Assembly (NCBI RefSeq): GCF_018327705.1
Contig: NZ_BNEM01000002.1
Location: 124,001-188,000 of the forward strand
Length of the DNA: 64,000 nucleotides
Direction of reading: 5' to 3'
DNA from: Catellatospora sp. TT07R-123
Lineage (GTDB): Bacteria; Actinomycetota; Actinomycetes; Mycobacteriales; Micromonosporaceae
The notes beneath the pieces are model-generated. The model made no database searches, was not told where the DNA came from, and saw only the letters and a program-made list of their open reading frames with translations. The position numbers were made by a program, and so were the translations under genes. Below are positions 1-64,000 of the stretch, piece by piece. How positions within the stretch are numbered: position 1 is the stretch's first letter; the number at the start of each line of letters is the position of its first letter.

Positions 1-16
1 TGGTCTGGGTGGTCAT
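1..16 (-). CDS. Sugar ABC transporter permease 2 (MalG-type), 5' end only
   Basis: Only the first five codons (MTTQT) lie in the window; the gene continues to the left. Its ATG overlaps the TGA of the upstream permease (ATGA, 13-16). The same ATGA junction and the same MTTQT start occur at 57003-57006, where the complete MalG-type permease follows. By analogy this fragment is the second inner-membrane permease of the importer whose other parts lie at 13-2260. Confidence 0.7.
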
Positions 17-909
17 GACCGCTTCTCCGACCGGTTGACGTGGACCAGGTACGGCACGACCACGACCGCGACGACCAGCAGCAGGAACACCGAGATGGCG
101 GCGGCCTTGGCATAGTCGCGGGTGAGCAGGGTCTGCCAGACGTACACGGCCGGGACCTCGGTCAGCCACTGCGCCCCGGACACCGACATGATCAGGTCGA
201 ACATCTTCATCGACATGTGCCCGGTGACGATGAGCGCCGACAGGATCGTCGGGGTGAGCTGCGGGAACAGGACCCGGCGGTAGAGCTGGAAGGTGGTCGC
301 CCCGTCGACGACCGCGGCCTCGCGCAGCTCGTCGGGGATGCCCCGGAACCCGGCCAGGAACAGCGCCATGACATACCCGGACAGCTGCCAGACGGCGGGC
401 ATCGCCATGGCCGCCATGCCCCAGTCCGGGTCGGTCCACCAGGGCCCTTCCAGGAAGTGCAGCCCGAGGCCCTCGAAGACGGCGTTGATGCCGCCCGCGT
501 TCTCGCCCTGGCCGGGGTTCATCAGCCAGCGCCACACCACGCCCGAGGCGACGAACGACACCGCCATCGGGAACAGGTAGATGGTGCGGAAGAAGCCCTC
601 GGCGCGGGCGCCGCGCTCCAGCAGCAGCGACCAGAGCAGGCCGAGCACGATGGTGCCGACGATGAAGACGACGGTGAACACCAGCAGGTTCATCAGCGAG
701 TGCGTGAACCGGTCGTTGATGTCGTTGTTGAACAGCTTGTCGTAGTTGTCGAGGCCGACGAAGCCCTTCGACGGTCGCGCGTTGTGGCGATCCTGCATCG
801 AGAGGTCGACGGTCCAGCCGATCAGTCCGTACACGAAGACGGCCAGCAGGATCAGTGAGGGGGAGATGAGCAGCAGACCGGGGATCCAGGTCCGCTTACG
901 GTGGCGCAA
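13..909 (-). CDS. Carbohydrate ABC transporter permease 1 (MalF-type)
   Basis: A 298-residue polytopic inner-membrane protein of the sugar importer MalF family (binding-protein-dependent transport, BPD_transp_1). About six hydrophobic segments are visible. The EAA loop that contacts the ATPase reads ELREAAVVDGATTFQLYRRVLFPQL. It is nearly identical to the permease at 57003-57899, including the cytoplasmic motif LSMQDRHNARPSKGFVGLDNY. It lies downstream of the binding-protein gene (986-2260), separated by a stable hairpin, and overlaps the next permease by 4 nt, so it is part of one operon. No ATPase gene is visible; such importers often share an MsiK-type ATPase encoded elsewhere. The sugar is unknown; the paralogue lies next to mannosidase-type enzymes. 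Confidence 0.93.
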   Translation of the reverse strand: MRHRKRTWIPGLLLISPSLILLAVFVYGLIGWTVDLSMQDRHNARPSKGFVGLDNYDKLFNNDINDRFTHSLMNLLVFTVVFIVGTIVLGLLWSLLLERGARAEGFFRTIYLFPMAVSFVASGVVWRWLMNPGQGENAGGINAVFEGLGLHFLEGPWWTDPDWGMAAMAMPAVWQLSGYVMALFLAGFRGIPDELREAAVVDGATTFQLYRRVLFPQLTPTILSALIVTGHMSMKMFDLIMSVSGAQWLTEVPAVYVWQTLLTRDYAKAAAISVFLLLVVAVVVVPYLVHVNRSEKRS

Positions 910-927
910 CGCGACCTCCTAGGGGTG

Positions 928-972
928 AGGAAGGGCACCTTCCCAACGTGTATCGGGGAAGGTGCCCTTCCT
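928..972 (-). terminator. Intercistronic hairpin between binding protein and permease
   Basis: A perfect 17-bp inverted repeat (arms 928-944 and 956-972; left arm begins AGGAAGGGCACC) with an 11-nt loop fills the gap between the binding-protein stop and the permease start. Such structures usually attenuate transcription or protect the upstream mRNA, so the binding protein is made in excess over the permeases. The paralogous operon has a hairpin of different sequence at the same place (57922-57965). Confidence 0.75.
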
Positions 973-985
973 ATCACGTACTCGA

Positions 986-2260
986 CTACTTGGCCTTGGG
1001 GCCGAACTCCGCGGCCGCCGACGCGAGCGCCGCCTGCAGCGCCGCGACGTCACCGTCGGTGGAGAACTTGCCCTGGGCCGAGCCGACCGCGCCCTGCCAG
1101 GTCTGCGCGCAGGCCGAGCCGTGCGGGCAGCTGGGGACCTGGGTGGCGGTCTTCCAGTCGTTCATGGCCGCCTGCTGGTAGGCCGGGAAGCCGTCCGCTG
1201 GGACGTCGGTGCGGGCCGGGATCGAGCCCTTCTTCTTGTTGAACTCGGCCTGACCGGCCGCGCTGCCGACGGTCTTCAGCCAGCACTTGGTGCCCTCGGC
1301 GTTCTTGGCGCCCTTGGGCAGCACGAACGAGTCGGCCAGCCACTGGAACACGGCGCCGTTGCCCGGGAACACCGAGTAGCTGTAGTCCTTGAAGCCCTTG
1401 GCGTCGAGGTCGGCGGCCTCCCAGTCGCCCATCAGCTGGTAGGCGGCCTTGCCGTCCATCAGCATCTTCTCGGCGTCGGTCCAGTCGAAGGTGTCACGGT
1501 CCTTGTTGGTGTACGTGAGCAGCTTCTTGTAGTCGTTGATCGCGGCCGTCATGTCGGCGCCGGTCCAGTCGCCCGTGCCGTTCCACAGCGCGTTGAACTT
1601 CTCCGGGCCGAGCTTGCTGATGAGCAGGGCCTCGAACAGCATCTGCTGCGTCCAGTCCTTGCCCAGCGCGAGCGGCGCGGCCACACCGGAGGCCTTCAGC
1701 TTGTCCAGGTCGGCGAAGAACCCGTCGAGGGTGGTCGCGTCCTTGGTGATGCCCGCCTTGGCCAGCACGGTCTTGTTGCCCCACAGCACGTTGGCGCGGT
1801 GGATGTTGGCCGGCACGGAGTAGATCTTGCCGTCCACGGTGAGGTTGTCGATCAGGCCCTTCGGGAAGGCGTTGGTCAGACCCCACTCGGTGTACTGCGC
1901 CGACAGGTCCTGGACCTGGTCGTCGTTGATGTAGTCCGACAGCTCGGCACCGGCGTGGGCCTGGAACGTGTCCGGCGGGGTGCCCTGCTGCAGCCGGGAG
2001 GCCAGCACCTGCTTGGCGTTGCTGCCCGCGCCACCGGCGACGGCGCCGTTGACGAACTTGAAGTCCTTGCAGTCGGTGCCGAACACGGCGACCAGACCGT
2101 CGAGACCGGCCTTCTCACCGCCGTCCGCCCACCAGGTGAACACCTCGACGTCCTTGGTGCCCGTGCCGGTGCCGGGGTCTTCGGTGCTGGTGCAGGCCAC
2201 GGTGGCCATCAGCGTTCCGAATGCGACGGCCGCGACGGCCATACGCCTCGAGAGACGCAT
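986..2260 (-). CDS. Extracellular sugar-binding lipoprotein of ABC importer (copy 1)
   Basis: A 424-residue solute-binding protein (SBP_bac_1 type). The start at 2260 is chosen because GGAGGA lies just upstream and because it gives a clean lipoprotein signal with lipobox TVAC (Cys23). The mature N-terminus contains DVEVFTWWADGGEKAGLDGL, shared with the copy at 57970-59235; the two proteins are clearly recent paralogues along their whole length. It would capture an oligosaccharide or sugar outside the membrane and pass it to the permeases encoded downstream. A one-mismatch copy of the GACAACGTTGTC operator lies 23 bp upstream of the start, so control by the same LacI-type repressor as the second copy is likely. 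The stop codon is TAG. Confidence 0.93.
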   Translation of the reverse strand: MRLSRRMAVAAVAFGTLMATVACTSTEDPGTGTGTKDVEVFTWWADGGEKAGLDGLVAVFGTDCKDFKFVNGAVAGGAGSNAKQVLASRLQQGTPPDTFQAHAGAELSDYINDDQVQDLSAQYTEWGLTNAFPKGLIDNLTVDGKIYSVPANIHRANVLWGNKTVLAKAGITKDATTLDGFFADLDKLKASGVAAPLALGKDWTQQMLFEALLISKLGPEKFNALWNGTGDWTGADMTAAINDYKKLLTYTNKDRDTFDWTDAEKMLMDGKAAYQLMGDWEAADLDAKGFKDYSYSVFPGNGAVFQWLADSFVLPKGAKNAEGTKCWLKTVGSAAGQAEFNKKKGSIPARTDVPADGFPAYQQAAMNDWKTATQVPSCPHGSACAQTWQGAVGSAQGKFSTDGDVAALQAALASAAAEFGPKAK

Positions 2261-2282
2261 GCTTCCTCCATCCTGAGAACTT

Positions 2283-2294
2283 GACATCGTTGTC
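2283..2294. promoter_or_regulatory. LacI-type operator, one mismatch (copy 1 SBP)
   Basis: GACATCGTTGTC matches the perfect palindrome GACAACGTTGTC (seen at 54562-54573 and 59292-59303) at 11 of 12 positions. It sits just upstream of the binding-protein gene start. The rest of the stretch 2261-2535 holds no gene; near its right end is an AT-rich inverted repeat (CATATA, GA, TATATG at 2474-2487) that may belong to the promoter of the rightward gene at 2536. Confidence 0.65.
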
Positions 2295-2535
2295 TCATGC
2301 GCGGAGCAAGCCTCTACCGCAGGTCCACGGGGTGTCAATGCTGGTTACTGATTTGTTTCCGGACACCGCAGAACCGAGATCAAACCCGTACCGCGACCGG
2401 GTGGCCTCTGTTCACACGACAGCAAACAGCGACACCTTGCCTTGGTGGGACGAACCGGTTAAGACTACTCATCCATATAGATATATGAGCGCGTCGCCAC
2501 GAGCGTCCGCTCGCCCACCCCCGAGGGAGCCACCC

Positions 2536-3630
2536 GTGCAACTCATCGCACCGCGCCGGATCCTCCCGGTCGCCGCGGCCGCCCTGCTCGCCCTGAGCCT
2601 GCCGACCCCCGCCGGCGCCCGCCCCGACACCGCCGCCGGTCCGCAGACCACCCCGACCACCGTCGCGGCCACCTTGGACGGCCTCGCCCACCGGGTCGCC
2701 CTGGCCCTGGCCGACCGGGACACCCGCACCGCCGTCACCAGCGCCGTCCAGGCGGGGCCGGTCACGCTGGCCGGGGTCGCGCGCCTGCACGCCGACGCCG
2801 CCGCGGCCGACCGCGCCGTGCTGGCCGCCAAGGGCCTGCCCGCCTCGCTCGGGGCGGTCACCCAGCTGCGCCTGGCCCTGCCGCAGATGCGCGCCGCGCT
2901 CGCCCGCGGCCAGGCCCCGCTGGTCGCCACCGCGCCGACCGACGACACCGCGACCGCCATCACCGCGTACGACCCGAGCGGCCGCACCGTGCTGCTCGAC
3001 CCCGCCCGCGCCCCGCAGCAGCCCGTGCTGGTGGTCGAGGTGGACTCCGCCAGGACCGTCCCGGCCGGGCTGGACCTGGTGCGCCACGCCCTCGCCCAGC
3101 GCGGCGTCGCCCCCGCCGGCCCGGCCGCGGCCCTGTCCGGCGGCTACTGGGCCACCAAGGTGAACGCGGTGCGCCTGTCCGACGACGAGGAGCCGTGGAT
3201 CAAGGGCGCCGCCGAGATCTACAGCATCGTCGGCGGGTTCGGCCTGGACGGCCACCCGAAGGTCGACATCGTGCAGATGCCCTACCTCGACTATGACGGC
3301 ACCACGTACTACCCCAACCAGCTGCTGGTGCACTTCTCGGCGTACAAGTACAACCTGGCCGACGTCGTGATGATGGAGGACGACGGCGACACCAACTACC
3401 AGTCGCTGGCCCAGGCCATCGCGACCGCGCTGCTGACCATCACCGACCAGGGCGTCTACATCCCGCTGGTCAACGCGATCATCAACGCCATCCCGACCTC
3501 GTGGTGGACCGACGACCCCGACTACGTCGACTCCTGGTACACCCTGACCACCGGCAGCAGCGGCCACCTCAACGGCGCCGCCGCCAACGGCTGGATCGAG
3601 GTCAGCCCGTACTGGGTCGCGCCGCTGTGA
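2536..3630 (+). CDS. Secreted protein resembling DUF3103
   Basis: A 364-residue exported protein. The GTG at 2536 is chosen over upstream in-frame codons because a purine-rich ribosome site (GAGGGAG, 2523-2529) precedes it and because it starts a signal peptide (MQLIAPRRILPVAAAALLAL...), probably cleaved after AGA. The N-terminal half is alanine-rich. The C-terminal half is more conserved-looking, with a run of acidic and aromatic residues (DDEEPWIKGAAEIY, MPYLDYDGTTYYPN, SWWTDDPDYVDSWYTL). This layout resembles the DUF3103 secreted family, whose function is unknown; I am only moderately sure of the assignment. It converges on the DUF4126 gene, with 4 nt between the stops and no room for a separate terminator. 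Confidence 0.75.
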   Translation: MQLIAPRRILPVAAAALLALSLPTPAGARPDTAAGPQTTPTTVAATLDGLAHRVALALADRDTRTAVTSAVQAGPVTLAGVARLHADAAAADRAVLAAKGLPASLGAVTQLRLALPQMRAALARGQAPLVATAPTDDTATAITAYDPSGRTVLLDPARAPQQPVLVVEVDSARTVPAGLDLVRHALAQRGVAPAGPAAALSGGYWATKVNAVRLSDDEEPWIKGAAEIYSIVGGFGLDGHPKVDIVQMPYLDYDGTTYYPNQLLVHFSAYKYNLADVVMMEDDGDTNYQSLAQAIATALLTITDQGVYIPLVNAIINAIPTSWWTDDPDYVDSWYTLTTGSSGHLNGAAANGWIEVSPYWVAPL

Positions 3631-3634
3631 CCGC

Positions 3635-4162
3635 CTAAGCCTCTTCCGGCTCGGGTTCGGCCTGGCCGTCGGTGTGGGCGCCGGTGGCGACCGCGAAGGC
3701 GGCCAGGCCGATGGCGGTGGCGTCCTCGGCCACCGCCCAGTACCGGTCCGGGATGTCGGTGTGCCTGTCCAGCGCGGCCCGCAGGTGGTAGCCGCCGTAC
3801 GCCCCGATGCCGGCGCCCGCCACGCCCAGCGCCGCCCCGGTCACCGCCGCGACGACCGACCGCTTCTCCGCGTAGCCGAGCACGGCTCCGGCGGCCCCGC
3901 CCAGCGCGAGGCGGGCCAGCAGCGGGCCGCGGTTGAGGCGGCTGGGCGTGGCCGGCAGCTTGTCGGCGACGAGCTCCCCGGCCGCGGTGGCGATCAGGGT
4001 CTGCTTGAGCACCGGGCTGGCCAGCACCTGCCTGCCGACCACCATGTTCACGTCCCGGGGCCCCTTGCGCATCGCCACGGCCAGCGCCGCCAGCCCCAGC
4101 TGCGAACGCATCCCGGTGGCCACGCCCAGAGCCAGCGGCCGTGCGGCGGAGATCGCACCCAT
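3635..4162 (-). CDS. DUF4126 family membrane protein
   Basis: A 175-residue protein made largely of glycine- and alanine-rich hydrophobic helices. The signature ATAAGELVADKLPATPSRL, followed by RGPLLARLALGGAAGA, is typical of DUF4126, a small integral membrane family of unknown function. The ATG lies 6 nt after TAACCT (4169-4174 on the minus strand), a -10-like hexamer, and there is no ribosome site, so the mRNA is probably leaderless. It follows the MFS gene (stop 4179) in the same direction, but this promoter-like sequence suggests independent transcription. The stop is TAG. Confidence 0.85.
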   Translation of the reverse strand: MGAISAARPLALGVATGMRSQLGLAALAVAMRKGPRDVNMVVGRQVLASPVLKQTLIATAAGELVADKLPATPSRLNRGPLLARLALGGAAGAVLGYAEKRSVVAAVTGAALGVAGAGIGAYGGYHLRAALDRHTDIPDRYWAVAEDATAIGLAAFAVATGAHTDGQAEPEPEEA

Positions 4163-4178
4163 GAGTCCAGGTTAGGGG

Positions 4179-5432
4179 TCACAGGCTGCGCATACGCGGG
4201 ATCGGCGACGCCAGCAGCCACAGCACGCCGGCCAGGGCGCCGATCGTGGCGATCCACAGGGTGGCGGGCACCCCCAGGTGCGCGCCCAGGGTGCCGCCGA
4301 GCACGGCTCCGAGGGGCCGGATGCCGTAGTTCAGGGTGCGCTGGGCCCCGCTGACCCGGGCCCGCCGGTCGTCGGGGATGACACCGGCCTGTATGGCGCC
4401 GCCTGCCGTGTCGAGGATCATGAGGCCGACGCCGGACAGGAACTCGGCCCCGAACAGCAGCGCCAGCACCACCGGGTACGGCCCGTGCGCGGCCGGGATG
4501 AGCACCAGCGGCGCCGGGAAAAGGATGTAGCCCAGGACGTACATGGGACCGACGCCGAACCGGGCGGCCAGCCGCCCGGCCACCGCCGCGCCCAGCAGCG
4601 CCCCGACGGCGGCCAGGCCGAGCCCGAGGCCCAGCAGCTGCGGCGACAGGCCCAGGTGGCGGGTCACGTAGAGGACGACCAGGGCCGAGTACATGTAGTT
4701 GAACAGGTTGAGCGTGGTGGCGGCGAGCACGCAGGCGCGCAGCACCGGCGAGCGGAACAGGAACGCCAGCCCCTCGCCCAGGCCCAGGCCGGGGGTGCGC
4801 GACGGGGCGGGCTCGGCCGGGCGGACCCGGGCCAGGGTGGCGGCGGAGAACAGGTACGACACGGCGTCCAGCACCAGCGCCCCGGGGGCGCTGAGCACCT
4901 TCACCAGCAGGCCGGCGAGGCTGGACCCGGCCACGAACGAGAACGCGCGCGACCCGTTGAGCAGCGCGCTGGCCGCCACGTAGTCCCGCTGGGGCACCAG
5001 CGACACGAACAGCGTGGTGCGGCAGACCTCGAACACGACGCTGAGCGTGCCGACGGCGAACGCCACGGCGTACAGGGCGCCCATCGACAGGGCGTCGAGC
5101 AGGTACAGCGCGGGGGCTAGCAGCAGCACCGCGGCCCGGCCCAGGTCTGCGGCGATCATGAGGCGCCGCTTGTACGGCCGCCGGTCGGCCCAGGCGCCCA
5201 GCAGCAGCGAGAACAGCAGGTTCGGCACGAGCGCCGCCGCAGTCAGGTAGCCCATCTCGGCGGGCCCGGCCTGGGCTACCAGGACCGCGAACAGCGGCAC
5301 GGCCAGCTCGCTGATCTGGTCGCCGAGCAGCGAGACGCTCTGCCCGGTCCAGTAGCGGCGAAACGGGGTCTGGCGCAGCAGCGGGGGCAGCCAGGAACGG
5401 CGCTGCCGCTGGTCGGGGGCGGTGATGGTCAT
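4179..5432 (-). CDS. MFS efflux transporter, coupled to ArsR regulator
   Basis: A 417-residue, 12-helix major facilitator protein (MFS_3, enterobactin exporter/macrolide efflux-like). The start at 5432 is preferred because its ATG overlaps the TGA of the upstream regulator gene (ATGA, 5429-5432) and because homologues begin shortly before the first helix (FRRYWTGQSVSLLGDQIS). The loop between helices 2 and 3 carries the typical basic motif (GAWADRRPYKRRLM). Coupling to an ArsR-type repressor suggests it exports a toxic compound or drug sensed by that repressor. The substrate cannot be named. Two other MFS genes of the same general type lie at 9045 and 43129. Confidence 0.9.
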   Translation of the reverse strand: MTITAPDQRQRRSWLPPLLRQTPFRRYWTGQSVSLLGDQISELAVPLFAVLVAQAGPAEMGYLTAAALVPNLLFSLLLGAWADRRPYKRRLMIAADLGRAAVLLLAPALYLLDALSMGALYAVAFAVGTLSVVFEVCRTTLFVSLVPQRDYVAASALLNGSRAFSFVAGSSLAGLLVKVLSAPGALVLDAVSYLFSAATLARVRPAEPAPSRTPGLGLGEGLAFLFRSPVLRACVLAATTLNLFNYMYSALVVLYVTRHLGLSPQLLGLGLGLAAVGALLGAAVAGRLAARFGVGPMYVLGYILFPAPLVLIPAAHGPYPVVLALLFGAEFLSGVGLMILDTAGGAIQAGVIPDDRRARVSGAQRTLNYGIRPLGAVLGGTLGAHLGVPATLWIATIGALAGVLWLLASPIPRMRSL

Positions 5433-6016
5433 GGGGCAGGGTCCTGCGGCCGGTCGGTGGTCAGGACGAACTGGAGGATGTTGACCGTCCGCGCGCCCTC
5501 GGGGCGGGCCGACGGGTCGGACTGGCGGGCGAGGTAGGGCTCGACCAGCTCGTTGAAGCGGCGCTCCAGCTCGGTGTACTCGTCGAGGGTCACGTGCAGG
5601 ACGACGTCGCCGGGGCCGGTGACGCGGCGCCAGGCGGCCGGCTCCTGGTCGCGGGTGCGCAGCCATTCGATGGCCCGGTCGTAGAAGCGGCGGGTGACCA
5701 CGGCGTCGAGGTGGTCGACGGCGGCGCGCACCTCGGGGTCGGCGCTGTCGGTGCCCCAGGAGGTGAACAGGGCGGTGGCGCGCCACGGGCGCTCGCGGGC
5801 GTCGGCGCCGGGCACGCGCTCGACCAGGCCGTACTTGGCGAGCTGGCGCAGGTGGAACGAGCAGCCCGGCACGCTCTCCCCCAGCCGCTCGGCGGCCTGG
5901 GTGGCCGTGAGCGGACCTTCGCGGCGCAGCAGCCCCACCAGGGACATGCGCAGCGGGTGGGCGAAGGCGCGCAGGGCGACGGGGTCGGTCAGCGGCACGG
6001 TGCGGTTCTCGGACAC
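5429..6016 (-). CDS. ArsR-family winged-helix regulator (autoregulated)
   Basis: A 195-residue protein with an N-terminal HTH_20-type winged helix (residues about 8-75: DPVALRAFAHPLRMSLVGLL, then SVPGCSFHLRQLAKYGLVE) and a C-terminal effector-type domain of unknown ligand. No metal-binding cysteine pair typical of ArsR/SmtB is seen, so it probably senses an organic molecule. The GTG start lies 6 nt after a -10-like TATCTT and directly beside a 9-bp inverted repeat, so the transcript is probably leaderless and the protein probably represses itself and the coupled MFS gene. Confidence 0.88.
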   Translation of the reverse strand: MSENRTVPLTDPVALRAFAHPLRMSLVGLLRREGPLTATQAAERLGESVPGCSFHLRQLAKYGLVERVPGADARERPWRATALFTSWGTDSADPEVRAAVDHLDAVVTRRFYDRAIEWLRTRDQEPAAWRRVTGPGDVVLHVTLDEYTELERRFNELVEPYLARQSDPSARPEGARTVNILQFVLTTDRPQDPAP

Positions 6017-6051
6017 TTTCTAAAGATAGCTTTAGAAAGAAGTCTCTACAA
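6017..6051 (-). promoter_or_regulatory. ArsR promoter with overlapping palindromic operator
   Basis: Arms TTTCTAAAG (6017-6025) and CTTTAGAAA (6030-6038) form a perfect 9-bp inverted repeat with a 4-nt spacer. On the minus strand a -35-like TTGTAG (6046-6051) and a -10-like TATCTT (6023-6028) are exactly 17 bp apart. The operator covers the -10 and reaches the GTG start, so a bound dimer would block RNA polymerase. The rest of 6052-6306 has no gene and should hold the promoter of the rightward protease gene; AT-rich sequence occurs at 6236-6262. Confidence 0.8.
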
Positions 6052-6306
6052 TACGGCCCGCGCGCGGCCCGCTCCCCCGTCCGGGTGGTACGGGCTCAGT
6101 CGCCTACCCGACAGGACACGCGGGAGGCGACCTACTGAGCCGTCAGTCAGCTTGCGTCGGACTGGGCGGACACACCCGAGCAGCATCCGCGAAACAAACT
6201 CATCGACGCATGATTATGAAGAGATACTTCCAAAGTTTCGCCGACTTCTATATACATAGCTCTCAGTGGCCACAGCCACACTTTTCTACGGAGTCGGGGA
6301 GGACTC

Positions 6307-8904
6307 GTGAAAAGATCTCTAGCGGCCGGCAGCGTCGCCCTACTCGTGGGCGGTCTGCTGTCGGTGGCGGCGAACTCGGCGAGCGCGGCACCGGTCGGAC
6401 CCACCGGCCTGGCGGCGGCACAGGCCGCCATCACCGCGCACCCGTCCGACGTTCGCGCCGCCGCGGGTGACAAGTACAGCGTCGACCGCACCATCAGCGA
6501 CGCGAGCGGCACCCACGTTCGCTACACCCGTACCTACCAGGGCCTGCGTGTCTACGGCGGCGACTTCGTCGTGCACACGGCCAAGGACGGTGCCTACAAG
6601 GGCAGCTCGGTCGGTCTCGTGAACCCGCTGAGCCTGTCCACCACCGCCAAGGTGACCTCGGCCAAGGCACAGCAGACCGCGAAGGCGCACTTCTCCGGCA
6701 CGGTCACCGCGACCGTGGGCTCGGAGCTGTTCGTCGACGCCAGCTCGGGCAAGGGCCGCCTGGCCTGGGAGACCGTGCTGCACGGCTGGGCTCCCGACAA
6801 GCAGACCCCGTCGAAGCTGCACGTGATCAGCGACGCGACGACCGGCGCCTACATCGGCCAGTTCGACGAGATCGAGACGGTCACGGGCTCGGGCACGGGC
6901 ATCTACACCGGCGCCGTGTCGATCGACACGACCCTGTCGGGCTCGACCTACACGATGATCGACCCGGTGCGCGGCAACGGCAACACGTGCGACATGAACA
7001 ACGGCACGTCGACCTGCACCAACTTCACCGACGCCGACAACGTCTGGGGCACCGGCAACAACTCCAACCGCCAGTCGGCCGGTGTGGACGCGCACTTCGG
7101 CGCCGCCAAGACGTTCGACTACTACAAGAACGTGCACGGCCGCAACGGCATCTTCGGCACCGGCGTGGGCGTGCCCAGCCGCGTCCACTACGGCAGCGCG
7201 TACGTCAACGCGTTCTGGGACGGCGCGCAGATGACCTACGGCGACGGCACGGGCAACGCCAAGCCCCTGGTGTCGCTGGACGTCGCGGGCCACGAGATGA
7301 GCCACGGCGTGACCGAGGCCCTGGTCTCGGGCGGCCTGACCTACTCCGGCGAGTCCGGCGGCCTCAACGAGGCCACCTCGGACATCTTCGGCAACATGGT
7401 CGAGTTCTACGCCGCCGCGCCGTCCGACCCGGGCGACTACGACATCGGCGAGAAGATCGACATCAACGGCAACGGCACGCCGCTGCGCTACATGTACAAC
7501 CCGACCCTGGACGGCTCGTCGCACGGCTGCTGGTCCACCAGCACCAAGAACGTCGACGTGCACTACTCGTCCGGTGTCGCCAACCACTTCTTCTTCGACC
7601 TGGCCGTCGGCACCGGCGCCACGTCGTACGGCACCAGCCCGGTCTGCGGTTCGGCCGCGGCCGTGGTCGGCATCGGCAACACCAAGGCCGAGAAGATCTG
7701 GTACCGCGCCCTGGACGTGTACTTCACCTCGAACACGTCGTACGTGAACACCACCACCCCGGCCAACACCGCCCGCGCCTACACCCTGTCGGCCGCCACC
7801 GACCTGTACGGCCTGTGCTCCGCCGAGTACAAGACCGTCCAGGCCGCCTGGACCGCCGTCAACGTGGCGGGCAGCGACGCGTCCTGCCCCGCCGGCAACG
7901 ACTTCTCGCTCGCCGCCGCCCCGGCGTCGGGCTCGGTCAGCCCCGGCAGCTCCGTGACCAGCACCATCACCGCGACGCTGACCAACGGCGCGGCCCAGAC
8001 CGTGGCGCTGACCGCGACCGGCCTGCCGAGCGGCGCGACCGCGTCGTTCAGCCCGGCGTCGATCAACTCGGCCGGCGGCACCTCCACGCTGACCATCGGC
8101 ACCTCGGCCAGCACCGTTCCGGGCACCTACGTGGTGACCGTCACCGGCACCGGCCCCGGCAGCACCCGGACCACGACCTACACCCTGACGGTCAACGGCC
8201 CGCCCGGCTGCTCGGGCACCAACTCGACCGACGTGGCGATCCTCGACCTGACCACGGTCGAGTCGGCGATCAACATCAACGGCTGCGCGGGCAACGCCAG
8301 CGCGACCAGCACGGTCGAGGTGCACATCCTGCACACCTACATCGGTGACCTGGTCGTCGACCTGGTGGCGCCGGACGGCTCGGTCTACAACCTGTCCAAC
8401 CGGGCCGGCGGAGCCACCGACAACATCAACCAGACCTACACGGTCAACCTGTCCAGCGAGGCCGCCAACGGCACCTGGAAGCTGCGCGTGCAGGACGCCG
8501 CCTCGGCGGACACCGGCACGATCGACACCTGGACGCTGAGCCTCGGCGGCGGGGGTGCCCCGACGTGCACCGGCACCAACGGCACCGACGTGACGATCCC
8601 GGACAACACCACCGTCAACAGCACCATCGTGCTGGCGGGCTGCTCGGGCAACGCCTCGTCGACCTCCCAGGTCGAGGTGCACATCGTGCACACCTACATC
8701 GGTGACCTGGTGGTCAGCCTGATCGCGCCGGACGGCAGCGCCTACGTGCTGTCCAACCGGGCGGGCGGGTCGACCGACAACATCGACACGACCTACACGG
8801 TCAACCTGTCCACCGAGGTCAAGAACGGCACCTGGACCCTGCGGGTCCAGGACGCCGCCTCGGCCGACACCGGCTACATCAACAGCTGGACGCTGACGCT
8901 CTGA
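6307..8904 (+). CDS. Secreted M4 (thermolysin-like) metalloprotease with two P domains
   Basis: An 865-residue secreted zinc endopeptidase. The GTG start follows GGGGAGG (6297-6303). The order is: signal peptide (1-27), FTP/PepSY-type propeptide (about 30-190), M4 catalytic domain with HEMSH (zinc ligands His329 and His333, catalytic Glu330), third ligand Glu355 in GGLNEATSD, M4 C-terminal helical domain to about 530, an Ig-like Ser/Thr-rich domain (about 535-630), then two proprotein-convertase P/Homo B domains of about 110 residues each. The P domains share HTYIGDLVV and RVQDAASADTG and arose by tandem duplication. Such P domains assist folding or substrate binding in secreted peptidases. 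The gene stands alone and ends at a strong hairpin. Confidence 0.96.
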   Translation: MKRSLAAGSVALLVGGLLSVAANSASAAPVGPTGLAAAQAAITAHPSDVRAAAGDKYSVDRTISDASGTHVRYTRTYQGLRVYGGDFVVHTAKDGAYKGSSVGLVNPLSLSTTAKVTSAKAQQTAKAHFSGTVTATVGSELFVDASSGKGRLAWETVLHGWAPDKQTPSKLHVISDATTGAYIGQFDEIETVTGSGTGIYTGAVSIDTTLSGSTYTMIDPVRGNGNTCDMNNGTSTCTNFTDADNVWGTGNNSNRQSAGVDAHFGAAKTFDYYKNVHGRNGIFGTGVGVPSRVHYGSAYVNAFWDGAQMTYGDGTGNAKPLVSLDVAGHEMSHGVTEALVSGGLTYSGESGGLNEATSDIFGNMVEFYAAAPSDPGDYDIGEKIDINGNGTPLRYMYNPTLDGSSHGCWSTSTKNVDVHYSSGVANHFFFDLAVGTGATSYGTSPVCGSAAAVVGIGNTKAEKIWYRALDVYFTSNTSYVNTTTPANTARAYTLSAATDLYGLCSAEYKTVQAAWTAVNVAGSDASCPAGNDFSLAAAPASGSVSPGSSVTSTITATLTNGAAQTVALTATGLPSGATASFSPASINSAGGTSTLTIGTSASTVPGTYVVTVTGTGPGSTRTTTYTLTVNGPPGCSGTNSTDVAILDLTTVESAININGCAGNASATSTVEVHILHTYIGDLVVDLVAPDGSVYNLSNRAGGATDNINQTYTVNLSSEAANGTWKLRVQDAASADTGTIDTWTLSLGGGGAPTCTGTNGTDVTIPDNTTVNSTIVLAGCSGNASSTSQVEVHIVHTYIGDLVVSLIAPDGSAYVLSNRAGGSTDNIDTTYTVNLSTEVKNGTWTLRVQDAASADTGYINSWTLTL

Positions 8905-8928
8905 CGTAGGCGTCCGGCACCACCCCCA

Positions 8929-8960
8929 GGAGCCCCCGGCGCACCAGCGCCGGGGGCTCC
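8929..8960 (+). terminator. Terminator of the M4 protease gene
   Basis: A perfect 14-bp GC-rich stem (8929-8942 with 8947-8960; GGAGCCCCCGGCGC) with a 4-nt loop lies 25 nt after the protease stop. There is no U tract, as is common for actinobacterial hairpin terminators. Confidence 0.8.
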
Positions 8961-9044
8961 GCCCCGCTTCGGGCGGCGGCATCCGGAATTGACGGGCCTC
9001 CCACGCGGTCGGTGCCGACGCCTCGGCCGTGGCATCCTGTGCCG

Positions 9045-10280
9045 ATGCCGAGCTACCTGGTGGACCGCAGGCCGCTGCGGATTCCGGCGTTCCGGCGGCT
9101 GTGGACCGGCTCGGCGGTGGCCGCGGTCGGCGGCTCGTTCAGCCTGGTCGCGGTCCCGACCCAGCTGTTCACGCTGACCGGCTCGTCGGCTGCGGTCGGG
9201 CTGGCCGCCGCGGTGTCGCTGGGCACGCTGGTCGTCTCGGCGCTGTGGTCTGGGGCGCTGGCGGACACGACGGACCGGCGGCGGCTGCTGCTGATCGGCA
9301 ATGCCGGGCTGGGCCTGGTCTACCTGGGGCTGTGGCTGAACACCGCGCTGCGGCTGGATGCGGTGCCGCTGATGCTCGCGCTGGTCGCGGTGCAGGGGCT
9401 GAGTTACGGCACGACCCTGACCGCGATCGGCGCGGCGGTGCCGCGGGTCGTGCCCGCGGACCTGCTGGTGGCCGCGAACAGCCTCAGCGCGCTGACCCGC
9501 TACGCCGGGGCGGTGCTAGGCCCGCTGCTGGCCGGGGTACTGATCCCGGTGCTGGGCCTGGGCCCGCTGTACCTGCTGGACACGCTCGCACTGGGCGTGG
9601 TGCTGTGGGCGGTGGCCGGGCTGCCGCCGCTGCCGCCGACCGAGCCGGCACCGACCGGCCGCGGCGTGCTGCGACGCCTCGGCGACGGGTTCGGCTACCT
9701 GGCCCGGCAGCGGGTGCTGGTCGCGGTGCTCGCCGTCGACCTGGCCGCGATGGTGTTCGCGATGCCGTCGGCGCTCTACCCGGAACTGGCCGAACGCGCG
9801 TTCGGCGGGCCGCCGGGCGGCGGCGGGCAGCTCGGGCTGCTGTACGCGGCGTACCCGGCCGGGGTGTTCGCAGCCGGGCTGCTGTCGGGCTCCTACAGCC
9901 GCAGGCGGCGCCACGGGGCGCTCATGGCCGGGGCCGCGATGGCGTGGGGCTGCTGCGTGATCGCGCTCGCGGCCGCGCCGGGCCTGGCGTTCGCGCTGGC
10001 GGCGCTGCTGTGCGGCGGGGCGGTCAACTTCGCGCTGAGCACGTTCCGCAACGCGATCTCGCAGGCGTACACGCCCGACGCGATGCGCGGCCGGATCCAG
10101 GGTTCGCTGACGGTGGTGCTGATGGGCGGGCCGCAGCTGGCCAATCTGGTGCACGGGCTCGGCGGGGCGGCCGTCGGGGCGCGCCTGGCCGTCGGGATCG
10201 GCGGGGCGCTGACGGTGGTCACGGTCGCGGCGCTGGTGCGGGCGGTGCCGCAGCTGTGGGCGTACGACGCGACCGCATGA
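9045..10280 (+). CDS. MFS transporter
   Basis: A 411-residue, 12-helix MFS_3 protein (enterobactin exporter EntS-like). The ATG at 9045 is preferred over the in-frame ATG at 9012: the N-terminus MPSYLVDRRPLRIPAFRRLW matches the short cytoplasmic lead of the family, and CATCCT (9033-9038) sits exactly 6 nt upstream as a leaderless-type -10. The loop 2-3 motif is SGALADTTDRRRLLL. The substrate is unknown. The aminotransferase gene starts 43 nt after its stop, apparently from its own promoter. Confidence 0.88.
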   Translation: MPSYLVDRRPLRIPAFRRLWTGSAVAAVGGSFSLVAVPTQLFTLTGSSAAVGLAAAVSLGTLVVSALWSGALADTTDRRRLLLIGNAGLGLVYLGLWLNTALRLDAVPLMLALVAVQGLSYGTTLTAIGAAVPRVVPADLLVAANSLSALTRYAGAVLGPLLAGVLIPVLGLGPLYLLDTLALGVVLWAVAGLPPLPPTEPAPTGRGVLRRLGDGFGYLARQRVLVAVLAVDLAAMVFAMPSALYPELAERAFGGPPGGGGQLGLLYAAYPAGVFAAGLLSGSYSRRRRHGALMAGAAMAWGCCVIALAAAPGLAFALAALLCGGAVNFALSTFRNAISQAYTPDAMRGRIQGSLTVVLMGGPQLANLVHGLGGAAVGARLAVGIGGALTVVTVAALVRAVPQLWAYDATA

Positions 10281-10323
10281 TCCCGGGTGGCCCGGCGGTG
10301 GGCGGACCGGCGAAGATGGTGAC

Positions 10324-11505
10324 ATGACGATCCCCGCCGGCGACCCGCTGGTCGCCCGGATGCGCCCCTTCGGCACCACCATCTTCGCCACCATGTCGGC
10401 GCTGGCGGTGCGGACCGGTTCGGTGAACCTGGGCCAGGGCTTCCCCGACACCGACGGGCCCGCCGAGATGCTGGCCGCCGCCGAGGCGGCGCTGCGCGGC
10501 GGGTTCAACCAGTACCCGCCCGGCCCCGGCCAGCCCGTGCTGCGCCAGGCGGTCAGCGCGCACCAGCGCCGGTTCTGGGGGCTGGACTACGACCCGGACG
10601 GCGAGGTCGTCGTCACGGCGGGTGCCACCGAGGCGATCGCGGCGGCGATCCTCGGGCTGTGCGAGCCGGGCGACGAGGTGGTGTGCTTCGAGCCGTTCTA
10701 CGACTCGTACGCGGCGAGTATCGCCCTGGCTCAGGCGGTGCGCCGCCCGGTGACGCTGCGGCCGGGGGCCGACGGCCGGTTCCACTTCGACCCCGACGAG
10801 CTGCGGGCGGCGTTCGGGCCGCGCACCCGGCTGCTGCTGCTCAACTCCCCGCACAACCCGACCGGCAAGGTGTTCGACGCCGACGAGCTGCGGCTGCTGG
10901 CCGACCTGTGCCGCGAGCACGACGTGTACGCCGTGACCGACGAGGTGTACGAGCACCTGGTGTTCGACGACGCGGCCGGGCCGCACACGCCGCTGGCGAC
11001 GCTGCCGGGGATGCGGGAGCGGACGCTGCGCATCTCGTCGGCGGGCAAGACGTTCTCGTGCACGGGCTGGAAGGTCGGCTGGGCCAGCGGCCCGGCGCCG
11101 CTGGTGTCGGCGGTGCTGCGGGTCAAGCAGTTCCTGACCTACGTCAACGCGGGGCCGTTCCAGCCCGCCGTCGCGGTGGCGCTGGGGCTGGGCGACGACT
11201 ACTTCACCGGGTTCACCGCCGGGATGCAGGCCCGCCGCGACCAGTTGCGGGCGGGGCTGGCCGAGGCCGGGTTCACGGTGCTGCGCTCGGAGGGCACCTA
11301 CTTCGTCAACGCCGACATCCGCTCGGTGGGCGGCACCGACGGGGAGGAGTTCTGCCTGTCCATGCCGGAGCGCTACGGCGTGGTCGCGGTGCCGTCGCAG
11401 GTGTTCTACGACGACGTGGCGGCCGGGCGGCACCTGGTGCGGTTCGCGTTCTGCAAGCGGCCCGAGGTGCTCGACGAGGCCATCGCCCGGCTGCGCAAGG
11501 CCTAG
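10324..11505 (+). CDS. PLP-dependent class I/II aminotransferase
   Basis: A 393-residue fold-type I aminotransferase. Lys242 in SSAGKTFSCTGWK is the Schiff-base lysine; SPHNPTGKV and TDEVYEHLVF are the PLP pocket motifs. It resembles the YbdL/kynurenine aminotransferase and DapC-like group that uses methionine, glutamine, kynurenine or succinyl-diaminopimelate; the exact substrate cannot be read from sequence. The start is preceded by GAAGAT 6 nt upstream and no ribosome site. It ends in TAG, and the next gene (GNAT) is in the same frame three codons later, so read-through of this TAG would join the two proteins. Confidence 0.93.
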   Translation: MTIPAGDPLVARMRPFGTTIFATMSALAVRTGSVNLGQGFPDTDGPAEMLAAAEAALRGGFNQYPPGPGQPVLRQAVSAHQRRFWGLDYDPDGEVVVTAGATEAIAAAILGLCEPGDEVVCFEPFYDSYAASIALAQAVRRPVTLRPGADGRFHFDPDELRAAFGPRTRLLLLNSPHNPTGKVFDADELRLLADLCREHDVYAVTDEVYEHLVFDDAAGPHTPLATLPGMRERTLRISSAGKTFSCTGWKVGWASGPAPLVSAVLRVKQFLTYVNAGPFQPAVAVALGLGDDYFTGFTAGMQARRDQLRAGLAEAGFTVLRSEGTYFVNADIRSVGGTDGEEFCLSMPERYGVVAVPSQVFYDDVAAGRHLVRFAFCKRPEVLDEAIARLRKA

Positions 11506-11514
11506 GATCGACCG

Positions 11515-12078
11515 ATGGACCGCTCGCCGCTGCTGACGACCGACCGCCTGCTGCTACGCCGCTGGCAGGCGGCCGACCTGGCGCCGTTCGCCGCCCTGAA
11601 CGCCGACCCGGAGGTCATGGCGCATTTCCCGGCGACGATGAGCCCGGCCGACAGTGATGCGCTGGTCGAGCGGATCGAGGCCGGGTTCGAGGAGCGCGGT
11701 TTCGGGCTGTGGGCGGTGGAGGTCGCCGACACCGGGCGGTTCATCGGGTTCACGGGCCTGTCCGTGCCGCGTTTCGAGGCGCCCTTCCTCCCGGCGGTGG
11801 AGATCGGGTGGCGGCTGGCGCGGCCGTACTGGGGTCACGGGTACGCGACCGAGGCCGCCCGCCGCGTGCTCGGGTTCGCCTTCGACGACCTGGGGCTCGC
11901 CGAGGTCGTGTCGTTCACCAGCACGACCAACCTGCGCTCGCAGGCGGTCATGGCGCGGCTGGGGCTGACCCACGACCCGGCCGAGGACTTCGACCACCCG
12001 AGCGTGCCCGAGGGCAGCCCGCTGCGCCGCCACGTGCTGTGGCGCATCACCGCCGACCGGTGGCACGCGCGGCCGTGA
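11515..12078 (+). CDS. GNAT-family N-acetyltransferase (RimJ/RimL-like)
   Basis: A 187-residue Acetyltransf_3 protein. The acetyl-CoA pyrophosphate loop reads ARPYWGHGYATEAARRVLGF; the preceding strand EIGWRL and the late segment SFTSTTNLRSQAVMARLGL are typical of RimJ/RimL enzymes that acetylate N-terminal amines or small molecules. The substrate is unknown. The -10-like TAGGAT at 11503-11508 overlaps the TAG of the aminotransferase gene and is 6 nt from the ATG, so this gene can be transcribed alone as a leaderless mRNA as well as from the upstream gene. Confidence 0.9.
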   Translation: MDRSPLLTTDRLLLRRWQAADLAPFAALNADPEVMAHFPATMSPADSDALVERIEAGFEERGFGLWAVEVADTGRFIGFTGLSVPRFEAPFLPAVEIGWRLARPYWGHGYATEAARRVLGFAFDDLGLAEVVSFTSTTNLRSQAVMARLGLTHDPAEDFDHPSVPEGSPLRRHVLWRITADRWHARP

Positions 12079-12079
12079 G

Positions 12080-12113
12080 CGCGGGCCGGACCCCGGGCGG
12101 GGTCCGGCCCGCG
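12080..12113. terminator. Bidirectional terminator hairpin
   Basis: A perfect 15-bp stem (12080-12094 with 12099-12113; CGCGGGCCGGACCCC) with loop GGGC fills the gap between the convergent GNAT gene and lipoprotein gene, so it can serve both. Confidence 0.85.
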
Positions 12114-12117
12114 ACGT

Positions 12118-13467
12118 TCACTTGCCGGTGAGCGTGCAGGGCTCGTCGTCCTTGAACTTCTCGATCTTCTTCTCCCAGAGCGTGGTCTGGTCCTTGAGCG
12201 TCGCGAACCCGAGCAGCTCCAGCTTGTATCCCGCGATGGCGTGCAGCGTCGCCGACGCGCGCTGGCAGGGCGGGATGTCGGCGGTCAGCGTCGTGCCGGG
12301 GGTGAACTCCCCCGCCACGTACGTGTCGAGGGTGATGAACGCGAAGGTGCCGATGCCGAGCGTGGCCAGTTCCAGGCGCGGGAACTCCCAGCCCCAGCCG
12401 AACCCGACCGGCAGGTAGCCCGCGGTCACGGTCTCCTTGGCGCCGAGCACCGCCTCGGCGGTGCGCAGGTCCGACGTGCCGGTCAGCAGCGGGCTGCCGG
12501 ACTTGGCGAAGCCCTGGTCGGCGTCGTAGGTCACCTTGAACGAGCCGCCGCTGGAGGAGTTCTCGCGCAGCGCGGGCACGATCCGGATCGCCGACTTGAC
12601 CTTCAGCGTGAACGGGATGCCGCCCACCACGAACGGGATCGGCGCCTCGAAGGGGAAGCTGAGCCGGGCGATGTCGGTGTCCAGGCCGGTGCCGCTGCGC
12701 CCGACGGCCGCCCAGGTCACCTCCATCTCGGCCGACAGTTTGCGGATGTTGCTGGTGATGGACCTGCCCGCGCCGTGGTCGAACTCCATCCGGGTCTCGT
12801 TGGTGAAGTTGCTGACCCAGCCCGACGCGGTGACCTTGGCGTTGGCCCGGGAGGCTTCCAGTTCCACGTCGAGCCTGGTCGCCTTCGGGGTGAGTTTCAG
12901 GGTCACCTCGACGCCCCCGATCGTCCACTTGTTGGTGACCGAGGGCCCGTCGCCTGCCTGCCGGACCAGCGAGACGTCGGCGACGCGGGTGGTGGTGCCG
13001 TCGCTGAGCCGGACCGCCTTGTAGTCCTTCTCCGACAGGCCCGCCCAGGCCACCGGGACGGTCCAGCCGACGGTGCCGGTGTCGACGAGCTCGTTGAGGG
13101 TGGTGTCGGCCGTCTCGACCACGACCTGGTCGCCCTCGGTGCGCACGGCGGCCACCTTGCGGACCGCCTTGCCGCCGAACAGGACGGTCTTGCCGGGGGC
13201 GAGCTTGTCGATGCCCTTGGTCCCGGCGGCGAACCGGAACACCTTGCCGTCCTCGGCGCGCAGCCCGGACGCCACGGCGCCGGCGTCGACGACCACCGCG
13301 TTCGGGCCGTAGGTCACGTTGTCGAACGTGCCGGCCATCCCGGCCGGGCCGGACGAGGCGGCGGGTCCGGGCGCCGCGGCGGAGCCGTCGTCCGAGGAGC
13401 CGCCGCACGCGGCGGTGAGGACCAGGACCACGGCGAGCACGCCGCACGGAAGTGATCGCTTCAACAC
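12118..13467 (-). CDS. Secreted lipoprotein of unknown function
   Basis: A 449-residue protein with a lipoprotein signal (MLKRSLPCGVLAVVLVLTAACGG, lipobox TAAC, Cys21) followed by a low-complexity Ser/Ala/Gly/Pro linker (about 22-45). The rest is rich in short beta-strand-like segments with many Lys/Thr/Val, and I recognise no family. The GTG start has CACGCT 6 nt upstream and no ribosome site. It is a single-gene unit between the terminator at 12080 and the antiporter gene; 13468-13594 between them holds nothing I recognise. Anchored outside the membrane, it may bind a cell-wall component or ligand, but that is a guess. Confidence 0.85.
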   Translation of the reverse strand: MLKRSLPCGVLAVVLVLTAACGGSSDDGSAAAPGPAASSGPAGMAGTFDNVTYGPNAVVVDAGAVASGLRAEDGKVFRFAAGTKGIDKLAPGKTVLFGGKAVRKVAAVRTEGDQVVVETADTTLNELVDTGTVGWTVPVAWAGLSEKDYKAVRLSDGTTTRVADVSLVRQAGDGPSVTNKWTIGGVEVTLKLTPKATRLDVELEASRANAKVTASGWVSNFTNETRMEFDHGAGRSITSNIRKLSAEMEVTWAAVGRSGTGLDTDIARLSFPFEAPIPFVVGGIPFTLKVKSAIRIVPALRENSSSGGSFKVTYDADQGFAKSGSPLLTGTSDLRTAEAVLGAKETVTAGYLPVGFGWGWEFPRLELATLGIGTFAFITLDTYVAGEFTPGTTLTADIPPCQRASATLHAIAGYKLELLGFATLKDQTTLWEKKIEKFKDDEPCTLTGK

Positions 13468-13594
13468 GCCGGGAGCGTGACACCGCTCGATCCGACCGGC
13501 CCGCGTCTGTCCTTGATCGGACAGCGGCTTCCCATGCCCTGAGCTGCTGGTTTACGTACAAGGAAACAGTGGATGACCGTTGGCCGGCGACCGG

Positions 13595-14689
13595 TCAGGG
13601 GACCAGGGACAGGAACAGGAACACGCCGAACAGGGTCAGGTGCACCGCGCCCTGCATCAGGGTGGCGCGGCCCGGCGCGACGGTCAGGGTGGTGACCACG
13701 ATGGTGAGCGCCAGCAGGACCATGTCCTTCGGGCTCAGGCCGAGCACGAGGGTGTTCTGCAGCCAGATGGAGGCGAGCGCGAGCACCGGGATGGTGAGGC
13801 CGATGCTGGCCAGTGCCGAGCCCAGCGCCAGGTTGAAGCTGGTCTGGATCTCGTTGCGGCGGGCGGCGCGCACCGCCGCGACGGTCTCCGGGGCCAGCAC
13901 GAGCAGCGCGATCGCGACGCCCACGACGGCGCGCGGGGCGCCCGCGGCCACGACGGCGTGCTCGATGGCCGGGGCCGCGGACTTGGCCAGGCCGACGACG
14001 ACGACCAGGCACAGGAACAGCAGGCCGAGGCTGATCGCGGTGGCGCGGGTCGTCGGCCCGGGACCGTGCTCGCCGTCGGACTCGACCCGGCTGCCGGGTT
14101 CCAGGGGCAGGAAGTACTGGCGGTGCCGACCGGTCTGGATGAACACGAACGAGCCGTACAGCACCAGCGACGCGATGCCGTCGAAGGCCAGCTGCACCCC
14201 GGTGAACGTCGGCCCCGGGCTGCTGGTGGTGAAGGTCGGCAGCACCAGCGCCAGGGTCGCCACCGCGCTGAGCGTGGCCACCGCGGCGGTGACGCCCTCG
14301 ACCCGGAACTCGACCTCGCCGTGGCGCAGCGCCCCGAGCAGCAGGCACAGGCCCATCACGCCGTTGCAGACGATCATGATGGCGGAGAAGACCGTGTCGC
14401 GGGCCAGGCTGGACGGCCCCTCCCCCGCCGAGGTCATCAGCATGATGATCAGTCCGACCTCGATGACCGTGACCGCGACCGCGAGGATCAGCGTGCCGAA
14501 CGGCTCGCCGACCCGGTGCGCGACGACCTCGGCGTGGTGCACCGCGGTGAGGACGGCGGCGATCAGGGCGGCCGCGACGACGACCAGGGCGAAGACGCCG
14601 AGTTCGCGGTGCCAGGTGCCGAGCAGCACCAGCGCCGTGATCGGCGGGATCACCAGGTACCACGGCACCGACCTGGCGAGTTTGACCAT
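13595..14689 (-). CDS. Ca2+:H+ antiporter family protein (ChaA-like)
   Basis: A 364-residue membrane protein with about 11 hydrophobic segments and the two inverted alpha repeats of the CaCA superfamily. Repeat 1 is GEPFGTLILAVAVTVIEVGL and repeat 2 contains APETVAAVRAARRNEIQTS followed by FNLALGSALASIGLT; the acidic residues in these repeats bind the cation. ChaA-type proteins exchange internal Ca2+, Na+ or K+ for protons, mainly at alkaline pH. The ATG lies 6 nt after TAGCCT (minus strand) without a ribosome site, so the mRNA is probably leaderless. Confidence 0.92.
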   Translation of the reverse strand: MVKLARSVPWYLVIPPITALVLLGTWHRELGVFALVVVAAALIAAVLTAVHHAEVVAHRVGEPFGTLILAVAVTVIEVGLIIMLMTSAGEGPSSLARDTVFSAIMIVCNGVMGLCLLLGALRHGEVEFRVEGVTAAVATLSAVATLALVLPTFTTSSPGPTFTGVQLAFDGIASLVLYGSFVFIQTGRHRQYFLPLEPGSRVESDGEHGPGPTTRATAISLGLLFLCLVVVVGLAKSAAPAIEHAVVAAGAPRAVVGVAIALLVLAPETVAAVRAARRNEIQTSFNLALGSALASIGLTIPVLALASIWLQNTLVLGLSPKDMVLLALTIVVTTLTVAPGRATLMQGAVHLTLFGVFLFLSLVP

Positions 14690-14788
14690 GTATCGAGGCT
14701 ACGTGGACGAAACGGCTTGTATGGGTGATACCGGATACGGCAGGGCGGTCCCGCTGCCGGGCCGTCCCGGTTGCACTACATTGCGCGG

Positions 14789-15832
14789 GTGCCCCACCGC
14801 CCGATCGCCCTCACCGCCGCGGCGCTGATCACCACCGCCCTGCTCGGCGCCTGCGGGACCGCCCCGGATCCGCAGCCGACGTTCGTCGCCGCCCCGTCCG
14901 CGTCGGCCGCCGCGGCCAGCGCCGTGGCCAGCCCCGCCGCCTCCCCCAGCCCGGCGGCGGCCGCGGCCGCGTGCGGGGTGTTCCCCGCCGACAATGTGTG
15001 GCGCCTGGACGTGTCGAAGCTGCCCGTGCACGCCTCCTCGGCGGCGTACGTGCGCAGCATCGGCGCCGACGCGCACATGCACCCCGACTTCGGCTCCGGC
15101 CTGTGGGAGGGCGCCCCGATCGGCATCCCGGTCACCACCGTCAAGCCCGGCCAGGCCAAGGTGAAGGTCACCTTCGAGTACGCCGGTGAGAGCGACAAGG
15201 GCCCGTACCCGGTCCCCGCCGACGCCAAGGTCGAGGGCGGGCGCGGCAGCGACGGCGACCGCCACGTCATCCTCTACGACCCGGCCGCCTGCAAGGTGTA
15301 CGAGCTGTACGCCGCCTACCCGAACGGCTCCGGCTGGCGCGCGGGCTCCGGCGCGATCTTCGACCTGCGCTCGAACCGGCTGCGCCCGGCCGGGTGGACC
15401 TCCGCCGACGCGGCCGGGCTGTCGGTCTTCGCCGGGCTGGTGCGCTACGACGAGATCGCCAAGGGCCGCATCGACCACGCGCTGCGCATCACCGTGCCGC
15501 GCTCGCGCGACACGTACCTGTGGCCCGCCCGGCACGCCGCCTCCGACCGCTCGGACGCGTCCCTGCCGCCGATGGGGCTGCGGCTGCGCCTGAAGGCGGG
15601 CGTGGACGTGTCGAAGTTCCCGAAGCAGGCCCGGATCGTCGCCGAGGCGATGAAGACGTACGGCGTCATCGTCGCCGACAACGGCTCGCCCTGGTACCTG
15701 TCGGGCGCCCCGGACGAACGCTGGTCCAACGACGCGCTGCGCGCGCTGAAGGACCTGCAGGGCTCCGACTTCGAGGCGGTCGACGTCGGGAAGCTGGCCG
15801 GCGACCGCGACTCGGGCGCGGTCGCCCGCTGA
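14789..15832 (+). CDS. Secreted lipoprotein of unknown function
   Basis: A 347-residue protein. The GTG at 14789 is preferred over the in-frame ATG at 14771 because it is 6 nt from TACATT and starts a tidy lipoprotein signal (MPHRPIALTAAALITTALLGAC, Cys22). An Ala/Ser/Pro linker follows, then a conserved-looking globular domain with CGVFPADNVWRLDVSKLPV, HMHPDFGSGLWEGAPIGIP and RHVILYDPAACKVYELYAAYP. Similar proteins occur in actinobacteria and myxobacteria, but I know no function; the aromatic, His- and Asp-rich core could be an extracellular enzyme or binding domain. It converges on the AlkZ-type gene with a 3-nt gap. Confidence 0.85.
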   Translation: MPHRPIALTAAALITTALLGACGTAPDPQPTFVAAPSASAAAASAVASPAASPSPAAAAAACGVFPADNVWRLDVSKLPVHASSAAYVRSIGADAHMHPDFGSGLWEGAPIGIPVTTVKPGQAKVKVTFEYAGESDKGPYPVPADAKVEGGRGSDGDRHVILYDPAACKVYELYAAYPNGSGWRAGSGAIFDLRSNRLRPAGWTSADAAGLSVFAGLVRYDEIAKGRIDHALRITVPRSRDTYLWPARHAASDRSDASLPPMGLRLRLKAGVDVSKFPKQARIVAEAMKTYGVIVADNGSPWYLSGAPDERWSNDALRALKDLQGSDFEAVDVGKLAGDRDSGAVAR

Positions 15833-15835
15833 CGG

Positions 15836-16921
15836 TCAGCGCGGCGCGACGCTGACCCGCGCGGGCAGGCCGAGGAACCGGCCGTGCCGGTCGGCCGTCG
15901 CCGACAGCGCGGCCTCCTGCGGGGGCGTGAGCGTCTCGTAAACCTCCAGGTCGAACAGCACGCCCTGGCGGCTCACCGTACGGCGCCAGTGGCCGGTGAA
16001 CTGGCCGTCGACCAGCAGCACCCCGTTGGCGGCGGGCCGGTCCAGCCGCGACCCGCCGCGCCGGGCCAGGTCCAGCAGGAACTTGCTCTCGCTGTAGCCC
16101 ACCAGGTATTCGTCGTAGCCCTGGAGCAGGTGCACCACCGGCCCGTCCGGCGGCGCGGCGGGCGGCGCCCCGGCGAACCAGTACGTCAGCCCGTCGGCGG
16201 TCAGGCTGTGCAGCCGGTCGCCGACCAGGTCCAGGCCGCGCCGGATGTCGGCCAGGGTGAGGCTGGACCACCAGCGGAAGTCCTTCACCGTGGCCGGGCC
16301 GTGGCTGGTGAAGTAGCGCAGCGTCAGCTCCGCAAGCGCCGCGTCGGGGTCCAGCTCCCGCGCGTGCGGGGCCCGGTCGGCCACCAGCCCGTAGGTCTGC
16401 TGCCTGCCGTTCAGCGCGCCGCTGCAGATCAGCCCTTCGAGCTCGGCGTGCATGGCCAGGTGGGTGACGGCGAGCGTGCCCGTGGGCAGCCCGGCGGCCG
16501 CCAGGTGCGGCACGAGCTCCTTGCGGGTCAGCTGCCGCCCGCCCGACAGCGCCTGGACCAGCACGTCGTCGCCCCGGGACAGGACGGCGTCGTCGAGGCC
16601 CTGCTGGCGGTAGTAGTACGCGATGAGCTGGTGCACGCGCGGCCCGGTCAGCGCCAGCAGCCACGCGATGTCGTCGGGCGAGACGAAGTGCCAGGTCGGC
16701 CGCAGGACGTGGGTGCGCAGGAAGTCCCCGTGCGCGAACGCCGCGTCGAGCTGCGCATCGGTGGCGGCGGGGTCGCGGTCGCCCAGCGACCACTTGGCCG
16801 GGCCGAAATCCTGCGACTGCACGGCGACCAGGCCGCCGACGATCGCGGCGGCACCGACCGCGGGCTGGTCTAGCAGGCCGAGGTTGCGCATGCGCCAGAA
16901 GGCGAGGCTGCGGGCGTCCAC
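15836..16921 (-). CDS. AlkZ/YcaQ-type winged-helix DNA glycosylase family protein
   Basis: A 361-residue HTH_42 protein. Members such as AlkZ and YcaQ are DNA glycosylases that unhook interstrand crosslinks or bulky alkyl adducts using a QxQ or QxD motif. Here LVAVQSQDFG gives Gln35-Ser-Gln37, so the catalytic motif is kept. The winged-helix repeats and a C-terminal beta-barrel with PVVHLLQGYDEYLVGY and DGQFTGHWRR also fit. The GTG at 16921 is preferred (TAGCAT lies 7 nt upstream); an in-frame ATG at 16969 would add 16 residues. In antibiotic producers such proteins can give self-resistance, but no biosynthesis genes are nearby; a general repair role is more likely. Confidence 0.87.
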   Translation of the reverse strand: MDARSLAFWRMRNLGLLDQPAVGAAAIVGGLVAVQSQDFGPAKWSLGDRDPAATDAQLDAAFAHGDFLRTHVLRPTWHFVSPDDIAWLLALTGPRVHQLIAYYYRQQGLDDAVLSRGDDVLVQALSGGRQLTRKELVPHLAAAGLPTGTLAVTHLAMHAELEGLICSGALNGRQQTYGLVADRAPHARELDPDAALAELTLRYFTSHGPATVKDFRWWSSLTLADIRRGLDLVGDRLHSLTADGLTYWFAGAPPAAPPDGPVVHLLQGYDEYLVGYSESKFLLDLARRGGSRLDRPAANGVLLVDGQFTGHWRRTVSRQGVLFDLEVYETLTPPQEAALSATADRHGRFLGLPARVSVAPR

Positions 16922-16998
16922 CAGCCGGATGCTATCGGCACCGCCCGACAACCCCCGCAGCGCTGGCACGGCGCGCGGCGCACTGCCAGGATGGGTCC

Positions 16999-18108
16999 GT
17001 GGAGCTGGAGACCTTCCTGGGTACGGCCGCGCGCCTGATCGCCGTCCCGTCGACCGCCGACCGTCCCGAGGAGCTGCACCGCGCCCTCGACCTGGTGCTT
17101 GCGGAGGTCCTGGCCCGGGTGGGGCCCGGGTTCACCGTGGAGCGGTTCAGCTCGGGGAGCAAGCCCAGCGCCCTGGTCTACCGCGACACCGGCGCCGGCC
17201 GGCCGGACTTCCGGGTCATCCTCAACGGACACGTCGACGTGGTTCCGGCCGAGCCGCACCAGTTCACCGCCCGCCGCGACGGCGACCGGCTGTACGGGCG
17301 CGGCACGCACGACATGAAGGTGGCCGCGCTGGCGCAGGCGCTGGTCTTCGCCGAGCTGGCCCCGGCGCTGCCGTACCCGATCGCGTTGCAGCTGGTCACC
17401 GATGAGGAGGTGGGTGGCCGCGACGGCACCGGGCACCAGCTCGCACAGGGTGTGACCGGGCAGTTCGTGGTCATCGGCGAGCAGAGCGGCCTGGAGCTGG
17501 TCACCGATTCCAAGGGCATCGCGCAGGTGCGGCTGTCGGCCACCGGCCGCACCGGGCACAGCGCCTACCCGTGGCAGGGCGACAACGCCCTGGTGACCGT
17601 GATGCGGGCGGTGGAGAAGCTGCTCGCGGCATATCCGCTGCCGACCAGCGAGGCGTGGGTGACCACGGTGAACGTGGCCCGGGTGGAGACCGACAACCGG
17701 GCGTTCAACCAGGTGCCCGCGACCGCGACGGCGTGGCTGGACATCCGGTTCCCGCCCGGTGCGGCCGGGTTCGACGGGCGCACCCCGGCGCAGGTCGGGG
17801 CGTACCTGCTGGACGTGTGCGGGCCGGGGGTCGACATCGACGTCGCGCAGGCCGACGCGCCGCACTGGGCCGACCGGACCCTGCCCGAGGTGCTGGCGCT
17901 GCAGGCCGCAGCGCAGGCGCAGGGGTTCGCGGCCGGGTTCCTGCGCAAGCATGGCGCGGCCGACGGCCGGTACTACTCCCAGCGCGGCATCCCGGCGGTG
18001 ATCTTCGGGATCGGCGGCGGCGGCCTGCACGGCCCGCACGAGTACGTCGACGTCACCACCATCGAGCCCTACTACCGGGCACTGCGGGAGTTCCTGCTCG
18101 CGGTGTAG
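16999..18108 (+). CDS. M20 family metallopeptidase (ArgE/DapE/carboxypeptidase-like)
   Basis: A 369-residue cytosolic zinc peptidase or amidohydrolase. Metal-site motifs are in order: GHVDVVP (His78, Asp80), RGTHDMK (bridging Asp105), TDEEVGG (catalytic Glu136, ligand Glu137), GEQS (Glu161), and a late GPHEYV histidine. A dimerisation-domain segment ATGRTGHSAYPWQG is present. The substrate (acyl-ornithine, succinyl-diaminopimelate, peptide or acyl amino acid) cannot be decided. The GTG start has CAGGAT 6 nt upstream, and the promoter is divergent from the AlkZ-type gene. The S4 gene begins 14 nt after its TAG stop. Confidence 0.92.
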   Translation: MELETFLGTAARLIAVPSTADRPEELHRALDLVLAEVLARVGPGFTVERFSSGSKPSALVYRDTGAGRPDFRVILNGHVDVVPAEPHQFTARRDGDRLYGRGTHDMKVAALAQALVFAELAPALPYPIALQLVTDEEVGGRDGTGHQLAQGVTGQFVVIGEQSGLELVTDSKGIAQVRLSATGRTGHSAYPWQGDNALVTVMRAVEKLLAAYPLPTSEAWVTTVNVARVETDNRAFNQVPATATAWLDIRFPPGAAGFDGRTPAQVGAYLLDVCGPGVDIDVAQADAPHWADRTLPEVLALQAAAQAQGFAAGFLRKHGAADGRYYSQRGIPAVIFGIGGGGLHGPHEYVDVTTIEPYYRALREFLLAV

Positions 18109-18122
18109 GTCAGAATGATCTC

Positions 18123-18329
18123 GTGAGAGATGTGACGATCAGCGACGACATGATCCGGCTCGGCCAGTTCCTGAAGCTGGCCGGGATGATCGACACCGGC
18201 GGCGAGGCGAAGCTGCGGGTGACCGCGGGCGACGTCACCGTCAACGGCGAGGTGGACACCCGGCGCGGCCGCCAGCTGTTCCGCGGCGACGTCGTCGGCA
18301 TCGACGGCCAGCAGGTCCGCGTCGCCTGA
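18123..18329 (+). CDS. Small S4-domain RNA-binding protein (YaaA/RlbA-like)
   Basis: A 68-residue protein consisting of a single S4 domain: MIRLGQFLKLAGMIDTGGEAK, then TAGDVTVNGEVDTRRGRQLF and a short C-terminal strand. Stand-alone S4 proteins of this size bind structured RNA, often on ribosomes or tRNA. The GTG start lies 6 nt after CAGAAT (18111-18116), in the gap after the M20 gene, so it may be transcribed separately as a leaderless mRNA. The stretch 18330-18371 contains two direct copies of CGGCGGCGGAC and no clear terminator. Confidence 0.9.
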   Translation: MRDVTISDDMIRLGQFLKLAGMIDTGGEAKLRVTAGDVTVNGEVDTRRGRQLFRGDVVGIDGQQVRVA

Positions 18330-18371
18330 GCCGCAGGCTCGGCGGCGGACCGGCGGCGGACCGGCACCGGT

Positions 18372-19199
18372 TCAGTCGACGGTCACCGGGTCGCCGACGC
18401 GGATCAGCGACGGCCCGCCGACCGGGACGAGCCGGACCGCGAACCAGGTCTTGCCGTCCCGGGCCCGGTGGCGGGCCAGGGTGCGGATCGGTTCGCGCCC
18501 GCTGGTGAACGTCGTGGTGTCGATGAGCGTCAGCGCGCACCGGTCGCACTGCTCGGCGAACCGGAACAGGGTGTCGCCGATGCGCACCCGCTGCCAGCCG
18601 TCCTCGGCGAACGGCTCGACGGCCCCGTCCACGACCACGCTGGGCCGGAAGCGGGCCATCGGCAGCGGTTCGGGCAGGTCCTCGCCGCGCTCGACCGCGC
18701 CCTGCGCGATCCAGTCGTTGAGCAGCCGCAGCGAGGCGGTGCTGGCCAGCAGCACCGGCCCGGCGTCGGACAGGTTGAGCAGGTCGCCCGGCTGCCCGCC
18801 GTGGTCGAGGGCGACCGACCGGCGGCCCGGGTCGTCCAGCCAGCCCAGCCGCAGCGGCTGCCCGAGCTGCGCCGACAGCCATCCGTGCGCGTCGGCGCCG
18901 GCCAGCCGCACCCGGTCCAGCCGCGTCATCGACGTGGGTGCGGGCTGCCCGCCGTGCGGCGGGTCGACGTGCAGGACGGTGCCGTCGAGTCCGGTGAGGT
19001 CCAGGCCGCCGTCGGGTCGCGGCACGGCGGTGATGCCGAGCATGCGGGGTGCGGTGCGGGCCGTCAGGTAGGTGCCGTCCGGGTTCAGCGCGAGCCAGCG
19101 GCGGTCGCCGCGCAGCCCCCACGGCTCGACGGCCGCCTCGGGGACGTCGACGCCGCCCAGCGACTTGACCGGGTACAGATGGATGCTCGCCAACCGCAT
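18372..19199 (-). CDS. MOSC-domain protein (mARC/YcbX-like)
   Basis: A 275-residue protein with an N-terminal MOSC_N beta-barrel (MRLASIHLYPVKSLGGVDV to about 120) and a C-terminal MOSC domain. The segment AEQCDRCALTLIDTTT holds the cysteine that ligates molybdenum in mARC and YcbX, so it is probably a molybdenum-cofactor enzyme that reduces N-hydroxylated compounds. The start at 19199 is chosen over an in-frame ATG at 19238 because the family begins with this MRL...YPVKS sequence; TACGCT is 8 nt upstream. No cofactor genes are adjacent, though another molybdoenzyme operon lies at 32156. Confidence 0.92.
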   Translation of the reverse strand: MRLASIHLYPVKSLGGVDVPEAAVEPWGLRGDRRWLALNPDGTYLTARTAPRMLGITAVPRPDGGLDLTGLDGTVLHVDPPHGGQPAPTSMTRLDRVRLAGADAHGWLSAQLGQPLRLGWLDDPGRRSVALDHGGQPGDLLNLSDAGPVLLASTASLRLLNDWIAQGAVERGEDLPEPLPMARFRPSVVVDGAVEPFAEDGWQRVRIGDTLFRFAEQCDRCALTLIDTTTFTSGREPIRTLARHRARDGKTWFAVRLVPVGGPSLIRVGDPVTVD

Positions 19200-19297
19200 G
19201 GTCGCCGAGCGTAGCCGGATCAGGCCACCGGTGGGCACCCTACGGCCGGAGCAGTGCGATCGACCTCCGCATAAGGGGCATACTGGGGCTGGATCAC

Positions 19298-20251
19298 ATG
19301 GATGACCCGTCGACCGAAGCGGACGTGATGGATCGGGCTCAGGTGCTGCTGCGGGCGAACCTGGAGGTGGCCCGGGGCGTCGATCTGGAGCAGGTGCTGC
19401 ACCACCTGGTGGACGCGGCGCGCGACCTGGTCGGCGCCGAGTGCGCCGCGCTGATGGTGGCCCAGGAAGGACAGCCGGCGCGCGTGATCCGGTCGCCGCG
19501 CGACGAGCCGCCCGCAGCTGACGGCGCCACGGCGCGCTGGCCGCTGCTGAGCGTGCCCATCGTGCTCGGCGGTCACGTGCTGGGCCAGCTGGACCTGTTC
19601 GGTCACCCCGAGCAGGCCGCGTTCACCGAGCAGGACGGGCGGATGGCCGCGACCCTGGCCGCCACCGCGGCGGTGGCGATCGACAACGCCGCCCTGTTCG
19701 AGCAGGTGCGCCGCCGCCATGCCTGGCAGGAGGCGATGATCGGGGTGACCACCCGGGCGCTGTCCGGGGTGCACACCCCCGCGCTGCTGCGCGAGCTGGT
19801 CTACCACACCTGGCGCGCCAGCGGAGCCGACGGCGCCGGGCTGTCGCTGCTCAGCCGCCGGGGGCGGCACGTGCGGCTGGTGGTGGCGATGGGCGTGCTG
19901 GCGCCGTTCGAGCAGTTGTCGGCGCCGCTGGAGGAGTCGTTCGCGCACCGGGCGATCCTGCTCGGCCGGGCGTTCCAGACCGACCCGCGCGAGCACCCGG
20001 TCATCACCGCGCACGTCGGCGGCGCCGAGGTGGGCTGCGTACTGGTCGCGCCGGTCCTGGGCGCGCGGCGCGCCTTCGGGGCGCTGACCGTGGCCCGCCG
20101 CAAGAGCACCGAGCCGTTCGAGCCGATCGACCAGGAGATGGTCGGCGCGTTCGCCGCGCAGGCCGGACTGGCTCTGGAGTACGACGGCGCCCCGGTCGGG
20201 CGGCCGCAGCCGGCGCGCCACGGGGCGAGCGGCGTCAGCCGGTGGGACTGA
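19298..20251 (+). CDS. Tandem GAF-domain protein without output domain
   Basis: A 317-residue soluble protein with two GAF domains (about 20-145 and 160-300): DLEQVLHHLVDAARDLVGAEC, then LAATAAVAIDNAALFEQV, and HTPALLRELVYHTW to MVGAFAAQAGLALEY. This is the sensory half of DevS/DosT-like histidine kinases, but no kinase, phosphatase, GGDEF or ANTAR domain follows. It may bind a ligand or act through a partner. CATACT 13 nt before the ATG could be a -10. Its last 17 nt overlap the end of the convergent hydrolase gene. Confidence 0.88.
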   Translation: MDDPSTEADVMDRAQVLLRANLEVARGVDLEQVLHHLVDAARDLVGAECAALMVAQEGQPARVIRSPRDEPPAADGATARWPLLSVPIVLGGHVLGQLDLFGHPEQAAFTEQDGRMAATLAATAAVAIDNAALFEQVRRRHAWQEAMIGVTTRALSGVHTPALLRELVYHTWRASGADGAGLSLLSRRGRHVRLVVAMGVLAPFEQLSAPLEESFAHRAILLGRAFQTDPREHPVITAHVGGAEVGCVLVAPVLGARRAFGALTVARRKSTEPFEPIDQEMVGAFAAQAGLALEYDGAPVGRPQPARHGASGVSRWD

Positions 20252-20885
20252 GGTGCCGCAGCAGCCAGTCGCGGGCCAGCTCGCCCGCCTGGTGCAGGGT
20301 GCCGGGCTCCTCGAACAGGTGGGTGGCGCCGGGCACCACCGCGAGCGCGTGCTCGCCGCCCAGCTGTTCCGCGGCGTCCGCGTTGAGGGCGAGCACGGCG
20401 GTGTCCAGGCCGCCGACGATCAGCAGGGTGGCCGCGCGTACGCCGGGCAGGCGGGTGGCGGCCAGGTCCGGGCGGCCGCCGCGGCTGACGACGGCGTGTA
20501 CGCCCAGATCGTCGTCGGCGGCGGCCCACAGCGCGGCGGCCGCGCCGGTGCTGGCGCCGAACAGGCCCAGTGCCAGGTCGGCGACGTCGGGCCGGGTACG
20601 CCGCCAGGTGAGCACCTCGGACAGTCGTCCCGCGAGCAGCTCAATGTCGAAGACGTTGCCGCGGTCGGCCTCCTCGTCCTCGGTGAGCAGGTCGAACAGG
20701 AGGGTGGCCAGGCCCGCGTGGTGCAGCAGCCCGGCGACGTAGCGGTTGCGGGGGCTGCTGCGGCCGCTTCCGCTGCCGTGGGCGAACACGACCAGGCCGG
20801 CTGCCTGCTCGGGGACGGCCAGGGTGCCGGGCAGGCTGTGGCCGGTCACCGGCAGGGTCAGGTCGGTGCTGGTCGGCGCGTTCAC
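20235..20885 (-). CDS. Dienelactone hydrolase-like alpha/beta hydrolase
   Basis: A 216-residue alpha/beta hydrolase. The nucleophile elbow is GLFGASTGAAA (Ser), the acid is in LIVGGLDTAVL, and the histidine in VPGATHLFEEP. The oxyanion region is VVFAHGSGSGRSSPRN. The GTG at 20885 is preferred because the leading sequence before it is not hydrolase-like and because CACGAT lies 6 nt upstream. In many actinobacteria this hydrolase is fused to or adjacent to a phosphoribosyltransferase like the one at 62260-62931. The substrate is unknown. Confidence 0.88.
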   Translation of the reverse strand: MNAPTSTDLTLPVTGHSLPGTLAVPEQAAGLVVFAHGSGSGRSSPRNRYVAGLLHHAGLATLLFDLLTEDEEADRGNVFDIELLAGRLSEVLTWRRTRPDVADLALGLFGASTGAAAALWAAADDDLGVHAVVSRGGRPDLAATRLPGVRAATLLIVGGLDTAVLALNADAAEQLGGEHALAVVPGATHLFEEPGTLHQAGELARDWLLRHLSPTG

Positions 20886-20987
20886 GATTCCATCGTGCGC
20901 CGCGAGCTGCGGGTTCGGGTCCGGTTGCCGCGGACGGTCGGCCACCCCTTTACGTGCTTGAAACTTGCTCGTAATCTGAGTCAACTC

Positions 20988-21003
20988 CTGCAAGAACTTG
21001 CAG
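20988..21003. promoter_or_regulatory. Palindromic operator (MalR-like) before isoamylase gene
   Basis: CTGCAAG and CTTGCAG form a perfect 7-bp palindrome with a 2-nt spacer, 41 bp before the isoamylase start. A related half site CTTGAAACTTG lies at 20957-20967. CTTGCAG-type repeats are bound by the LacI-family maltose regulator in Streptomyces amylase and mal promoters, so glucose- or maltodextrin-dependent control is likely. A -35-like TTGAAA is at 20958-20963. Confidence 0.65.
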
Positions 21004-21043
21004 ACGCTTCGTCCCCGTGCGCACGTTCCGGGAAGGAATCCCC

Positions 21044-23344
21044 ATGCGCAGCTTCTGGAGGGCGGCCCTGGCGGCCGTACTGGTCGCCGCCGGACTCACC
21101 CTCACCGCCCCCGCAGCCCAGGCCGGCATCGACACCCAGGCCCTGGGCGGCCGCTACGACGCCTCCGCGTCCAACGTCACCTTCCGCGTCTACTCCTCCC
21201 GCGCGACCCGCATCGCCGTTTACGTCTACGCCGCCGCCACGGGCGCGCAGGAGAAGGCGAGCTACGTGCTGACCAAGGGCACCGGCGACGTCTGGGCCGC
21301 CACCGTCGGCACCGCCGCGCTACAGGCCGCGGGCGTCACCGGCACCGTCTACTACGGCTACCGCGCCTGGGGTCCGAACTGGCCCTACAGCGCGAGCTGG
21401 ACCAAGGGGTCGACGGTGGGGTTCGCGGCCGACGTGGACGCCGCCGGCAACCGGTTCAACCCCAACAAGCTGCTGCTGGACCCGTACGCCCGCGAGGTCA
21501 GCCACGACACCGTGCTGCCCGACGGCGTCGCCTCGGACTACTCCTCCGGCCCGGCCAAGCGCGCCGTCGACACGGGCACGGTCGCGCCCAAGGGCATCGT
21601 GCTGGCCGCCGACAGCACGAGCATCGGCACCAAGCCGACCCGCGCCTTCAAGGACGACATCGTGTACGAGGTGCACCTGCGCGGCCTGACCAGGTCCGAC
21701 ACCTCGATCACGGCCGCCTACCGGGGCACGTACAAGGGTGCCGGACTCAAGGCCGCGGCGCTGGCCACGCTCGGGGTGACCGCGGTGGAGTTCCTGCCGG
21801 TGCAGGAGACCCAGAACGACGCCAACGACACCAACCCGACCAGCACCAGCGGCGACAACTACTGGGGCTACATGACCGAGAACTACTTCGCCCCGGACCG
21901 CCGCTACTCCTCCGACAAGAGCGCGGGCGGCCCGACGAAGGAGTTCAAGGCCATGGTCAAGGCGTACCACGACGCCGGGATCAAGGTGTACATCGACGTC
22001 GTCTACAACCACACCGCCGAGGGCGGCCCGATCACCGACAAGAACACGTACAACATCTTCTCCTGGCGCGGCCTGGACAACCCGACCTACTACTCGCTGA
22101 CCAGCGACATGCAGGGGTCCATGGACAACACCGGCCTGTTCCACAACTACAACACCCGCAACCCCGTCGCGCAGGACCTCATCGTCGACTCGGTCGCGTA
22201 CTGGAAGAACACCCTCGGGGTGGACGGGTTCCGGTTCGACCTGGCCCCGGTGCTGGGCAACACCTGCCAGCACGGCTGCTTCAGCTACAGCCGCACCGAC
22301 CCGAACACCGCGCTCAACCGGCTCACGGCGGAGATGCCCGCCCGGCCCGCGGGCGGCGGCTCCGGCGTGGACTGGATCGCCGAGCCGTGGGCGCTGGGCG
22401 CCGGGACGTACCAGGTCGGCAACTTCCCGGCCGGGTGGGCCGAGTGGAACGGCATCTACCGCGACACCCTCCGGCGCGCCCAGAACAAGATGGGCGTCGA
22501 CCCGGTCACCCCGAGCGACCTGGCCACCCGGTTCGCCGGCTCGTCCGACCTGTACGGCGACGACGGCCGCAAGCCCTTCCACTCGATCGACTTCATGGTG
22601 GTCCACGACGGGTTCACCCTCAAGGACCTCTACTCCTGCAACGCCAAGAACAACAGCCAGGCCTGGCCGTACGGGCCGTCCGACGGCGGCAGCGACGACA
22701 ACATCTCCTGGGACCAGGGCGGCGTCGCCGCCGACCAGCGCAAGGCCGCCCGCAACGGGATGGCGCTGGTGCTGCTGTCGGGCGGGGTGCCGATGTTCAC
22801 CGGCGGCGACGAGACCCTGCGGTCGGTCAACTGCAACAACAACCCGTACAACCTCGACTCCAGCGCGAACTGGCTGGACTGGTCGCTGACCACCGACGAG
22901 TCGAACTTCCAGACGTTCACGTCCCGGATGACCGCCTTCCGCAAGGCGCATCCGGCGCTGCGCCCGGCGAACTTCTACGCCGCGTCCGACGGCAACGGCA
23001 ACGGGCTGGGGCAGCTGGAGTGGTTCACCCCGGGCGGGACGGCGCCGGACGGGGCGTACTGGGGCGACGCCAACAACCACGCGCTGGCCTGGCGGATCGA
23101 CGGCACCGAGTTCGGCGACTCGGCCGCGGCGCTCTACACCGCGTACAACGGCTGGTCCGGGGACGTGACCTTCACGCTGCCCGCACCCCCGGCGGGCAAG
23201 AGCTGGTACCGGGTCACCGACACCTCGACCTGGGCCGAGGGCTCGGGCCAGGTGGCGACGCCGGGCACCGAGGCGCTGCTCGGCGGGGCCGGGACGGCGT
23301 ACGTCCTGCACGGCCGGGCGGTGCTGCTGCTGATCGCGAAGTGA
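21044..23344 (+). CDS. Secreted isoamylase/glycogen-debranching GH13 enzyme
   Basis: A 766-residue secreted alpha-amylase-superfamily enzyme. The ATG at 21044 follows GGAAGGAA and opens a signal peptide cut after AQA (about residue 27). An N-terminal CBM48-like domain (about 30-150) precedes the GH13 barrel. Catalytic motifs are DVVYNHTAEG, VDGFRFDLAPVLG (nucleophile Asp), DWIAEPWALG (acid Glu) and FMVVHDGFTLKDL. This is the isoamylase/GlgX type (GH13_11) that cuts alpha-1,6 branches of glycogen, starch or amylopectin; secretion implies use of external starch. The gene is alone, with a maltose-type operator before it and a strong terminator after it. Confidence 0.94.
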   Translation: MRSFWRAALAAVLVAAGLTLTAPAAQAGIDTQALGGRYDASASNVTFRVYSSRATRIAVYVYAAATGAQEKASYVLTKGTGDVWAATVGTAALQAAGVTGTVYYGYRAWGPNWPYSASWTKGSTVGFAADVDAAGNRFNPNKLLLDPYAREVSHDTVLPDGVASDYSSGPAKRAVDTGTVAPKGIVLAADSTSIGTKPTRAFKDDIVYEVHLRGLTRSDTSITAAYRGTYKGAGLKAAALATLGVTAVEFLPVQETQNDANDTNPTSTSGDNYWGYMTENYFAPDRRYSSDKSAGGPTKEFKAMVKAYHDAGIKVYIDVVYNHTAEGGPITDKNTYNIFSWRGLDNPTYYSLTSDMQGSMDNTGLFHNYNTRNPVAQDLIVDSVAYWKNTLGVDGFRFDLAPVLGNTCQHGCFSYSRTDPNTALNRLTAEMPARPAGGGSGVDWIAEPWALGAGTYQVGNFPAGWAEWNGIYRDTLRRAQNKMGVDPVTPSDLATRFAGSSDLYGDDGRKPFHSIDFMVVHDGFTLKDLYSCNAKNNSQAWPYGPSDGGSDDNISWDQGGVAADQRKAARNGMALVLLSGGVPMFTGGDETLRSVNCNNNPYNLDSSANWLDWSLTTDESNFQTFTSRMTAFRKAHPALRPANFYAASDGNGNGLGQLEWFTPGGTAPDGAYWGDANNHALAWRIDGTEFGDSAAALYTAYNGWSGDVTFTLPAPPAGKSWYRVTDTSTWAEGSGQVATPGTEALLGGAGTAYVLHGRAVLLLIAK

Positions 23345-23350
23345 GTTCCG

Positions 23351-23393
23351 CTCGTGGTCGGACACGGTCTCGACGGCCGTGTCCGACCACGAG
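23351..23393 (+). terminator. Terminator of the isoamylase gene
   Basis: A perfect 17-bp stem (23351-23367 with 23377-23393; CTCGTGGTCGGACACGG) with a 9-nt loop begins 7 nt after the isoamylase stop. It also separates that gene from the Pth2 promoter. Confidence 0.88.
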
Positions 23394-23427
23394 GGGCCGC
23401 GGGGTGGCGGGAGTGGACGCCATGGGC

Positions 23428-23433
23428 TATCTT
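23428..23433 (+). promoter_or_regulatory. -10 element of the Pth2 unit
   Basis: TATCTT lies 7 nt before the ATG at 23441. A weak -35-like TGGCGG is at 23405-23410, with a 17-bp spacer. The same hexamer at the same distance drives the leaderless ArsR gene (6023-6028). This places the predicted transcript 5' end at or very near the ATG that is followed by the in-frame TAG. Confidence 0.6.
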
Positions 23434-23440
23434 TCGTGCC

Positions 23441-23788
23441 ATGCCGCACCGCTAGGTTTCCCGCCTCTACGTGGTCACCCGGTCCGACCTTCCCGTCGGC
23501 ACCCAGGCCTGCCAGGCGACCCATGCCGCGCTCGACTTCGCGCTGGCCCATCCTGACGTCGTCGCAGGTTGGCATCACTCCTCCAACGTGCTCGTGCTGC
23601 TCGCCGTGCCCGACGAACCGTCGCTGCACCGGCTGGCCGACCGTGTCGCCACCGGCGGCCTGCGCGCCGTCGCGTTCCGTGAACCCGATCTCGACGGCGG
23701 CCTGACCGCCGTCGCGCTGGAGCCGGCCGCCTGGCGGCACGTCTCCCACCTCCCACTCGCTCTGCGGACGCGAGAGGAGGTGAAATGA
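23441..23788 (+). CDS. Peptidyl-tRNA hydrolase 2 family protein with in-frame TAG at codon 5
   Basis: The domain reads RLYVVTRSDLPVGTQACQATHAALDFA and ends SHLPLALRTREEVK, the Pth2 fold that releases peptides from tRNA or acts on related aminoacyl-tRNAs. Directly before it, in the same frame, is ATG-CCG-CAC-CGC-TAG (23441-23455), then VSRLY. VSRLYVV is the first beta strand of the family, so the domain needs codons lying between the TAG and the first alternative start, GTG at 23471, which would cut that strand. Full-length protein (115 residues including the UAG residue) therefore seems to need UAG read-through; a tRNA with anticodon CTA lies downstream at 24186. The ATG is 7 nt from a good -10, so it is the expected leaderless start. 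The stop overlaps the next gene (ATGA). Confidence 0.8.
23453..23455 (+). other. In-frame amber codon (candidate read-through site)
   Basis: This is TAG codon 5 of the frame that opens at ATG 23441 and continues uninterrupted to the TGA at 23786-23788. If not read through, translation yields the tetrapeptide MPHR, and a ribosome could only restart at GTG 23471, 15 nt after the stop. Confidence 0.75.
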
Positions 23789-24093
23789 CAATGACCGAGA
23801 CCACGGGCAAGGACATCTACGCCCGCTACGCCGAGGCGGCCGACACGCGCGACGCGCTGCGCGCCCAGCTTGAGCGGGAGGGGCTCCCCCAGGTCACGCG
23901 ATGGCTGCAACGCAAGGTGTGGCGGCAGGCGCGTGCCCTGGACGCCCTCAACCGCCGCGTCACGACGCAGCGGTTCGTCCTGCGCACGCTGGACGGGCTC
24001 GGCCGGTCGCTGACGGCCGACGAGTTCCGGACCGCGAAGGCGGCGATCGCGAACGAGCAGCTGCGCGACCGGATCGACGACCCGGTCGGCTGA
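23785..24093 (+). CDS. Small protein of unknown function, coupled to the Pth2 gene
   Basis: A 102-residue soluble, charged, mostly helical protein: MTMTETTGKDIYARYAEAAD, then QVTRWLQRKVWRQARALDAL, a basic, tryptophan-containing helix that could touch RNA. I recognise no family. The start is well fixed: the ATG overlaps the TGA of the Pth2 gene (ATGA, 23785-23788) and GAGAGGAGG (23772-23780) precedes it. Translational coupling means its level follows that of Pth2, including any effect of the upstream UAG. It lies between Pth2 and the CTA-anticodon tRNA, so it may belong to the same function; that is inference. Confidence 0.82.
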   Translation: MTMTETTGKDIYARYAEAADTRDALRAQLEREGLPQVTRWLQRKVWRQARALDALNRRVTTQRFVLRTLDGLGRSLTADEFRTAKAAIANEQLRDRIDDPVG

Positions 24094-24153
24094 ACCGAGA
24101 TCATTTCGGTACGCTGACGATTCGACGGGGGTCAGCGTCCCGCAGCGGTCTGA

Positions 24154-24181
24154 GAGGACGGGCGGACGCCCGCCCGTCCTC
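24154..24181 (+). other. Stable hairpin directly before the tRNA gene
   Basis: A perfect 11-bp stem (GAGGACGGGCG at 24154-24164 with 24171-24181) and 6-nt loop end only 4 nt before the first base of the tRNA. It may terminate the upstream operon, or form the 5' leader that guides RNase P processing if the tRNA is co-transcribed. TACGCT at 24110-24115 could be a -10 for a separate tRNA transcript. Confidence 0.65.
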
Positions 24182-24185
24182 GTAC

Positions 24186-24260
24186 GCTCCAGCAGCTCAA
24201 CGGCAGAGCAGCCGCCTCTAAAGCGGACGGTAGCGGGTTCGACTCCCGCCTGGAGCACCA
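24186..24260 (+). tRNA. tRNA with anticodon CTA (amber-reading, suppressor-type)
   Basis: A full cloverleaf of 75 nt with encoded CCA. The acceptor stem is GCTCCAG/CTGGAGC (7 perfect pairs), the D arm GCTC/GAGC with loop AACGGCA, and the anticodon arm GCCGC/GCGGA with loop CTCTAAA. A 5-nt variable loop CGGTA and T arm GCGGG/CCCGC with loop TTCGACT follow; the discriminator is A73, then CCA. The anticodon at 24218-24220 is CTA, which reads UAG. Departures from canonical tRNA are C at position 8, A at position 48 and a G27-A43 mismatch. The loop differs from a CTT (lysine) loop CTCTTAA at one base, so charging by LysRS is conceivable; A73 also fits several other synthetases. Lengths are class I, not selenocysteine-type. 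Confidence 0.85.
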
Positions 24261-24491
24261 CCACCCGCCAACCCGACCGCGGTGGCACCAGCGCGGCTTC
24301 CGGCCGAAGATCGCTGCTTTCGGTCAAAGGGCGCCTTCCACGGCAAGAAAACGGCCGGAAACGGCGATCACCAACCGGACCAGCCGCGAAGAGGGGCGGC
24401 CTTGGCGGCTTTCGTGACGTTTTGGTGACAGTTGGGGGAGGTTTCGGCCTGGCGTGGGGGTCGGGCTGGTGGAGTGCGCCATGATGCGGCG
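24261..24491. promoter_or_regulatory. Non-coding stretch with direct repeats before the response regulator
   Basis: No gene is seen. GTGAC at 24414-24418 and again at 24425-24429 form direct repeats 11 bp apart, one helical turn, as expected for a dimeric OmpR-type regulator. CATGAT (24480-24485) lies 6 nt before the GTG start of the regulator gene. Autoregulation is likely. Confidence 0.55.
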
Positions 24492-25169
24492 GTGGCAGCA
24501 GTGCTGGTGATCGAGGACGACGACCGCATCCGGCTGGCGCTGGCGATGGCGCTGGAGGACGAGGGCTACGCGGTACGCGCCGCGGCCACCGCCGAGGACG
24601 GCCTGGCCCGGCAGCGCCGCGAGCCCGCCGACACGGTGCTGGTCGACCTGATGCTGCCCGGCCTGGACGGCATCGAGTGCATCCGCAGGCTGCGCCGCGA
24701 CGACGACGTGCCGATCGTGGTGGTCAGCGCCCGGCAGGACACCGGCGACATCGTCGCCGCGCTGGAGGCCGGGGCCGACGACTACCTGGTCAAACCGGTC
24801 GCCACCCCGGAGCTGTCGGCCCGGCTGCGGGCCCTGCGCCGCCGCGCCGGACTACCCGCCCCCCGGGTCGAGCAGGCGCTGGTCTTCGGCGACCTGCACC
24901 TGCGCCCCGCCGCGGGCGAGGTGACGCGGCGAGGGCTGCCGCTGGCGCTGACCCGCACCGAGCTGCGGCTGCTGTGCGAGCTGGCCGCCAACGCCGGGCA
25001 CGTGCTCAGCCGCCAGCAGCTGCTGGAACGGGTGTGGGAGTACGACTTCGGCGACGAGCGCCTGGTCGACGTGCACGTCGCCCGCCTGCGCCAGAAGATC
25101 GAGGATGATCCGGGCGCCCCGCGCCGCATCGTCACGGTCCGGGGCCTGGGCTACAAGCTGTCCCGGTGA
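24492..25169 (+). CDS. OmpR-family response regulator
   Basis: A 225-residue regulator: receiver domain 1-115 (acidic pocket IEDDD, phospho-acceptor Asp in VDLMLPGLDG, Lys in DDYLVKPV) and a C-terminal winged helix (Trans_reg_C; LALTRTELRLLCELAANAGHV, LVDVHVARLRQKIEDDP). The GTG at 24492 is preferred because it begins the first receiver strand (VAAVLVIEDDD) and CATGAT is 6 nt upstream. Its stop overlaps the kinase start (GTGA, 25166-25169). The gene order regulator-kinase-GerMN lipoprotein recalls mtrA-mtrB-lpqB of actinobacteria. Confidence 0.94.
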   Translation: MAAVLVIEDDDRIRLALAMALEDEGYAVRAAATAEDGLARQRREPADTVLVDLMLPGLDGIECIRRLRRDDDVPIVVVSARQDTGDIVAALEAGADDYLVKPVATPELSARLRALRRRAGLPAPRVEQALVFGDLHLRPAAGEVTRRGLPLALTRTELRLLCELAANAGHVLSRQQLLERVWEYDFGDERLVDVHVARLRQKIEDDPGAPRRIVTVRGLGYKLSR

Positions 25170-26539
25170 GGCGGCCGGTCGGGCTGCGGCGCCCGAGCCT
25201 GCGTACGAAGGTGACCGGCGGGTTCGCCGTCGGCGCGCTGCTGGTGTCGGCGGCGGTGGGGGTCGGGTCGTACCAGCTCACGCGGTGGTTCCTGCTGGCG
25301 CAGCGGGAGGACGGCGCGGTGCGTACCGCGATGGTCGACGTCGGCATCGTGCAGGCGGCGGTCGACGGTGACGACCCCGGGGTGCTCCAGGTGCTGCGGT
25401 CGCTGGACACCGGCGGCAACCGGCGGGTGCTGATCCGCCGCGACGGCCGCTTCTATTCGCGCACCGTCGACGCCGGCCTGACCGCGAGCATCCCGGCGGG
25501 CCTGGTCACCCTGGCCGAGCACGGCCACGGCGGGGTGCAGCTCACCCGGATCGGCGGGCGGACGGCGCTGGTCGTGGCGGTGCCAGCGGGGCCCGCGATC
25601 ACGCTGTACGAGATCGACTTCACCCAGGACCTGGACCGCTCGCTACAGGTCCTGGCCCTGATCCTCACCCTGGTCGCCACCGCCACCACCGGAGCGGGCG
25701 CCCTGCTCGGCTGGTACGCCGCGCGCCGGGTGCTGCGGCCGCTGGCCACCGTCGCCGACGCCGCGCGCGAGATCGCCGCCGGGGACTTCACCGCACGGCT
25801 CGACCCGGACACCGAGCCCGAGTTGGCGCGGCTGACCGCGTCGTTCAACCAGATGGTCGAGCAGCTGGCGCAGCGGGTCGAGCGCGACCGGCGGTTCGCC
25901 GCCGACGTCAGCCACGAGCTGCGCTCCCCGCTCCAGACCATCGCCGCGGCCGCCAGTGTGCTGCACAACCGCCGGTCGGCGCTGGACGAGCGCACCGCCA
26001 CCGCGGTCGGGCTGCTCACCGACGAGGTCGGCCGCTTCCAGGCGCTGGTCACCGACCTGCTGGAACTCGCCCGCGGTGACCAGCCGCCGGACCTGGCGCC
26101 GGTCGACATGGGTGCGCTGGCCCGGCAGGTGTGCCGCGCGCGCGGGCTGCCCGCGGACCTGGTCGCCGTCGAGCCCGGTGCGCAGACGCACTGGCAGGTG
26201 GACCGGCGCCGGTTCACGCAGGTGCTGGCGAACCTGCTCGACAACGCGCTGGCCCACGGCGGCGGCGCGGTGGCGCTGCGGATCGTCCACCAGCGCGAGG
26301 CGCGGGTGCTGGAGGTCGACGACGCCGGACCGGGTGTGTGCCCGGCCGATCGGGACACGATCTTCGGCCGGTTCGTGCGCGGCCGGTCGGCCGGTGCCCG
26401 GGGCGGCAGCGACGGCACGGGGCTGGGCCTGGCCCTGGTCGCCCAGCACGTCGCCGCGCACGGCGGCCGCGTCAGCGTGCACGAGCGCCCCGGCGGCGGG
26501 GCGCGGTTCCGCGTCGAGCTACCCGGGGAGCAGCGATGA
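25166..26539 (+). CDS. Sensor histidine kinase
   Basis: A 457-residue membrane kinase, partner of the regulator at 24492. A first membrane helix at about 15-38 and a second at about 155-180 enclose a roughly 120-residue extracellular sensor domain. HAMP (about 185-235), HisKA with FAADVSHELRSPLQTIAAAA (phospho-His in the H box), and HATPase_c with N box LANLLDNALAHGG and a GTGLGLALVAQHVAAHGG G box follow. The sensed signal is unknown. The start GTG overlaps the regulator stop and the stop overlaps the next ATG, so all three genes are translationally coupled. Confidence 0.94.
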   Translation: MRRPVGLRRPSLRTKVTGGFAVGALLVSAAVGVGSYQLTRWFLLAQREDGAVRTAMVDVGIVQAAVDGDDPGVLQVLRSLDTGGNRRVLIRRDGRFYSRTVDAGLTASIPAGLVTLAEHGHGGVQLTRIGGRTALVVAVPAGPAITLYEIDFTQDLDRSLQVLALILTLVATATTGAGALLGWYAARRVLRPLATVADAAREIAAGDFTARLDPDTEPELARLTASFNQMVEQLAQRVERDRRFAADVSHELRSPLQTIAAAASVLHNRRSALDERTATAVGLLTDEVGRFQALVTDLLELARGDQPPDLAPVDMGALARQVCRARGLPADLVAVEPGAQTHWQVDRRRFTQVLANLLDNALAHGGGAVALRIVHQREARVLEVDDAGPGVCPADRDTIFGRFVRGRSAGARGGSDGTGLGLALVAQHVAAHGGRVSVHERPGGGARFRVELPGEQR

Positions 26540-27096
26540 TCCGCCTGTACGCCGCGGCCTGCCTGTGCGGGCTCGCGCTGACCGCCGCCGCCTGCGGGGT
26601 GCCCACCGAGGACACCGCGCGGCCGCTCGCGCCACCCGACGGCCCGCAGTCGGTGACCGAGCCCGTGACCCGCACCTCCGGCCCGGCCAGCGAACACCTC
26701 TACCTGGTCAACAACGGTTCGCTGATCCGGGTCGAACGCAGGCTGTCGGCGGCGCCGTCGGTGCAGCAGCTGGTCGACGACCTGATGGCCGGGCCGACCG
26801 AGTCCGAGGAGGACTTCGGGTTCACCAGCGCCCTGCTGGGCACGCACATCATCGGCAAGGTCGACGTCACGTCCACGACCGCGGTGGTGGATCTGTCCAG
26901 CACCCGGGAGGACACCGGCCGCAACGACGACGTGCTCGCGTTCGCGCAGGTGGTGTGCACGCTGACCGCGCGCCCGGGAATCCGGCGGGTGGCGTTCACG
27001 CGCGAAGGGCACCCGGTGGGGGTGCCCCGCGCCGACGGGGCGCTGACCGACACCCCGCTCACCTGCGCCGACTACACCAGCCTGCTGACCTGGTGA
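26536..27096 (+). CDS. GerMN-domain lipoprotein
   Basis: A 186-residue lipoprotein (MIRLYAAACLCGLALTAAAC, lipobox TAAAC) with one GerMN domain (about 60-180: HLYLVNNGSLIRVERRLSAA, VQQLVDDLMAGPTESE, STTAVVDLSS). GerMN domains are seen in the spore germination protein GerM and in LpqB, which tunes the MtrB kinase from outside the membrane. Coupled to the kinase gene by an ATGA overlap, it probably modulates that kinase or senses wall material. It lacks the beta-propeller of LpqB, so it is a short version. Confidence 0.9.
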   Translation: MIRLYAAACLCGLALTAAACGVPTEDTARPLAPPDGPQSVTEPVTRTSGPASEHLYLVNNGSLIRVERRLSAAPSVQQLVDDLMAGPTESEEDFGFTSALLGTHIIGKVDVTSTTAVVDLSSTREDTGRNDDVLAFAQVVCTLTARPGIRRVAFTREGHPVGVPRADGALTDTPLTCADYTSLLTW

Positions 27097-27139
27097 CGGC
27101 CGGTCCGGGGGGTGCCCGGACCGGCCGCGGACGCGGTGG

Positions 27140-27934
27140 TCAGCGGGTGACGCCCACACTGGCCCGCCGACCGCGGCTGAGCTGGACCGGGGTGGCGGCA
27201 GCACCGGCGTCGAGCTCCGGCCCGGCGGTGCGCAGCCGCTGAAGGTGGTCGGCGACGGCGTAGACGAGCAGCACGGCGCCGGTCATCTCCAGCAGTTCCT
27301 CGGCCGAGGCGGCCAGCAGGTAGTGCAGGTAGGGGATGCCGCCGTGCAGTTCGCCGCTGTCGGTGTGGCGGCCGATGAAGGCGCCGACGACCTCCATGCC
27401 CATCGCGCCGCCGACGTAGACGCAGCCCGCGGCGACGATCAGCCAGCGGGTGCGGGCGGGCAGGTGAGCGAGGAAGCGCAGGTAGGACACGGCGAACGCC
27501 AGCACCAGCGGGGCGGCGAACACCATCCAGGACAGGTACGACGCCGAGCCGAGTTTGAGCACGCCGGAGTGGCTGGCCACCTCGTGCGCCTGGGAGACCT
27601 CGTCCAGCGACAGCGCGGCGAAGACGAGGCTCAGCATCCGCCAGTGCCGGACGTAGCGCTGCCCGGCGGCCTTGACCTGGGTGCCGACCTGCCACAGCAC
27701 CCAGGCGCCCAGCATCAGCACCGCCGAGGAGAACCAGGTGGGCAGGTTCCGCTCCTTGTCCACGTTGAAGAAGATCGTGAACCAGGCGAACCGCGGGAAC
27801 GGCTCGTGCAGGCCGAGTCCGTGGTAGACGGCGTTGCTGCCCAGGCTCAGCACGTGCAGCACCGCCACCGTGATCAGCAGCCGCTTGGCCAGCCGGTCGG
27901 CACGCGGCAGCCGGATGTCGGTTCCTGTCTCCAT
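27140..27934 (-). CDS. Integral membrane protein of unknown function
   Basis: A 264-residue protein with about seven hydrophobic helices and conserved-looking charged residues in or near them (SLDEVSQAHEVASH, AAGCVYVGGAMGMEVVGAF, ASAEELLEMTGAVLLVYAV). Acid-His motifs of this kind suggest a metal- or cofactor-linked membrane enzyme, but I recognise no family. The ATG at 27934 is chosen because GGGAG lies 5 nt upstream; an in-frame ATG at 27946 would add four residues. No partner gene is adjacent in the same direction. Confidence 0.82.
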   Translation of the reverse strand: METGTDIRLPRADRLAKRLLITVAVLHVLSLGSNAVYHGLGLHEPFPRFAWFTIFFNVDKERNLPTWFSSAVLMLGAWVLWQVGTQVKAAGQRYVRHWRMLSLVFAALSLDEVSQAHEVASHSGVLKLGSASYLSWMVFAAPLVLAFAVSYLRFLAHLPARTRWLIVAAGCVYVGGAMGMEVVGAFIGRHTDSGELHGGIPYLHYLLAASAEELLEMTGAVLLVYAVADHLQRLRTAGPELDAGAAATPVQLSRGRRASVGVTR

Positions 27935-28302
27935 TGCTGCTCCCATATGTCAGCGGGTGGGGCCGTGTCCGGTGCGGACGCGGCTGCGACCCGGCGCAGG
28001 ACACTGTCGCACCGGCCGCGCCGAGGTCGTTGCTGATTATCCGGGTAAACGCCTTTTGTCACTGGAATGTCATATTCTGGGCCACGCCCGGTGTGCCGGG
28101 CCGCCGTTGAGCCGTCCGTACGGCCGGTACGGCAACCGGTCGGGGCCGCTTCCTTGCCTGCTGCGTCCCCGGCCGGTCCGGCCGCCCGTGCGAGCAGCGC
28201 CCCGGCGGCCGTGACCTCCGCCGACGCCGGAGCCGGGCCGGCGCTGCTCCGGGCGCCACATCGCTGCCCACGTCGGGGCAGGAGCCGCAAGGAGACACGG
28301 CG
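27935..28302. other. Divergent intergenic region
   Basis: This 368-nt gap between two divergent membrane-protein genes must hold both promoters. The AT-richer stretch 28033-28080 contains TTGTCA and TATTCT-like hexamers, but their spacing (11 bp) is wrong for one promoter. A small open frame at 28067-28306 on the plus strand has no ribosome site and a biased composition, so I do not call it a gene. Confidence 0.4.
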
Positions 28303-29715
28303 ATGATCGATACCGCTGCGCCGCTACGACCACGGGCCGGGCAGGCACCACAGGCGGCCGCGCGCCGGCGGCGCCGGGTGCGGCCCGCCGGGCTGCTGCG
28401 GTGGGCGGCCGCGCTCGCCGCCGTGGCCGGGGTGCTGGTCAGCGTGGGGATGATGGCGCACCGGGTGCCGGTCGGGTCCAGGGCCGGGCACTACCGCTAC
28501 CACTACGTCCGCACCTTCGGCCTGGACGTCCTGTGGCCGTTCCTGCTCACCGCGATCGTCGTGGTGCTGGGGCTGTGGCTGTCGCACCGCTGGTACGAGC
28601 GGCACCGGGCCGTCGTCGTCACCGGCTGGCTGGCCGTCGCCGTGCCGCTGCAACTGCTGATGCGCCGCAGCGACGACGTGGCCCTGCCCGACCTGGTGAC
28701 CAGCACCCGGGCCAACGGCTTCCTGGAACCCGCGCGGCGCTACAGCGTGTGGGAGTTCCTGTCCGGGCATGTCGGCATCGGTGCCGGGCTGGACTCCCAC
28801 GCCCGCACCAACATGGCCGGCAAGACCGTGTTCTACCAGGTGCTGACGGCGCTGACCGACTCCCCCACCACCATGGGCGTGCTGACCGTCGCCGCGTCGA
28901 CCCTGTCCTGCCTGCTGGTCTACCTCATCGCCGCCGACCTGCTCGACCCCCGCACCGCCCTGTACGCCCTGGCCCTGTCGATCCTGGTGCCGGGACGGCT
29001 GTTCTTCCTGCCGATCCTCAACACCGTCTCGCCGGTGCCGATCCTGCTCGCGCTGTGGCTGCTCGTCCGCTACCTGCGCCGCCCCCACTGGGGCTGGGCC
29101 GCCGCCATGGGCGCCGTCCTGTACGCCACGATGTTCTTCGAACCGCTGCCGCTGGCCCTGGGCCTGGTGTTCGCAGCACTGACCGCGTGGGCGCGCGGCA
29201 CCGGGCGGCTGTCCTGGGCCGGGGCCGCCGCGCTGGCGGGCCTGGCCGCCTGCGGCTTCCTGGCCTGCTACGGCCTGCTGCGGGTGCTGGTCGGCTACGA
29301 CCTGGCGGCCAACTTCGCGTACGTGCTCGCCGACGCGCGCGGTTTCAACGACGACGGCCACCGCCCGTACCAGGTGTGGGTGGTGCGCAACCTGTGGGAC
29401 TTCGCCATCGCCGCCGGGCTGCCGACGGTGCTGCTGGTGGCGGCGGCGGTCGCCGACGCGGCCCGGCGCGGGCTGTGGCGGGCCGGGGCCGTGCTGGCGG
29501 TGTCGGCCGCGACCGTGCTGGTCGTGCTCGACCTGCTGGGCGTCAACCGGGGCGAGACGGTCCGGCTGTGGATCTTCCTGGCGGTGCTGTGGCAGCTCCC
29601 GGCGGCGTGGCTGTGCGCCCGTACGGCACGGCTGTGGCCGATCGCGGTGGTCGCGGCGGCGACAGCGCTACAGGCCGCGACGGGCATGGCCATGATCGCC
29701 TTCGTACGGATCTGA
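28303..29715 (+). CDS. Polytopic membrane protein, possible GT-C-type glycosyltransferase
   Basis: A 470-residue protein with a basic cytoplasmic lead (RRRRRVRPAGLLRW) and about 11-12 hydrophobic helices. A long soluble loop follows the first helices (NGFLEPARRYSVWEFLSGHV...). Helix number, length and an early loop with charged residues resemble GT-C lipid-linked sugar transferases of actinobacteria, but the diagnostic DxD or ExD is not certain, so the function is open. The ATG follows AAGGAG with good spacing. It is a single-gene unit that converges on the GGDEF gene with an inverted repeat between. Confidence 0.8.
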   Translation: MIDTAAPLRPRAGQAPQAAARRRRRVRPAGLLRWAAALAAVAGVLVSVGMMAHRVPVGSRAGHYRYHYVRTFGLDVLWPFLLTAIVVVLGLWLSHRWYERHRAVVVTGWLAVAVPLQLLMRRSDDVALPDLVTSTRANGFLEPARRYSVWEFLSGHVGIGAGLDSHARTNMAGKTVFYQVLTALTDSPTTMGVLTVAASTLSCLLVYLIAADLLDPRTALYALALSILVPGRLFFLPILNTVSPVPILLALWLLVRYLRRPHWGWAAAMGAVLYATMFFEPLPLALGLVFAALTAWARGTGRLSWAGAAALAGLAACGFLACYGLLRVLVGYDLAANFAYVLADARGFNDDGHRPYQVWVVRNLWDFAIAAGLPTVLLVAAAVADAARRGLWRAGAVLAVSAATVLVVLDLLGVNRGETVRLWIFLAVLWQLPAAWLCARTARLWPIAVVAAATALQAATGMAMIAFVRI

Positions 29716-29769
29716 CCACCACCACGCAACGCTCCCCCACCACGCAACGCGCCACCCACCCCCTTTTCG

Positions 29770-29834
29770 ATAGACGTTGGCCTATCTCATCGACTGGGCG
29801 TAGATCAAACTAGATGAGATAGGCCAACGTCTAT
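29770..29834. terminator. 22-bp perfect inverted repeat between convergent genes
   Basis: Arms 29770-29791 (begins ATAGACGTTGGCC) and 29813-29834 are perfect reverse complements, with a 21-nt loop. TTTT precedes the left arm. It lies between the membrane-protein gene and the GGDEF gene, so it can terminate both. The low GC of the arms is unusual here and may mark a repeated extragenic element. Confidence 0.75.
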
Positions 29835-29891
29835 GAAAGGCGGGGGTGGGAACCGGTCGCCGTGAAAGGCGGGGTGGGAATCGGTCACGGC
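29835..29891. repeat. Tandem direct repeat of about 28 bp
   Basis: Two head-to-tail copies (29835-29863 and 29864-29891) both begin GAAAGGCGGGG and share GGTGGGAA and CGGTC; they differ by one indel and a few substitutions. The second copy overlaps the last codons of the GGDEF gene, so the end of that protein has been touched by the duplication. Confidence 0.7.
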
Positions 29892-32008
29892 GGCGGAGTC
29901 GTCGGCGAGCCCTGGGATGCGGTCGGGCGGCCGACCACTCCCTCGTCCACGAGCGCGACGAACGCGTCGACGACCGCCGGATCGAACCGGGTGCCCCGAC
30001 AGCGCAGCAGCTCCCGCCGCGACTCCGCCGCGACAGGGCCGTCCGGCGCCGGACCCGCGGCCAGAATGCGCGCCCAGGCGTCGCAGACTGCGATGATCCG
30101 CGACTCGATCGGGATGTCGGCGCCGCCGCAGCCGGCCGGACCGCCGCTGCCGTCGAACCACTCGTACCGGGCGGCGACGAGCTGCGCCAGGTCGGGACGG
30201 TCGGCCAGCTTCACGAGCAGCCGGGCGCCGCACCGGGCGCCGCGGCCGTCGGCGTCGCCGTCGGGCGGGGCCTGCGCGGCCGACCCGAGGTCGAGGATGC
30301 GGCCGATGTCGCGTACGCGGGCGGCGGCGGCGGCGTTGCGCTGGGCCGTCTCGTCGAGCCCGAGGCGTTCGGCGGTCTGGCGCGCCCAGCGGGACACGGC
30401 CGGGCCGGGGCTGCCGTCGCCGAGAGCCCGTTCGACCCGGTCGGACATCCATACCAGCGCGGGCGGCAGCGCCAGGTCGCCGTCGGCGGCGGGCTGGGAC
30501 TGCCAGGCGGAGGCCACGACCTGGTCGCGGCCGAGGTCCTTGGCCCGGTACACGGCCGCGTCGGCGGCGTTGACCAGCGCGTCGATGTCGATCTGCGTGC
30601 CCGGGTCGGCGGTGGCCACACCGACGGAGGCGGTGAGTTCCACGCCGTCGCCGCTGCGCAGGAGCACCGGGGCGCTGCTGACCGCCGCCCGCAGCCGCCC
30701 GGCCAGCTCGGCCGCGCCTGCGGCGTCGGTGCCGGGCAGCAGGCACACGAACTCCTCCCCGCCGTAGCGGCAGACCAGGTCGCTGGCCCGGACGGCACGG
30801 CGGAGCCGCTGCGCGACGTCGGTCAGCGCCAGGTCGCCGACGGAGTGGCCGTAGGTGTCGTTGACCGCCTTGAAATGGTCGATGTCGACCAGGACGAGGC
30901 TGAGCGGGCTGCGGCGGCGGACGGCGCGCTCGGCCTCCAGGACGATCATCTCCTGGAAGAAGCGCCGGTTGTGCAGGCCGGTGAGCGGGTCGGTGACGGC
31001 GGCGGTGCGCAGCTGCTGGTTCAGCCGGGTGCGGTCGCGGGCTGCGACGACCTGGCGCACCAGCAGCCCCAGCAGCAGGATCGCGGACACCGCGAGGGTG
31101 ACCTCGCTGAGCCGGCCGACGAGGATGAGGTCGGCGGCGGCGAGCCCGCCGACGGCGAGCACCGCCACCACCGCGGGCAGCAGCGTGATGTCGGGGTCGA
31201 TGGCCCCGGGCTTGTCGGTCTCGCGGCGGCGCGCGGCCACCACGGCCGCCAGGCACAGCAGCACGGCCTCGGCCTGCCAGCCCAGGTTCACCCAGCTGGA
31301 GCTGGCGTACTGGCGCACGACGGTGATGTAGGCGTAGGAGGCGTCGGTGACGGCGGAGATGCCGTACCCGGCGCCCACCAGGATCATCGAGATGGGGATG
31401 TTGCGGCTGCCGCTGAGCAGCACCGCCACCAGGATGCTGACGATGCTGACCGACAGCACCGGATAGATGAAGGTGACCAGGGTGGCGGCGTTCCAGTCGC
31501 TGGGCAGCAGCGGCCCGATCACCAGCTGCCAGCCGATGGCGGCGGCGCCCGCCGCGACCAGGACCGCGTCGATGAGCCCCTGGGCGCGGCCCACCAGCAC
31601 GAGCCCGAGGCCGATGACGATGGCGGGCAGCGCCATCGCGTACGACATCAGGTAGACCGCGTCCGCGATCGACGGCACCGGGGCGCCGCCCGGCGTGGTG
31701 TACGTATAGAAGGCCCAGATCGACTCGCCCGCCAGCCACAGGAAGTTGGAGGCGGCCAGCAGCCGCCATGCGGTGCGGACCCGGCGGTGGGTCCGGCGGG
31801 CCGCCCAGACGCTGAGCACCGACGCTGCCGCGATCGGGGTCAGGTAGAGGACCTCGCCGACGAAGCGGGACAGGTCGGGCGAGTGCCGGGTCACGACCAG
31901 CAGGACGGCGTACAGCACGAGCCAGGCCACGCCCGCCAGGGCGGTGCCCAGTTCCACCCGGTCGACGGCGACGCGCCTCGACGGGGTCGCCTCCTCGTCG
32001 GACGTCAT
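29885..32008 (-). CDS. Membrane diguanylate cyclase with degenerate HD-GYP domain
   Basis: A 707-residue protein. About nine to ten membrane helices (20-320) form an MHYT/MASE-like sensor region. A GGDEF domain follows (about 335-490) with intact active site GGEEF (416-420) and an inhibitory site RASD (407-410) five residues before it, so it should make c-di-GMP and be product-inhibited. The C-terminal part (about 500-690) looks like HD-GYP (YEWFDGSGGPAG, IESRIIAVCDAWARI) but lacks the usual HD and HHE metal ligands, so it is probably regulatory. The ATG follows AGGAGG. The gene is alone. Confidence 0.9.
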   Translation of the reverse strand: MTSDEEATPSRRVAVDRVELGTALAGVAWLVLYAVLLVVTRHSPDLSRFVGEVLYLTPIAAASVLSVWAARRTHRRVRTAWRLLAASNFLWLAGESIWAFYTYTTPGGAPVPSIADAVYLMSYAMALPAIVIGLGLVLVGRAQGLIDAVLVAAGAAAIGWQLVIGPLLPSDWNAATLVTFIYPVLSVSIVSILVAVLLSGSRNIPISMILVGAGYGISAVTDASYAYITVVRQYASSSWVNLGWQAEAVLLCLAAVVAARRRETDKPGAIDPDITLLPAVVAVLAVGGLAAADLILVGRLSEVTLAVSAILLLGLLVRQVVAARDRTRLNQQLRTAAVTDPLTGLHNRRFFQEMIVLEAERAVRRRSPLSLVLVDIDHFKAVNDTYGHSVGDLALTDVAQRLRRAVRASDLVCRYGGEEFVCLLPGTDAAGAAELAGRLRAAVSSAPVLLRSGDGVELTASVGVATADPGTQIDIDALVNAADAAVYRAKDLGRDQVVASAWQSQPAADGDLALPPALVWMSDRVERALGDGSPGPAVSRWARQTAERLGLDETAQRNAAAAARVRDIGRILDLGSAAQAPPDGDADGRGARCGARLLVKLADRPDLAQLVAARYEWFDGSGGPAGCGGADIPIESRIIAVCDAWARILAAGPAPDGPVAAESRRELLRCRGTRFDPAVVDAFVALVDEGVVGRPTASQGSPTTPPP

Positions 32009-32155
32009 GACCTCCTGACCGCTGCGCAGAAAATCCCTCTTTTATCAGTGTGTCACAATATGTCGGTGCTGGTGGGCGGGCGGCGGGCCGAGATCGCCGA
32101 GCGCCAGATGGACAAACCAGCTGTCCGAAGAATGCTGTTTTAATACGATCCGGGT

Positions 32156-33157
32156 ATGAAACCCGTGGTCGCCGGCATCGTCACGGCGCTGGTGCTGTGC
32201 GCGGCGATCTACGCGGGCAGCCGCGGCCTGCGCAACTTCGACTCCGCCCTGGTCCCGTACGCCGTGGCCAGCGTCTTCCTCGCCTTCGGCATCGCCTACC
32301 GGTACACCGTGTGGATCTCGTCCCCCGGCGCGAGCCGGCTGTTCCGCAAGGGCTGGGGCACGGCGCTGTCGTGGCGGAACATGCGCAAGGCCCCGACCGC
32401 GCTGCCCCGGATGATCGCCACCTACCTGGGGTTCCAGAAGTTCCTCGGGGCGCGGTCACGGGCCCGCTGGGCGGCGCACCAGCTGCTGTTCTGGGGCTGC
32501 CTGCTCGCCGCGGCGATCACGTTCCCGCTGGTCTGGGGCTGGTTCACGTTCACCTCGCGCACCGGATCCGGACCGGCGTACACGATGAACGTCTCGGGCT
32601 TCGGGGTGCTGCGCTTCGACGCGCTGTCGGTCCTGGGCTGGCTGATGTTCCACGGCCTGGACATCGCCGCGGTGCTGGTGATCGCCGGAGCGACGTACTT
32701 CCTGGTCCGGCGCATGCGCGACCGGGAGGCGAGCACCGGCCAGCGCTTCGGCTACGACTTCGTGCCGCTGCTGGCGCTGATCGTCATCTCGGTGACCGGG
32801 CTGCTGCTGACGTTCTCCAGCGTGCTGCTGCACGGCGGCGGCTACGAGTTCCTCGCCGTGCTGCACATGGCCGCGGTGGTGCTGACGTTGCTGTACCTGC
32901 CGTTCGGCAAGTTCTTCCACATCGTGCAGCGCCCGGCCGCGGTCGGCATGCAGCTGTTCAAGTACACCGGGGCCGGGCAGGTCCAGGCGTGCCGGATCTG
33001 CGGCGAGCCGATCGACACCACCGAGTACGTCGACAACCTGCGGGCCACCATGCGCGACCTGGACCTGCGCTTCGACGCGATGGCGCTGACCTGCCCCCGG
33101 TGCAAGCGGCTGCAACGTGGCCAGGCCTACCGCGCCGACGTGAAACGAGGCTTCTGA
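32156..33157 (+). CDS. Cytochrome b-like membrane subunit of molybdenum reductase (NarI-like)
   Basis: A 333-residue protein, first gene of a six-gene operon. About five or six helices carry histidines placed for heme (AHQLLFWGCLL, LMFHGLDIAA, FLAVLHMAAVVL, FGKFFHIVQRPAA), as in NarI/HdrE-type anchors. A cytoplasmic C-terminal tail has CRIC...CPRC, a four-cysteine ribbon that may bind zinc or Fe-S. It would pass electrons from menaquinol to the Mo and Fe-S subunits encoded next. The ATG lies 6 nt after TACGAT (32144-32149) with no ribosome site. The non-coding part 32009-32155 holds this promoter and a GTGTCACAATATG motif of unknown role. Confidence 0.82.
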   Translation: MKPVVAGIVTALVLCAAIYAGSRGLRNFDSALVPYAVASVFLAFGIAYRYTVWISSPGASRLFRKGWGTALSWRNMRKAPTALPRMIATYLGFQKFLGARSRARWAAHQLLFWGCLLAAAITFPLVWGWFTFTSRTGSGPAYTMNVSGFGVLRFDALSVLGWLMFHGLDIAAVLVIAGATYFLVRRMRDREASTGQRFGYDFVPLLALIVISVTGLLLTFSSVLLHGGGYEFLAVLHMAAVVLTLLYLPFGKFFHIVQRPAAVGMQLFKYTGAGQVQACRICGEPIDTTEYVDNLRATMRDLDLRFDAMALTCPRCKRLQRGQAYRADVKRGF

Positions 33158-35443
33158 GTGACGATCCCGCTGGACCCGAGCATCACCCCGCCGGGCACGT
33201 CGCGCTTCCGCGACGCGGGCGGGGTGCCCGCCGACCGGTGGCGCGCGATCCGGGGCGAGGAGACGCTGGTCGCCACGCACTGCTGCTTCTGCGGCGTGCA
33301 GTGCGGCATGTACCTGCGCGTGCACGACGGCAAGGTGTTCGGGGTCGAACCCCGTGACCACGACATCAACCGGATGCGGCTGTGCCCGAAGGGGCTCAAC
33401 GCATACCAGCAGGTCAACCACCCGGACCGGCTGACCGCGCCGCTGCTGCGGCGCACCCGCACCGACGACCTGCGGCCGGTGTCGTGGGAGCAGGCGCTGG
33501 ACCACGCCGCCGAGCAGATCCAGCGCATCCAGGCCGCGTACGGTCGCGACGCGTTCGGGATGCTGGGCGGGGCGAGTCTGTTCACCGAGAAGACTTACCT
33601 GGTCGGCAAGTTCGCCCGGGTGGCGCTGCGGACCCGGCACGTGGACTACAACGGGCGGCTGTGCATGGTCAGCGCGGCCGGGGCCAACAAGCTGTCGTTC
33701 GGCATCGACCGGGCCGCCAACCCGTTCGCCGACATCCTGCTCACCGACTGCCTGCTCATCGCCGGGTCGAACGTGGGCGAGTGCTTCCCGGTGATGACGC
33801 AGTACCTGTGGGGTGCCCGGGACCGGGGCGCGAAGCTGATCGTGGTGGATCCGCGCGAGACCAGCATCGCCCGTACCGCCGACATCCATGTGGCGCTGCG
33901 GCCCGGCACCGACGCGGCGTTCTTCAACGCGGTGCTGCACACGGTGGTCCAGGAGGGCCTGGCCGACGAGGCGTACGTCGCGGCGCACACCACCGGCTGG
34001 GAAGAGGTCCTGGCCGCCGCGGCCGAGTACCCGCCCTCGCGCGCCGCCGAGATCTGCGGCGTCCCGGCCGAGCAGGTCACCGCCGTGGCCCGGATGTTCG
34101 CCACCGCGCCCAAGGCGATGGCCTGGCACGCGCGCGGCATCGAGCACCACACCCAGGGCGTGGAGAACTGCCTGACCGTGATCAACCTGTGCACGGCCAC
34201 CGGCAACCTCGGCAGGCCCGGCGCCGGCTACGGCACCATCACCGGGCAGGGCAACGGGCAGGGCGGCCGCGAGCACGGCCAGAAGTCCGACATGCTGCCC
34301 GGCGGCCGGTCCATCAGCGACCCGGTGCACCGGGCGCAGGTGGCGCGGATCTGGGGCATCGACGAGGCGGACCTGCCGCAGGCGGGCACCTCGATGATGG
34401 AGATGGTGCACCAGATGGGCCGCGGCGAGATCCGCGGCCTGCTGGGCGTCTGCAACAACCCGTTCGTGTCGCTGCCGAATTACGCCGTGGTCAAGGCCGG
34501 GTACGACGCGCTGGACTTCCACGCCCAGTGCGACTTCTTCCTGTCCGAGACGGCCGCCAACGCGCACCTGGTGCTGCCGGTGACCACATGGGCCGAGGAC
34601 GACGGCGTGATGGCCAACGCCGAGGCGCGCGTGATCCGCCACCGCAAGGCCCAGGAGCCCCTGCCGGGGGTACGCACGGACACGTGGGTGATGTGCGAGC
34701 TCGCCCGCCGCCTCGGCGTCGGCGACAAGTTCGCCTTCGACAGCTCCGAGCGGGTGTTCGAGGAGCTGCGGATCGCGTCGCGGGGCACGGTCAACGACTA
34801 CTACGGCATCACCTACGCCCGGCTCGACGAGACCGGCGGGATCAGCTGGCCGTGTCCGTCGGTGGACCATCCGGGCACGCCCCGCCTGTTCGAGGACGGC
34901 AGGACCTGGCACGCCGACGGGAAGGTCCACATGCAGGCGGTGCGGTGGCACCCGCCGGCCGACCCGTACGACGACGAGTATCCGATGACGCTGACCACGG
35001 GGCGGACCGTGGCGCACTTCCTGTCGGGCAATCAGACCCGGCGGCTGGGCGGGCTGGTCGAGCAGACGCCGCGCCCGTGGGTCGAGGTGCACCCGTCGCA
35101 CGGCTACGCCTCCGGCGACCCGGTCACCGTGGTCACGCGGCGGGGCGCGGCGACGTTCCCGGCGCTGGTCACCGACGCGATCCGGCCCGACACGGTGTTC
35201 GTGCCCTACCACTGGCCGTACCCGGTGGCCGCCAACGAGCTGACCATCGACGCGCTCGACCCGCGCTCGAAGATCCCCGAGTACAAGGTGTGCGCGTGCC
35301 GGATCCAGCCCGCCGCGCACGTCACACCGGTGCCCGCGCCGCCGGTGCCGCCGGGCCACGAGTCGTACGCCGAGACCCAGGTCTCGCGCGGCGACCAGCG
35401 GCCGCCCACGTCGTCACAGGGAAGGGGCACGTCGCAGCCATGA
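33158..35443 (+). CDS. Molybdopterin oxidoreductase, nitrate reductase catalytic subunit (NasC/NapA-like)
   Basis: A 761-residue bis-MGD enzyme. An N-terminal [4Fe-4S] site is formed by Cys42, Cys45, Cys49 and Cys76 (LCPKG). Cys169 in GRLCMVSA matches the molybdenum ligand of the NapA/NarB/NasC group, so nitrate is the most likely substrate. The molybdopterin-binding and C-terminal dinucleotide-binding domains (from about 600, PMTLTTGRTVAHFLSGNQTR) complete the enzyme. There is no Tat signal, so it is cytoplasmic. GTG at 33158 directly follows the previous stop; the TGA overlaps the next ATG. The final NarK-like gene supports nitrate, but formate dehydrogenase-like relatives exist. Confidence 0.9.
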   Translation: MTIPLDPSITPPGTSRFRDAGGVPADRWRAIRGEETLVATHCCFCGVQCGMYLRVHDGKVFGVEPRDHDINRMRLCPKGLNAYQQVNHPDRLTAPLLRRTRTDDLRPVSWEQALDHAAEQIQRIQAAYGRDAFGMLGGASLFTEKTYLVGKFARVALRTRHVDYNGRLCMVSAAGANKLSFGIDRAANPFADILLTDCLLIAGSNVGECFPVMTQYLWGARDRGAKLIVVDPRETSIARTADIHVALRPGTDAAFFNAVLHTVVQEGLADEAYVAAHTTGWEEVLAAAAEYPPSRAAEICGVPAEQVTAVARMFATAPKAMAWHARGIEHHTQGVENCLTVINLCTATGNLGRPGAGYGTITGQGNGQGGREHGQKSDMLPGGRSISDPVHRAQVARIWGIDEADLPQAGTSMMEMVHQMGRGEIRGLLGVCNNPFVSLPNYAVVKAGYDALDFHAQCDFFLSETAANAHLVLPVTTWAEDDGVMANAEARVIRHRKAQEPLPGVRTDTWVMCELARRLGVGDKFAFDSSERVFEELRIASRGTVNDYYGITYARLDETGGISWPCPSVDHPGTPRLFEDGRTWHADGKVHMQAVRWHPPADPYDDEYPMTLTTGRTVAHFLSGNQTRRLGGLVEQTPRPWVEVHPSHGYASGDPVTVVTRRGAATFPALVTDAIRPDTVFVPYHWPYPVAANELTIDALDPRSKIPEYKVCACRIQPAAHVTPVPAPPVPPGHESYAETQVSRGDQRPPTSSQGRGTSQP

Positions 35444-36090
35444 TGGGACGCACCATCATCATCGACCCGGGCCGCTGCATCGGCTGCCAGGCGTGCGTGT
35501 CGGCGTGCCGGGAGTGCGACTCGCACCGGGGCAAGTCGATGATCCACCTGGACTACCTCGACGCCGGGCACAGCGTGGCGTCGATGCCGACGGTGTGCAT
35601 GCACTGCGAGGACCCCGTCGCCCCGTGCGCGCAGGTGTGCCCGGCCGAGGCCATCCTGGTCACCCCGGACGGGGTCGTGCACGACGCGGACAAGAGCCGC
35701 TGCATCGGCTGCGGCAACTGCGTCAACGCCTGCCCGATGGGCGTGCCGAAGATCGACCTGAAGGCGAAGCTCCAGTACAAGTGCAACCTGTGCTACGACC
35801 GCACCTCGTACGGCCTGGCCCCGATGTGCGCCACCGTCTGCCCGACCGGGTCGATCTTCTACGGCACCGTCGAGGAGCTGCGGGCCGAGCGCCCGAACGT
35901 GGACGTGGCCAGCACCTTCGACTTCGGCGGCACCCTGCTGAGCACCGGCGTCGCCGTGGTGGTCCCGCTCGGCCGGGGCGGTGCGCCCGTCCCCGGCGGT
36001 GTCGGGCAGGCCGCCGAGCCGACGCGGGGCCCGCAGCCGTTCGGGTCCGTGCCCACCTCCGCCGACAACGTGCTGGGAGACCCCCTGTGA
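35440..36090 (+). CDS. Four-cluster 4Fe-4S electron-transfer subunit (NrfC/DmsB-like)
   Basis: A 216-residue ferredoxin-like beta subunit. Cysteine groups are CIGCQACVSACRECD, CMHCEDPVAPCAQVCP, CIGCGNCVNACPMG and CNLCYDR...CATVCP, the four-cluster wire of DMSO reductase-type enzymes. It would link the cytochrome b subunit to the Mo subunit. The C-terminal 50 residues are Gly/Pro-rich and probably disordered. The start ATG at 35440 overlaps the TGA of the Mo-subunit gene; the stop overlaps the Rieske start (GTGA). Confidence 0.92.
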   Translation: MMGRTIIIDPGRCIGCQACVSACRECDSHRGKSMIHLDYLDAGHSVASMPTVCMHCEDPVAPCAQVCPAEAILVTPDGVVHDADKSRCIGCGNCVNACPMGVPKIDLKAKLQYKCNLCYDRTSYGLAPMCATVCPTGSIFYGTVEELRAERPNVDVASTFDFGGTLLSTGVAVVVPLGRGGAPVPGGVGQAAEPTRGPQPFGSVPTSADNVLGDPL

Positions 36091-36608
36091 GCCTCGACGA
36101 GCAGGCACCGGCCGAGACCGTGGCGCACCTGCGCGAGCGCATCGCCGCCGACTCGCTGACCAGCCGCCGCGACTACCTGCGCCTGGCCGTGACGGTCTCC
36201 GGCGGCCTGGCGGCCGGCAACGTCGCGGTGGCGGCGGGGCTGTTCCACCGGCACGGCGACGGCACCGCCCCGGCGAAGCTGGTCGCCGAGCGGCTGGAAC
36301 CGGGCCAGTCGGTGGTGTTCTCGTACCCGGGTGAGGAGGACCGGGCGGTGGCGCTGCGGATGGCCGACGGGACCCTGGCCGCGTACTCGTCGGTGTGCAC
36401 GCACCTGGCCTGCGCGGTGCTGTGGCGGGCCGACCGGGGCGAGCAGGGCGAGCTGTACTGCCCGTGCCACGAGGGCGTGTTCGACCCACGGACCGGCCAG
36501 GTCACGGCCGGCCCGCCGCCGCGGCCGCTGCCGCGGGTGCTGCTGGAGGAGCGCGTCGACGGCATCTGGGCCGTCGGCACGCTGCGATCAGGACAGGAGC
36601 CGGTATGA
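36087..36608 (+). CDS. Rieske 2Fe-2S protein with Tat-type signal
   Basis: A 173-residue protein. SRRDYLRLAVTVSGGLAAG (residues about 26-45) is a twin-arginine signal or anchor. The cluster ligands are Cys104-x-His106 (CTHLAC) and Cys125-x2-His128 (CPCHEG), and the disulfide pair Cys109/Cys127 typical of QcrA-like, high-potential Rieske proteins is present. Its export contrasts with the apparently cytoplasmic Mo subunit in the same operon, so it may take electrons from quinol on the outer side, as in a bc complex. It overlaps both neighbours by 4 nt. Confidence 0.9.
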   Translation: MSLDEQAPAETVAHLRERIAADSLTSRRDYLRLAVTVSGGLAAGNVAVAAGLFHRHGDGTAPAKLVAERLEPGQSVVFSYPGEEDRAVALRMADGTLAAYSSVCTHLACAVLWRADRGEQGELYCPCHEGVFDPRTGQVTAGPPPRPLPRVLLEERVDGIWAVGTLRSGQEPV

Positions 36609-36907
36609 GCGACTCACGCTATCCGCTGATCAGGGCGACCAGCGGGTACGGCGACCCGCGCGTGCGCAGCACCGGCCCCGGGCCGGGTGCGGGCGCGGAG
36701 ACCGATCCGGAACGCTCGGCGATGCTGTCGGGGCGGGTGGCGTTGGTGCTGTCCATCCTCGTCGGACAGTTGTGGGCGATCGGGGTCGGGCTCAACGCGT
36801 GGATGATGGGCCAGACCCGCACCGCGTGGTGGACAGCCGTGTTCAGCGCGGCGTCGTTCCTGGTGGCGCTGGTCGCGTGGCGCATCGGCGATCGGCGCGA
36901 CCGGTGA
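36605..36907 (+). CDS. Small membrane protein of the reductase operon
   Basis: A 100-residue protein with a polar N-terminal 40 residues and two hydrophobic helices (VALVLSILVGQLWAIGVGLN and TAVFSAASFLVALVAW). I recognise no family. It overlaps the Rieske gene (ATGA) and the transporter gene (GTGA), so it is strictly co-translated and is likely an accessory or anchor subunit of the reductase. Confidence 0.85.
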   Translation: MSDSRYPLIRATSGYGDPRVRSTGPGPGAGAETDPERSAMLSGRVALVLSILVGQLWAIGVGLNAWMMGQTRTAWWTAVFSAASFLVALVAWRIGDRRDR

Positions 36908-38109
36908 GCCCCCGGATCAGGACCGATGCCCCGGTCCAGGCGCGGCAGCTCGTGCCGCACGGGGCGTATCTGAACCTGATCCTGGCGGCGCTGGGCTTCC
37001 TGCTCACCGCGTGGGCGTGGGGCCTGATCTCGCCGTTGTCGGCGCACTACAAGCAGGCCCTCGGGCTGACCTCGTTCCAGCAGTCCGCCCTGGTGGCGGT
37101 GCCGGTGCTGGTCGGGTCGCTCGGGCGCATCCCGGTGGGGGCGCTGACCGACGTGCTCGGGGCGCGCAAGGTGCTGCCCGCGATCGCCCTGCTCACCATC
37201 CTGCCGGTGCTGGCGCTCACGGTCGCCGGGAACTCGTACCCGGCGCTGCTGGTCACCGGGTTCTTCCTAGGTCTGGGCGGCACCCCGTTCGCGGCGGCGA
37301 TCCCGCACGGCAACGGCTGGTTCCCGCCCGCCAAGCGGGGCATGGCGCTGGGTGTCATCGGCATGGGCATGGGCGGCACCGCGATCGCCGCGCTGCTGAC
37401 CAAGCCGATGCTCAAGATCGGCCCCAACGCCCAGTTCTACCTGGCCGCGATCGTGCTCGCCGTCTACGGCGTGGTGGCCTGGCTGCTGCTGCGCGACCCG
37501 CCGGGGCGCACCGTGCCCGCCGAGCCGTTCTCGCAGCGGTTCACCGAGGCCTCCCGGCAGCCGCTGACCTGGCCGCTGGCCCTGCTGTACGCGGTCACCT
37601 TCGGCGGCTACGTCTCCTTCGCGGTGTACCTGGTCACCTACCTCCAGACGGCGTACGGCCTGGAGCAGGGCGACGCGTCGCTGAAGGCGGCCGGGTTCAC
37701 CCTGGTCGCGGTGGTGCTGCGGCCGCCGGGCGGCTGGCTGTCCGACCGGATCGGACCGGCCCGGGTGCTGGCGGCGTGCCTGGCCGTGGTGGTGGTGATG
37801 GCGGCCTGGCAGGCGTTCACCCCGTCGCTGTACCCGTGGGCGACCATGGCCCTGCTGATCATGGCGGGTGCGCTGGGCGCCGGGGCGGGCGCGGTGTTCG
37901 CGCTGGTCGCGAAGGTGGTGCCGGGGCCGAAGATCGGTGCGGTCACCGGCATCGTCGGTGCCGTCGGCGGCCTGGGCGGCTTCGTTCCGCCCCTGGTCAT
38001 GGGCGCGGTCTACGGGGCGATGGGCCAGTACGGCATCGGCCTGCTGCTGCTGTCGCTGGTGGCCCTGGCCGCGCTGATCTACACCTGGTCGATCCGCGAC
38101 CGGCGCTGA
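36904..38109 (+). CDS. MFS nitrate/nitrite transporter, NarK-like
   Basis: A 401-residue, 12-helix transporter. The glycine-rich nitrate-signature regions (GLGGTPFAAAIPHGNGWFPP, KRGMALGVIGMGMGGTA and AVTGIVGAVGGLGGF) are typical of the NarK/NasA family, which moves nitrate in or exchanges it for nitrite. As last gene of the Mo-reductase operon it supports a nitrate substrate for the enzyme. The GTG overlaps the previous TGA. Confidence 0.9.
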   Translation: MSPRIRTDAPVQARQLVPHGAYLNLILAALGFLLTAWAWGLISPLSAHYKQALGLTSFQQSALVAVPVLVGSLGRIPVGALTDVLGARKVLPAIALLTILPVLALTVAGNSYPALLVTGFFLGLGGTPFAAAIPHGNGWFPPAKRGMALGVIGMGMGGTAIAALLTKPMLKIGPNAQFYLAAIVLAVYGVVAWLLLRDPPGRTVPAEPFSQRFTEASRQPLTWPLALLYAVTFGGYVSFAVYLVTYLQTAYGLEQGDASLKAAGFTLVAVVLRPPGGWLSDRIGPARVLAACLAVVVVMAAWQAFTPSLYPWATMALLIMAGALGAGAGAVFALVAKVVPGPKIGAVTGIVGAVGGLGGFVPPLVMGAVYGAMGQYGIGLLLLSLVALAALIYTWSIRDRR

Positions 38110-38223
38110 CCGCAGCCCGGTCCGACGGGGCACGCGCCGCCGGGTGGCGTGAGTCGGGGCACACCGCCCGCACTCGCGGCACCAAGTTCAGTCCGGCGCA
38201 CCCGGTTGATGTCACCCTGTTCA

Positions 38224-38246
38224 GCCCGATGACACCGTCATCGGGC
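38224..38246. promoter_or_regulatory. Palindrome upstream of ABC importer operon
   Basis: Arms GCCCGATGAC (38224-38233) and GTCATCGGGC (38237-38246) are perfectly complementary with a 3-nt spacer, 48 bp before the binding-protein start. It could be an operator or a short hairpin that ends the NarK transcript. No other notable element was seen in 38110-38293. Confidence 0.55.
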
Positions 38247-38293
38247 CTACTGGGGCGCGTCTGCCGCCGACCCCCGTATTGGGAGACCGAGCA

Positions 38294-39457
38294 ATGAACA
38301 CGTCCACACCCTTCCGCCCCGGCCGCCTGGCCGCCGCGCTGACCCTTTCGATCATCACCGCCCTGGCCGCCGCGGCCTGCGGCGCCAAGGAGGAGCCGCC
38401 CGCGACCTCGACCGGTGTCGCCGCCGACAAGGCGACGTCGCTGGCCGACTTCGGCGGCCTGGACGGCCTGATCGCCGCCGCCAAGAAGGAGGGCCAGCTC
38501 AACGTCATCACGCTGCCGCCGGACTGGGCCAACTACGGCGAGGTCATCAAGACGTTCAGCGAGAAGTACGGCATCAAGGTCAACAGCGACAACCCCGACG
38601 GCTCCAGCGCCGACGAGATCGCCGCGATCAAGACCCTCAAGGGCCAGGACCGCGCCCCGGACGTGCTGGACCTCGGCATCGCGTTCGCGATCAGCGGCGC
38701 CGACGAGGGCCTGTTCGCGCCGTACAAGGTGGCCGCGTGGGACAAGATCCCGGCCGCGCAGAAGGACGCCCAGGCCCGCTGGTTCAACGACTACGGCGGC
38801 TACGTCTCGATCGGCTGCGACGCCAAGCGCATCGCGGTGTGCCCGCAGACGTTCGCCGACCTGAGGAAGCCCGAGTACAAGGGCAAGGTCGCCCTCAACG
38901 GCAACCCGACCAAGTCCGGCTCCGCCGTCGCCGCCGTCTACGCCGCGTCGCTGGCCAACGGCGGCTCGTTCGACGACATCCAGCCCGGCATCGACTTCTT
39001 CGCCGCGCTGCACAAGTCGGGCAACTTCATCCCGGTCGAGTCCACCCCGGCCACGGTCGAGAAGGGCGAGACCCCGATCAGCCTGGACTGGGACTACCTC
39101 AACGCCGGCTACGCCAAGGAGTTCTCCGCCAAGGGCGTCGACTGGAAGGTCGCCATCCCCACCGACGGCAAGTACGCCAACTTCTACTCGCAGGCGATCA
39201 ACATCGGTGCGCCGCACCCGGCCGCCGCGCGCCTGTGGCAGGAGTTCCTGTACAGCGCCGAGGGCCACAACCTGTGGCTGAAGGGTTTCGCCCGCCCGGT
39301 GCTGCTGCCCGCGATGATCACCGACGGCTCGGCCAAGGCCGACCTGGTCGCGGCGCTGCCCAAGGTGGACGGCGAGCCGACGTTCCCGACGCCGGCGCAG
39401 AACACCAAGGCCAAGGAGACCCTCGTCGCGAACTGGGCCAAGGCCCTGGCCGGCTGA
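38294..39457 (+). CDS. ABC importer substrate-binding lipoprotein (PotD/ThiB-like)
   Basis: A 387-residue lipoprotein. The ATG at 38294 follows GGGAGA and opens a signal with lipobox AAAAC. The mature protein has the type II periplasmic-binding fold of the polyamine/thiamine/iron/aminophosphonate group (GGLDGLIAAAKKEGQLNVIT, GYVSIGCDAKRIAV, NLWLKGFARPVLLP). The ligand is not clear. It is first in a four-gene operon with two permeases and an ATPase; the next gene starts 4 nt later. Confidence 0.9.
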   Translation: MNTSTPFRPGRLAAALTLSIITALAAAACGAKEEPPATSTGVAADKATSLADFGGLDGLIAAAKKEGQLNVITLPPDWANYGEVIKTFSEKYGIKVNSDNPDGSSADEIAAIKTLKGQDRAPDVLDLGIAFAISGADEGLFAPYKVAAWDKIPAAQKDAQARWFNDYGGYVSIGCDAKRIAVCPQTFADLRKPEYKGKVALNGNPTKSGSAVAAVYAASLANGGSFDDIQPGIDFFAALHKSGNFIPVESTPATVEKGETPISLDWDYLNAGYAKEFSAKGVDWKVAIPTDGKYANFYSQAINIGAPHPAAARLWQEFLYSAEGHNLWLKGFARPVLLPAMITDGSAKADLVAALPKVDGEPTFPTPAQNTKAKETLVANWAKALAG

Positions 39458-39461
39458 CCTG

Positions 39462-40391
39462 ATGCCCGACACCGCCACGATCGCGCCGACGTCCGGACCG
39501 GGTGCCGCCCCAGCGGCATCCGGCCGGGCGCCGGCCCGTACCCGCCGCCGGAACCGCCCGGCGAACCTCCTGGCCACCGCACCGCTGCTGGCCTTCGCCG
39601 CGGTGTTCTTCGGCCTGCCGCTGCTCGCCGTCCTGGTCGGCGCGTTCACCACGACCGACCGGGCCACCGGCGCGACCGCGTTCACCACCGGCAACCTGAC
39701 CCGGTCGGTGCAGGGCGCCTACCGCGACGCCATGGTCAGCAGCATCGGCCTGTCCCTGACCACCGCCGCGATCGGCGTCGTGCTCGGCACACTGCTGGCC
39801 CAGGCCGTGGTCGCCAGCCGCCTGCCGGGCCTGCGCAATCTCGTCGTCACCGCCTCCGGCGTGCTGGCCAACTTCGGCGGCGTGCCGCTGGCGTTCGCGT
39901 TCATCGCCACCCTGGGCATCTCCGGCGTGGTCACCGAGTCGCTGCACCTGACCGGCGCCGGGTGGAACCTCTACACCCCGACCGGGCTGGGCGTGGTCTA
40001 CCTGTACTTCCTCATCCCGCTGATGGTGCTGGTCATCGCCCCGGCGCTGGACGGGCTGCGGCCCCAGTGGCGCGAGGCCGCCGCCAACTGCGGCGCCACC
40101 GGCGCGCAGTACTGGCGCCACGTCGGCCTGCCGGTGCTGTGGCCGTCGCTGCTGGGCGGGTTCGTGCTGCTGTTCGGCACCGCCTTCGCCGCGTACGCCA
40201 CCGCCGCCGCCATGGTCGGCAGCGTCCTGCCGCTGGTCACGCTCCAGATCGCCGACGCCCTGTCCGGCAACGTCCTGGTCGGGCAGGAGGGCGTCGCCTC
40301 CGCCCTGGCCCTGGACATGATCGCCGTGGCGGTCCTGGTGATGGCGGTCTACCTGCCCCTGCAACGCCGGAGTGCCCGATGGCTGCGCTGA
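39462..40391 (+). CDS. ABC importer permease 1 (PotB/CysT-like)
   Basis: A 309-residue inner-membrane permease with six helices and the EAA loop WREAAANCGATGAQYWRHVGLP. A proline/arginine-rich cytoplasmic N-terminus (about 40 residues) precedes the first helix. It pairs with the permease encoded next, which overlaps it by 13 nt, to form the heterodimeric channel. Confidence 0.92.
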   Translation: MPDTATIAPTSGPGAAPAASGRAPARTRRRNRPANLLATAPLLAFAAVFFGLPLLAVLVGAFTTTDRATGATAFTTGNLTRSVQGAYRDAMVSSIGLSLTTAAIGVVLGTLLAQAVVASRLPGLRNLVVTASGVLANFGGVPLAFAFIATLGISGVVTESLHLTGAGWNLYTPTGLGVVYLYFLIPLMVLVIAPALDGLRPQWREAAANCGATGAQYWRHVGLPVLWPSLLGGFVLLFGTAFAAYATAAAMVGSVLPLVTLQIADALSGNVLVGQEGVASALALDMIAVAVLVMAVYLPLQRRSARWLR

Positions 40392-41200
40392 CCCGCCGCT
40401 CCCGCGCCTGGCACGGCCTCGTGCTCGGCGTCGCCGCCCTGTACTTCGTCGCGCCGCTGGTCGCCTCGTTCGTGTTCACCGTCGACATCCCCGGCCAGGG
40501 CCTGACCGCCCAGGCGTACGCCGACGTGCTGACCGCGCCCGGGTTCACCGACAGCCTGCTGCTGTCCACGCTGCTGGCGGCCGCGACCATCGTGCTGGTG
40601 CTGGTGCTGGTGCTGCCCGCCATGGTCGCGGTGCGGCTGCGGCCCGGCCCGCTGGCCGCGGTGCTGGAGGTCCTCTGCACGCTGCCGCTGGTGGTGCCGC
40701 CGATCGCGTTCGTGGCCGGGATCAGCTCGATCCTTCAGTTCGGCCCCGACCGGCTGTCGCACACCCCGCTCTACCAGACGTTCCTGGCGGTGCAGGACGA
40801 GCGCTTCCCGGTCGCGCTGGTGCTGGCGTACACGATCCTCGCGCTGCCGTTCGTCTACCGGTCCCTGGACTCCGGCCTGCGCGCCATCGACGTGGCCACC
40901 CTGACCGAGGCCGCCCGCAACTGCGGCGCCTCGTCGTGGCAGGTCCTCACCCGGGTGCTGCTGCCGAACCTGCGCAGCTCGCTGGCGGGCGCCGCGTTCC
41001 TGACGCTGGCGCTGGTGCTGGGCGAGTACACCATCGCCCGCATCCTCAACTTCGAGACGTTCCCGGCGTGGATCGTCAAGGTCAGCGGTGCCGAGGCCCG
41101 GCTGTCGGTGGCGGTGTCGCTGCTCAGCCTCCTGATCACCTGGCTGCTCCTGCTCGTCCTGTCCAGCGCCGGCACCCGGCCCACCACCAGCGAGGACTGA
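40379..41200 (+). CDS. ABC importer permease 2 (PotC-like)
   Basis: A 273-residue permease with six helices and EAA loop LTEAARNCGASSWQVLTRVLLP. The start at 40379 (MAALTRRSRAWHGL) lies inside the end of the previous gene, implying translational coupling. It is part of the same importer as 39462 and 41203. Confidence 0.92.
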   Translation: MAALTRRSRAWHGLVLGVAALYFVAPLVASFVFTVDIPGQGLTAQAYADVLTAPGFTDSLLLSTLLAAATIVLVLVLVLPAMVAVRLRPGPLAAVLEVLCTLPLVVPPIAFVAGISSILQFGPDRLSHTPLYQTFLAVQDERFPVALVLAYTILALPFVYRSLDSGLRAIDVATLTEAARNCGASSWQVLTRVLLPNLRSSLAGAAFLTLALVLGEYTIARILNFETFPAWIVKVSGAEARLSVAVSLLSLLITWLLLLVLSSAGTRPTTSED

Positions 41201-41202
41201 CC

Positions 41203-42254
<1,052 letters not shown>

Positions 42255-42258
<4 letters not shown>

Positions 42259-43013
42259 TCGGCGGCGTCGAGCGGCTTGCGCCAGACCGAGACGTGGCTG
42301 CCGCTGTCGGAGGTGAACGGCGCCCCGTCCCAGCCCGCCACGCGCTGCTCCAGCGCCAGCCCGGCCAGCCGCGCCATGAGGTCGCACTCGGCAGGCCAGA
42401 TGTAGCGGAAGTTGCTGTAGCCGTAGCTCGTGCTCCCGTCCGGGTATCGCCGGTAGTGGTGCGAGGTCCCCTGCTGGGTGACCATGTCGTAGGTGTCGAA
42501 GCCGACGTGCCGGTCGGTCACGTCGAAGGGCACGGCCACCTGGCCCGGTGGGAACCGCCGGATGCCCGGCACCCACAGTTCGATGACGAAGCGGCCGCCG
42601 GGTGCCAGGTGCCTGGCGGCGTTGCGGAAGCACTCCACCTGCTCGTCCTGGGTACGCAGGTTGCCGATGCTGTTGAAGACCAGGTACACGAGGGAGAACC
42701 GGCCAGGCATGCCAGGCACGGTGGTCGTGGCCATGTCACCGACGACGACCGGCAGGTCCGCCGCGGAGGCCTTGCGCCGCAGTTCGTCGGCCATCGGCTG
42801 CGACAGCTCGATGCCGGTGACCGGGACGCCCCGGGCCGCGAGCGGGATCCCCACCCGGCCCGTGCCGATCGCGAACTCCAGCGCCGGACCTGGACCCGCG
42901 AGCCGGGCGAGGAAGTCCACGGTGGGGTCGAGCACGGCGGGCGAGAACATGTCGGCCGAATTCTCGTCGTATCGCCTTGCGTCTTCTTCGGTCCACAGAT
43001 CGCTACTGGTCAT
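42255..43013 (-). CDS. Class I SAM-dependent methyltransferase
   Basis: A 252-residue enzyme. The SAM-binding motif I is ALEFAIGTGRVGIPLAARG, with motif II GIELSQPMADEL and later GDMATTTVPGMPGRFSLVYL. The acceptor is unknown; the type resembles small-molecule methyltransferases of actinobacteria. The ATG at 43013 lies 6 nt after CAGGCT on the minus strand, without a ribosome site. It is flanked by two copies of a 39-bp repeat taken from the ATPase gene, suggesting it was inserted here or that a neighbouring ABC gene was lost. Confidence 0.88.
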
Positions 43014-43057
43014 GTGGCGAGCCTGCGGACCGGGCCGGGTTCGCGCCACCGATTTTC

Positions 43058-43096
43058 GGCGCGGGGGCGGACGTCACGGTGCGGCTGGCCGAGCAC
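43058..43096 (+). repeat. 39-bp direct repeat, copy B (ABC ATPase remnant)
   Basis: Identical to 42193-42231. After the repeat the frame continues TVLLVAAD, similar but not identical to AVMVVARS at the ATPase end. So this is the tail of a related ABC ATPase gene, with no start or Walker motifs before it: a pseudogene remnant. Confidence 0.8.
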
Positions 43097-43128
43097 ACCG
43101 TGCTGTTGGTCGCCGCTGACCACCGCGA

Positions 43129-44358
43129 TCACGAGACGGCCCGGGCGGGCAGCACGGCCGCGCCCCGGGCCGGGGCGGCCCACCACCACAGGCCGACCGC
43201 GGCGGTCCCGGCACCGGCCACCGCCATCGCCGCCCCGACCGAGACCTGCTCGGCGAGCGCGCCCAGCACGAGCGGGCCGACGCCCTGCATGGTCATCAGC
43301 CCGGTGAACTGAAGGGCGAAGGCCTGGCCGCGTACGTCGGGCGACAGCGCGTCCAGGAACGGCCGCTGCACGCCGAGGGAGTAGCAGAACGCCGCCCCGG
43401 CCAGCAGCATCACGGCCATCGCCGCGTACGCCGGAACCGGTGCGGCCAGCAGCGCCAGCGGCGCGCCCAGCCCGACGACGACCGGGGCGACCAGCCGCTC
43501 GCGGGCGGCCGGGGCGACCAGGCGGCCGTAGACGACGTTGCCCGCGACCATGCCGACGGGGGCGCAGGCCAGGATGACTCCGGCCAGGCCGGTGCCGTGG
43601 CCGCGGTCGGCGGCGTACGGCACGATCAGCGCCTCGGCGCCGGCGATGAACGCCGGAGGCAGCCACTGCACCAGCAGCAGCCGCCGCACGGGCCGGTCGC
43701 GCAGCAGTTGCCAGGTGGTGTGCCAGCTCTGGTGCACAGCCGAGCCGCGTCCGGTCGGCCGGGCGGCCAGCGCGGGCAGGCCCAGCCGCACCCAGACCGC
43801 GGCGGCGACGGCGGTGCCCGCCGCCGTCAGCAGCGCCCAGCGGGGTCCGGCCGCGGCGACGACGGCGCCGCCGAAGGCCAGCCCGAGCAGCTGCGCGCCG
43901 CCGGAGGCGACGCTGGACAGCGAGCGGCCCAGCACGTACGCGTCGCCGGTCAGCGCCTCGGCGACCAGTCGGGCCGAGGCGCCGTTGAAGACCGGCGCGA
44001 ACACCGCCGCGACCGCGAGCAGGCCGAGGCTGGCACCGACGGGCAGCGTCGCGGCCAGCAGAGCCAGCGCGGCGGCGGCTGCGGCGTCGAGCAGGAACCC
44101 GGTGGCGATCAGCGGACGGGGCGGGATCCGGTCGGCGGCGGCGCCGAGCAGGGTGCCGCCGACGACCTGCGGGACGAAGCCGATGGCGAAGGTGAGCGCG
44201 GTGAGGATCGGCGACCCGGTGCGGTCGAAGACCAGCACGGACAGGGCCAGGATGCGCAGCGAGCTGGCGGCGGTGCCCAGGGTCCGGGTGAGGAACAGGG
44301 TGCGGAACACCGGTTCGCGCAGCACGTCGCGGTAGGTGGCCCTGGTGGTGTCGATCAT
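43129..44358 (-). CDS. MFS transporter
   Basis: A 409-residue, 12-helix MFS_3/MFS_1 protein related to macrolide- and enterobactin-type exporters. The loop 2-3 motif is GAAADRIPPRPL. The ATG lies 6 nt after CAGGCT on the minus strand. The gene is divergent from an ArsR-type regulator (44424), which probably controls it; only 65 bp separate the starts. Confidence 0.9.
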   Translation of the reverse strand: MIDTTRATYRDVLREPVFRTLFLTRTLGTAASSLRILALSVLVFDRTGSPILTALTFAIGFVPQVVGGTLLGAAADRIPPRPLIATGFLLDAAAAAALALLAATLPVGASLGLLAVAAVFAPVFNGASARLVAEALTGDAYVLGRSLSSVASGGAQLLGLAFGGAVVAAAGPRWALLTAAGTAVAAAVWVRLGLPALAARPTGRGSAVHQSWHTTWQLLRDRPVRRLLLVQWLPPAFIAGAEALIVPYAADRGHGTGLAGVILACAPVGMVAGNVVYGRLVAPAARERLVAPVVVGLGAPLALLAAPVPAYAAMAVMLLAGAAFCYSLGVQRPFLDALSPDVRGQAFALQFTGLMTMQGVGPLVLGALAEQVSVGAAMAVAGAGTAAVGLWWWAAPARGAAVLPARAVS

Positions 44359-44423
44359 GTGCCGAGCCTGGCCGCCCGGTGCGCGGGTGTCGAAGGTTTC
44401 GGGCAGGGACGTAAGGTCGGGCG

Positions 44424-45404
44424 ATGCTGAGGTTCGAGGTCACCGCCGCCGACCTGCTGCACAGCCGGTTCGCGCTGTCGCCGCTGTTCGAGCTCGACAG
44501 CCTGGTGCGGATCCTGGCCGGGCAGTCGCGGCACAAGCACCTGCCCGAGGCGTGGGCCGGCCGGCTGCGTACGGCGTACCGGCCGCTGGCCGCCGACCCG
44601 GCGATCCGGGCGGCGCTGGCGCTGCACTCCCCCCGCCACGGCCCGGACTTCCTCGCCCCTCCCCCGGCGGGCCTGACCCAGACCATCGCCGACGACCTCG
44701 CCGCCGTCCGCGCCACCCCGCTCGCGCTGGCCCGCCGCGAGATCGACACCTGCCTGGCCCGGCGGCCGTGCACCGACGCCGGGGCGCTGGCGGTGCTGCG
44801 CGACCCCGACGTCTGCGCGCTGCTGGCCGCCGGGCTGGAGCGGGCCTGGCACGCGCTGCTGGCCGCCGACTGGCCCCGGCTACGGGTGATCTGCGAGCGC
44901 GACGTGCTGCACCGCACCGCCGGGCTGGGGCGGGGCGGCTGGGCGGCGGCGTTCGAGGGCCTGCCGCACGTGCGGTGGCGCGACGGCGGCATCGAGATCC
45001 CCCGGCTGGCGGTGGGCACGGTGACCGTCGACGGGGCCGGGCTGCTGCTGGTGCCGTCGGTGTTCGTGTGGCCTGGCGTGGCCGCGTACTCGGAGCCGCC
45101 GTGGCCCGCGACGATCATCTATGCCGCGCGCGGGGTCGGCGCGCTGTGGGAGCCCGCCCCGCCGCCCGCCGAGGCGCTGGCGGCGCTGGTCGGCCGGGCT
45201 CGGGCGCGGCTGCTGGAGGCGCTGGACGAGCCCGCGAGCACGACCCAGCTGGCCCGGACGCTGGGCGCCGCACCGGGGGCGGTCGGCGACCACCTGGCGG
45301 TGCTGCTGCGGGCGGGGCTGCTGGACCGGGCCCGGTCGGGGCGGTCGGTGCTGTACCGCCGCACCCCGCTCGGCGACGCGCTCGTGGCCACCGCCTCGCT
45401 GTGA
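44424..45404 (+). CDS. ArsR-type regulator with DUF5937-like N-terminus
   Basis: A 326-residue protein. The N-terminal 240 residues (LRFEVTAADLLHSRFALSPL, RHGPDFLAPPPAGLTQTIADD) match the DUF5937 regulators of actinobacteria. The C-terminal 80 residues form a winged helix (RARLLEALDEPASTTQLART, GAAPGAVGDHLAVLLRAGLL). Such proteins usually repress a divergent transporter, here the MFS gene at 43129. The ATG lies 6 nt after TAAGGT (44412-44417). Confidence 0.88.
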   Translation: MLRFEVTAADLLHSRFALSPLFELDSLVRILAGQSRHKHLPEAWAGRLRTAYRPLAADPAIRAALALHSPRHGPDFLAPPPAGLTQTIADDLAAVRATPLALARREIDTCLARRPCTDAGALAVLRDPDVCALLAAGLERAWHALLAADWPRLRVICERDVLHRTAGLGRGGWAAAFEGLPHVRWRDGGIEIPRLAVGTVTVDGAGLLLVPSVFVWPGVAAYSEPPWPATIIYAARGVGALWEPAPPPAEALAALVGRARARLLEALDEPASTTQLARTLGAAPGAVGDHLAVLLRAGLLDRARSGRSVLYRRTPLGDALVATASL

Positions 45405-45425
45405 CCCCCCCCGTGACCCCTGCGC

Positions 45426-45484
45426 AAGTTGCCGGGCAGTCGGGCGTATCCGGCCTGGCGATACGCCCGACTGCCCGGCAACTT
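45426..45484. terminator. 25-bp perfect inverted repeat between convergent genes
   Basis: Arms 45426-45450 (starts AAGTTGCCGGGCAG) and 45460-45484 are perfectly complementary with a 9-nt loop; a short T-run follows the right arm. It lies between the convergent regulator and GH76 genes and can end both transcripts. Long intergenic palindromes of this style may be a dispersed family in the genome. Confidence 0.82.
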
Positions 45485-45494
45485 TGTCGATCTT

Positions 45495-47321
45495 CTAGCT
45501 GCGTGACCACTTCTGGTTGGCCGCGCCGTTGCAGGTCCACAGCACCAGCTGGGAGCCGTTCGCGGTGCCGTGGCCGTAGGCGTCCAGGCACTTGCCGGAG
45601 CCGACGCCGACCACGGTGCCGTCGGAGCGCACCCGCCACTGCTGGGCGGACGAGCCGTTGCAGTCGTAGAGCTGCACGGCGGTGCCGTCGGCGGTGCCGT
45701 TGGCGGCGGCGTCCAGGCACCTGGTGCCGTACACGGTCAGCTGGTCGGTTGTGGTGTAGGTCCAGCTCTGGTTGGCGCCGCCGTTGCAGTCCCACAGGGC
45801 CGGGCGGGTGCCGTTGGCCTGGTTGCCGCCGGGCACGTCGACGCACCGGGCCGACTCCTGGCCCTTGAGCACTCCGGTGGTGGCACCCCGGAACCACTTC
45901 TGGTTGGCGCCGCCGCCGCAGCTCCAGATGACCAGCAGGGTGCCGTTGGCGGTGCCGTGGTTGTACGCGTCGAGGCACTTGCCCGACCCGGTGTTGACCA
46001 CGGTCCCGTCGGGGTTGACGGTCCACCGCTGGGCGGCGGTGTTGTTGCAGTCGTACAGCTGCACCGCGGTCCCGTCGGCGGTGCCGCCGGAGGCGACGTC
46101 CAGGCATTTGGTGCCGTACACGGTGAGCTGCTGGGAGGCGGTGGCGGTCCAGGTCTGGTTGGCGCCGCCGTTGCAGTCCCACAGCGCGGGGCGGGTGCCG
46201 TTGGCCTGGCTGCCGCCGGGCACGTCGACGCACAGGCCGGACTCCTGGCCCTTGAGCACCCCGGCGGTCGAGGTGACGCCCAGCGCGGCGATCAGCGCTG
46301 AGGCGGCGCTGGCCTGCGCGACGTAGGAGATGCCCTGGACGGGTCCGGCCCACATGAGGCCGTGCTGCCAGGCGCTGTCGGTGTCCTTGGCGATGATCGA
46401 GTCGGACTGGGTCCGGAGGAAGCCGTCGTACGCGGTGCTGCGCGCTGCGGTGGCGAGCGTGCGCAGGCTGCGTACGAAGATGCCCTTGAACGCGGGCCCG
46501 TCGTTGCCGCAGTTGGGCTCGCAGGCCTCGGTCAGCACGCCGTTGCGGGTCATCCGGCTGACGGCCGCGTCGGCGATGGAGCGGGCGCTGGTCAGCAGCC
46601 CGGTGTCGCCGGTCGCGGCGGCCAGCTCGGACAGCCCGGCCAGCACGACGCCCTGGTTGTAGGTGTAGACCGCCGTGCTGAAGGCGCAGTTGGCGACGTT
46701 GACACCGTCGATCACCTGCCGCGAGCCGTTGATCAGGCCGCTGGCGTTGAACCAGTTCCACTCGGCCTGGGCCCAGCCGAGGTAGGTGGTGTCGCCGGGC
46801 ACCCGGTTGTGCAGTGCCGACGTGACGTGCAGGAACAGCTCGTTGGCGATCGACGCCTTGTAGGTCCTGGCGGTGCTCCAGTAGATGCCCCCGCCGCACC
46901 TGGTGTCCCAGTAGTCGTGCATGTACGCCGCGTCGGTCCGCGCCATCTGGAGGTATGCCTGGTTGCCGGTGATGTCGTAGGCCTGGATCCAGACCAGCGC
47001 CCACCAGCCGGTGTCGTCGAGGTACTCGTTGGTGAAGTTCCCGGACTTGTTCTTGTCGAACGCGGCCGAGATCGCGTAGTCGTAGGTCGCGTCGCCGGTG
47101 GCCTGCCGGTAGGTCATCACCGCGGTCAGCGCGACGGCGCCGGTCCACCAGCCGCCGCCGATGCGGCCGGAGTTCGCGTCGTACGACTTCATCAGGGTGG
47201 CGATGCTGGACGCGGCGGGAGTCGCCGCAGCGGCGCTGTCCGGGCTGGCCGCCACGGCGCCCAGTCCGATGACCGCAGCCGCCGCGGCCGTGCTCAGCCG
47301 TCTGAACCATGAGGTGCGCAT
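45495..47321 (-). CDS. Secreted GH76 alpha-1,6-mannanase with two RICIN modules
   Basis: A 608-residue secreted enzyme. A signal peptide (1-33) precedes the GH76 (alpha/alpha)6 domain (about 40-350). The catalytic aspartate pair Asp102-Asp103 lies in NEYLDDTGWWALVW, as in endo-alpha-1,6-mannanases that cut the backbone of yeast mannan. Two ricin-B (CBM13) domains follow (about 355-480 and 485-608), each with QxW repeats and the linker TGVLKGQES...CVDVPGG. The ATG follows GAGGAG. It is last in the leftward run GH92-GH59-SGNH-GH76, where each gap holds a hairpin. The stop is TAG. Confidence 0.94.
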   Translation of the reverse strand: MRTSWFRRLSTAAAAAVIGLGAVAASPDSAAAATPAASSIATLMKSYDANSGRIGGGWWTGAVALTAVMTYRQATGDATYDYAISAAFDKNKSGNFTNEYLDDTGWWALVWIQAYDITGNQAYLQMARTDAAYMHDYWDTRCGGGIYWSTARTYKASIANELFLHVTSALHNRVPGDTTYLGWAQAEWNWFNASGLINGSRQVIDGVNVANCAFSTAVYTYNQGVVLAGLSELAAATGDTGLLTSARSIADAAVSRMTRNGVLTEACEPNCGNDGPAFKGIFVRSLRTLATAARSTAYDGFLRTQSDSIIAKDTDSAWQHGLMWAGPVQGISYVAQASAASALIAALGVTSTAGVLKGQESGLCVDVPGGSQANGTRPALWDCNGGANQTWTATASQQLTVYGTKCLDVASGGTADGTAVQLYDCNNTAAQRWTVNPDGTVVNTGSGKCLDAYNHGTANGTLLVIWSCGGGANQKWFRGATTGVLKGQESARCVDVPGGNQANGTRPALWDCNGGANQSWTYTTTDQLTVYGTRCLDAAANGTADGTAVQLYDCNGSSAQQWRVRSDGTVVGVGSGKCLDAYGHGTANGSQLVLWTCNGAANQKWSRS

Positions 47322-47404
47322 GTGCTCTCCTCGGGGCGGGAGGATGGACGGGTGGCGGCCCGCCCGGGCAGGCGTGGTCGCGGTCCACCCGTGAGATGTC
47401 GCCG

Positions 47405-47440
47405 GCCGGTCCCGCGAGCACGGGTGCGCGCGGGACCGGC
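47405..47440 (-). terminator. Intercistronic hairpin SGNH-1/GH76
   Basis: A perfect 12-bp stem (47405-47416 with 47429-47440; GCCGGTCCCGCG) lies in the 130-nt gap after the SGNH-1 stop. Confidence 0.7.
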
Positions 47441-47451
47441 GCGGGTGCGGA

Positions 47452-48552
47452 TCAGCGGGCCGTCCAACGCTGGGCGGCGGTGCCGTTGCAGGTGTAGAGC
47501 TGGATCTTCGTGTTGTTCGCGGTGCCGCTGGCGGTGACGTCGATGCACTTGCCGGAGGCCGGGTGGCGGATGGTGCCGTCGGTGCCGAAGGTGAAGTGCT
47601 GCGCGGCGCTGTTGTTGCAGGTCCAGATCTGGATCTTCGTGCCGTCGGCCGTGCCGTTGGCGTTGACGTCCAGGCAGCGGTCGCCGTAGACGCGCAGCTC
47701 GGCCGAGGCGGTGCGGGTCCAGCGCTGGGCGCTGCTGCCGTTGCAGTCGAACAGCTGGACCTGGGTGCCGATCGCGGTGCTGCTGTTCGGGACGTCCAGG
47801 CAGCGGGTCGACTGGGGGTTGTCCAGCAGGGCCGCCGTGCCGGTCGGCGGCACCGCCACCGAGGACAGGCTGCCCGGCACCGATTGCAGCGCGCTGTACC
47901 AGCGGGCGGCCATCTTGTCGTAGCCGGCGGCGGTGGGGTGCGTGCCGTCGGCGAGGTCGGCAGTGGTGATCACCGCGTGCATGTCCACGAGGTGGGTCAG
48001 CGGTCCCTTCTGCGCGACGATGCCGGGGATGGCCGCGTTGAAGGTCTGGATCCGTGCCTCCTGGACCGGGTCGGTCTCCGGCGCGATCTGGGCGACGTAC
48101 AGCTCGACCAGCGGGGCGTTGACGCGGATCTTGTCGATCAGCGCGGAGAGCCGGGCCGGGGCGTTGGCCAGGTCGTAGTTCTGGTTCACGTCGTTGGTGC
48201 CGACGTGCAGCAGGATGGTGCGGGGGTTGGCGGCGCGGATCCAGCCGACGACGCTGGCGTCGATCTGGTCGATGCGCCAGCCCGAGTGGCCCTCGTGGTC
48301 GTGGTCGCCCAGCGAGGTCGGCCCGTTGCTGCCGGAGCCGACGAAGTCGACCGTGTAGCCGCCCGCGACCAGCCGCTGCCACAGGCCCGTGCGGTAGCCG
48401 CCGGGCACGTTGAAGCCGTCGGTGATGGAGGCGCCCAGCGGCATGATCCGCACGCCGCCGTTGGACTCGGCGTGGGCGGGCGACGCCGGGATCAGGGCCG
48501 TGGCCAGGACAATGCCGCAGGCGGCGGCCAGCCGCCTGAGGTTGGTACGCAT
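47452..48552 (-). CDS. Secreted SGNH/GDSL esterase (CE3-like) with RICIN domain (SGNH-1)
   Basis: A 366-residue secreted protein. A signal peptide is cut after AHA (about 28). The SGNH domain (about 30-225) has block I MPLGASITDG (nucleophile Ser), an asparagine in block III (HVGTNDV), and the Asp-His pair in DGTHPTAAGY. It is CE3-like, a family of acetylxylan esterases. Block I has Ala where the paralogue at 54941 and most relatives have Asp (GDSIT). A single RICIN domain (about 235-366) follows. The ATG follows AGGAG. It would deacetylate glycans attacked by the neighbouring hydrolases. Confidence 0.92.
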   Translation of the reverse strand: MRTNLRRLAAACGIVLATALIPASPAHAESNGGVRIMPLGASITDGFNVPGGYRTGLWQRLVAGGYTVDFVGSGSNGPTSLGDHDHEGHSGWRIDQIDASVVGWIRAANPRTILLHVGTNDVNQNYDLANAPARLSALIDKIRVNAPLVELYVAQIAPETDPVQEARIQTFNAAIPGIVAQKGPLTHLVDMHAVITTADLADGTHPTAAGYDKMAARWYSALQSVPGSLSSVAVPPTGTAALLDNPQSTRCLDVPNSSTAIGTQVQLFDCNGSSAQRWTRTASAELRVYGDRCLDVNANGTADGTKIQIWTCNNSAAQHFTFGTDGTIRHPASGKCIDVTASGTANNTKIQLYTCNGTAAQRWTAR

Positions 48553-48576
48553 AGGTGCTCCTGTCGTCGATAGGGG

Positions 48577-48624
48577 TCCGTCCCGGGCCCCGCCGCCGTG
48601 GGTTACGGCGGGGCCCGGGACGGA
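48577..48624 (-). terminator. Intercistronic hairpin GH59/SGNH-1
   Basis: A perfect 19-bp stem (48577-48595 with 48606-48624; starts TCCGTCCCGGGCC) and 10-nt loop fill the 83-nt gap between the GH59 stop and SGNH-1 start. It is strong enough to end most transcripts, so either it is processed or SGNH-1 has its own promoter. Confidence 0.78.
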
Positions 48625-48635
48625 TGTTCATGGCC

Positions 48636-51416
48636 TCAGCCGCGCGTCCACTTCTGGTTCGCGGCGCCGTTGCAGGTCCAGATCACGAACTGGGTGCCGT
48701 TGGCGGTGCCGTGGCCGACCGCGTCCAGGCACTTGCCGGACCCGACCCCGATCACCGAACCGTCGGACCTGATCCGCCACTGCTGCGCGGCCGAGCCGTT
48801 GCAGTCGTAGATCTGCACCGCCGTCCCGTCGGCCGTGGCGCCGCCCGCTGCCTCCAGGCACTTGGTGTCGAACACCTTGAGCTGGTTGGTGACGGTGGAC
48901 TCCCACAGCTGGTTGGTGCCGTTGTTGCAGTCCCACAGCGCGGGCCGGGTGCCGTTGGTCTGGCTGGCGGCGGGCACGTCGACGCACTTGCCCGACTCGG
49001 TGCCCTTGAGGACGCCCGGCACCGCGCCGCGGGCGAACTTCTGGTTGACGCCCCCGTTGCAGCCCCAGAGCACCAGGCCGGCGCCGTTGACCACGCCGTG
49101 GTTGACCACGTCCAGGCACTTGCCCGAGCCGCCGTTGACCAGCGAGCCGTCGGCGTTGACCGTCCACTGCTGGGCGCCGGTGCTGTTGCAGTCGTAGATC
49201 TGCACGACCGTCCCGTCGGCGGTGCCGCCGCCGGCCGCGTCCAGGCACTTGGTGCCGTACACCGACAGGGTGCCCTGTGGGGTGGCGGTCCACTTCTGGT
49301 TGGCCGCGCCGTTGCAGTCCCACAGGTTGACCGCGGTGCCGTTGGTCTGGCTCGCGGCGGGCACGTCGACGCACAGCCCCGACTCCTGGCCCTTGAGGAT
49401 GCCGGAGACGTTGCCGGGCCCGTTCGCGGTGATGCTGAGGTTGTCGAACATGTCGGTCTGGTAGCCCACCACGCCGATGCCTACCTGGCCGTAGTTGAAC
49501 GCGCTGTCGGTCACCGTGGCCAGGGTGCCGCCGTCGACCGAGGCGGTGATCTGGTCGCCGGTGAAGCCGAACTTCAGGTTGTGCCAGGTGTTGAGGCCCA
49601 GCGCCGCGCGGGTGCCGGAGGCCAGCACGGTACGGACGCCGCCGGTGCTGTTGCGCTCGATCGACCAGCCGCCGCCGTTGTTGATCCGCAGCTGGTAGGC
49701 GGCCTGCTTGTACTGCGGGCGCAGCTGGGTGTTCGCCCGGCCGAGCAGGGTCACCGTGCCGGCCTGCTGCATGTCCACGTCGAGGCTGACCGTGTAGTTC
49801 GACCACGCCGGGTCACCGACCAGGGTGTACGCGTCGCTGTCGTCCTGCCAGTTGATCGGCCGGACCGGCGCCACCTGCTGGAGGCAGTTGCCGGTGCGGC
49901 CCGCGGCGCAGCCGCGCACCTCGTACGAGCCCTGCATGTCGGAGAAGTACTTCGCCATGCCGCGCACGCCGTAGGACTCGAAGCCGTCGGTGTACGGCAG
50001 CGGCAGCGCGGAGGTGGCCGGGCTGGTCGCGGTGCCCTTGCCGCCGCCGGAGGTGGTGGTCACCGTGTAGATCCGGTTGGGCTGGAGGGTCAGCGTGTAC
50101 GCCCCGCCCGACGGGGTGATGTCGGCCAGCCGGACCAGGTGATCGGCGGTGTTGTTCGAGTTCAGGTCGGTCGACCACACGTGCACGGTGCCGGTGCTGA
50201 GCCCGCCGGACACGGTGACGTTGACCGTCTGCGTCCCCGGTGAACCGGCCGTCTCGTAGATGGTCGAGTAGTCGGTGTTGTTGGGCGACTTCAGCGAGAC
50301 GTAACTGCCGTTGGCCCGGTTGCCGCCCAGGTAGGCGCTGGCCGAGCTGTCCAGGAACTTCCAGCCGGGCGCGGTGAACTGGGTGACGTGCGCGCTGGCC
50401 CACAGGTTGCGACCCAGCCGGTACGACCCCGACCAGGGCGAGCCCGCGTCCATCAGGCCCACCGTCGGGTACGGCAGGTTCGGCGTGAGCGCCGCGATCA
50501 GCGGCCAGTTCATGAACCCGACGATCTGCGCGTCCAGGTACCCGCGGGTGAACGTACGGATGAACGGGGCCGCCCCGGCGTTGTCGTCCTGCGAGCCGAA
50601 CTCGCTGGCCCACAGCGGTTTGCCGGAGTTGGAGGCGTTCGCCGACGATCCGCACGAGGTCGCGTCGGACAGGTAGCCGCAGACGTAGTGGTTGCCCAGC
50701 ACGCCGACCGCGTTCTTGAGCGCGGGGTCGGCCGCGAACTCGTCGGCCATGCCCCAGCCGGAGTCGTCGCCGACGATCTGCACCGAGCCGTAGCCGCGGT
50801 TGTTCAGGGCGGTGCGCAGGTTCTTGTACCAGGTGCTGTCGTGGCCGCGCTCGTTCCAGCCGCCGAGGTAGCTGATGGTCAGGCCGTGCTGCTTGGCGCA
50901 GTCGAGCCAGGAGATGTCGTAGTCGATCATGTCCTGGGACCAGAAATTGCCGTTGCCGATCCAGCCCGGGGCCGTCCAGGGCAGCGCCACCAGCTTGATG
51001 TTGGGGTTGCGGGCCACGGCCTGCTCGCCGAGCCAGAACTCGTAGCCGACGTTGCAGTTGATGTCGCCGCGTACGTGCTGGTGGCTGGGCTCTGAGCCGT
51101 CGGTGGAGTTGGCGTCCCCGCCGATCTCCAGCTTGAGCAGCTGCACCGCCGCACCGTAGTTGGGCTTGAACAGGTAGTCCAGGATCTGCGACCGCTGCGC
51201 GGCCGGGTAGTCGATCAGAAGCCGCGAGTTGCCGCCGCCGCCGCTGATCGCGCCCATGCCGTCGAACGTGCGCCCGACGACGCTGCCGTTGATGTTCGCG
51301 GTGGTGGTGGCGGCGCTGGCCGGCGAGGCGCTCACGGCCACGGCCACGGTCGCCGTCAGGGACAGCAGCGCCAGCGCGGCGAGGCTGCGCAGCCTGCGGT
51401 GGGCAGGGGGATGCAT
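48636..51416 (-). CDS. Secreted GH59 beta-galactosidase (galactocerebrosidase-like) with RICIN modules
   Basis: A 926-residue secreted enzyme. A signal peptide is cut after ASA (about 35). The catalytic TIM barrel follows human GALC closely: GRTFDGMGAISGGGGNSRLL, QILDYLFKPNYGA, EIGGDANSTDGSEPSH and LPWTAPGWIG. Acid/base Glu189 lies in GGWNERG and nucleophile Glu272 in LWASEFGS. The beta-sandwich and lectin-like domains of GALC follow to about 670, then two RICIN domains (about 670-926). GH59 enzymes remove beta-galactose, from galactosylceramide in animals and from glycans in bacteria. The ATG follows AAGGAG. It lies within the mannosidase/esterase run. Confidence 0.93.
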   Translation of the reverse strand: MHPPAHRRLRSLAALALLSLTATVAVAVSASPASAATTTANINGSVVGRTFDGMGAISGGGGNSRLLIDYPAAQRSQILDYLFKPNYGAAVQLLKLEIGGDANSTDGSEPSHQHVRGDINCNVGYEFWLGEQAVARNPNIKLVALPWTAPGWIGNGNFWSQDMIDYDISWLDCAKQHGLTISYLGGWNERGHDSTWYKNLRTALNNRGYGSVQIVGDDSGWGMADEFAADPALKNAVGVLGNHYVCGYLSDATSCGSSANASNSGKPLWASEFGSQDDNAGAAPFIRTFTRGYLDAQIVGFMNWPLIAALTPNLPYPTVGLMDAGSPWSGSYRLGRNLWASAHVTQFTAPGWKFLDSSASAYLGGNRANGSYVSLKSPNNTDYSTIYETAGSPGTQTVNVTVSGGLSTGTVHVWSTDLNSNNTADHLVRLADITPSGGAYTLTLQPNRIYTVTTTSGGGKGTATSPATSALPLPYTDGFESYGVRGMAKYFSDMQGSYEVRGCAAGRTGNCLQQVAPVRPINWQDDSDAYTLVGDPAWSNYTVSLDVDMQQAGTVTLLGRANTQLRPQYKQAAYQLRINNGGGWSIERNSTGGVRTVLASGTRAALGLNTWHNLKFGFTGDQITASVDGGTLATVTDSAFNYGQVGIGVVGYQTDMFDNLSITANGPGNVSGILKGQESGLCVDVPAASQTNGTAVNLWDCNGAANQKWTATPQGTLSVYGTKCLDAAGGGTADGTVVQIYDCNSTGAQQWTVNADGSLVNGGSGKCLDVVNHGVVNGAGLVLWGCNGGVNQKFARGAVPGVLKGTESGKCVDVPAASQTNGTRPALWDCNNGTNQLWESTVTNQLKVFDTKCLEAAGGATADGTAVQIYDCNGSAAQQWRIRSDGSVIGVGSGKCLDAVGHGTANGTQFVIWTCNGAANQKWTRG

Positions 51417-51450
51417 GACAGGACACTCCTTCGATCGGGGTGAAGGGGGT

Positions 51451-51494
51451 GCCGGTGGACGGTCCGGTACGACGGACCTGAACCGCCCACCGGC
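51451..51494 (-). terminator. Compound hairpin GH92/GH59
   Basis: Outer arms GCCGGTGG (51451-51458) and CCACCGGC (51487-51494) enclose an inner stem GGTCCG/CGGACC (51461-51466 with 51473-51478). It lies in the 89-nt gap after the GH92 stop. Confidence 0.65.
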
Positions 51495-51505
51495 GGACTA
51501 TGGGG

Positions 51506-54500
51506 TCAGACGGTCGGGGGCAGGCTCCAGCGCTGGGCGTTGCTGCTGTTGCAGTCGAAGAGCTGGAGCTGGACGCCGTCGGTGGTGCTGGAATTGGGGA
51601 TGTCCAGGCACCGGCCGGCCTGCGGGTTGCGCAGCGCCCCGGTGCCCTGGTCGTACGTCCACTGCTGGTTGGCACCGCCGTTGCAGTCCCACAGCACGAT
51701 GAGCGCGCCGTTGCCGGTGCCGCCGCTGACGTCGACGCAGCGGTTGTAGATCCGCAGCGTGCCGTCGCCGGACAGGTGCACCCGCTGCGCGTCGGAGGCG
51801 TTGCAGGACCTGCTCTGGATGTGCGAGCCGTTGGTCCTCGACGCCGCGTTGTCGTCCAGGCACTTGCCGGTGAGGGCCGAGGCGAGCGCACCGGTACGGA
51901 CCCGGGGCAGGGTCCAGCGCTGGGCATTGCTGCCGTTGCAGTCCCACAGCTGGAGCTGGGTGCCGTTGGCGGTGCTGCTGTTCGGGTCGTCGAGGCAGCG
52001 GCCGGACTGCGGGTTGCGCAGCGCCCCGGTGCCGGACTGGTAGACCCACTGCTGGCCGCCGCTGAGGTTGCAGTCCCACAGCTGGACCTTGGTGTTGTTG
52101 GCGGTGCCGCCGCCGTTGATGTCCAGGCACTTACCGAACATCATGACCGTGCCGTCGCCCGGCAGGGTCCAGTGCTGGGCGACGCTGTCGTTGCAGTCGT
52201 AGAGCTGCGCCGCGGTGCCGTTGGCGCTGCTGCCGGCGGCGTCGTCGAGGCACTTTCCGGCGATGCCCGAAGCGATCGAGCCGGTCGGTCCGATCACGGT
52301 CGCGGGCGGCTGGGCGCCGCCGTTGCCCGGGTACGAGGGCGGGGCCGACGACGCCCCGGTCGCCCACGACGTGTTCGCCGAGGTCCCCAGGGTCAGGTCC
52401 AGCGTGCCGCCGCTGACCGCGAACGAGGCGGGCAGGTAGGCGTTGTTCCAAGTGGCGCCGTTGAGGGTGGCGCTCTGCACGTAGGGCGCGTTGGCCGCAG
52501 CCTGCGGGGCGTTGATGGTGATGGTGCCGCCCCCGCCGAGCGCGACCGTGACGGTGGGGAACAGCGGGCTGCCCAGCACCAGGTCGGAGGTGCCCGGGGT
52601 CATCGGGTAGACGCCCATGGCCGCGAAGACGTACCAGGCGCTCATGGTGCCGAGGTCGTCGTTGCCGACGCTCCAGTTCGACGGGGAGTTCGGCCACATG
52701 GTGTTGAGGACGTCGCGGACGGTCTTCTGCGTCTTCCAGGGCTGCCCGAGGTAGGCGTACTCCCAGGGCAGCTCGATGGACGGCTCGTTGCCGAGGTCGG
52801 CGTGCCGGCCGCTGGTGTCGCGCAGCTGCGACAGCACCGTGTCGAGATAGCTCAGCAGCTTGGCGTTGCCGCCCATGGCGTCGGCCAGGCCCTTGACGTT
52901 GAACGGGACCATCCCGGTGTACTGCCACGAGGTGCCCTCGACGAACTGGTCGCTGCTGTTGGGGTCGAACCCGGACCGCCAGGACCCGTCCTTCTGCCTG
53001 GGCTGCATGAACCCGCTGGCCGGGTTGAGGTGGTTGCGCCAGTTCTGGGCCCGGTTGACGAACTGGTTCTGGGTGGTGGTGTCGCCCAGCGCCCCGGCGA
53101 ACGCGCCGATCGCGAAGTCCGTGGTCGAGTACTCCAGCAGGGTGGCCACCGAGCCGTAGAACCCGTATGGGTACGCGGCGTCGGCGGGCAGGTAGCCGTA
53201 GTTGGACTGGTATTCCAGGCCGGTGCGGATGCCGTTGGCGACCGTGCCCTGGCGCACCATGGCGTTCTTGGCCGCCGCGGTGTCGAAGTTGCGGCCGCCG
53301 AAGGCGTAGTAGTCGGCGATGATCGTGGGCGCCGAGTCGCCGTTCATGACGTAGGTGTCGTATTCGTTGAGCGACCACTTGGGCAGCAGGCCGCCCTGGG
53401 CGTAGTCGTTGACCAGCGACTGCGCGCTGTCCCCGGCCTGGCGCGGCGCGACCAGCGCATGCAGTTGCGCCTGCGAGCGGTAGATGTCCCAGCCGGAGAA
53501 GTTGCCGTACTGCGCGCCCTGGCCACCGGAGACGGTGTGCACCTGGTGGTCGAAGCCCCGGTAGCGGCCGTCGACGTCGCTGACCACATTGGGGTGCAGC
53601 AGCGCGTGGTACAGCGCGGTGTAGAAGACGACCTGCTGGTCGGTGGTGCCGCCGGAGATCTGGATCTTGCGCAGCAGGGTGTTCCAGGCGTCCTTGGCGG
53701 CCTGGCGGGTGGCGTCGAAGTTCCAGTTCGGGTTCTCCGAGGCGCGGTTGGCGCGCGCGCCGTCCAGTGACACGTACGAGATGCCGACCTTGGCCTGGAC
53801 CACCCGGTTGCCGGAGGCGTCGAAGGTGACCGACCCGCCGTTGGTGAACGTCCCGCTGGAGGTGAACGGCCGGTCGAAGACCATGTCGAAGTAGATCGTG
53901 TAGGTCGGGCTCGACGCGCAGAAGTGCCCCGACGTGATCGAGCCGCTGACCTGGGTGCTGTTCACCACCGTGAAGGTGATGTTCCCGGTGGAGGTGGCCG
54001 CGGCGCCGAGCTTGAACAGCACGTTGGCCTGGCTGGTCTGCGGGAACGTGAAGCGGGCCATGCCGGATCGGGTGGTCGCGGTCAGCTCGGTCTTGACGCC
54101 GTTGCCCAGCGTCACCGTGTACGCGCCGGCGCTGGCCGACTCGTTGGCGTGCGAGAAGCTCGACGTCGCGCTGCCGTTGACCGCGCCCGTGGTGGGCAGG
54201 ATCGGGATGTCGGCCATGGCGTTGCAGCCGGGCCCGGACAGGTGGGTCAGGCTGAAGCCGGTGATGGTGCTGTCGCCGTAGGCGTAGTTGCCGCCCGGGG
54301 GGCGCGACGGGGTGTCCGGGCTCCACTGCACCATGCCGAACGGCGCGTCGGCGCCGGGGAACGTGTTGCCCTCGTGGGAGGTGCCGAGGAACGGGTTGAC
54401 GATCGCCGCCGGGTCCGCCACCGGGGCGGCCATGGCCGGGGCGGCCGGGACCGCCGCCACCGAGCCGAGTATCAACGCGCCGGTCAGCAGGACCGGGCGC

Positions 54501-54514
54501 CAGCGAATCTGCAT
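51506..54514 (-). CDS. Secreted GH92 alpha-mannosidase with RICIN modules
   Basis: A 1002-residue secreted enzyme. The ATG at 54514 follows AGGAG; the signal peptide ends near AMA (about 29). GH92 signatures appear in order: NPFLGTSHEGNTFPGADAPF, THLSGPGCNAMADIPILP, FVEGTSWQYTGMVPFNVKGL, NEPSIELPWEYAYLG and GNDDLGTMSAWYVFAAMGVY. These line the Ca2+-dependent active site of exo-alpha-mannosidases (mostly alpha-1,2). Two RICIN regions occupy about residues 760-1002. It would trim side chains so GH76 can cut the mannan backbone. A perfect LacI-type operator lies 47 bp upstream of the start. Confidence 0.95.
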   Translation of the reverse strand: MQIRWRPVLLTGALILGSVAAVPAAPAMAAPVADPAAIVNPFLGTSHEGNTFPGADAPFGMVQWSPDTPSRPPGGNYAYGDSTITGFSLTHLSGPGCNAMADIPILPTTGAVNGSATSSFSHANESASAGAYTVTLGNGVKTELTATTRSGMARFTFPQTSQANVLFKLGAAATSTGNITFTVVNSTQVSGSITSGHFCASSPTYTIYFDMVFDRPFTSSGTFTNGGSVTFDASGNRVVQAKVGISYVSLDGARANRASENPNWNFDATRQAAKDAWNTLLRKIQISGGTTDQQVVFYTALYHALLHPNVVSDVDGRYRGFDHQVHTVSGGQGAQYGNFSGWDIYRSQAQLHALVAPRQAGDSAQSLVNDYAQGGLLPKWSLNEYDTYVMNGDSAPTIIADYYAFGGRNFDTAAAKNAMVRQGTVANGIRTGLEYQSNYGYLPADAAYPYGFYGSVATLLEYSTTDFAIGAFAGALGDTTTQNQFVNRAQNWRNHLNPASGFMQPRQKDGSWRSGFDPNSSDQFVEGTSWQYTGMVPFNVKGLADAMGGNAKLLSYLDTVLSQLRDTSGRHADLGNEPSIELPWEYAYLGQPWKTQKTVRDVLNTMWPNSPSNWSVGNDDLGTMSAWYVFAAMGVYPMTPGTSDLVLGSPLFPTVTVALGGGGTITINAPQAAANAPYVQSATLNGATWNNAYLPASFAVSGGTLDLTLGTSANTSWATGASSAPPSYPGNGGAQPPATVIGPTGSIASGIAGKCLDDAAGSSANGTAAQLYDCNDSVAQHWTLPGDGTVMMFGKCLDINGGGTANNTKVQLWDCNLSGGQQWVYQSGTGALRNPQSGRCLDDPNSSTANGTQLQLWDCNGSNAQRWTLPRVRTGALASALTGKCLDDNAASRTNGSHIQSRSCNASDAQRVHLSGDGTLRIYNRCVDVSGGTGNGALIVLWDCNGGANQQWTYDQGTGALRNPQAGRCLDIPNSSTTDGVQLQLFDCNSSNAQRWSLPPTV

Positions 54515-54560
54515 GGGAGGACTCCTGGTGAAGGGACTGGCCAGGTGGGTGTCGAACATA

Positions 54561-54574
54561 TGACAACGTTGTCA
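54561..54574. promoter_or_regulatory. LacI-type operator, perfect (GH92)
   Basis: TGACAACGTTGTCA is a 14-bp perfect palindrome upstream of the GH92 gene. It matches the sites at 2283, 54873 and 59292. Confidence 0.8.
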
Positions 54575-56050
<1,476 letters not shown>

Positions 56051-56052
56051 CA

Positions 56053-56101
56053 CCGGGACGCGCGGGTTCCCCTGGCGAACCGGGGAGCCCGCGCGTCCCG
56101 G
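56053..56101. terminator. Bidirectional terminator
   Basis: Arms 56053-56072 and 56082-56101 form a 20-bp stem with one G-U pair (starts CCGGGACGCGCGGG) and a 9-nt loop, between the convergent SGNH-2 and permease genes. Confidence 0.88.
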
Positions 56102-56109
56102 CGCGGAAG

Positions 56110-57006
56110 TCAGCTCTTGACCGCCCCGGCCATCAGGCCGCCGATGAACCAGCGGCCGAGCAGCACGTACACCAGCAGGGTCGGCAGGGACGTGATCAGC
56201 GCACCGGCCATCGACGCGGCGTAGTCCGGCGACTGGGCACCGGCCAGCGCGTTGAGGGCGATGGTGATCGGCCCGTTGCGGGTGTTGGACAGGAAGATCG
56301 CGAACAGGTAGTCGTTCCACGACGAGGTGAACTGCCAGATCACCGTGACCACGAAGCCGGGGATCGAGATCGGCAGGATCAGCGAGCGGAACGTGCGCAG
56401 CAGCCCGGCCCCGTCCACGGTCCCGGCCTCGATCAGCTCGACCGGCACCGTGGTGGCGTAGTAGTTGCGGAAGATCAGGGTGCAGATCGGGATGCCGTAC
56501 ACGACATGCACGAAGATCAGCGTAGGGATGCCGCTGGGGATGCCGATCGCCTGCACGACCTCGCGCAGCGGGATCATGACCGCCTGGTACGGGATGAACA
56601 TGCCGAACAGGATCAGCGTGAACACCACGTCGGCGCCCGGGAACCGCCAGCGCGACAGCACGAACCCGTTGGCCGCCCCGACGAACGAGGAGATCAGCGC
56701 CACCGGGATCGCGAGCTGGAACGTACGCCCGAAGGAGGGCCCCAGCGCGGTCCAGGCCTTCTCCCAGGAGGCGAAGGTCCACACCTCGGGCAGGTTCCAC
56801 TGGCCGTTGACGCCGATCTCTCGGCCGGACTTGAAGCTGGTCACGATCAGCACGTACAGCGGCATCAGCACGATGAGCAGGAACAGCAGCAGAGCCACGT
56901 GCCGCGCGATGTTGCCGATTCCGGTACGGCGCCGGTCGGGCCGCCGCGGCGGCGCGGCGGTGCGCGCGGGTGCGGGCGCGGGTGGTGCGAGCGTCTGGGT
57001 GGTCAT
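56110..57006 (-). CDS. Sugar ABC transporter permease 2 (MalG-type)
   Basis: A 298-residue permease with a Pro/Ala/Arg-rich cytoplasmic lead (about 30 residues), six helices and EAA loop ELIEAGTVDGAGLLRTFRSLIL. The start ATG overlaps the TGA of permease 1 (ATGA, 57003-57006). With 57003-57899 and 57970-59235 it forms the importer of the glycan-use island. No ATPase gene is present here; a shared MsiK-like ATPase is expected elsewhere. Confidence 0.93.
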   Translation of the reverse strand: MTTQTLAPPAPAPARTAAPPRRPDRRRTGIGNIARHVALLLFLLIVLMPLYVLIVTSFKSGREIGVNGQWNLPEVWTFASWEKAWTALGPSFGRTFQLAIPVALISSFVGAANGFVLSRWRFPGADVVFTLILFGMFIPYQAVMIPLREVVQAIGIPSGIPTLIFVHVVYGIPICTLIFRNYYATTVPVELIEAGTVDGAGLLRTFRSLILPISIPGFVVTVIWQFTSSWNDYLFAIFLSNTRNGPITIALNALAGAQSPDYAASMAGALITSLPTLLVYVLLGRWFIGGLMAGAVKS

Positions 57007-57899
57007 GACCGCTTCTCCGCCCGGTTGACGTTGATGAGGTAGGGGACCACCACGACCGCGACGATCAGCAGCAGGAACACCGAGATGGCGGCGGCCTTGG
57101 CGTAGTCGCGGGTGAGCAGGGTCTGCCAGACGTACACGGCCGGGACCTCGGTCAGCCACTGCGCCCCGGACACCGACATGATCAGGTCGAACATCTTCAT
57201 CGACATGTGCCCGGTGATGATCAGAGCCGACAGGACGGTCGGGGTGAGCTGCGGGAACAGGACCCGGCGGTAGAGCTGGAAGGTGCTCGCGCCGTCCATC
57301 GCGGCGGCTTCGCGCAGCTCGTTCGGGATGCCGCGGAAGCCGGCCAGGAACAGGGCCATCACATACCCGGAGAGCTGCCAGATCGCCGGCACCGCCATCG
57401 CGGCCATGCCCCAGTCGGGGTCGGTCCACCACGGGTTCTGCAGGAAGTCCAGGCCGAGCCCGCCGAACACCGCGTTGAGCCCGCCCGCGTCGGCGCCCTG
57501 GCCGGGGTTCATCAGCCAGCGCCACACCACGCCGGAGGCGACGAACGACACCGCCATCGGGAACAGGTAGACGGTCCGGAACAGGCCCTCGGCGCGGGCG
57601 CCGCGCTCCAGCAGCAGCGCCCACAGCATGCCGATCGCCAGGGTGCCGACCATGAACACGGCCGTGAAGACCAGCAGGTTCATCAGCGAGTGCGTGAACC
57701 GGTCGTTGATGTCACCGGTGAACAGCTTCGTGTAGTTGTCCAGGCCGACGAAGCCCTTCGACGGGCGGGCGTTGTGCCGGTCCTGCATCGACAGGTTGAC
57801 GGTCCAGGCGATCAGTCCGTAGACCAGCACCGCGAGCAGGATGAGCGAGGGTGAGATCAGCAGCAGGCCGGATAGCCACGGCCGCTTCCAGCTGCGCAT
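57003..57899 (-). CDS. Sugar ABC transporter permease 1 (MalF-type)
   Basis: A 298-residue permease. The start at 57899 is fixed by AAGGAG just upstream and by equal length to the paralogue at 13-909. The EAA loop is ELREAAAMDGASTFQLYRRVLFPQL. Long stretches are identical in DNA to 13-909, for example 57111-57215 against 111-215. Confidence 0.94.
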   Translation of the reverse strand: MRSWKRPWLSGLLLISPSLILLAVLVYGLIAWTVNLSMQDRHNARPSKGFVGLDNYTKLFTGDINDRFTHSLMNLLVFTAVFMVGTLAIGMLWALLLERGARAEGLFRTVYLFPMAVSFVASGVVWRWLMNPGQGADAGGLNAVFGGLGLDFLQNPWWTDPDWGMAAMAVPAIWQLSGYVMALFLAGFRGIPNELREAAAMDGASTFQLYRRVLFPQLTPTVLSALIITGHMSMKMFDLIMSVSGAQWLTEVPAVYVWQTLLTRDYAKAAAISVFLLLIVAVVVVPYLINVNRAEKRS

Positions 57900-57921
57900 G
57901 CAGACTCCTTCGGGTCGGGGG

Positions 57922-57965
57922 ACGGCCGGGCGCCGCGTACCGGTGGCAGCGCGGCGCCCGGCCGT
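57922..57965 (-). terminator. Intercistronic hairpin between binding protein and permease
   Basis: Arms 57922-57937 and 57950-57965 form a perfect 16-bp GC stem (ACGGCCGGGCGCCGCG) directly after the binding-protein stop. It has the same place and size as the hairpin at 928-972, but an unrelated sequence, so the structure seems to be selected. Confidence 0.78.
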
Positions 57966-57969
57966 GTGC

Positions 57970-59235
57970 TTACTTCTTGCCGGAGAACTGCGCCGCGGCC
58001 GCGGCCAGCGCCGCCTGCAGCGCCGCGACGTCACCGTCGGTGGAGAACTTGCCCGCGGCGCTCACGATCGCGCCCTGCAGGCCCTGCGAGCAGGCAGCGC
58101 CGTGCGCGCAGCTCGGGACCTGGGTGGCGGTCTTCCAGTCGGCCATGGCAGCCTGCTGGTACGCCGGGAAGCCGTCCGCGCTGACGTCGGTGCGGGCCGG
58201 GATGGAGCCCTTCTTGCTGTTGAACGCCTTCTGGCCCTCGGCGCTGCCGACGGTCTTCAGCCAGCACTTGGTGCCCTCGGCGTTCTTGGCGCCCTTGGGC
58301 AGCACGAACGCGTCGGCCAGCCACTGGAACACGGCGCCGTTGCCCGGGAACACCGAGTAGGCGTAGTCCTTGAAGCCCTTGGCGTCGAGGTCGGCGGCCT
58401 CCCAGTCACCCATCAGCTGGTAGGCGGCCTTGCCCTCCATGATGGCCTTCTCCGCGTCGGTCCAGTCGAGGGAGTCGCGGTCGGGGTTGCTGTAGCCGAG
58501 CAGCTTCTTGAACTTCTCGATGGACGCCGTCACGTCGGCGCCCTTCCAGTCGGTGGAGCCGTTCCACAGGCCGGTGAACTTCGCCGGGCCCAGGTCGCTG
58601 ATCAGGACCGACTCCAGCAGCATGACCTGCGTCCAGTCCTTGCCCAGCGCCAGCGGAGCGGCGACGCCGGAGGCCTTCAGCTTGTCCAGGTCGGCGAAGA
58701 ACCCGTCCAGGGTGGTGGCGTCCTTGGTGATGCCCGCCTTGGCCAGCACGGTCTTGTTGCTCCACAGCACGTTGGCGCGGTGGATGTTGGCCGGCACGGA
58801 GTAGATCTTGCCGTCGACCGTGATGTTGTCGATCAGGCCCTTGGGGAACGCGGTGGTCAGGCCCCAGCTGGCGTACTCCGCCGAGATGTCCTCGACCTGG
58901 TCGGCGTTGATGTAGTCGGTCAGCTCCGCGCCCGCGTGCGCCTGGAAGGTGCTCGGCGGGTCGTTGGTCTGCAGGCGGCTGGCCAGCACGCCCTTGGCGT
59001 TGCCCCCGTTGCCGCCGGCGACCGCGCCGTTGACGAAGGTGAAGTCGGGGCAGGCCGTGCCGAACGCGGAGACGAGCCCGTCGAGACCGGCCTTCTCACC
59101 GCCGTCGGCCCACCACGTGAACACCTCGACGTCCTTCTTCTGCCCGGGAGTGTCTTCGGCGGCCGTGCACGCCGCGGTCGAGCACAGGGCTGCGACGGCC
59201 GCGAGGGCGACCATCGTCTTCCTGGTGAAACGCAT
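57970..59235 (-). CDS. Extracellular sugar-binding lipoprotein of ABC importer (copy 2)
   Basis: A 421-residue lipoprotein (lipobox TAAC, Cys23; GGAGGA before the ATG). It is closely related along its whole length to 986-2260, sharing DVEVFTWWADGGEKAGLDGL, GKIYSVPANIHRANVLW and TKCWLKTVGSA. It is the first gene of the importer operon, under a perfect GACAACGTTGTC operator 56 bp upstream. Linkage to mannosidase, galactosidase and esterase genes suggests it binds a mannose- or galactose-containing oligosaccharide. Confidence 0.94.
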   Translation of the reverse strand: MRFTRKTMVALAAVAALCSTAACTAAEDTPGQKKDVEVFTWWADGGEKAGLDGLVSAFGTACPDFTFVNGAVAGGNGGNAKGVLASRLQTNDPPSTFQAHAGAELTDYINADQVEDISAEYASWGLTTAFPKGLIDNITVDGKIYSVPANIHRANVLWSNKTVLAKAGITKDATTLDGFFADLDKLKASGVAAPLALGKDWTQVMLLESVLISDLGPAKFTGLWNGSTDWKGADVTASIEKFKKLLGYSNPDRDSLDWTDAEKAIMEGKAAYQLMGDWEAADLDAKGFKDYAYSVFPGNGAVFQWLADAFVLPKGAKNAEGTKCWLKTVGSAEGQKAFNSKKGSIPARTDVSADGFPAYQQAAMADWKTATQVPSCAHGAACSQGLQGAIVSAAGKFSTDGDVAALQAALAAAAAQFSGKK

Positions 59236-59291
59236 GTTTCCTCCGCTGGAACTTTCATGGTGGAAAGGCGAGACCTACGATCACGATTTCC

Positions 59292-59303
59292 GACAACGTT
59301 GTC
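59292..59303. promoter_or_regulatory. LacI-type operator, perfect (copy 2 SBP)
   Basis: GACAACGTTGTC, a perfect 12-bp palindrome, lies upstream of the second sugar-binding protein gene. Confidence 0.8.
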
Positions 59304-59763
59304 AATGGGAACGGCGGAGGGTGTTTGGCTTTCAAGATCGCTACGGGGTGTAGCCGAGCGCGGCGCCGGCCACCCGCGTCCGGCCCGGCGGCTTCCCGCG
59401 ATCGACGCGACTGGCGCCGTCACCGGCGCTGACCTTACACATAAACACTTTTTCCAACATGATCAGTCAGGATCAACTCGACGTATGTCGATTTTCACCA
59501 ACGTCGTGGCAGTCTCTAGCAGCATCTCTGTTTATGAAACTGCAACATTTCCGCCTGTCGGGTTCTGCGTGTTTCCCTGTATCCCGGCGACGCGCGGGCG
59601 CGACGGGCGGGCGCGCTCCCACCGCCGCCGCACGCCGACACGCAGGCCGTCGCGGCTGGGCCGAACCGCATCGACACCGTCGATCCTCGCCCGCTCCCGG
59701 CCCCCGCTCACCCATAGTCATCGGCGTCGACCCGGCGGAGCCGACCGTCACCGGCAGCGGCGC
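59304..59763. other. Non-coding stretch
   Basis: No gene is supported in these 460 nt. The part 59436-59570 is unusually AT-rich for this chromosome and contains a small palindrome TCGAC/GTCGA (59478-59491). It may hold the distal part of the importer promoter or a small RNA; I see no clear signal for either. Confidence 0.4.
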
Positions 59764-59809
59764 GACGCCGAGCAGGCCCCCGGCGTGCGCCGGGGGCCTG
59801 CTCGGCGTC
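59764..59809 (-). terminator. Terminator of the KAS gene
   Basis: A perfect 22-bp stem (59764-59785 with 59788-59809; begins GACGCCGAGCAGGCC) lies 5 nt after the stop of the leftward KAS gene. Confidence 0.88.
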
Positions 59810-59814
59810 AGGTG

Positions 59815-61050
59815 TCACGGCGTGAACAGCACCGAGACGTTCTGGCCGCCGAAGCCGAAGGAGTTGCACAGCGCCGCGCGCAGCCGCTGCCGCCGCGGCG
59901 TGCCGGTGACCACGTCGTGGTGCACCTCGGGGGCCTTGCGCTCCAGGTTGAGCGTCGGCGGGATGAGCCCCTGCTCGATCGACAGCACCGTGATGATGCT
60001 CTCGACCGCGCCCGCCGCGCCGAACAGGTGCCCGATCGCCGACTTCGGCGCGGTGAGCACGACGTCGTCGCCCAGGGCCTTGCCGATCGCCGCCGCCTCG
60101 CCGAGGTCGCCGACGACGGTCGAGGTGGCGTGGCAGTTGACGTGGTCGACGTCGGCGGGCGTCAGACCCGCGCTGGTCACGGCGTTGAGGATGGCCCTGA
60201 TCTGCCCGGCGCCGGTGGGGTCGGGCCCGGTGATGTGGTACCCGTCGGCGGTGACGCCATAGCCGGCGAGCCGGGCCCGGACCCGGGCGCCCCGGGCGGC
60301 GGCGAAGTCGGCGCGCTCCAGCACGAGCACGCCCGCACCCTCGCCGAGCACCAGGCCGTCGCGGTCCGCGTCGAACGGCCGCGACGCCCGCTCGGGCTCG
60401 TCGTTGCGCTTGGACAGCGTCCGGGCCTGGGCGAACCCGGCGATGGTGAACGGCGCGATGGCAGCCTCGGCCCCGCCGGCGATGACGACGTCGGCCTCGC
60501 CCGAGCGGATCAGCCGGGCGGCCAGCACCAGCGCCTCGGCACCGGACGAGCACGCCGACACCGGGGTGTAGACGCCCGCGCGGGCGCCGAACTCGATGCT
60601 GACCCAGGCGGCGGGGCCGTTGGGCATCAGCATCGGCACCGCGTGCGGGGACAGCTTGCCCGGCCCCTGCGCCTCCAGCACGTCGTCCTGCCCCAGCAGG
60701 CTGGTGACGCCGCCGATGCCGGTGCCGACGACGGCGGCCAGCCGGACCGGGTCGACCTCGGGTTCGCCCGCGTCGGTCCACGCCTGCCGGGCCGCGACCA
60801 GGGCCGCCTGCTGGCAGCGGTCGAGGCGGCGGGCCTGCACGCGCGGCAGCCGGGTGTCGGGCGACACGGCCATCGGGGCACCGATGCGGGTGGTCAGCTC
60901 GCCCGCGCGCGGCGACATCGCTTCGAGCAGGTCGTCGATGCGGCGTACGCCGCTGCGCCCGGCGAGCAGGCCCGCCCACAGGGTGTCGACGTCGCCGCCG
61001 AGCGGCGCGGTGGCGCCGATTCCGGTGACGACGATGTCGGTACTGCCCAT
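59815..61050 (-). CDS. Beta-ketoacyl-ACP synthase II (FabF-like)
   Basis: A 411-residue condensing enzyme. The catalytic triad is complete: Cys167 (VSACSSG), His307 (NCHATST) and His341 (IGHLFGAAG), with Lys336. The start at 61050 follows GAGGAGAG. FabF elongates acyl-ACP with malonyl-ACP. It stands alone, without acyl carrier protein or other fab genes, and is controlled by the divergent TetR gene, so it may adjust fatty-acid composition or belong to a small specialised pathway rather than being the main FabF. Confidence 0.93.
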   Translation of the reverse strand: MGSTDIVVTGIGATAPLGGDVDTLWAGLLAGRSGVRRIDDLLEAMSPRAGELTTRIGAPMAVSPDTRLPRVQARRLDRCQQAALVAARQAWTDAGEPEVDPVRLAAVVGTGIGGVTSLLGQDDVLEAQGPGKLSPHAVPMLMPNGPAAWVSIEFGARAGVYTPVSACSSGAEALVLAARLIRSGEADVVIAGGAEAAIAPFTIAGFAQARTLSKRNDEPERASRPFDADRDGLVLGEGAGVLVLERADFAAARGARVRARLAGYGVTADGYHITGPDPTGAGQIRAILNAVTSAGLTPADVDHVNCHATSTVVGDLGEAAAIGKALGDDVVLTAPKSAIGHLFGAAGAVESIITVLSIEQGLIPPTLNLERKAPEVHHDVVTGTPRRQRLRAALCNSFGFGGQNVSVLFTP

Positions 61051-61088
61051 GCTGCTCTCCTCGGTCGTACCGCGGCGGGTTGCGTACC

Positions 61089-61111
61089 TTAGTTGTATCG
61101 CATACAACTAA
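61089..61111. promoter_or_regulatory. TetR-type operator between KAS and regulator genes
   Basis: TTAGTTGTAT (61089-61098) and ATACAACTAA (61102-61111) form a perfect 10-bp inverted repeat with a 3-nt spacer, midway between the two divergent starts. It overlaps the -10-like TACAAC of the regulator; a -35-like TTGCGT is 17 bp upstream. A bound TetR dimer would block both promoters. Confidence 0.82.
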
Positions 61112-61114
61112 CGG

Positions 61115-61708
61115 GTGTCCACCACCACCGAGCCCGCGCGCGCCCGCGGCCGCCGCACCCGCGCGGCGCTGCTCGACCAGGCCGCCCGGCTGTTCGGGGA
61201 GCGCGGCTACGAGTCCGTCAGCGTCGCCGAGGTCGCCGCGGCGGCCGGGGCCCACCCCAACCAGGTCACCTACTACTTCGGATCCAAGGACGCCCTGTTC
61301 GTGCACGCCGCGTTCCTGCTGCTGCTGCGCGACGCCGAACGGCTGGAACCGGTCGGCCGCCGCCGGCACACCCCGGAGGCGTTCCGCGCCGCGCTGGCCC
61401 GCACCGCGCTGGCGCTGCCCGCCGTGCCGCTGGCGGTGCAGGCGATGTCGATCGCCCGGCGCCGCCCCGAGCTGCACCCGGTCGCCGAACACGGCCTGGG
61501 GCTGCTGTTCCGGCAGGCGCAGCGCTACCTGGAGGCGATCCTGGCGCGGCACGGCTGGGCGGTGGACCGGCCGGTCGAGGTCGAGGCGCGCACGTTCTGG
61601 AGCACGGTGCTCGGCGCGCGGCTGATCTCGGAGTCCGGCTTCGGCGGGCGTTCCAGCGACATCGACCTGGCCGGGGTCCTCACGGTGCACGCCGTCCGGG
61701 CGGATTGA
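61115..61708 (+). CDS. TetR-family regulator
   Basis: A 197-residue TetR protein: N-terminal HTH (RAALLDQAARLFGERGYESV, VAEVAAAAGAHPNQVTYYFG) and a C-terminal ligand domain (TetR_C type). The GTG starts 3 nt after the operator, so the mRNA is probably leaderless and autorepressed. It is divergent from the FabF-like gene and should control it, perhaps in response to an acyl-CoA or lipid. Confidence 0.92.
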   Translation: MSTTTEPARARGRRTRAALLDQAARLFGERGYESVSVAEVAAAAGAHPNQVTYYFGSKDALFVHAAFLLLLRDAERLEPVGRRRHTPEAFRAALARTALALPAVPLAVQAMSIARRRPELHPVAEHGLGLLFRQAQRYLEAILARHGWAVDRPVEVEARTFWSTVLGARLISESGFGGRSSDIDLAGVLTVHAVRAD

Positions 61709-61811
61709 CCGGCTGCCGCGCGGGCCCGTCGCGCCTGCCGGGTGATGTCGGTCCGTCCTGTAATGATGCCGGTTGTCGCGTGTCATCACCCACGATCAAG
61801 GAGGATCACCG

Positions 61812-62222
61812 GTGGCATCCCGCCTCAACCCGTACCTCAGCTTCAACGGCAAGGCCCGCCAGGCGATGGAGTTCTACCAGAGCGTCCTCGGCGGCGACCT
61901 GCGGATGAACACGTTCGGCGAGTTCGGCTCGGCGGACCAGCCGTTCGCCGACCAGATCATGCACGCCATGCTCGAAACCCCCGGCGGTTTCACCCTGATG
62001 GCCTCGGACACCCCGCCGGGGATGGAGTACAACCCGGGCACGAACATCACCGTCAGCCTCAGCGGCGACGACGGCGACGAGCTGCGGGGGTACTGGGAGA
62101 AGCTGGCCTCGGCCGGCACGGTGCACGTGCCGCTGGAGAAGCAGATGTGGGGTGACGAGTTCGGGTCGCTGACCGACCAGTTCGGCATCCCGTGGATGGT
62201 CAACATCGGCCAGCCGGCCTGA
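61812..62222 (+). CDS. VOC-family protein (PhnB/glyoxalase-like)
   Basis: A 136-residue single-domain PhnB-type VOC protein: RLNPYLSFNGKARQAMEFYQ, VLGGDLRMNTFGEF, WGDEFGSLTDQFGIPWMVNI. PhnB-like proteins of this type often lack a full metal site, and their reaction is mostly unknown. The GTG at 61812 is fixed by AAGGAGG at 61797-61803. It is transcribed alone and converges on the phosphoribosyltransferase gene. Confidence 0.93.
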   Translation: MASRLNPYLSFNGKARQAMEFYQSVLGGDLRMNTFGEFGSADQPFADQIMHAMLETPGGFTLMASDTPPGMEYNPGTNITVSLSGDDGDELRGYWEKLASAGTVHVPLEKQMWGDEFGSLTDQFGIPWMVNIGQPA

Positions 62223-62229
62223 CCGCCCA

Positions 62230-62258
62230 CCGGCCCGGGGCCGCGCGCCCCGGGTCGG
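62230..62258. terminator. Bidirectional terminator
   Basis: An 11-bp stem (62230-62240 with 62248-62258, core CCCGGGG/CCCCGGG) between the convergent VOC and phosphoribosyltransferase genes. Confidence 0.75.
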
Positions 62259-62259
62259 C

Positions 62260-62931
62260 TCACGCGGTCGGCGGCTGCGGGTGCGCCGCCTCCAGGATGT
62301 GGGCCGAACCCTCCAGCAGCGCGATCACCTCCTCGTCGGAGGTCTGCCGGAAGTCGTCGTAGAACTCCCCCACGGCGAAGAACGAGCCCGGCGTCTCCAG
62401 GCAGATCACCTCGTCGGCGACGCGGCGCAACTCGGTCGCCGAGTCGGGCGAGGCGACCGGCACCGCCAGCACCACCCGGGCCGCGCCCCGGGCCCGCGCG
62501 ATCTCACAGGCGGCCCGCGCGGTCGCGCCGGTGGCCACCCCGTCGTCGACGATCACGACGGTCCGCTCCGCGATCGGCTCGGCCTCCCGGCCGCCCCGGT
62601 ACCGCGCCACCCTGCGGACCAGCTCGGCGCGCTCGCGCTCCTCGACGGCGGCGATGTCGTGCTCGCCCAGGCCGGTCATCGCCAGTACGTCGTCGTTGAT
62701 CACCCGGACGCCCTCCTCCCCGATCGCGCCCATGGCGACCTCGGGCTGGCCGGGCACGCCGAGCTTGCGGACGACCAGCACGTCCAGCGGCGCCCCGAGC
62801 GCGCGGGCGACCTCGACGGCGACGACCACGCCGCCGCGCGGCAGGCCGAGCACGACCGGCTCGGCGTCGTGCAGGAACGTCAGGCGCTGGGCGAGCCGGT
62901 GCCCGGCGTCGGTGCGGTGCGAGAAGCTCAT
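62260..62931 (-). CDS. Phosphoribosyltransferase-family protein
   Basis: A 223-residue type I PRTase-like protein. The PRPP loop reads ERTVVIVDDGVATGATARAA and the early glycine motif LGLPRGGVVVAVEVARALG. The family is widespread in actinobacteria, often fused to a dienelactone hydrolase-like domain (compare 20235); its base substrate is unknown. The start at 62931 follows GGGGGAGG. Confidence 0.9.
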   Translation of the reverse strand: MSFSHRTDAGHRLAQRLTFLHDAEPVVLGLPRGGVVVAVEVARALGAPLDVLVVRKLGVPGQPEVAMGAIGEEGVRVINDDVLAMTGLGEHDIAAVEERERAELVRRVARYRGGREAEPIAERTVVIVDDGVATGATARAACEIARARGAARVVLAVPVASPDSATELRRVADEVICLETPGSFFAVGEFYDDFRQTSDEEVIALLEGSAHILEAAHPQPPTA

Positions 62932-63091
62932 GGTCCACCTCCCCCACCCATGGTGTCCCGCTCGCGGCCTACCGACCAGGCCAGGTCGCGGCGCGGCGCG
63001 GCGCCATGATCGCTGCTTGCGGTCACCGGGTGGCATGTGAGCGCGGGTTTCGACCTGAAACGCCGATCAAGCCAGCCGCACGGGGCCGGGG

Positions 63092-64000
63092 TCAGGTGGT
63101 GGCGGTATGGAAGGCGGCAACCGCGGTGGGGAGGGTCGGGAAGAGGCGGTCGCGGCCGATGGTGTCGGCGAGGCCGAATGCCACCAGATCGTCCAGGAGG
63201 TCCTGTTTCACCCGGGCCAGCGCCAGGACGATCCCGCGCCGGTCCAGTTCCTGGCGCAGCGCGTCCAGGGCCTCCAGGGCCGTGATGTCGACCTCGACGA
63301 TCGCCTCGGTGTTGAGCACGAACCAGCGCACCCCGGTTTCGGCGTCCAACGTGCGCAGCGCGCGGCGGCGGAAGTCCTCGGCGTTGGCGAAGAACAGCGG
63401 CGAGTCGTACCGGTAGACCAGCAGTCCCGGCACCGTGGTGGCGTCGGGGTAGTCGTCGACGTCGTGCATCCCGGCCAGCCCCGGCACGGTGCCCTGCACC
63501 GCGTCGTGCGGACGGGCGACCCGCGACAGCATCTCGGCGACCGACAGCCCCACGGCCGCGAGCACGCCGTAGAGGATGTCGAAGGCGAGCACGCCCGCGA
63601 ACGCGGCCAGGGCGAGCAGGAACTCCCTGCGCCGGAACTGGGCCAGCCGGCGGAAACCGGGCAGGTCGATCAGGCGCAGGGCGGCGTACACGATGATGGC
63701 GCCCAGGGCGGCGGTCGGGAATCCGGCCAGCAGCGGCCCGGCGAACATCAGCGTGGCCAGGACCAGCACCAGCGTGGTGAGCGAGTAGAGCTGGCTGCGG
63801 GCACCCGCGGCGTCGGCCAGCGCGGTGCGGCTGCCGCTGCTGCTGACCGGGAAGCCGCGCAGCAGCCCGGAGCCGAGGTTGGCCGCGCCCAGCGCCAGCA
63901 GTTCGGCGTTGGCGTCGACCTCGCGGCGGTGGCGGGCGGCGAAGGCGCGGGCGGTCAGCATGTTGTCGGTGTAGCCGACCAGCATGACGCCGACGGCGGG
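63092..64000 (-). CDS. SulP-family anion transporter with STAS domain (C-terminal part)
   Basis: The gene runs off the right edge; about 302 codons are inside. The visible part starts in the membrane core (PAVGVMLVGYTDNMLTARAFAA, NLGSGLLRGFPVSSSGSRTA), covers the last helices and ends with a STAS domain (about the last 120 residues; VRWFVLNTEAIVEVDITALEALDAL). SulP proteins move sulfate, bicarbonate or other anions. The stretch 62932-63091 between it and the phosphoribosyltransferase gene holds no recognisable element. Confidence 0.93.
   Translation of the reverse strand, partial: PAVGVMLVGYTDNMLTARAFAARHRREVDANAELLALGAANLGSGLLRGFPVSSSGSRTALADAAGARSQLYSLTTLVLVLATLMFAGPLLAGFPTAALGAIIVYAALRLIDLPGFRRLAQFRRREFLLALAAFAGVLAFDILYGVLAAVGLSVAEMLSRVARPHDAVQGTVPGLAGMHDVDDYPDATTVPGLLVYRYDSPLFFANAEDFRRRALRTLDAETGVRWFVLNTEAIVEVDITALEALDALRQELDRRGIVLALARVKQDLLDDLVAFGLADTIGRDRLFPTLPTAVAAFHTATT

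What the first reader, a model, noticed from the sequence alone, without database searches (positions are those of the whole stretch)
23428..24260. Possible self-contained amber-decoding unit: UAG-containing pth2, small partner gene, tRNA(CUA)
The UAG-interrupted peptidyl-tRNA hydrolase gene, a coupled 102-aa gene and the UAG-reading tRNA lie within 830 bp on one strand. The tRNA could be needed to make Pth2, and Pth2 could act on peptidyl- or misacylated forms of that tRNA, giving a feedback loop that senses tRNA(CUA) charging or stalled translation. I know of no described system of this form.
Basis: inference. Interest (0 to 1): 0.95.

Follow-up and report, generated by a model that had tools for sequence, protein, structure and literature searches.

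The report
Amber-gated peptidyl-tRNA hydrolase with own tRNA
A small gene unit in an actinobacterium, with relatives in many phages, pairs a tRNA that should read the stop codon UAG with a tRNA-recycling enzyme gene that has UAG among its first nine codons, so the enzyme can probably be made only when that tRNA works.

Summary
Confirmed, and much wider than the finding. Window pth2 (23441-23788) reads M-P-H-R-UAG-Pth2; a 102-aa gene overlaps its stop; tRNA(CUA) follows at 24186. The roughly 1-kb unit is an insertion: the nearest same-genus genome has an empty site. Of 354 genomes of the family, 9 have this pth2, and 9 of 9 have M-P-x-x-UAG, the partner gene and tRNA(CUA); a tenth keeps leader-UAG, partner and tRNA but has lost most of pth2. 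Early in-frame UAG (after 1-8 sense codons) also occurs in pth2 of 17 of 21 phage records opened, and in 37 of 52 sequence clusters overall, 33 of the 37 with tRNA(CUA). The base after UAG is a purine in 53 of 55 loci. In phage XacN1, whose authors found no target for its amber tRNAs, a Pth2-fusion gene begins MK-UAG. Best explanation: tRNA(CUA), competing with RF1, gates Pth2, which offsets costs of amber suppression. The gate is strongly supported by conservation; purpose and feedback are inference; nothing was tested at the bench. Against it: three or four early-UAG phages without a found tRNA(CUA), and six clusters with the tRNA but no early UAG. Ten open-access searches found no description.

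The parts
23428..23440 (+). TATCTT and a 7-nt spacer up to the ATG (TANNNT-N6/7-start); the transcript may begin at the AUG (leaderless-looking)
   Evidence: TANNNT with a 6-7 nt spacer in 13 of 13 copies looked at (9 of the family, 4 mycobacteriophages), the only TANNNT in the 50 nt upstream of each; no transcript data; the leaderless rule is recalled
23441..23452 (+). Four-codon leader M-P-H-R before the amber codon
   Evidence: M-P-[HFN]-x in 9 of 9 genomes with pth2 and MPHY in G729
23453..23455 (+). In-frame UAG, codon 5 of pth2, followed by G
   Evidence: codon 5 in 9 of 9 genomes with pth2; purine after the UAG in 53 of 55 early-UAG loci
23441..23788 (+). pth2: Pth2 domain after the UAG (strand 1 from 23462); no ATG/GTG/TTG between UAG and strand 1
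   Evidence: PF01981 E 1.4e-6; AlphaFold2 mean pLDDT 94.6; Foldseek best hit 2zv3, TM 0.79; pN/pS 0.34-0.72 in 36 pairs; no alternative start
23785..24093 (+). 102-aa partner gene, start overlapping the pth2 stop (ATGA); unknown function
   Evidence: strong matches (E 8e-22 or better) in 10 of 354 genomes of the family, two more near 1e-3; helical low-confidence model, pLDDT 70.1; no Pfam match over cut-off
24186..24260 (+). tRNA(CUA), cloverleaf, A73 and CCA in the DNA; should read UAG; amino acid unknown
   Evidence: ARAGORN, Rfam RF00005 59 bits, minimum-energy cloverleaf; best of 49 host tRNA regions compared: 53 of 73 positions (Lys-CUU)
23431..24410 (.). Approximate extent of the inserted islet between a glgX-like and a response-regulator-like gene (names by eye, no profile run)
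   Evidence: same-genus G741 has about 207 nt where the window has about 1.1 kb; homology stops near 23431 and resumes near 24410

Best explanation
The unit is an amber gate. Ribosomes start at AUG, read 1-8 codons (here M-P-H-R) and meet UAG. If release factor 1 wins, only a tiny peptide is made and Pth2 is off; if the unit's charged tRNA(CUA) wins, the frame is read through and Pth2 (and, in the actinobacterial units, perhaps the overlapping partner gene) is made. Pth2 is thus made in proportion to how well UAG is being suppressed. Its likely job is to clear by-products of suppression: peptidyl-tRNA from drop-off and from ribosomes that run past normal UAG stops, perhaps including peptidyl-tRNA(CUA) itself. 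That couples a costly suppressor tRNA to its own remedy in one transferable module. Shown by sequence: the parts, their conservation, the UAG bias, the +4 context, the empty site. Inferred: that the tRNA is charged and reads this UAG; the Pth2 substrate; the purpose.
For: 9 of 9 pth2-bearing genomes (of 354) have early UAG, partner and tRNA(CUA); a tenth with pth2 mostly deleted keeps leader-UAG, partner and tRNA. 37 of 52 clusters of Pth2 loci have an early UAG, 33 of these with tRNA(CUA), against 6 of 15 without early UAG (Fisher p 5.6e-4). Where no ATG/GTG/TTG lies between the last in-frame stop and strand 1, that stop is TAG in 45 loci, TGA in 1, TAA in 0. Base after UAG: 34 A, 19 G, 2 C, 0 T; after TAGs that end other long frames of the same loci 41/38/33/30; +4U is reported to reduce read-through (abstract of PMC5289835 in the listing). 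RaK2 and Hallingskeid lack the early UAG and showed no tRNA(CUA) among 7 and 6 tRNAs resolved, of 8 matches each. Nonsense suppression can leave ribosomes without an in-frame stop, and minigenes such as lambda bar (AUG-AUA-UAA) make peptidyl-tRNA, the Pth substrate (PMC8012679, passages). The host has Pth1 and RF1, so Pth2 is an extra.
Against: No expression, charging or enzyme data. No tRNA(CUA) found for early-UAG phages LR745206 and LR756502, only an 8-nt-loop 'tcta' tRNA in LR756504, and none in the held part of L050; not every tRNA match of the three records was resolved. Six clusters have tRNA(CUA) but no early UAG. The Lys of the archaeal GKGK stretch is not conserved. tRNA identity is unresolved. 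In the four mycobacteriophages read, GTG directly follows the UAG and could be the start; in all, 10 of 55 early-UAG loci have an ATG/GTG/TTG after the UAG.
Confidence: 0.66

Rival explanations
1. The AUG-(1-8 codons)-UAG is a bar-like minigene or leader and Pth2 is made by re-initiation just after the UAG (at GTG, AUU or another weak start), so the tRNA is not needed; its nearness reflects general tRNA clustering.
For: GTG directly follows the UAG in the four mycobacteriophages read, and their annotators chose it. AUU is the commonest next codon, 17 of 55. One sense codon after AUG is the commonest leader, 24 of 55, as in lambda bar. Many phage loci are rich in tRNAs.
Against: 45 of 55 early-UAG loci have no ATG/GTG/TTG between UAG and strand 1. 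In loci without such a start the stop is TAG in 45 of 46; re-initiation should not care which stop it is. In the family's loci the CUA tRNA is the only tRNA found, and in 10 kb around the LR756500 pth2 there is only one other.
Confidence: 0.15
2. Addiction or defence module: the suppressor tRNA (or the minigene that traps tRNAs as peptidyl-tRNA) is the poison and Pth2, made only if suppression works, is the remedy; in phages it manipulates host termination, in chromosomes it acts against phages.
For: The unit moves on its own (empty site), is patchy (9 of 354 genomes) and is shared by chromosomes and phages.
Against: No defence-family search was run and there is no evidence of toxicity; PHROGs gave only unknown-function and 'hydrolase' families for Pth2. 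It is a purpose laid over the same gate, not a different mechanism.
Confidence: 0.12
3. UAG is a general sense codon in these genomes (pyrrolysine or genetic code 15) and pth2 is simply one of many genes that use it.
For: tRNA(CUA) present; L037 and L058 have a second in-frame UAG in pth2. In the G+C-rich loci reading TAG as sense lengthens frames by 25-47% (window, L035, L038, L039, L041, L087, L169), though long frames there are partly spurious.
Against: In the A+T-rich loci (G+C below 40%) mean frame length changes by 14% or less, and TAG density inside TAG-sense frames is 0-2.7 per kb over all 37 stretches. The window genome has RF1 and no PylS over cut-off.
Confidence: 0.03
4. Pseudogene or sequencing error.
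For: An in-frame stop is usually decay; G730 has a truncated second copy and G729 a deleted pth2.
Against: Early UAG in distant lineages, pN/pS below 1, intact fold.
Confidence: 0.01

Closest known systems
Autoregulation of release factor 2 (prfB) by an early in-frame stop (recalled)
   Same: An early in-frame stop makes expression depend on how well termination at that codon works.
   Different: prfB uses UGA and +1 frameshifting and senses its own product; here UAG would be read in frame by a tRNA encoded near the gene, and the product is a peptidyl-tRNA hydrolase.
Pyrrolysine and other UAG-decoding tRNA systems (recalled)
   Same: tRNA(CUA) and an in-frame UAG in a target gene.
   Different: No PylS over cut-off in the window genome; no synthetase in the unit; UAG at the very start of one gene, not at an active site.
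Phage suppressor tRNAs and stop-codon reassignment (XacN1, PMC5852040, passages; code 15 in crAss-like phages, abstract in the listing)
   Same: Phage-encoded tRNA(CUA).
   Different: In the A+T-rich loci checked UAG is not a general sense codon; one target recurs. XacN1's authors reported no target; its ORF364 frame begins MK-UAG.
Lambda bar minigenes (PMC8012679, passages)
   Same: AUG plus one or a few codons plus a stop, a known source of peptidyl-tRNA.
   Different: Here the minigene is the first part of the gene for an enzyme of the family that removes peptidyl-tRNA, and the stop is UAG.
Pth2 (PF01981), e.g. M. jannaschii 2zv3
   Same: Fold (TM 0.79); aligned Gln and His of helix 1 and the late Thr.
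   Different: About 27% identity; GKGK Lys missing; gene gated by UAG.

Membership tests
Pth2 peptidyl-tRNA hydrolase | Profile match over the curated cut-off | tested here: met
   PF01981 28.9 bits, cut-off 23; but NCBIfam equivalog cut-offs are not reached, 22.9 of 126 and 21 of 82
Pth2 peptidyl-tRNA hydrolase | Pth2 fold | tested here: met
   AlphaFold2 pLDDT 94.6; the first 14 Foldseek hits are chains of 2zv3, 1q7s (bit1), 3erj, 1wn2, 1xty, 1rlk and 1rzw
Pth2 peptidyl-tRNA hydrolase | Catalytic Lys/Asp of the archaeal enzymes (which residues are catalytic is recalled) | tested here: not met
   The Lys of the GKGK stretch has no conserved counterpart; Glu74 aligns with the Asp. So: member by fold, activity unproven
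Pth2 peptidyl-tRNA hydrolase | Hydrolysis of peptidyl-tRNA | not testable with these tools
   needs an assay
Pyrrolysine system | PylS present | tested here: not met
   window genome only: best match 20.7 bits, cut-off 178.15
Genetic code 15 (UAG sense) | UAG used widely inside genes | tested here: not met
   frame lengths and TAG density in 37 stretches, clear in the A+T-rich ones, weaker in the G+C-rich ones; RF1 in the window genome
Stop-codon readthrough regulation | Conserved in-frame stop with a conserved continued frame | tested here: met
Stop-codon readthrough regulation | Read-through product observed | not testable with these tools
   needs proteomics or a reporter
Toxin-antitoxin or addiction module | One part toxic, the other protective | not tested
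   no data; no defence library was searched

The most novel reading that the evidence does not exclude
A transferable, self-gating suppression module: an amber tRNA switches on, by in-frame read-through of an early UAG, the peptidyl-tRNA hydrolase that offsets the damage of amber suppression, closing a feedback loop on termination failure. It recurs in unrelated phages and actinobacterial chromosomes and explains what many 'orphan' phage amber tRNAs are for.
Probability: 0.5. Interest if true: 0.96.

Novelty: categorically new. Interest (0 to 1): 0.93.

Why it matters
Phage genomes carry suppressor tRNAs with no known target; the XacN1 paper says so outright (passages). This gives many of them a specific, testable target. 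It also shows that public annotation shortens or misses a gene in several phages because UAG is taken as a stop, and it offers a natural, compact amber-decoding switch (leader, UAG, target, tRNA) that, if it works, does so without recoding the host. It links translation termination, ribosome rescue and phage biology in one circuit that a reporter and one deletion can test.

Tried and rejected
Plasmids: tblastn of the Pth2 found nothing in 72,556 records. An order-wide search with the single protein found only the window genome, 1 of 298; the profile of four sequences found eight more in the family, so understates spread. PF01981 in the class matches 77 of 394 genomes; two rows show a stop inside the match (TGA in G014, TAG in G563). 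That call does not test for an early UAG upstream; 30 of these loci were held, I did not read their starts, and they are not used as controls. ARAGORN found one tRNA (Pro) and no tRNA(CUA) in them.

I considered a code change, pyrrolysine, pseudogene and chance; see rivals. The sister clade whose pth2 starts MATIKMGD or the like made me think of quadruplet decoding, because ARAGORN gave 'ttca' and 'tc' anticodons; by hand these look like UCA in 8-nt or mispaired loops, no UGA was seen in frame at the pth2 start there, and I dropped the idea. The tRNA's amino acid could not be settled: 49 of the 58 other host tRNA matches were compared (the others were not fetched). The partner model is too weak (pLDDT 70.1) for a fold search. 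Two profile scans failed for lack of a conserved stretch and were replaced by alignment A2.

Limits of the counts: loci were found by similarity to early-UAG proteins, so 37 of 52 is not a population frequency. Of 228 phage records hit, 193 are Mycobacterium phages, of which I read 4; I opened 21 phage records in all, 17 with and 4 without early UAG. Four loci were dropped before counting (L073 cut by contig end; L100, L057 and L089 duplicates), and three rows (L160, L085, L088) were set by hand. A cluster counts as having early UAG or tRNA(CUA) if any member does; tRNA(CUA) was scored in the locus for most and over the record for ten (records only partly resolved). By locus the table is 43/12 with and 8/19 without early UAG.

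Full report
What is there. The window's pth2 starts at ATG 23441 and meets TAG at codon 5 (23453); the frame then stays open to TGA at 23786-23788. The part after the TAG is a Pth2 by profile (PF01981, E 1.4e-6) and by fold (AlphaFold2 mean pLDDT 94.6; Foldseek best hit M. jannaschii 2zv3, E 3e-7, TM 0.79). There is no ATG, GTG or TTG between the TAG and the first strand. A 102-aa gene overlaps the pth2 stop, and a tRNA with anticodon CUA follows, with CCA in the DNA. The host genome has Pth1 and RF1 and no pyrrolysyl synthetase over cut-off.

The unit is a mobile islet. None of the 10 other genomes of the genus has the pth2, the partner or the tRNA pattern. The nearest, G741 (96% identity in the neighbouring glgX-like protein), has about 207 nt between the same two genes where the window has about 1.1 kb; homology stops near 23431 and resumes near 24410. 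The names of the two flanking genes are by eye. In the family, 9 of 354 genomes have the pth2. All 9 have M-P-x-x-UAG (MPHR, MPNR, MPHF twice, MPFR twice, MPHP twice, MPFE), a partner gene and a tRNA(CUA); in the eight units measured the tRNA begins 602-746 nt after the ATG. One contig equals NZ_BONQ01000014.1 of Dactylosporangium siamense in number and length, so the window belongs to the same family, Micromonosporaceae (family name recalled). The partner has strong matches in 10 of 354 genomes and two more near E 1e-3. The exact tRNA pattern is in 9 of 354; it misses G749, whose CUA tRNA differs, and includes G729. G729 keeps leader MPHY-UAG, partner and tRNA, but pth2 is cut to a short stretch that reads on in frame into the partner. 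G730 has a second, truncated pth2 without UAG or tRNA beside it. Pairwise pN/pS of pth2 is 0.34-0.72 in 36 pairs.

The start looks fixed. In 9 of 9 family copies and in the 4 mycobacteriophage copies read, the only TANNNT in the 50 nt upstream ends 6 or 7 nt before the start codon, the place expected of the -10 box of a leaderless transcript in these bacteria (recalled). In the mycobacteriophages a TTGACA stands further upstream. So the message may begin AUG-(codons)-UAG. No transcript data were seen.

Phages. tblastn of the Pth2 hit 228 of 50,697 phage records, 193 of them Mycobacterium phages; I opened 21 records. Early in-frame UAG in 17: Bixzunavirus Cane17 and Alice (M-UAG-V), Myrnavirus Myrna and ScoobyDoobyDoo (GTG-UAG-GTG), Cronobacter GAP32 (MAQ-UAG), Erwinia SNUABM_19 (MTH-UAG), Tenacibaculum pT24 (MK-UAG), Acinetobacter ME3 (MT-UAG), Salmonella Arash (ML-UAG), Xanthomonas XacN1 (MK-UAG), Stenotrophomonas RAS14 (MK-UAG) and uncultured LR756500, LR756501, LR745206, LR756511, LR756504 and LR756502. 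No early UAG in 4: Klebsiella RaK2, Erwinia Hallingskeid, Prevotella Lak-B4 and LR745208. IMG/VR profile scans gave 53 loci, some of them copies of ones already held; 30 of the 53 have the early UAG and 23 do not, most of the latter from one sister group. A first scan had given two, one with and one without.

Counts. After dropping 4 duplicate or cut loci, 82 loci fall into 52 clusters at 80% identity. 37 clusters have an early UAG, 33 of them with tRNA(CUA) in locus or record; 15 have none, 6 of them with tRNA(CUA) (Fisher p 5.6e-4). By locus the table is 43/12 and 8/19. Sense codons before the UAG: 1 in 4 loci, 2 in 24, 3 in 14, 4 in 10, 5 in 2, 8 in 1. Where no usual start codon lies between the last in-frame stop and strand 1, the stop is TAG in 45 loci, TGA in 1 (L076) and TAA in none, although several of these phages are A+T-rich. 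The base after the UAG is A 34, G 19, C 2, T 0; after TAGs that end other frames of 90 or more codons in the same loci it is A 41, G 38, C 33, T 30. Purines after UAG favour suppression (recalled), and +4U lowers read-through (abstract of PMC5289835 seen in the listing). As a background, 50 of 1,110 other long frames in the phage loci follow a TAG with an [A/G]TG within 8 codons before it, against 47 of 70 pth2 frames.

UAG is not a general sense codon where this could be tested. In 37 stretches, the A+T-rich ones (G+C below 40%) gain at most 14% in mean frame length when TAG is read as sense; the G+C-rich ones (window, the mycobacteriophages, L087, L169) gain 25-47%, where long frames are partly spurious and the test is weak. 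TAG density inside TAG-sense frames is 0-2.7 per kb. L037 and L058 have a second UAG in pth2, which I cannot explain.

tRNAs over whole records. For phages with the early UAG but no tRNA(CUA) near, I fetched tRNA-bearing stretches: SNUABM_19 has one tRNA(CUA), LR756511 one, XacN1 two in the terminal repeat fetched, RAS14 one; LR745206 and LR756502 none found, LR756504 only one with an 8-nt loop read as 'tcta'. ARAGORN resolved only part of the tRNA matches of these records, so absences are provisional. RaK2 and Hallingskeid, without early UAG, had none among 7 and 6 tRNAs resolved, of 8 matches each.

XacN1. Its authors found two CUA suppressor tRNAs, read through 18 amber stops in silico and found no target (PMC5852040, passages). 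Its ORF364, annotated as hypothetical, is a fusion of a phrog_14850 domain with a Pth2. Upstream of the annotated start the frame continues to MK-UAG-TIKA, and RAS14 (MK-UAG-TLNK) and L088 (MSFT-UAG-TINA) resemble it. The Pth named in the paper is another gene, ORF295.

How it most likely works. Very short reading frames followed by a stop, such as lambda bar, are a known source of peptidyl-tRNA, and nonsense suppression can leave ribosomes without an in-frame stop (PMC8012679, passages); short peptidyl-tRNAs often drop off early in translation and are recycled by Pth (PMC10192219, passages). The gate ties Pth2 to suppression: RF1 wins, no Pth2; charged tRNA(CUA) wins, Pth2. An early UAG wastes little and puts the decision at a point where the peptide is short. 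I rate read-through by the unit's tRNA as about 0.8 likely, and the clean-up purpose with feedback as about 0.5. The alternative that fits part of the data is re-initiation after the UAG, most plausible in mycobacteriophages, where GTG follows directly.

What it is not shown to be. No step has been tested at the bench. The amino acid is unknown: position 73 is A or G among the family's tRNAs (read) and the closest host tRNA compared is Lys-CUU at 53 of 73. The archaeal GKGK Lys is missing and a Glu stands where the Asp was, so Pth2 activity must be measured.

Literature. Ten searches of the open-access library listed no paper that I could recognise as describing a pth2 gene gated by a stop codon or a suppressor tRNA paired with it; I saw listings, and passages of seven papers. 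Subscription papers and preprints are not held, so this is not proof of novelty. The CBB and SNUABM papers mention phage Pth in passing (passages); the Atu_ph07 paper reports a UCA suppressor tRNA and two putative Pth genes (passages), which I did not follow up.

Noticed in passing
L056, L059, L060, L064, L066, L067, L075, L077: Sister phage clade whose pth2 has no early UAG carries tRNAs that ARAGORN reads with 2- or 4-base anticodons ('tc', 'ttca'; probably UCA in odd loops), while relatives L065, L071, L072 and L074 carry CUA.
   Followed up: partly
L033 5303, L036 5402, L045 2344, L079 1355: Four pth2 loci without early UAG have a tRNA with anticodon UUA (ochre) in the locus; no early UAA gate in pth2 was seen.
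   Followed up: partly
L225 (G729:C2:173500-177500): Unit with pth2 almost wholly deleted, so that leader-UAG now reads in frame into the partner gene: the partner may be a gated product in its own right.
   Followed up: partly
L034 5334-5381: The next reading frame after pth2 in phage LR756500 also begins ATG-AAA-TAG-ATT, a second early UAG on a very short frame.
   Followed up: no
L037 3094; L058 pth2: A second in-frame UAG inside the Pth2 domain at the same place (after ...FAQEFP) in two related phages.
   Followed up: no
L044 2956-3897; L169 2467-3303: Pth2 fused to a phrog_14850 domain in opposite order in phage pT24 (Pth2 first) and XacN1 (Pth2 last).
   Followed up: partly
L207 446 (LR756504): tRNA with an 8-nt anticodon loop read as 'tcta' in a phage whose pth2 begins MT-UAG.
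   Followed up: no
L156 and L158 (G000 tRNA regions): Two tRNA-like genes of the window genome with odd anticodon loops ('tc' and 'gcaa').
   Followed up: no
L042, L043, L172: Public annotation shortens or misses pth2: an inner ATG is used in GAP32 and Arash, and no gene lies under most of the match in SNUABM_19.
   Followed up: yes
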